Part shown: positions 1 to 21,003 of the stretch, in pieces
Layout of the letters: the number at the start of each line of letters is the position of its first letter
Position numbering within the stretch: position 1 is the stretch's first letter
Origin: a virus
IMG/VR virus record: IMGVR_UViG_3300038701_000581
Location: 1-21,003 of that record
DNA length: 21,003 nucleotides
Direction: 5' to 3' (one strand)
Notes under the pieces: generated by a model
What the model was told of the DNA's origin: nothing
The model's database searches: none
What the model saw: only the letters and a program-made list of their open reading frames with translations
Position numbers and translations under genes: made by a program

Positions 1-11
1 AACACACAGAC

Positions 12-16
12 AGGAG
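12..16 (+). promoter_or_regulatory. Ribosome binding site of the GNAT-like gene
   Basis: AGGAG lies seven bases before the ATG at 24. It is a good Shine-Dalgarno match and supports that start although the gene sits almost at the window edge. Confidence 0.6.
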
Positions 17-23
17 CGCGGGC

Positions 24-500
24 ATGTCCGAGACTATAACCCATACGCATAGCGTGCATTTCCGTGTCCTGACTGCGCAACAGTTCTTCAATGAGGCGGT
101 TGGGCTTTTGATCGCGCACCGCGAGGAACTGGCGACAGACAAGGCGCTGATGAAGCTGAAGCCAGATTTCGACAAGTATTATGCGCTCGATGAGATGGGT
201 GAGCTGATGGTGATCGGCGCTTATCGCGGCAATGAAATGGTCGGTTACAGTGTGAACATCATCACGAACAATCTGCACTATGCGGACCTGATGATGTGTC
301 AGAACGACGTGCTGTTCCTCTCAATGAGTGAGCGCAAGGGCGCAACGGGCCTTCGTTTGATCCGCAAGACTGAGCAGCTTGCCAAGCTGGAGGGCGCTCA
401 GATTATGCTCTGGCACGCTAAGCCAGGGACAAACCTTGATCAGCTTATGCCTCGCATGGGCGGGACCGTTCAAGACGTTATCTGGAAGGTGAATCTGTAA
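24..500 (+). CDS. GNAT-like acetyltransferase-family protein of the virion gene block
   Basis: This 158-residue protein has the look of a GCN5-related N-acetyltransferase (GNAT) fold. A central strand region (VIGAYRGNEMVGYSV, about residues 63-77) is followed by a second strand and then a loop-helix, SERKGATGLRLIRK at about 102-115, in the place of the acetyl-CoA pyrophosphate-binding loop. The loop departs from the classical R/Q-x-x-G-x-G/A pattern, so catalysis is uncertain. Proteins of this kind often lie next to the portal gene in podoviruses and have no established role; modification of a host or virion protein is a guess. A good ribosome binding site precedes the ATG. The stop codon overlaps the next start (TAATG), pointing to translational coupling. 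The family call is from motif and position, not from a search. Confidence 0.65.
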   Translation: MSETITHTHSVHFRVLTAQQFFNEAVGLLIAHREELATDKALMKLKPDFDKYYALDEMGELMVIGAYRGNEMVGYSVNIITNNLHYADLMMCQNDVLFLSMSERKGATGLRLIRKTEQLAKLEGAQIMLWHAKPGTNLDQLMPRMGGTVQDVIWKVNL

Positions 501-799
501 TGGCGGTTAGTGCAGTTGTTGGCGCGGTTGCTGCGGGGACCAGTGCTTATTCGGCATCGAAGCAGCGCAAAGCTCAGAAAAAGGCACAGCGTCAGGCTGC
601 GCAGCAAGCGGAAGACGCACGGCGTCAAGCTGATCGAGAGTTTAACCGTGCCAATCAAAAGAGCCCGAACGTTGCGGCGCTGTTCAAAAAGAACAAGGCG
701 AGCGGCGGTCTGGGCACGAGCGGCACATTTTTGACGGGTGGCGGCGGTGCGCCTGTTTCAAGCGGCATGTTGGGCCGCACAACGCTGTTAGGAGGCTAA
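500..799 (+). CDS. Small virion protein, T7 gp7.3-like (tail assembly/ejected)
   Basis: This 99-residue protein starts with a short apolar Ala/Val/Gly stretch (1-17). A strongly basic Lys/Arg/Gln helix follows (about 20-50), and the end is Gly-rich, with the motifs GTFLTGGGG (75-83) and LGRTTLLGG (91-99). The size, the basic helix, the Gly-rich tail and the position directly before the portal gene recall T7 gp7.3, a protein of about the same length that is needed for fiber attachment and leaves the virion at infection. The paired LTGG and LG.TTLLG motifs recur in my memory of similar small podovirus proteins. The start overlaps the upstream stop by one base, and the stop TAA lies directly before the portal ATG. 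The assignment by analogy is moderate; the apolar N-terminus could instead be read as a membrane-interacting segment. Confidence 0.55.
   Translation: MAVSAVVGAVAAGTSAYSASKQRKAQKKAQRQAAQQAEDARRQADREFNRANQKSPNVAALFKKNKASGGLGTSGTFLTGGGGAPVSSGMLGRTTLLGG
790..795 (+). promoter_or_regulatory. Strong ribosome binding site of the portal gene
   Basis: AGGAGG lies four bases before the portal ATG at 800, overlapping the last codons of the upstream gene. It is one of the strongest Shine-Dalgarno matches in the window. Confidence 0.65.
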
Positions 800-2524
800 A
801 TGGCATATGATCCTGTTGTCTCCACCTATGGCGGGGGACTTTCGAAGCGTTCACGCTATGAGCAACTTGTTACCGATCGATCGCCCTGGCTTACGCACTG
901 GACGGAACTCGCTGATCGAATTGATCCGCACGCTATTCGTGTTGACAGCACTGATCGCAATCGCGGTGAGCGTTCTCGTGGTCAGATTATTGATAATACG
1001 GCCACGCTAGGGCTTCAAACGCTTGCGGCTGGGCTTATGTCCGGCATGACATCGCCTGCGCGCCCCTGGTCACGTCTGACGCTTGACGATGAGGAATTGA
1101 TGGAGTTCGAGCCGGTCAAGGAATGGCTGAGCGGCGAAACCAAACGTTTGTTGCGTGTGTTCCACAAGTCGAACACGTATTTGATGCTACACCAGATCTA
1201 CCGCGATTTGGGCCTTGCGGGCACAGCTTGCTCGATCACGATGGATAGCTACGAGAAAGTAGTCAGCCATTATAACTCGCCGGTCGGTGAGTGGGCCTTG
1301 GCAGGTGATTTCCTCGGCACTGTCAACACAGTGGGCCGCGAGTTTGAGAAGACAGTAGGCGAATTGGTCAGCGAGTTCGGCCTGAGTGCTGTGTCATCTC
1401 GGGTGCGGGATCATTATGATCGGGGCAATTATCAAGCTCCGGTCACGATCGTTCACATGATTGAGCCGCGCCGTGAGCGGGACACAAGCAAGCGCGATGC
1501 GATGAACAAGGCTTATTCGTCTTGCTATATCGAAGTGGCTTACGGCAATACGCAGACCAAGGACTATGCGGGAGGTCATTTGCTGCGTGAAGGCGGCTAT
1601 GAGGATTTCCCCGGTCTATGCCCGCGTTGGGACCGCAGATCTGGCGACATTTACGGCACGAGCCCAGCCATGACGGTGCTTGGCGACATCAAACAGCTTT
1701 ACCATGAGCAATTGCAGAAGGGTAAGGCGATTGAATACAAGACCATGCCACCTGTTCAGGCTCCAACGAGCCTAGAGGGTCGCCCAATGGACATGCTACC
1801 GGGCGGGCGTGTGTTTAATGATACGAATGGTCAGAAGATCGAGGCGCTTTGGCAGGTCAATCTTGATCTGAATGATTTGCGTGAAGATATTTATGATGTT
1901 CGCGAGCGTATCCGGGCAGGCTTTTTCACTGACGTGTTCCGCATGTTTAGTTCTGGCGCTGATCCGACCATGACGGCGACTGAGGTTGCAGAACGGCATG
2001 AAGAGAAAATGCTGATGCTTGGCCCTGTTCTGGAGCGCCTACACGGTGAATTGCTTCGCCCATTGGTTGAAAACACGTTCGCCCGGATGGTTGAGGTTGG
2101 CATGGTTGCGCCTCCGCCTCCTGAATTAGAGGGCATGGAGCTGAATGTAGAGTTTACGTCAGTCCTGGCGCAGGCTCAGCAAGCGATTGGCACGAATGGC
2201 GTTGATCGGTTTGTTGGCAATCTCGGCATGATTGCTCAGATGAAGCCGGATGTCTTGGACAAGTTTGATTCTGACGCATGGGCGGACATGTATTCTGAAA
2301 GCCTTGGCGTTGATCCCAAGATGATTATTGGCAATGAGCGGGTTGGATTTATCCGCGAGGCCCGCGCCGAAGCGCAACGCAAGCAAGAGATGATTGAATC
2401 GGCTGCGCAGCAAGCCAGTGTTGCCAAAGACCTTGGCGGGGTGAAGACTGATGAGCCGAACATGGCAATGGATTTGATGAACCAGTTACAGGGCTATGGC
2501 AGCCCGAGCGGCGTTGAAGTCTAA
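800..2524 (+). CDS. Portal protein (head-to-tail connector)
   Basis: The product is the 574-residue portal, the dodecameric ring at the unique capsid vertex through which DNA enters and leaves and to which the tail adaptor binds. Its N-terminal region has the typical podovirus connector pattern: RYEQLVTDRSPWLTHWTEL at about 19-37, then DNTATLGLQTLAAGLMSGMTSPARPWSRL (in two pieces, about 66-94). Both are hallmarks of the head-tail connecting protein family that includes T7 gp8 (536 aa) and epsilon15 gp4. A later segment rich in Met/Thr (FSSGADPTMTATEV, about 383-396) is the conserved stretch after the wing helices, and the C-terminus is helical and Gln/Ala-rich, as for barrel helices. An AGGAGG site precedes the ATG. 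The TAA overlaps the next ATG. The call is firm. Confidence 0.95.
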   Translation: MAYDPVVSTYGGGLSKRSRYEQLVTDRSPWLTHWTELADRIDPHAIRVDSTDRNRGERSRGQIIDNTATLGLQTLAAGLMSGMTSPARPWSRLTLDDEELMEFEPVKEWLSGETKRLLRVFHKSNTYLMLHQIYRDLGLAGTACSITMDSYEKVVSHYNSPVGEWALAGDFLGTVNTVGREFEKTVGELVSEFGLSAVSSRVRDHYDRGNYQAPVTIVHMIEPRRERDTSKRDAMNKAYSSCYIEVAYGNTQTKDYAGGHLLREGGYEDFPGLCPRWDRRSGDIYGTSPAMTVLGDIKQLYHEQLQKGKAIEYKTMPPVQAPTSLEGRPMDMLPGGRVFNDTNGQKIEALWQVNLDLNDLREDIYDVRERIRAGFFTDVFRMFSSGADPTMTATEVAERHEEKMLMLGPVLERLHGELLRPLVENTFARMVEVGMVAPPPPELEGMELNVEFTSVLAQAQQAIGTNGVDRFVGNLGMIAQMKPDVLDKFDSDAWADMYSESLGVDPKMIIGNERVGFIREARAEAQRKQEMIESAAQQASVAKDLGGVKTDEPNMAMDLMNQLQGYGSPSGVEV

Positions 2525-2856
2525 TGAATGAGGCATCGATCGAGGCCCTGTTTGGTCTCAGCGGCGACACAAGCGAGAGGCGTCAGAGCCTAAGCGATGA
2601 TCAGAAGCGCCAGCTTGATCAGCTTGACCAGGACATGGCTTGGCTTCTCCAGCATCCACAAGGCCAGCGTGTGATCGTGGCATTTCTTGCCAAGTGTCGC
2701 TTGAGCTTTGGAAATTTCACCGGCAACTCGACAACGTTCAAGCTGGAAGGTCAGCGCGAACTTGGTCTTGAGCTGATCCGGTGGATACGAGCGGCGGACT
2801 CTAAGCAGGCCCGCAAAATTGTAGCAGAATTGTTCATAGGAGATGACTATGACTGA
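2524..2856 (+). CDS. Bbp19-like phage protein
   Basis: This 110-residue protein has the core pattern DMAWLLQHPQGQRVIVAFLAK (in two pieces, about 37-57), then FGNFTGNSTTFKLEGQRELG (about 62-81) and a helical end. This is how I recognise the small Bbp19 family, named after Bordetella phage BPP-1, whose members lie between portal and capsid genes. The function is not known to me. The protein is likely a virion or assembly factor, because it is cotranscribed with portal and scaffold. The ATG overlaps the portal stop by one base with only a weak upstream GAAG, so translation probably depends on coupling. The end overlaps the scaffold gene by eight bases. Confidence 0.7.
   Translation: MNEASIEALFGLSGDTSERRQSLSDDQKRQLDQLDQDMAWLLQHPQGQRVIVAFLAKCRLSFGNFTGNSTTFKLEGQRELGLELIRWIRAADSKQARKIVAELFIGDDYD
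2838..2842 (+). promoter_or_regulatory. Ribosome binding site deciding the scaffold start
   Basis: AGGAG ends directly before an ATG at 2843 and six bases before a second in-frame ATG at 2849. Normal spacing is five to nine bases, so 2849 is the likely initiation codon and the protein begins MTDETLM. Confidence 0.6.
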
Positions 2857-3436
2857 CGAAACGTTGATGACCGAAACCGCAAGCACACCTGAAGGGGAGG
2901 CATCATCGGAAGCGACTGAAACCACTACGGAGACAGTCGAAACCACCGCAGAAGAGGTCAAAGCCGAAACTGTGGAGACGGCAGACGAGCCTATCGAGTA
3001 CACATTTGAGCTTCCTGAAGGGGTCAGCATGGCTGATGAAACCCTTGAGGGCTTGAAGTCGCTCGCGGGTGATCTGAAGCTTGATCAGGAAGGCGCTGAT
3101 AAGGTCAAAGACCTTGGCGTTGAGATGCTGAAAAAATGGGAAACCGCTCAATCTGAAGCGCTTGAAGCCATGCGGACCGAATGGGCCGATGCGGCGAAGA
3201 GTGACAAGGAGATAGGCGGGGCGAAATTTGATGAAAACCTTGCGGGCGCTAAGGCTGCAATGGACAAATTCGCCACTCCTGAACTTACAGCATTCCTGAA
3301 TGAATCTGGTTTGGGCAACCATCCAGAGATGATCCGTCTGTTCTGGAAACTGAATACTCAGATTTCCGATGACGCATTGGTGTCGGGCAATCCGGCACCT
3401 CAACCCAAAACGCGCGCCGAAGTTCTTTTCGGCTAG
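2849..3436 (+). CDS. Capsid scaffolding protein
   Basis: This 195-residue acidic protein (from the ATG at 2849; a start two codons earlier at 2843 is possible but has no spacer to the AGGAG) sits directly before the major capsid gene, the standard place for the scaffold. Residues about 7-47 are a low-complexity Glu/Thr/Ala run. The middle and C-terminal parts are predicted helices with alternating charged and apolar residues (for example around EGLKSLAGDLKLDQEGADKV, about 66-85). The end carries WKLNTQISDDALV and a short polar tail. Scaffold proteins are internal, helical, acidic and poorly conserved, and bind the inside of the capsid protein during procapsid assembly; that role is inferred from composition and context. 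No protease motif is seen. Confidence 0.8.
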   Translation: MTDETLMTETASTPEGEASSEATETTTETVETTAEEVKAETVETADEPIEYTFELPEGVSMADETLEGLKSLAGDLKLDQEGADKVKDLGVEMLKKWETAQSEALEAMRTEWADAAKSDKEIGGAKFDENLAGAKAAMDKFATPELTAFLNESGLGNHPEMIRLFWKLNTQISDDALVSGNPAPQPKTRAEVLFG

Positions 3437-3446
3437 CACCTTTAAA

Positions 3447-3451
3447 AAGGA
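3447..3451 (+). promoter_or_regulatory. Ribosome binding site of the capsid gene
   Basis: AAGGA lies within an A-rich 22-base gap between scaffold and capsid genes, seven bases before the ATG at 3459. The A-rich, unstructured leader fits a highly translated gene. No promoter or terminator is evident in the gap. Confidence 0.6.
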
Positions 3452-3458
3452 AAACTAG

Positions 3459-4469
3459 ATGGCTACGCTATCCACGATTCATCCCACTCTGCGGGATGTA
3501 ACGAGCCGACTCGACCCTAATGGGAAGATCGACACGATTGCAGAGATCCTGGCGGAAACCAATGAGATTTTAGACGATATGGTCTGGCTCGAAGGTAACC
3601 TGCCAACTGGCCACCGCACGACAGTTCGGACTGGCTACCCTACGCCAACATGGCGCAAGCTCTATGGCGGCGTTCAGCCGACCAAATCCAAAACCGCGCA
3701 AGTCACTGACACATGCGGGATGCTGGAAGCTTATGCTGAAGTTGACAAGGCGCTGGCGGACCTGAACGGCAATACGTCAGAGTTTCGTTTGTCAGAGAAC
3801 AACGCACACCTGATCGGCATGAACGAACAGATGGTTGATACTCTGATCTATGGCGACGAGGACACAAACCCTGAGCGGTTTACTGGCCTTGCGTCTCGTT
3901 ATTCTACAAAGGCAAGCGGTGAGCAGGCAGAGAACATTATCCTTCAGTCGGGCACCACGCCGGACAATGCGGACAATGCCTCGATCTATCTGGTTGTTTG
4001 GGGTGCCACGACATGTCATGGCATTTATCCGAAGGGCTCTACGGCTGGTCTGCAAATGACCGACAAGGGCCAAGTCACGATTGAAGACGTTGACGGTTCT
4101 GGCGGGCGCATGGAAGCCTATCGGACCCATTACCGTTGGGATTGTGGACTGACTGTTCGTGACTGGCGTTATGTCGTTCGCATTCAGTACAATGATGAGG
4201 ATCTGACAAGCGATGCATCGTCTGGGCCAGACTTGATCGACCTGATGACTGAGGCGGTTGATATTCCGCCAAGTCTCAGCGTCGGCAAGCCATGCTTCAT
4301 GATGAACCGCCGCGCCAAGTCTTACCTGCGTCGCCAGATGGTGAACAAGGTGAAAAACTCGACGCTCACGATGGAAGAGATTGCTGGTAAGAAAGTGATG
4401 TCTTTCGACGGCATTCCATGCCGCCGCGTTGATGCGCTGCTTCGCACTGAAACCGGCATCGCAACTTAA
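3459..4469 (+). CDS. Major capsid protein, epsilon15 gp7 type
   Basis: The product is the 336-residue major capsid protein that forms the icosahedral shell, almost the same length as epsilon15 gp7. Recognisable parts are the N-terminal ILAETNEILDDMVWLEGNLP (about 29-48), then TVRTGYPTPTWRKLYGGV (about 53-70), the acidic central region with ENNAHLIGMNEQMVDTLIYG (about 111-130), and GIYPKGSTAGLQ (about 188-199). These are typical of the capsid family of epsilon15/BPP-1-like podoviruses rather than of T7 gp10. It has an HK97 fold in that family. It follows the scaffold gene with an AAGGA leader and is followed eleven bases later by the cement protein gene. I see no delta-domain or protease, so maturation is likely by expansion without cleavage; this is inferred from the family. 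Confidence 0.93.
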   Translation: MATLSTIHPTLRDVTSRLDPNGKIDTIAEILAETNEILDDMVWLEGNLPTGHRTTVRTGYPTPTWRKLYGGVQPTKSKTAQVTDTCGMLEAYAEVDKALADLNGNTSEFRLSENNAHLIGMNEQMVDTLIYGDEDTNPERFTGLASRYSTKASGEQAENIILQSGTTPDNADNASIYLVVWGATTCHGIYPKGSTAGLQMTDKGQVTIEDVDGSGGRMEAYRTHYRWDCGLTVRDWRYVVRIQYNDEDLTSDASSGPDLIDLMTEAVDIPPSLSVGKPCFMMNRRAKSYLRRQMVNKVKNSTLTMEEIAGKKVMSFDGIPCRRVDALLRTETGIAT

Positions 4470-4472
4470 GGA
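4468..4472 (+). promoter_or_regulatory. Ribosome binding site of the cement protein gene
   Basis: AAGGA overlaps the capsid stop codon and lies eight bases before the ATG at 4481. Confidence 0.5.
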
Positions 4473-4480
4473 ATAGAGAA

Positions 4481-4936
4481 ATGATTTTAGACGAACGTAT
4501 TGAATTTGCGAGCGCCACGGCGCTTGATACGTCAGGCACGGACACTGATTTGATCGGTGACGTGTATGACACGGGCGGCGATGGCTGGAATGAGGCTGAA
4601 GGGCTTTATCTGGTCATTCAGGTCTCGACCACGGCCACCTCTGCCGGGTCTGCGACTGTGCAGTTCCACCTTGCCTCTGATGCGGCGGCTGCGATTGCGA
4701 CGGATGGCTCTGCGACTTATCACTGGTCATCTGATGCGATTGCCGTAGCTGCGCTTACGGCTGGTTACTATGTGGCTAAGATTGCAATTCCGGCAGGCCA
4801 GTATGAGCGCTATGTCGGTATCTTGACCACGACCGGAACGGCAGCGATTACGGGTGGTGCGATTAACGCCTTTGTGACGCCAAACATCAAGACCTGGAAA
4901 GCGTTTGCGAACGCGCCGGGTGCTGCAATTTCGTAA
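4481..4936 (+). CDS. Capsid cement/decoration protein, Bbp16-like
   Basis: This 151-residue protein is made mostly of short strand-forming segments rich in Ala/Thr/Gly/Val. It opens with MILDERIEFASATAL, and later has GDVYDTGGDGW (about 26-36) and YLVIQVSTTATSAGSATVQF (about 43-62), a pattern I associate with Bbp16 of Bordetella phage BPP-1. That protein binds the outside of the capsid as a cement protein with a jellyroll-type fold; epsilon15 gp10 has the equivalent job. The gene follows the capsid gene after eleven bases, as expected for the pair. No cysteine or signal peptide is seen. The family call rests on pattern and position; the cement role is inferred from the family. Confidence 0.75.
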   Translation: MILDERIEFASATALDTSGTDTDLIGDVYDTGGDGWNEAEGLYLVIQVSTTATSAGSATVQFHLASDAAAAIATDGSATYHWSSDAIAVAALTAGYYVAKIAIPAGQYERYVGILTTTGTAAITGGAINAFVTPNIKTWKAFANAPGAAIS

Positions 4937-4941
4937 GGAGG
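4935..4941 (+). promoter_or_regulatory. Near-perfect ribosome binding site of the 69-residue gene
   Basis: AAGGAGG lies seven bases before the ATG at 4949 and overlaps the cement-gene stop. It is the best Shine-Dalgarno match in the window, and it fixes the start of a gene that would otherwise be easy to miss. Confidence 0.7.
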
Positions 4942-4948
4942 GTAACTT

Positions 4949-5158
4949 ATGCCTATGCGCAAAGTTATTGCTCGCGGTTACTTCAACAAGAAAGTCTGGG
5001 AGCCCGGTGAAGAAATCGAGGTTCCTGCGGGCTTTACGGCAAAGTGGCTTGAGGGCGCGCAAGCGCCCGTTAAGCGCCGCCGCAAGAAGGCAGAGCCCGA
5101 AGTGGCCGCGCCTGAAGTAACCGAAGAAACTGACGTGTCTGATGACGACGCCAGTTGA
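4949..5158 (+). CDS. Small phage protein between capsid and tail genes
   Basis: This 69-residue protein has two parts. A small strand-rich domain, KVIARGYFNKKVWEPGEEIE (about 5-24) and VPAGFTAKWLEGAQA (about 25-39), is followed by a basic patch KRRRKK (42-47) and an acidic tail rich in Glu, Val and Asp. I know similar short proteins from the capsid-tail boundary of other phages but no function. A near-perfect AAGGAGG precedes it, suggesting strong expression, which would suit a virion or head-completion component. The last 17 bases overlap the start of the tail adaptor gene in another frame. An overlapping ORF in a different frame (4905-5120) lacks such a leader and is discarded. Confidence 0.6.
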   Translation: MPMRKVIARGYFNKKVWEPGEEIEVPAGFTAKWLEGAQAPVKRRRKKAEPEVAAPEVTEETDVSDDDAS

Positions 5159-5804
5159 TATCTGCAACGTGGCCTTGGCTCATATTGGGCACAAGGCCAC
5201 AGTTGCCTCGATTGATCCGCCAGAGGCTTCGGTCGAAGCGGAGTACGGTGCATTGTTCTGGCCGAGCGTGCGCCGATCGACGCTTAGTTCTCATTCGTGG
5301 GGCTTTGCGACTGAGCGTGCGTCCTTGGCGAGTTTGGCGGTAACGCCTCCGACGCCTTGGACGTATGCTTATCCTATGCCGTCTGAAAGTATTCGGTTTC
5401 TGGGGGTCAAGGAGCCGAATGCGAGCGATGACATCCCGTTCTCTGATGCGCGGGTTGGCAGGCAAGCTAATCAAAGCGTGATCTACACAGATGTAGAGAA
5501 TGCGGTCGCGATTTATGTAGCGGATGTCACAGATACCCAGCTTTACACGGGCGAGCTGATTACAGCTTGTGAATATCTCATGGCGGCGAAATATGCCGGT
5601 CCTATCATCAAGGGCGCTGAGGGCGTGAATGTCGCGCGTGCGATGACAGAGATGGGCATGTATCACTTGAATGAAGCCAAGCGGATTGATGCAGCGCAGA
5701 CGCAAAATAGCGATGTGACGAGCCCGAGCACTTACAAGGCGGGACATTTGCAGGCGCGGGGGATTAGTACCGTGACGGCAGATGCGAAGATTGTCCGTAG
5801 CTAA
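5142..5804 (+). CDS. Tail tubular protein A / tail adaptor (T7 gp11-like)
   Basis: This 220-residue protein is the adaptor ring that binds below the portal and carries the nozzle. The N-terminal signature is clear: DICNVALAHIGHKATVASID (6-25) followed by EAEYGALFWPSVRRSTLSSH (32-51) and SWGFATERASL. The same order is seen in T7 gp11 (196 aa) and relatives: a DICN-AL--IG helix, an acidic spacer, then Y---R---L--H-W-FA. Its ATG lies 17 bases inside the upstream gene and has no clear ribosome binding site, so translation is likely coupled. The TAA overlaps the nozzle ATG. Secure. Confidence 0.92.
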   Translation: MTTPVDICNVALAHIGHKATVASIDPPEASVEAEYGALFWPSVRRSTLSSHSWGFATERASLASLAVTPPTPWTYAYPMPSESIRFLGVKEPNASDDIPFSDARVGRQANQSVIYTDVENAVAIYVADVTDTQLYTGELITACEYLMAAKYAGPIIKGAEGVNVARAMTEMGMYHLNEAKRIDAAQTQNSDVTSPSTYKAGHLQARGISTVTADAKIVRS

Positions 5805-8239
5805 TGCCTAAGCTTTATACGCGCTCATTCAATGGGGGTATCATTTCGCCGGACATGTGGGGGCGGATTGATGACCTTAAGCACAATACGGGTTTGAGCG
5901 TTTGCAATAATTTCATTGTCCTGCCTCAAGGGCCGATAACGGCGCGTCCTGGTTTGCGCTTTGTCCGTGAGGTCAAGGATAGCTCCAAGTTTACGCGATT
6001 GATCCCGTTTCGGTATTCAGCAACGCAGACAATGATGCTGGAATTTGGTGAGACTTATATCCGGTTTCACTCGTTTGCCTCGACGCTCTTGACGCCGACG
6101 AGCGGTGTGAGTGCGTATGATAGCGGATCGACTTATGATCAGGGCGATCTGGTTACTGAAAGTGGATCGACATGGTATGCTGTGAGCGCGGTGCCGACCA
6201 GTTCAACGCCTAGTTCTAATCAGTATGATGCAGAGCCGATCGTGTCGGCCACATGGTCTCTGACATCAAGCGGCAATTCAAGCATTCCGAGTGGCTATAC
6301 ATTTGAGGGGACTGAGCTGCCTGAGACAGCAACGGTTGGTGGCAAAGTGGCGATTTCTCGCACGGTCTATACGATTATCACGCTGCCAGACAGCGGAAGC
6401 TTTGAGGGTATTGGAGACATACAGGTTGTCGAAACGACTGTGTACGATGCTTATGACGGCGTAAGCTCGACATCGACAGGCGGTTATTGGTATCAGATGC
6501 CGACTGAATACGAGATACCGACACCTTATGCGGAGTCAGACTTGGCTTCGATCAAGTTTGCGCAGTCTGGTGATGTTCTGACGCTGACGCATCCAAGCTA
6601 TGCGCCGCGCGAGTTGAGACGAAACGGGGCGACAGATTGGACGCTCGTAACTTCGACTTTTGGCTCAGCCTTGAGCGCGCCGACAATCTCAAGCGTCACG
6701 CCGACAACGGCAACAAGCCCGAGCGATACGCAGAGTTATTCTTATGTGGCGACCACGGTAAGCGATGATCAGCTAGACGAGAGCGTTGCAAGCTCCGCGG
6801 TGAGTGCGACTAACCAGTTATTTGATACGGGCGCTTTGAACACGATTAATTTCGGCACGTCTGACCGGCGCAATGTCTATAAGCTGAGTGGCGGCTTATA
6901 TGGTTATATCGGGCAAACCGATGGTACGAGCCTTGTGGATGACAATATCGCGGCAGATGTGAGCCGGACACCGCCGCTTAACCAAACGCCATTTTCAAGC
7001 GACTATCCGCGCACAGTGGCCTATTTTGAACAGCGCAAGGCATTTGCCGGGACGACAGCTTTGCCGCAAAACTTTTGGCTGACGAAGACAGGCACAGAGA
7101 ACAATCTGGATTACTCGATCCCGGTTCGAGCGGATGATGCGATTTCGATCAAGATTTCGGCGTTAGAGAGTTCTACTATCCGGCACCTGGTGCCTTTGGA
7201 TGATTTGATCATTTTAACAGATAGCGCTGAGTGGCGGGTGTCTCCGGTCAATAGCGAGGCTCTGACACCGACGACGACCAGTGTGCGTGCAACGTCCTAT
7301 ATCGGGGCAAATAATGTTCAGCCGGTGGTTGTGTCTCGCACGGTTGTTTATGCGGCAGCGCGTGGCGGGCACATTAGAGGGCTTGGCTATGACTTTGAGG
7401 CTAATTCTTATGTCTCGGTCGATTTGAGCCTTAGAGCGCAGCAATTGTTTGATTACAAGTCGATTACGGATTTGAGCTATGGAAAGAGCCCGACCCCGAT
7501 CGTTTGGGCGGTATCGTCAGATGGGAATATGCTGGGCCTTAGTTTCGTGCCTGAGCAGCAAGTCTACGCGTGGCACACGCACTCGACGGAAAACGGCACG
7601 TTTGAAAGCTGCGCGGTGATCGATGAGGGCGATGATTCCATTTGCTATGTGATTGTCAACCGCACGATCGATGGGGCGACGAAGCGCTATGTCGAGGCAA
7701 TGGGTAGCCGCTACTATCAGAATTTGAGCGACTTTGTGGGCCTGGATAGCTCTATTTCATATTCTGGGGCCGCTACAGCGAGTTTTAGCAATCTTGACCA
7801 CTTAGAGGGCGAGACAGTTTATGCGCTTGTTGATGGGGCCGTACAGGGGCCTTTCACGGTATCGAGTGGGTCGATCACTACCGATCAGGCGGGTGAAGTG
7901 GTTCATGTTGGTATTCGGCGCACGGCAGACATGAAGACTTTGCCGCTTGTCGCTGAGATGGAAGCTTATGCGCAAGCACTGGTGAAGACGATCAAGAAAG
8001 TCACTTTGCGGGTTTGGCGCTCGGGCCGCTTCTTCGCGGGCGAGGATGTGAACAGTTTATACGAGGCGAAGGTGAGAACGACAGAAAGTTATGGCGATGC
8101 GCCTGGTCTTCAGAGCCGCGAGGTTGAAGTGCATATCGGCGGCACATGGAATGATAGCGGTCAGATAGTTGTGCGCACACAAGATCCGACGCCTTTGACG
8201 GTCTCCAGTTTGACGGTTCATGCGGAGTTCGGCGGGTAG
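5804..8239 (+). CDS. Tail tubular protein B / nozzle (T7 gp12-like)
   Basis: The product is the 811-residue nozzle subunit at the tip of the short tail through which DNA passes, close in length to T7 gp12 (794 aa). The N-terminus has the conserved RSFNGGIISPDMWGRIDDLK (7-26) and then CNNFIVLPQGPITARPGLRF (34-53). A later signature is PRTVAYFEQRKAFAGT (about 400-415) followed by LTKTGTENNLDYS (about 426-438). The rest is beta-rich, as expected for the propeller. Residues 103-151 form a small module, with AYDSGSTYDQGDLVTESGST (104-123), then WYAV and W151, resembling a CBM5/12-type carbohydrate-binding domain. Translation is coupled to the adaptor gene by TAATG, and the TAG stop directly precedes the next ATG. 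Confidence 0.93.
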   Translation: MPKLYTRSFNGGIISPDMWGRIDDLKHNTGLSVCNNFIVLPQGPITARPGLRFVREVKDSSKFTRLIPFRYSATQTMMLEFGETYIRFHSFASTLLTPTSGVSAYDSGSTYDQGDLVTESGSTWYAVSAVPTSSTPSSNQYDAEPIVSATWSLTSSGNSSIPSGYTFEGTELPETATVGGKVAISRTVYTIITLPDSGSFEGIGDIQVVETTVYDAYDGVSSTSTGGYWYQMPTEYEIPTPYAESDLASIKFAQSGDVLTLTHPSYAPRELRRNGATDWTLVTSTFGSALSAPTISSVTPTTATSPSDTQSYSYVATTVSDDQLDESVASSAVSATNQLFDTGALNTINFGTSDRRNVYKLSGGLYGYIGQTDGTSLVDDNIAADVSRTPPLNQTPFSSDYPRTVAYFEQRKAFAGTTALPQNFWLTKTGTENNLDYSIPVRADDAISIKISALESSTIRHLVPLDDLIILTDSAEWRVSPVNSEALTPTTTSVRATSYIGANNVQPVVVSRTVVYAAARGGHIRGLGYDFEANSYVSVDLSLRAQQLFDYKSITDLSYGKSPTPIVWAVSSDGNMLGLSFVPEQQVYAWHTHSTENGTFESCAVIDEGDDSICYVIVNRTIDGATKRYVEAMGSRYYQNLSDFVGLDSSISYSGAATASFSNLDHLEGETVYALVDGAVQGPFTVSSGSITTDQAGEVVHVGIRRTADMKTLPLVAEMEAYAQALVKTIKKVTLRVWRSGRFFAGEDVNSLYEAKVRTTESYGDAPGLQSREVEVHIGGTWNDSGQIVVRTQDPTPLTVSSLTVHAEFGG
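6110..6256 (+). other. Carbohydrate-binding-like module inside the nozzle protein
   Basis: Residues 103-151 of the nozzle have aromatic and Gly/Asp spacing (Y105, G108, Y111, G114-D115, V117, G121, W124-Y125, P131, W151) like small CBM5/12 domains of chitinases, in which the aromatics stack on sugars. This is a pattern reading only. In a tail tip it could help bind surface polysaccharide. Confidence 0.45.
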
Positions 8240-8824
8240 ATGGCGATTGCATCTATGGCCGCGAGCGCTGCGGGCGGGGCGATGTCTACCGTTGGCAGCT
8301 ATTACAGTGCGCTAGGTCAAAAGTCTGCTTTGAGGTTTCAGGCAACGCTTGCTGAAATTAACGCCAAGGCGTCTGAGAGCGATGCGCGCAATGCGCTGGC
8401 GAGGGGTGAGCGCGCTGAACAGTCGGTAAGGCTGGACACGGCAAACCTGAAATCGACGCAGCGTGTCGCTTTGGCGAGCAATGGTGTTGATCTGGGTTCT
8501 GATACGGCTGCGGCCATTCTGACCAGTACGGATGTCTTGGGAGAGATTGATGCAAACCAGACTAAGGCAAATGCGCTGAGAGAGGCTTGGGGACATCGTA
8601 CAGAGGCGGTGAGTCATCGCGCACAGGCTACGATCGATCGAGCAACTGCGAGCGGGATTAGCCCTGGAATGAATGCATTTAGCACTTTGTTGACAAGCGC
8701 GGGTCAGGTCGCGGGCCAGTATTATCAGGCTGAAAAGTCTGGATCGATCGCGAAGAGCAAGGAGCGTTGGGGTAAGATTGGTGACAAAGCAGGGTCATTC
8801 TTGAAGGGATTAAAGGGCTTTTAG
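8240..8824 (+). CDS. Internal virion / ejection protein (T7 gp14-like)
   Basis: At 194 residues this is almost the length of T7 gp14 (196 aa), and it lies in the same place, directly after the nozzle. The N-terminus is Ala/Gly/Ser-rich and moderately apolar. The middle has a well-conserved core: STQRVALASNGVDLGSDTAA (72-91), then EIDANQTKANALREAWGHR (about 102-120). This is the helix pair recurrent in small podovirus virion-core proteins. A basic, Gly-rich end follows. The T7 homologue is ejected and forms the outer-membrane part of the DNA channel; the same role is inferred here. The ATG follows the nozzle TAG without a gap, and the stop TAG directly precedes the next gene, so the three ejection genes act as one translational unit. 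Confidence 0.85.
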   Translation: MAIASMAASAAGGAMSTVGSYYSALGQKSALRFQATLAEINAKASESDARNALARGERAEQSVRLDTANLKSTQRVALASNGVDLGSDTAAAILTSTDVLGEIDANQTKANALREAWGHRTEAVSHRAQATIDRATASGISPGMNAFSTLLTSAGQVAGQYYQAEKSGSIAKSKERWGKIGDKAGSFLKGLKGF

Positions 8825-11128
8825 ATGGCTAGGGTTCCGACAAGAGATAACTTCCGGGTATTACCGGGCGGTGGCGGCTCTGGACGGGTGCGGGCTAACG
8901 CGTCAGGTCTTGCAAGCGTTCAGGGCCGCGACTTGCAGCAAGTGGGCCAGACGGTCCAACAGGCAGGCGGTGTCTTAAACAATTATGTCGAGCGCGAACA
9001 AGACAAGCTAAACCAGGCGCGTGTGCGCGAAGCGGCTTTGACGTTTCGTGAAGACATGGCCGAGGCCGAAAGAGAGTATCAGCAATACCAAGGCGCTGAA
9101 TTGGTCGCGGGCGATAAGCCGATCATGCGGGACATTGAAGCGCGGATTGAACAGCGCCGGTCTGAGCTGTTTCAGGGCCTCACATCACAAGATGCGCAGG
9201 AAGCGTTTGAAATTGCGTCGATGGAGATGGCGTCCGGGTTTCGTCAGCGTGCCGCGGCATATGAAGCGCAACAGGCCGATTTTTACGTCGATCAGCAACG
9301 TGACGGAATGATTCAGGCGCAGATTGAAACGGCGATTTCGAGCCCTGAAAAGCGCGCCACCAGTTTGCAGGAAGCCAATGCGGTCTTGCGTGAAAAGTTT
9401 GAAGATCAGGGCTTTGATGGCGATCGACTGAACCAGAAGACGCAGGAAGCTATGGGTCAGTTATTGGCCGGTCAATTGGATGCCCTGATTGATGCGGGCG
9501 ATACTCAGGCCGCGCGAGATGTATTAGAAGCGGGCGGCGATTATCTAGCGTCTGACGATGCGTCAAAACTTCGCGTTGCGATCAAGAATAAAGAGGCCGA
9601 GACGCGGACGCTGGCGATTTATGAAGGGCGGCTAACGGCTGAAACCTTGTCTGAGATGCATCAGGCCGGTCAAATCGATGATGGCGACTATATGCGCCAC
9701 AAGGCCCAGCTCGATCAGTATGAGCGCCAACAGGAGGCACAGCGCAAGGCAGAAGAGACTGAGCGATATAAGAACAATTTCGAGCGGTTACGGGTTGCGG
9801 TTGATGATGGGCTAATGACTCGCGCTGATGTAGATCTGGCCTTTGAACGTGATCAGATCAATATCTCTCAATGGTCGCAGGCTGCACGCTTGGCCAATGA
9901 TGTTGAGGGGCGTCAGAGTTCGAGCAGTAATTTTGCAGAGTCGATGCAATTGGGTTTGCCGATTGATCCGCGGGACAATGAAACGCGCAAGGGCGCGAAT
10001 GCTCTCTTTCGGGCGAAAGGTGGTAGGGCTCTGTTTGCCGAAGATTTCAATCTGGGATTGGCACAGACAGCACAATTTGCGCAGGCTGGGATTATTCCAG
10101 ACGATGCGCAGACGGTTTTAAGTGGGTTTGTGAGTTCAGGGACGCCAGAACAGCAACGGCTCGGCCTAACGGCGATTGGTGATCTTTATGAGCTTGCGCC
10201 GAATGCAGTTGATGCTGCGTTTAGTGACAATCAATTATCAGATGCAATTAGCTACACGCATAAAGTGAATGCCGGTGTGGATGAGAATGCAGCGTATGAG
10301 GCGCTTCTGGTTGAGCGTGAGGCGCGAGCCAATCCTTCGAGTGGATATAATGCACTGATTGCAGAGGCGCGGGCGATTTCGAAAGACTTTGATATTTCCG
10401 ATGCCCTGAAGCGCCGCGATGCTGATGGCAAAGGTGGTTTCTTGTCGAGCGGCCCGAAGGTTGGGTCAGACGCCAAGCCTAAGCATGTGGATGATCCGAT
10501 TGTTGAGGCGCAAATCTTGAGCGACTTTACTGATCAGTTTGAAGCTTATTATTCGCTGCACGGCGATGAAGAATTAGCCAAACGCCAAGCGGCGGTGATT
10601 ATGGGCAAGACTGTGGGTCGCTCAGAAGCAAATGGCGGACGGGCCATGATGCATCCGCCTGAAAAGGTTTACGGCCTTGATGGTGATTGGGCGGCAAATG
10701 CGTTGCAGGAAATGTTTGCCGAACGTGACGGCGGGGTGTCTGACATTCAGCTGATCAGCGATGTCCGCACAAACCGTGAGATGCGCGAGGGGCGCGCTCC
10801 GACCTATGGTGTGGTGGTCTTTGATGAGAATGGTGTCATGGTGCCTCTACAAGCCCGTGTGGACTTCTCGGACGAATACCGCGCCGAGATAGAGAAACGC
10901 CAGGAAGAAGCGCGCAAAGCGCAGATTGAAGCGGCTAAGGGCAATAACAAGGCCGCTGAACGGATCTTGGAGCGTGAGGCTCTCGAGCGTAAAAAGGGCG
11001 ATGACATGTCTCGTCAACCTTTCCAGCGCGATCTATTCCAGATTGGCGGGCGGTTACAGTCTGAAGAAGAAGCGACGCGGACCAGTGAAAACGTGGCGCG
11101 TGATAGAGAACGATTGGAGGGCTATTGA
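8825..11128 (+). CDS. Internal virion / ejection protein (T7 gp15-like)
   Basis: This 767-residue protein (T7 gp15 has 747) is rich in Glu, Ala, Gln and Arg, and mostly helical. The N-terminus has a Gly-rich turn (VLPGGGGSGRVR, about 12-23), then helices with QDKLNQARVREAALTFREDM (about 59-78) and further long charged helices to about residue 330. No membrane segment, signal peptide or catalytic motif is evident. In T7, gp15 with gp16 forms the core stack on the portal and then the periplasmic tube for DNA transfer; this gene has the matching size and position. The stop TGA overlaps the next ATG (TGATG). No lytic transglycosylase motif was seen. The call rests on position, size and helix content more than on sequence. 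Confidence 0.8.
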   Translation: MARVPTRDNFRVLPGGGGSGRVRANASGLASVQGRDLQQVGQTVQQAGGVLNNYVEREQDKLNQARVREAALTFREDMAEAEREYQQYQGAELVAGDKPIMRDIEARIEQRRSELFQGLTSQDAQEAFEIASMEMASGFRQRAAAYEAQQADFYVDQQRDGMIQAQIETAISSPEKRATSLQEANAVLREKFEDQGFDGDRLNQKTQEAMGQLLAGQLDALIDAGDTQAARDVLEAGGDYLASDDASKLRVAIKNKEAETRTLAIYEGRLTAETLSEMHQAGQIDDGDYMRHKAQLDQYERQQEAQRKAEETERYKNNFERLRVAVDDGLMTRADVDLAFERDQINISQWSQAARLANDVEGRQSSSSNFAESMQLGLPIDPRDNETRKGANALFRAKGGRALFAEDFNLGLAQTAQFAQAGIIPDDAQTVLSGFVSSGTPEQQRLGLTAIGDLYELAPNAVDAAFSDNQLSDAISYTHKVNAGVDENAAYEALLVEREARANPSSGYNALIAEARAISKDFDISDALKRRDADGKGGFLSSGPKVGSDAKPKHVDDPIVEAQILSDFTDQFEAYYSLHGDEELAKRQAAVIMGKTVGRSEANGGRAMMHPPEKVYGLDGDWAANALQEMFAERDGGVSDIQLISDVRTNREMREGRAPTYGVVVFDENGVMVPLQARVDFSDEYRAEIEKRQEEARKAQIEAAKGNNKAAERILEREALERKKGDDMSRQPFQRDLFQIGGRLQSEEEATRTSENVARDRERLEGY

Positions 11129-14100
11129 TGGGACTTATCAATGACGCTGACAATCCAACGTTTAACCGTTTATCGGCGGGCTTACAGGATCAACCTGATC
11201 CGTCTGTTGAGCGCCCGAGTTCAGCGGCGCTATGGGGCGCGGCGTTTCGGACTGAGAACGTTGTCAGTTCCATCATGAGCCGCGAGCCAGGGCTTCTCGA
11301 TAATGAGATCGATGATGAGTTTAACCCTATCACGGATGAGAACCTTGCGGGCTATGAGAATTATTCTGACCGCTTTTACAATGTCTTCAATGAGCGTCAG
11401 AATGCGGCCCTGAAGCGCCAAATCGATCGTGAACAATCTGACCGGGACATTATCGCGCGGTCTGGGATTGCTGGTTTTGGTGCGGCTATGGCGGCGGGCA
11501 CACTTGATCCGACTGTTTTAATTCCGGTTGGCGGCACGATTAAGAAGGGTGACAGTCTTTTACGTGTGGGCCGTAATATGGCCTATGCCGGTGCCGCGGG
11601 TGCTATGGTGTCCGAGATCGCCCTGCACGCTTCACAGGAGACGCGCACGGCAGAGGAAACGGGCTTTGCGATTGCAGGTGGCGCGGTGCTTGGCGGTATT
11701 CTAGGCACGGGCGCGGTTGCAGGTTTTAGAGGCGCGACCGGAAAACCAATCACGGGCTTTGATCCAGATGAGTTGGCGAAGTTTGAGCGCGAGATGGTGG
11801 CTGACCCTGATGGCGACTTGAACGCGCCGGATGAGGTCTTGTTAGGCCAAATTGAGCAAGACATTGCAGGCATGGGCATTTACTCGCCGGAAGTTGTTAG
11901 AACGCAAGCGGCGGCAATGGAGGCAATGGTTTCCACACTTGCGCGCCGGACAGGACAAGATCCGAGCGAGTTTTATGCTGCGAATGGCCCTGCTTTGCGG
12001 GGTGATGATCGGGTGCGAGCACAAGGCAGCGAAGGCGAGTCACGCGTCGATATGACAGCGCGACATAAGGTGGAACTCGAAACACTGGAAGAAGAATTTA
12101 CGGATATTTCTGAACTTGAGGCTTTGGATCGTGCGGCTGAAGCCAAGTCTGCTGCTCGCAGGCAGGGGCGCGAAGATGTTGCAGAGACAACGCCAGAGGA
12201 GGCGTCAGCGGCGTCGAAGCTGAGCGCTCGAAAAGAAGAACTTGCCGCGCGCCGAATAGAATTGCTGCAGCGACAATTGGAGGAGAAGAGAAAACTTCGA
12301 GAGAAACAGGCCAATCAGGTCTTAGAACAAGCATCTGCTGCAGGCTATAAAGGTCAGGACACAGGCGAGGCCGCTGAATGGGTCGCGGCTAAGAACAAGG
12401 GCCTAGACATGTCTCAAGAGGCTCGCATGGCGCGGGCCGCGGAGATGGGGTTTGATACGGAGACGGTGCTGTATCATGGGACGGATTCTGTTAATTTCGA
12501 TGCTGTTGACATATCCAAAACAATAGATGACGCCTTTTCCTTGTCGGTTTCACCAAAAGACGCATCGAATTATGCCACGGGTGATGGATATGGGCATCGG
12601 CACGGCAGCGGCGCCTCTCGCGTGATGCCTGTGTTCATTCGAGGCCGGATCAAGAAAATAGACTGGAGCAAACTATCGGAAGGATGGGATCGGTGGGATG
12701 AAGGAATCGCAGATCGCGCAAGAAAATCAGCCCGTAACGAGGGGTATGCTGGTGTTCAGTTCGATAATGTCGTGGACTCTGGAGGTAACGCCCCTCAGGT
12801 CCAGGTCTTCGACCCCTCCAACATCCGCTCAGTAAACGCAGCCTTTGACCCTGAGATGTCGGGAAGTGCGAACTTGCTGCATCAGAATCCGCCTCGATCA
12901 CTTTTCGCCGCGATGAAAATGGACCCGCAAGAGCGATCCGAATGGTATGACCGAATTATTGATGAGAGCAGAGTCGGTAACAATACCGTCCTGACGATTA
13001 AGGCCGACACTCAAAACATGATCTTCGATGACGTTGTGATCGTTATCGAGAACGGTATTGATGTTGAGTTTACCGTTAAGGGCCAGCACGCAGATCGCGG
13101 AAGAAATGCGCCGCCTGAGAATATCGCCAAGGGCGCGCGTGTCATGGCTCAGGCCACGGCAGCCCTGCAAGAATGGATGCTACGCAATGACAGCCCGTTT
13201 GTCGGCTTTACGGGGGCGACAGAGGCGCATAACCGACTTTACGAGAGTATGCTGGGCCGCTTTGCTTTTGATGGCTATTTAGGGTATAAGACGGAAGAAT
13301 ACCGGCAATATGTAAATGTAGCCTCAGACGGTTCCAAACAGGCTGACGGTGATGCTTACGTCGCTGGATTCGGCTTTATGATCGTAAAGGATGGGTATCT
13401 TGAACAAGCAAAGCATTTCCTCAAGTCCCGCGAAGACGGGCTCAACGTTGCCCCAAGACCTGCGGGCGGAGGGGTCGTCAAAAACCTCGGAACCACAGTT
13501 CCCATTGAGCGCCGTTCTCGACGAGTGGGAAGCCCGGATCAAGGCGGGGACGGCGACAGAGGAAGATCTGGAGCTTCAGGAGATGGGCGAGCTTTTTCTG
13601 GAAGTGATGTCAGTCTAACGCCGATAGAGCCTGCGCAACGCGAGCTGTTTCAGGGTCAGCGCGGTCAATTCGACGTAGACACCAACACTATCACGCTATT
13701 CGACAATGCTGACCCGTCTACACTGATGCACGAGGCATCTCACTGGTATCTCGACCGCTTGTTCAAGATGCGCGGCAATGAGTTTGTTGACAAGCAATTA
13801 GGCGAGATTCTGGACTGGCACGGGACAAAAGCTGACGAAGTGTTTGATGATGCGGGCAATCTGACATCCCGCGGCGTCGAGTTGCAGGAAGCATTTGCCG
13901 AGACCTTTGAAAGCTACCTCCAGACTGGCAAAGCGCCCGTCCCTAGATTGCAGGCAGTATTCGATCAATTTCGTGATTGGCTGACAGCGCTTTATAAAAC
14001 ACTGGACCCACGCGAGCGGTCAAACCTGACGCCAGAAATCAAAGATGTGTTCGATCGGATGCTGGCCTTTGAGCCGGACGGCATGGAAAAGCTGAACCTG

Positions 14101-16515
14101 GAAGCCATGCGCAATCCGCAAAGCGTTGGCGCTGCGGCAATGGCTGAACCGACACTCGATGACTATGAGCTGGCCAATTCGCTTGGCTCCGCGGATGTCA
14201 GTGCAGCGATGCGTCTAAACCCGCTCTTGCGTATGGCGACGGCTGATAGTGCTGTGACCCGTGAGATTGGTGCGCAGCTTATGGAAAACGGGATGTACTT
14301 GAAGCGCAATCTCGACGGCATGGCGTCTCCTGTCTCTGTAGAGCAGGCGATGACAGAATACCGCGGATGGCACGCAAAGTCTGAGACCGCTGCGAGAGAG
14401 GCTTACAAAGCCGCCCGTAAGGACAAATCAACGCCGACTATGGGCGAAACTGAGTTCTATGAACGTGTGGCGCTGGCAATGCGCCGGGGCGATCAGGATG
14501 CTAACCCGCATGTTGTGAAAGCTGCCAAGGCGTACAGGGAGGCGCTGGATAAGGTGAAAGACCGCGCAATTGCTGAAGGGCTTTTGCCGGAGGATGTCAA
14601 AGTCACCACGGCTGACAGCTATCTTCACCGCATGTGGGATCGCAATATTCTGGCGCGCCGATCGACTGAGTTCAAGCAAATGACCCGCGCATGGTTGGGT
14701 GACACATTTGAAAGCATGATGGCCCGCGCAAATCAGTTGCGGTTCGAGCTGGAAAAGATGGGCGCGAAGCCAAATGATGCTGACAAGGCGTTTCTGGAAC
14801 AAGTCGATGAGTTAGAGGAGATCCTGGGCACTGAGGGCAATCTGAATGATTTTGCCAAAACCATTGCCGATGATGTCTTTGACGCGCTCATGGGCCACGA
14901 CACGCGGCTTGTCGATACAGGGTTTACCCTCGTCCCGAATGCCCGCGGACCCCTGAAAGAGCGCACGTTTAATATTCCTGACCTGTTCGAAGCGGGCGGG
15001 GTGAAGGTTGAAGACTTCCTTGTAAACGACGCTCAAGAGGTGATGAGCCGTTATATGCGTGTGATGGCCGCTGATATTGAACTGACGCGAGCTTTTGGAA
15101 GCCCTGACCTTGCTGAACCGATCGCACGTATCCGTGAAGACTATCGCAAGATGTCGGATGCGGCGACAACTGCGAAAGAACGCAAACGCCTGAATGACCA
15201 GATGCGCAACCGCATTGATGATCTGAATGGCGTTCGAGATGTTATACGCGGCAACTACGGAGAAAACCGCGTCTCTGGTTCGGGCGCGGTCTGGGCGCGC
15301 GGTGCTGAATTAGTTCGGGCATGGAATTTCATGACCATGCTTGGCGGAATGACCGTCTCTGCCCTGCCAGATGTCGGCAATAAGGTCATGGCGAATGGGT
15401 TTATCGGCATCACACGCGACATGATCGGGCCGCTGATGACTGACATCAAGGGTGTTAAAGGCGCTGCAAAGGAGGCCAAAGAGCTTGGTATTGCGGTCGA
15501 GATGGCTCTTGCCACACGGATTGCATCGATTGCGGATGTTGGCGACATGTACGGACGCGGGACGAAGTTTGAACGCTTTGTGCACAATCTCTCTAATCGC
15601 TTCAGCAATTGGACGCTGATGCGTCACTGGAACGATGTTATGAAGACCGGCGACTATATCGCTGCCACCAATCGCGCCATACGGGTCATGGAGCGCCCTG
15701 GGCGGGCCAATAAGAAAGCTAAGGCATGGCTTGCTCAGCTTGGCGTCGGTGAGGCGGATTATCAGCGCATCATGGCTCAGATCAAAGAGCATGGCGATAA
15801 GCGCCACACGATGCGCCTTGCGAATGTTGAAAAGTGGACCGACGAAGAGGCAAAGCGCGTCTGGATCGCAGCGATGGGCAAGAATGCCAATATCCAGACG
15901 GTGACACCGGGTGCGGGTGACAAGCTTCTCGTGATGAATGGCGATCTTGGTAAGACGCTTGGCCAGTTCAAATCGTTTGCAATGGCAGCAAATCAGCGGG
16001 TGATGATCCGCGGCGCTCAACAGGCTCGTATGGGGGATGCGCGGTTCTTGTCTGGTATGATGACCTTCATCTCGCTTGGAATGCTGGTCTATGCGCTGAA
16101 GTCGTATTTCTCGAACCGTGATACGACAGATGATCCGGTGACATGGGTGCGGGAGGGTATCGATCGATCGGGCACGCTGCCAATCTTCATGGAGGCGTTT
16201 AACACCGCTGAGAAGGTAACGGGTCAATCGATCATAGGTGACAGCCCTGCCAGCCGGTTTGCTTCGCGCGGGCGTGTTGACTCCCTAGCAGGGCCGACAT
16301 TTGGCCGGATGCAGAATGTGAGCGATGTTCTGGCGAATGCATTTGACGGTGAATTGAAAGATCGGGACTTGCATTCTGTGCGCAAGATTATGCCGTTCAA
16401 TAACGTGTTCTGGCTTCGTAAATTGTTCGATGAGTTCGAGATTCAGGCGGTGGACGCGCTTGACGCAGAAGAGACAACATTGAGCGAGCGTCGCGAAAGC
16501 ATGTTCGCAGATTAG
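11128..16515 (+). CDS. Giant ejection protein (T7 gp16-like) with ART-like and metallopeptidase-like domains
   Basis: This 1795-residue protein (T7 gp16 has 1318) is counted from the ATG at 11128, which overlaps the upstream TGA and has GGAGG before it. A TTG one codon earlier is less likely. Order: Ala/Gly-rich apolar stretches (about 109-130 and 177-203) that may enter a membrane; a charged coiled-coil region (about 310-410); an ADP-ribosyltransferase-like domain (about 432-582; H450-G-T, F470-S, Y482, FDPSNIRS near 561); an unassigned domain (about 590-760); a Gly/Arg/Ser linker (about 780-830); a zincin motif HEASH (868-872) with likely third ligand E921 or E925; then a long helical part. 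The C-terminus has an apolar segment (LSGMMTFISLGMLVYALKSY) and a conserved-looking KIMPFNNVFWLRKLFD. It is probably stored in the head and ejected with DNA. It is firm as an ejection protein; enzyme activity is untested. Confidence 0.88.
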   Translation: MGLINDADNPTFNRLSAGLQDQPDPSVERPSSAALWGAAFRTENVVSSIMSREPGLLDNEIDDEFNPITDENLAGYENYSDRFYNVFNERQNAALKRQIDREQSDRDIIARSGIAGFGAAMAAGTLDPTVLIPVGGTIKKGDSLLRVGRNMAYAGAAGAMVSEIALHASQETRTAEETGFAIAGGAVLGGILGTGAVAGFRGATGKPITGFDPDELAKFEREMVADPDGDLNAPDEVLLGQIEQDIAGMGIYSPEVVRTQAAAMEAMVSTLARRTGQDPSEFYAANGPALRGDDRVRAQGSEGESRVDMTARHKVELETLEEEFTDISELEALDRAAEAKSAARRQGREDVAETTPEEASAASKLSARKEELAARRIELLQRQLEEKRKLREKQANQVLEQASAAGYKGQDTGEAAEWVAAKNKGLDMSQEARMARAAEMGFDTETVLYHGTDSVNFDAVDISKTIDDAFSLSVSPKDASNYATGDGYGHRHGSGASRVMPVFIRGRIKKIDWSKLSEGWDRWDEGIADRARKSARNEGYAGVQFDNVVDSGGNAPQVQVFDPSNIRSVNAAFDPEMSGSANLLHQNPPRSLFAAMKMDPQERSEWYDRIIDESRVGNNTVLTIKADTQNMIFDDVVIVIENGIDVEFTVKGQHADRGRNAPPENIAKGARVMAQATAALQEWMLRNDSPFVGFTGATEAHNRLYESMLGRFAFDGYLGYKTEEYRQYVNVASDGSKQADGDAYVAGFGFMIVKDGYLEQAKHFLKSREDGLNVAPRPAGGGVVKNLGTTVPIERRSRRVGSPDQGGDGDRGRSGASGDGRAFSGSDVSLTPIEPAQRELFQGQRGQFDVDTNTITLFDNADPSTLMHEASHWYLDRLFKMRGNEFVDKQLGEILDWHGTKADEVFDDAGNLTSRGVELQEAFAETFESYLQTGKAPVPRLQAVFDQFRDWLTALYKTLDPRERSNLTPEIKDVFDRMLAFEPDGMEKLNLEAMRNPQSVGAAAMAEPTLDDYELANSLGSADVSAAMRLNPLLRMATADSAVTREIGAQLMENGMYLKRNLDGMASPVSVEQAMTEYRGWHAKSETAAREAYKAARKDKSTPTMGETEFYERVALAMRRGDQDANPHVVKAAKAYREALDKVKDRAIAEGLLPEDVKVTTADSYLHRMWDRNILARRSTEFKQMTRAWLGDTFESMMARANQLRFELEKMGAKPNDADKAFLEQVDELEEILGTEGNLNDFAKTIADDVFDALMGHDTRLVDTGFTLVPNARGPLKERTFNIPDLFEAGGVKVEDFLVNDAQEVMSRYMRVMAADIELTRAFGSPDLAEPIARIREDYRKMSDAATTAKERKRLNDQMRNRIDDLNGVRDVIRGNYGENRVSGSGAVWARGAELVRAWNFMTMLGGMTVSALPDVGNKVMANGFIGITRDMIGPLMTDIKGVKGAAKEAKELGIAVEMALATRIASIADVGDMYGRGTKFERFVHNLSNRFSNWTLMRHWNDVMKTGDYIAATNRAIRVMERPGRANKKAKAWLAQLGVGEADYQRIMAQIKEHGDKRHTMRLANVEKWTDEEAKRVWIAAMGKNANIQTVTPGAGDKLLVMNGDLGKTLGQFKSFAMAANQRVMIRGAQQARMGDARFLSGMMTFISLGMLVYALKSYFSNRDTTDDPVTWVREGIDRSGTLPIFMEAFNTAEKVTGQSIIGDSPASRFASRGRVDSLAGPTFGRMQNVSDVLANAFDGELKDRDLHSVRKIMPFNNVFWLRKLFDEFEIQAVDALDAEETTLSERRESMFAD
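13388..13618 (+). other. Alternative +1 frame inside the ejection gene
   Basis: The frame one base ahead of the long gene is open from just after a TAA at 13385 to a TAA at 13616-13618. From about 13490 it reads like ordinary protein (LSAVLDEWEARIKAG, then TATEEDLELQEMGELFLEVM) with codons in keeping with the phage. The annotated frame here gives a Gly/Arg/Ser/Asp linker with unusual AGA and GGA codons. Possible readings are a compensated frameshift relic, a programmed frameshift (A5 run at 13480-13484 and a GGGG at 13471-13474 are candidate slip sites) or overprinting. Confidence 0.45.
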
Positions 16516-16670
16516 TCGCGCAATCGAGATCGTTCCAATTCGACCTGAACGCCCGTCACACTGACATCAACACGCTCTAGCTCAGATTTGATTTCTGCGA
16601 GCTGAAAAAGAATGGCTCCTAGAAGGACCAAAACAACCAAAGCTAGTATGCGTTGCTCAATCTTTGACAT
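16512..16670 (-). CDS. Small single-pass membrane protein on the opposite strand
   Basis: A 52-residue ORF fills most of the only sizeable gap between long + strand genes. It begins MSKIEQRI; an apolar helix LALVVLVLLGAILFQLA follows (about 9-25), then a charged helix with Glu/Lys/Arg (EIKSELERV, about 26-34) and a C-terminus ending RLRD. The layout (short N-terminus, one membrane helix, amphipathic tail) is convincing, but the Shine-Dalgarno upstream is weak (a GTGAG about 12 bases before the ATG). Its stop overlaps the ejection-gene stop by three bases, so the genes converge. It is the only minus-strand gene in the window. The family is unknown; holin-like, spanin-like and superinfection functions are all conceivable. 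Chance antisense ORF is the alternative. Confidence 0.5.
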   Translation of the reverse strand: MSKIEQRILALVVLVLLGAILFQLAEIKSELERVDVSVTGVQVELERSRLRD

Positions 16671-16712
16671 GTTTCGCACGTCTCACACCGCAGACCCAAA
16701 GTAAACCTAAAT

Positions 16713-16716
16713 AGGA
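16713..16716 (+). promoter_or_regulatory. Ribosome binding site of the tail fiber gene
   Basis: AGGA in an A-rich leader lies seven bases before the ATG at 16724. The stretch 16671-16723 between the antisense gene and this start would hold any promoter for either gene, but I recognise no consensus in it. Confidence 0.5.
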
Positions 16717-16723
16717 AAAATAG

Positions 16724-19336
16724 ATGACTATATCCGCCGAAACGGCGGTAGCTGGTCCGTACAATGGTAACGGGTCAACAACCGCTTTTGCATTTTCATT
16801 TAAGTGTTTCAGCGCGTCTGACGTTGATGTCTATCTTGAGGCATCTACGGGGACTCAAACGCTGCAAACGCTTACCACGCATTACTCTGTTAGCCTAAAT
16901 TCTGATCAGGATGCATCGCCTGGCGGGACAGTAACAATGGTCACGGCTCCCGCGAGCGGCGAGCAATTGCATATTGTTTCTGGTGTGCCTTACACACGAA
17001 CAGACAACTTTTCTAATGCTGGTGGATTTTACCCGAATGTCTTGAATGATGCGCGAGACAAGACAACGCTTCAAATTCAGCAACTCTTGGACAAGCTCGG
17101 GCGCGCTGTAATTGGCCCCGTTGGGGATACCTTTACCAGCACACTCCCAAGCTCAGAAAACCGCGCAAACAAGTTTCTGTCATTTGATAGCAACGGAAAC
17201 CCTACGGTAGCGAACACTTTGTCTGAATCTTCCGTTTCTCTCGGGGATGGTTGGAGCACGCGCCTTTCTGGCGCGCTTAGCTCTTATATGTCAGGCGCGA
17301 TTGGTGCAGCCGATCAGGCGGAGTTCCTTTCTGCGACAGGGCTTGATGAGCTTCTGTCCCAATATAATGGCGTCATCATAGATGTGGTCTCGACCACGAT
17401 CATCGACGTATTCGAGGGCAAGGGCGCTGACAAAGAATTTACGTGGATTAGACGCCGGTTCGAACGCAAGACCAGCACGGCGCTCAATTATGACGTTTGG
17501 CTAATCACGTCTATTCGTGCGGCGGCTTTGCAAGCGGATGGGACATTCAAATACGGCCAGAAGATTGAAGCACCGGGGGCCCATGACTTCGCTATTCGTG
17601 AGAACGGCAAAGCGGACTTCATGGGCGGGACAGCTCACGGCAATGAGGTCATCACAGGATCTGTTGCGCTTGTCGTGGACGGTGAGTCTCAGACCATTAC
17701 AGCGGGCGCGCGTTACGTCGGCGCTAGCGCCTATCTTGAGCAGACGACGATCTTCTATGAATATATCTCAAGCTCGGACTATACCGGCTCTGAGCTGGGC
17801 CGCTGTACGCGGCGATGGGAGTTCAGAGACACCACTGACGGCGCGATGCGTCTGCACAATACGGTCAACTGGGACGCAAACCTGAACACGACTATCCCAG
17901 GCTTTAGCGTCGATTTCGCTTATTTGGCCATGTATCCATATGACGGAACATTCTTCACTAAAACCAATTGGGAACCGGGTGGTACGCTTTCCACGCACGC
18001 TAATGCAAACGTCACCTATCCCGGCACGTCCACATGGGATGCCACTTCGATAACCATCCAGAATGATGACGGGTATTCGGTCACGGTTGCGCAGTCCTCC
18101 GGCTGGCCATCTGGGACAGCGACGGGGCGTGACACACTCGTCAGCACTAAGCGCAAAGTTTATATGTCTTACCAAGGCCAGGGGTCTGGCAGCCCTGTTA
18201 CGGTGGCAGATGGCGAGACGTGGGCCGTAGTCACTGAATACACGACGCAAGTGCCAACTGTGACAAGTCCTTCGTCGTTCGGTGATGCGGGTGTCACGCT
18301 GTCAGAACGGGCGCGCGGTCGGCGCACGTCTGCGGGCAATGGTGAAATTATCTTCGAAAGCACGACTTTCACGCCGAGCGATTACTTTTCAGAAGGCGAT
18401 ATTGTCACCTTCACGCCTTCTGCGACGTTCTCAAATGGCTCTGGTGAAACCGTCAATTTGGCGGGTGAATACATTGTTCAGATTGTCGATGATGCAAGCG
18501 ACAAGATCCAAATTCAGGCTCCTGGCGGGGATTGGGAAGATCTGGCCGATGACACGAAATGGACCAGTAACGCCACGCCTTATCTTTTGTGTGAGCTGTC
18601 GCTGAACGGCGGCGGAAGCCCTGCGATCTCGAGCGTTGATCCTGCATCGGACCTCTCAGTCACGTGTGAGCTTCGGTGGGTGCGCAACTCGAATGGCAAC
18701 CTTGAGGTTCGTTATCAGAACTATACGCCGGGGCGTGACTTCACGACTGACTGGTCTGCTGGTGACACGATCACAGTTGTTTCGGACACTTACACAAACA
18801 CGCTCGATGGTTCGACGGAAACGGTCAACTTCTCGTTCGAGATGGTGATAGGGTCGATCATTGGTGGATCTAGCACCTTCTATGTGAATCGCTCCTCAAT
18901 GTCTGAAGAATTGGCAGCAGAGGCAGATAAGCTAGACGATGGTTGGACCAGTGATGCAACGGTCGGATATCAGCCCGCATTGATCAGCTCTGGTTCTGGC
19001 TCGAATGACTGGCAGACGCCAGACTTCAGCCTTGCTGACGATGTTTCGACGCGCTGGGTTTTTCCGCCAGACACTGACTATGCGCTTGTATCGTTTGAAT
19101 CCGATGATGATAGCTCTGCAAGCGGCGTCTACAGTTTTAAGCCAGATGCCTCTTCACCCACACTCTTGGCGCGGGGAGGTGCTGGAACCGTTGCGGCGGC
19201 TGGCACAACTACGGACGCAAGCGGGACGGACACGGAATACACGCTGAAGCCTAATGATTTTCATATAGGTCTATCGAACCGGCGAGGCGCAACGGTCGCA
19301 ACGATCGGCTCAGTCCTCAGCATTAAGCGGTCATAA
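16724..19336 (+). CDS. Tail fiber / receptor-binding protein
   Basis: This 870-residue protein opens with the T7 gp17-type attachment domain (about 1-130): YNGNGSTTAFAFSFKCFSAS (13-32), a beta-rich middle, and FYPNVLNDARDKTTLQIQQL (about 102-121), the helix that recurs where such fibers join the tail. The remainder is beta-rich and variable: a domain with FMGGTAHGNE (299-308), a Ser/Thr/Gly-rich section, and two degenerate tandem repeats at about 539-620 and 657-749. The C-terminus is Gly/Ala/Thr-rich, without a clear chaperone domain. It should be the trimeric receptor-binding fiber. No depolymerase catalytic motif is evident. The gene is transcribed after a 53-base gap that follows the antisense gene, and its stop overlaps the next ATG. 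Confidence 0.88.
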   Translation: MTISAETAVAGPYNGNGSTTAFAFSFKCFSASDVDVYLEASTGTQTLQTLTTHYSVSLNSDQDASPGGTVTMVTAPASGEQLHIVSGVPYTRTDNFSNAGGFYPNVLNDARDKTTLQIQQLLDKLGRAVIGPVGDTFTSTLPSSENRANKFLSFDSNGNPTVANTLSESSVSLGDGWSTRLSGALSSYMSGAIGAADQAEFLSATGLDELLSQYNGVIIDVVSTTIIDVFEGKGADKEFTWIRRRFERKTSTALNYDVWLITSIRAAALQADGTFKYGQKIEAPGAHDFAIRENGKADFMGGTAHGNEVITGSVALVVDGESQTITAGARYVGASAYLEQTTIFYEYISSSDYTGSELGRCTRRWEFRDTTDGAMRLHNTVNWDANLNTTIPGFSVDFAYLAMYPYDGTFFTKTNWEPGGTLSTHANANVTYPGTSTWDATSITIQNDDGYSVTVAQSSGWPSGTATGRDTLVSTKRKVYMSYQGQGSGSPVTVADGETWAVVTEYTTQVPTVTSPSSFGDAGVTLSERARGRRTSAGNGEIIFESTTFTPSDYFSEGDIVTFTPSATFSNGSGETVNLAGEYIVQIVDDASDKIQIQAPGGDWEDLADDTKWTSNATPYLLCELSLNGGGSPAISSVDPASDLSVTCELRWVRNSNGNLEVRYQNYTPGRDFTTDWSAGDTITVVSDTYTNTLDGSTETVNFSFEMVIGSIIGGSSTFYVNRSSMSEELAAEADKLDDGWTSDATVGYQPALISSGSGSNDWQTPDFSLADDVSTRWVFPPDTDYALVSFESDDDSSASGVYSFKPDASSPTLLARGGAGTVAAAGTTTDASGTDTEYTLKPNDFHIGLSNRRGATVATIGSVLSIKRS
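18338..18970 (+). repeat. Degenerate tandem repeat in the tail fiber (protein level)
   Basis: Two segments align by eye: residues 539-620 and 657-749. Shared order is N-G-(E/N) then TP, (E/A)GD(I/T), a GS(G/T)ETVN turn, an extended pair of strands, then an acidic helix-like stretch with LADDTKWTSNAT or LDDGWTSDATVG. The DNA no longer looks repetitive, so the duplication is old. Confidence 0.5.
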
Positions 19337-19449
19337 TGGACTGGTGGCGCTGGGAATACCTCTGGGGTGTTCTGACCGTGGGCAATTACCTGATTTGGGG
19401 CGGCGTTGCCGTCTATTTATCTCTCAAGAAGGGCAAAGACGATGAGTGA
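19336..19449 (+). CDS. 37-residue Trp-rich membrane peptide
   Basis: A short ORF overlaps the fiber stop (TAATG) and ends eight bases inside the next gene. It reads MDWWRWEYLWGVLTV, then an apolar stretch with NYLIWGGVAVYLSL, then KKGKDDE. Five of 37 residues are Trp, the centre is long enough for one membrane pass, and the C-terminus is basic then acidic. This is typical of tiny phage membrane proteins. A holin-type or superinfection role is possible but unsupported. Coupling to both neighbours and coding-like codons make it likely to be real. Confidence 0.6.
   Translation: MDWWRWEYLWGVLTVGNYLIWGGVAVYLSLKKGKDDE
19429..19433 (+). promoter_or_regulatory. Ribosome binding site deciding the start of the 183-residue gene
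   Basis: AAGGG within AAGAAGGG lies eight bases before the ATG at 19442. A longer reading from a TTG at 19406 has no such site and would overlap the 37-residue gene more heavily, so the ATG is preferred. Confidence 0.6.
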
Positions 19450-19993
19450 GAAAGTGCTTCGCAAGAACAGCGTGGGCCGGGTTTGCAATGAGCGGATCTT
19501 GTCGGCCTATCCTGTTCATAAGCAGCTAAACTTGATGCGCGAAGGCGGTCATGACCTTGGGTGTATGGATGCCTGGATCAATGCACAACGAGTTGCTTGT
19601 AAGGTCCATGAGCGAGCGATCGATGGCCTTGACGAAGATAGCCTTGAGCTTCGTGATTATGACATACATGCAGGCTGGCCTGATGAGGTTGACGCGCCTG
19701 ATGCTGAAGACACTTCGCGGCTCGAAACCGTGCAGCAAGAGCTTTCAGACCTTAAGCAGAAGCTGGATGAGCGCCCTGAGACGATTATGCCGGACGATGA
19801 GCGCAAGGTCTCAGGCTACCGCTTTAAAGTCCCGTTCCTGCAAGCCGAGCGGCTTGTGAACGAAGATCTGAACGACGCTGATAAGCGTTTGTTTGATGAG
19901 TACACCAAGCTTGAACTGAGCCGCCCGTTAGAGCCTTCGGATGATGCGAGGTGGCGATTGCTTCAGGCCGGGTTTTTTGAGTTTCGGGGCTAA
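19442..19993 (+). CDS. Phage protein of unknown function with coiled coil
   Basis: This 183-residue protein starts MSEKVLRKNS. Residues 17-50 carry ERILSAYPVHKQLNLMREGG and then CMDAWINAQRVAC. A YP--KQLNL-R pattern followed by M-A-WI recurs in small phage proteins found beside tail fiber genes, and I take it as a family trait without a known function. A coiled-coil stretch follows (about 92-112, LETVQQELSDLKQKLDE), then a mixed domain with YRFKVPFLQAERLV (about 126-139). No signal peptide or membrane segment. A fiber-assembly helper is plausible from position only. The stop overlaps the next start (TAATG). Confidence 0.65.
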   Translation: MSEKVLRKNSVGRVCNERILSAYPVHKQLNLMREGGHDLGCMDAWINAQRVACKVHERAIDGLDEDSLELRDYDIHAGWPDEVDAPDAEDTSRLETVQQELSDLKQKLDERPETIMPDDERKVSGYRFKVPFLQAERLVNEDLNDADKRLFDEYTKLELSRPLEPSDDARWRLLQAGFFEFRG

Positions 19994-20493
19994 TGATGGA
20001 AACTCTAGGGGCAGATCGAAAACTAGACCTTCTGTTCAAGCTGGCGGGCCTGGATCAACGGGAGTTCGCAGAGGCTTTAGATCAGGCTATTAAAGACGGT
20101 TACGTCACCAAGACTGAGTTTGAGCGTTTTGTTCACGTTATGCGTGAGCAGGTCGAGGGGCAAAATAAACTCACCAAAGAACGCGCAGACGCTCAAGACG
20201 AGCTAATTAAGCTCAAGATTGAGAATGTTGAGCTGAAGCTGCAAGCAGCAAATCAGGCGGGATTGGACCGTTACATTGAGGATAAGCTCCCCGAAGCGAT
20301 GGCGGAATTGCACCGCAAACAACGCAGTAACTTCGTTAATTTCCTGCGGCAACGGGCGATGCTCATCGTCTCGATTATCCTTGTTTTTACCTCTCTGATT
20401 GGCTGGTACGCGGCCTTCAAAAACGCTGCCGATGTGCGGGATTTGAAGAACGTTGCCCGCATGGCTGAAGAAATAGATAGCGCACTTCGATAG
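19993..20493 (+). CDS. Coiled-coil protein with one membrane segment
   Basis: This 166-residue protein begins MMETLGADRK (two tandem ATGs; the first is used because it overlaps the upstream stop). A long helical, charged region (about 20-110) contains the coiled-coil run ERADAQDELIKLKIENVELK (about 63-82). An apolar segment AMLIVSIILVFTSLIGWYAA follows (122-141), then a short soluble tail. The layout suggests a cytosolic coiled coil anchored in the inner membrane with a small exposed end. It stands between the fiber-linked gene and another membrane gene, so a lysis or envelope function is possible; spanin-like topology would be reversed. I do not recognise the family. Confidence 0.65.
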   Translation: MMETLGADRKLDLLFKLAGLDQREFAEALDQAIKDGYVTKTEFERFVHVMREQVEGQNKLTKERADAQDELIKLKIENVELKLQAANQAGLDRYIEDKLPEAMAELHRKQRSNFVNFLRQRAMLIVSIILVFTSLIGWYAAFKNAADVRDLKNVARMAEEIDSALR

Positions 20494-20496
20494 GGG
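20492..20496 (+). promoter_or_regulatory. Ribosome binding site of the last gene
   Basis: AGGGG overlaps the upstream stop and is six bases before the ATG at 20503, separated by a short T-rich run. Confidence 0.5.
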
Positions 20497-20502
20497 CTTT
20501 TT

Positions 20503-21003
20503 ATGGCACTAACCACGAACGCTGGGTCTACTGAGACTCGGCGCATGAAATACGTGTTTGGGGCTGGGTTGGTATTGTTATCGCTCGGCATCGGCACATT
20601 CAACGTATGGGGCGGCTGGGAGGTCTCCGGTCACGTCTCTTGGACTACTATCGTAGCAGGCGCGGAAGTCATGATGTTCATGGCTCTCGCGCTTGTTGTG
20701 ATTGCCCCGACTTGGCCACGCAAGATTGTCGGCATCCTGATCACGCTCGCGCTGGCCTGGTTCTGCGTTCAGAATGGTAAGTTTGCGGTCAAAGAGATGT
20801 TCGCGGATCTCTTCAAAGATGAGCAGGGGCAGTATTTCGATCCTGACACGCTGCGGGCACAAGCTGGCGTGCTGCGTGGTCAAATCCCTGCACAGGAAGC
20901 AGCGGCAACAAATGCAGAGACTCGCCGGGATGACGAATTGTCTCGCGTCAGACGAGAAATCGCTGAGCTGGAAACAGAGCGCGGCTTGATGCTTGTTGAG
21001 GTG
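20503..21003 (+). CDS. Membrane protein, incomplete at the window end
   Basis: An ORF starting MALTTNAGST runs without a stop to the last base, so at least 167 residues are present and the 3' end is missing. Three apolar segments are visible: about 17-38, 47-69 and 74-90, with basic residues between (TETRR before the first, WPRK before the third). After them comes a hydrophilic, helical section (about 97-167) rich in Glu, Arg, Ala and Gln, probably a coiled coil. The layout, three or so passes and then a soluble helical tail, differs from classic holins, which are shorter; it could instead be a membrane-anchored scaffold. AGGGG stands before the ATG. Family unknown. Confidence 0.7.
   Translation, partial: MALTTNAGSTETRRMKYVFGAGLVLLSLGIGTFNVWGGWEVSGHVSWTTIVAGAEVMMFMALALVVIAPTWPRKIVGILITLALAWFCVQNGKFAVKEMFADLFKDEQGQYFDPDTLRAQAGVLRGQIPAQEAAATNAETRRDDELSRVRREIAELETERGLMLVEV

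Follow-up and report, generated by a model that had tools for sequence, protein, structure and literature searches.

A probable small gene nested in the +1 frame of a giant phage virion-protein gene, and similar nested frames at domain ends in other phages

Nested overlapping genes are already known as a kind in phages, where gene E within gene D of phiX174 and Rz1 within Rz of lambda are read out of frame from inside another gene. The epsilon-zeta pair is a toxin-antitoxin system. Programmed +1 frameshifting has been described in the Listeria phages PSA, A118 and A500, in which it occurs at CCC (PMC5009743). In the account of polyvalent proteins by Iyer et al. 2017 (PMC5512222) the word 'overlapping' occurs 0 times, and nested +1 ORFs lie outside its description. 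Here we describe a +1-frame ORF at positions 13400-13618 of a viral contig that, judged from its sequence, is probably a real and still-selected small gene with its own TTG start at 13400, nested within a giant virion-protein gene.

The window, that is, the whole stretch of DNA that was analysed, is a complete IMG/VR record of 21,003 bases with structural genes of podovirus type (a head-tail adaptor, major head protein, tail proteins, internal virion protein, and tail fibre). The giant host ORF (11125-16515, on the plus strand, as are all features of the window given below) encodes 1796 amino acids from either TTG 11125 or ATG 11128, and it matches PHROG 342, 'internal virion protein with endolysin domain' (E 1e-104), and PHROG 16310 (E 7e-131). 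Its main frame holds an ART-PolyVal domain, the ADP-ribosyltransferase of polyvalent proteins (12466-12837; PF18760, E 2.6e-7, above the gathering score), a domain X (12901-13436) for which profile searches returned no family match above cut-off and at whose end the nested ORF starts, a Gly/Arg/Ser/Asp linker (13504-13626), a metallopeptidase-like domain (13633-14073; HEASH at 13729-13743; PHROG 9880, E 1.3e-35), and a C-terminal region common to podovirus internal virion proteins (14854-16428; PHROG 16310 and 342). With ART-PolyVal, metallopeptidase-like, and internal virion regions, several conflict-type domains are combined in one phage polypeptide, a polyvalent protein of the ejection type as PMC5512222 uses the term. 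Phage homologues begin to match only from the metallopeptidase-like domain onwards. We also observed that an LFQ(G/S) motif recurs at domain borders (RELFQ, VLFQS, and PLFQG; window 13627-13650 and the giant ORF of L025), where it is possibly a processing or border signal.

The initial annotation had drawn attention to a protein-like second frame ending in TAA at 13616-13618, and our analysis bears this out: the +1 frame is open from 13388 to that stop, reads ...PLSAVLDEWEARIKAGTATEEDLELQEMGELFLEVMSV before it, and carries a coding signature. The helical sequence that had been placed from about 13490 is present, although its LDEWEAR start lies slightly later, at 13517, and the main frame is indeed a Gly/Arg/Ser/Asp linker with less-used codons (AGA 40 and GGA 54 among the 6,525 codons of the contig). 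Scored by codon log-odds trained on the contig's own genes, in segments of 37 codons, the main frame drops and the +1 frame climbs across the nested stretch, reaching +0.47 in the +1 frame versus -0.22 in the main frame at 13505. This difference is the largest among the 12,178 out-of-frame segments of the contig's genes, and no out-of-frame segment outside the locus matches the +1 score of 0.47. The open length alone is unremarkable, as two longer open stretches occur in the same frame of the giant host ORF. Taken with conservation and simulation, described below, the coding score supports an ORF of 72 codons plus TAA (13400-13618) as a genuine second coding frame. The earlier suggestion that the linker was made by overprinting at a domain junction is borne out as well.

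We identified a single close relative, L017, a viral contig of 28,816 bases with a giant ORF of 3,663 codons. Its domain X is 72-75% identical to that of the window and is followed by the same main-frame linker and the same +1-frame peptide ending in TAA, so that aligning the homologues, as had been proposed, shows the +1 peptide conserved and the main frame open; both frames stay open across the overlap in the two contigs. The nested proteins are approximately 67% identical, with 11 of 12 residues shared in the N-terminal arm and the same sequence in the hairpin, and the contrast in coding score is repeated in the relative (+0.48 vs -0.18), where it marks the top site of the giant frame of 3,669 codons. 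Downstream of the linker the relative has other domains, its metallopeptidase-like match lying approximately 3.8 kb further on. Because the sequence after the linker differs, domain X, the linker, and the nested ORF form a shared unit. The putative tail fibres of the two contigs (window 16724-19336; L025:12573-14816) have a long, very similar stretch in common, although the giant proteins differ over much of their length. Searches of viral contigs returned the same single relative each time, a search of a genome collection for relatives of the +1 peptide found nothing, and 50,697 phage records gave no useful match to it. Two candidates were set aside, L002, in which a tail-sheath-like gene matches KAGTATEE by chance, and phrog_1683 / T4 RIIA.1, whose weak match to the +1 peptide (E 0.09-0.26) was treated as chance.

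The pattern of substitution between the window and this one homologue points to selection on both frames. Of the main-frame third positions, 88 of 183 are changed in the part of domain X that precedes the ORF versus 19 of 71 over the nested ORF as a whole (P 0.003, statistically modest), and 6 of 48 in its two conserved parts together (P 5e-6, for parts that were picked after the alignment had been seen). These parts are an N-terminal segment, (M)NKQ[SN]ISSSPAK (13400-13436; 1 of 12 main-frame third positions changed), and the helical hairpin (13505-13612; 5 of 36 changed). Between them, positions 13437-13501 vary in either frame, the relative having insertions there whose lengths are multiples of three, and constraint is absent from either frame over 13437-13504, as would be expected of a disordered arm and also of slippage at CCC 13501. 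In simulations with constraint on the main frame only, or with no constraint, a stop-free +1 frame with the observed similarity arose in no more than 0.35% of runs when similarity was taken as BLOSUM score and in up to approximately 2% when it was taken as identity. With only the +1 frame constrained, 0.3-3.4% of runs retained an open main frame with the observed degree of similarity. From these phase counts and simulations, both frames look coding, with the +1 frame under the stronger constraint; the host frame thus appears to code through the overlap, and the second frame to be under purifying selection as seen against this homologue.

A signal of this type could arise in ways other than a living gene. 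The order of coding signal, main frame, +1 frame, and main frame again, is what a double indel would leave behind, and the initial annotation had considered a relic left by an indel and its compensation; an old frame behind the linker would then no longer be translated. The substitutions that postdate the split from the relative run counter to this, as 9 of the 17 in 13505-13612 fall on the wobble position of the +1 frame, the commonest class, and 5 on that of the main frame; a neutral simulation reaches the observed similarity in approximately 0.35% of runs, and the independent contig has the same layout. A dead relic is therefore very unlikely. The stretch is also locally more conserved than its surroundings (17% changed vs approximately 25%), as would be the case if a structure or binding site in the DNA or RNA, and not translation, conserved the peptide, but the +1 frame has the codon usage of a real gene, changes that follow codon phase, and insertions in multiples of three, and RNA structure is not in excess, which makes such an element highly improbable. 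Finally, although the window is a single contig, in which a sequencing or assembly error could switch the frame twice, the independent relative has the same main, +1, main layout. Because two contigs share this double layout, sequencing error is ruled out, and neither the read error once considered as grounds for discarding the second frame nor a misassembly retains any appreciable probability.

How ribosomes reach the +1 frame is a separate matter, in which an internal start is weighed against a +1 shift. A Shine-Dalgarno-like AAGGA (13387-13391) lies 8 nt before TTG 13400 and is conserved in the relative, with a pairing energy of approximately -8.0 kcal/mol in both phages, where the ordinary starts of the contig range from -1 to -10; by this measure the start ranks in the top 4% of those lying out of frame in the giant gene. 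The conserved part of the +1 frame starts with this same codon (11 of 12 residues). The nested frame has a conserved ribosome site and start codon of its own, the start being a TTG, a weak start codon that counts against the nested-gene reading, and not an ATG. The other candidate starts are poorer: ATG 13391-13393, upstream in the +1 frame, is ACG in the relative, has a poor ribosome site, and is not likely to be the nested start, and the ribosome site of TTG 13505 is poor as well. Slippage on the A5 run (13480-13484) and GGGG (13471-13474), as first proposed, did not hold, since both runs are present in the window and neither is present in the relative. The rival site is instead a proline codon, CCC 13501-13503 (CCC-A in the window, CCC-C in the relative), at or near which a fraction of ribosomes might re-pair tRNA-Pro one base on. 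This would yield, alongside the full-length protein, a product of approximately 830 residues with a helical tail, ending in TAA at 13618; the length predicted earlier for a slipped product is right if the slip falls at this codon. CCC is the least used proline codon (23 of 237), the shifted codon (CCA, or CCC in the relative) is able to re-pair as expected of a slippery site, the coding score of the relative switches frame near it, and the three Listeria phages shift +1 at CCC (PMC5009743). Against a shift stand an A-site codon (ATT / CTT) that is neither slow nor a stop and so provides no stimulator, fold z-scores of -1.0 to +0.7, not above shuffles, with no conserved structure, and conservation of the +1 frame upstream of CCC from TTG 13400 (1 of 12 main-frame wobble changes, in a short segment). 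A shift would also leave the strong conserved ribosome site unexplained, and the analogous N1 and N2 ORFs of other phages, described below, carry an ATG of their own. We consider both a programmed shift here and its long product unlikely, though well ahead of the relic and the nucleic-acid element. Because the Shine-Dalgarno-like site and TTG are conserved, +1 conservation runs from that TTG, and the analogues have clear starts, internal initiation at TTG 13400 is the better supported route and is favoured several-fold over a +1 shift at CCC 13501.

With internal initiation, ribosomes would start independently at TTG 13400, positioned by AAGGA, and make a product of 72 residues, while the main frame would read the same DNA as a flexible linker from domain X to the metallopeptidase-like domain. 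AlphaFold2, run with two sequences only, predicts a disordered N-terminal arm (residues approximately 1-35) and a C-terminal helical hairpin (36-49 and 54-71; pLDDT approximately 92). Fold searches with this hairpin gave nothing significant; the best match to a solved fold, YnzC of UPF0291 (3bhp), is a helical hairpin too, but at a non-significant Foldseek E of 2.5, and as the nested protein has no Pfam match either, it was not assigned to that family.

Scanning the giant proteins of other phages, we found more +1-frame coding-like stretches at domain ends. The N1 family comprises 80 viral loci (L026-L105; e.g. L038:3575-3763 and L043:3608-3808), in which a conserved domain ending in ...FPEKxDYDYA is followed by a +1 ORF, MPVRxMTPEExxxxFGNGxVxFGxKRP, with a variable tail. 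Of 50 non-redundant loci, 48 have an ATG. The Tyr codon in which it lies reads TAT in 48 of 49 cases (the other is TAC, and one further locus has Phe), whereas another Tyr, six bases upstream, is encoded as TAC in 42 of 50 (P 1e-18 for the contrast). A Shine-Dalgarno-like core (AAGGA, AGGAG, AGGA, or GGAG) lies 7-10 nt before the ATG in 41 of the 50, with AAGG at 12 nt in 1 more, and across 19 disjoint pairs the main-frame third-position difference is 43% ahead of the ORF but 19% within it (P 3e-16). The N2 family (L031-L101; 18 non-redundant members; e.g. L076:5015-5200 and L044:2813-2983) reads MENxSAQQPNLDQDxHDKWL...LARSKE and shows a drop in main-frame third-position rate from 0.52 to 0.08; over the first ten residues, counted from the QPN motif, identity is 79% in the +1 frame versus 59% in the main frame. 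It is also predicted to form a helical hairpin, at lower confidence, and it moves with its own upstream domain (54-78% identical), placed before or after the N1 domain. In N4, an ATG-started +1 ORF of 51-65 codons lies at the end of Zeta-toxin domains (PF06414, E 2.8e-15) at five distinct loci (L041:1112-1294, L038:1124-1303, L039:1133, L063:5036, and L069:2723); its conservation is weaker evidence, the ungapped pairs of the phase test being misaligned by indels. We also noted a +1 candidate that is similar in two phages (L077:2278-2449 and L081:2013-2301; MHRPLxxxEvKTYQDnQrrIDEALmnmGAIRP), and protein-like +1 stretches with a stop inside giant ORFs at L006:951-1115 (Limnohabitans phage DC33) and L048:1177-1408.

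Neither N1, N2, nor the nested protein of the window has a convincing Pfam or PHROG family, and N1 has none in NCBIfam. One N1 and one N2 query found no counterpart in the 50,697 phage records, among which the N1-type ORFs of L003, L005, and L012 (phage zth2-2) are too diverged for that N1 query to detect. Profile comparison found no homology among the nested families, and both domain X and the nested protein of the window are unrelated to N1 and N2. Because the families lack detected sequence homology, the window's case fits the pattern by position and layout, and not by descent. Where the nested ORFs lie, the GenBank phage records that were checked annotate the giant frame alone, and a recurrent, domain-linked nested set in giant virion-protein genes was not found in the open-licence literature searched.

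We hypothesize, tentatively, that the nested product is a co-made partner of the preceding domain, either an antitoxin or a chaperone, as its position, its co-inheritance with that domain, and the Zeta-toxin case would suggest. Such a partner might bind the newly made domain and hold it in an inactive or unfolded state until packaging of the giant protein. More generally, and with the same reserve, giant ejection-protein genes may carry domain-specific +1 nested antitoxins or chaperones, whereby effector and neutraliser would form one indivisible cassette during shuffling. The pairing is one of co-location, with N4 beside a Zeta toxin and N2 moving with its domain, and nested products may instead act in assembly or regulation. 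Gene callers discard ORFs inside longer ORFs. If these nested ORFs are genes, annotation lacks entire families of small phage proteins, and the linkers of giant virion proteins would be by-products of double coding. Moreover, the Zeta-toxin case opens to testing the old question of how a toxic ejected protein is made without early harm to the cell that produces it.

Compared with described systems, the host protein resembles the polyvalent proteins of phages and conjugative elements (Iyer et al. 2017, PMC5512222), which are also giant, modular, and multidomain and include ART and metallopeptidase-like domains. With the Listeria phages PSA, A118, and A500 (PMC5009743), the locus shares a virion gene, a proline CCC near the change of frame, and a possible second product; unlike them, it has neither a stop codon nor a conserved structure at the change of frame, its +1 frame is already conserved ahead of CCC, and the analogues have starts. 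The N4 loci share with epsilon-zeta a Zeta-toxin domain and a small adjoining gene, as an antitoxin gene would be, but the candidate gene runs, in another frame, over the last part of the toxin domain. In layout the proposed gene resembles phiX174 E and lambda Rz1, each of them a small gene wholly inside another, on the same strand, in a shifted frame, and with its own start; unlike those, several unrelated nested ORFs occur here, at the domain ends of giant virion-protein genes.
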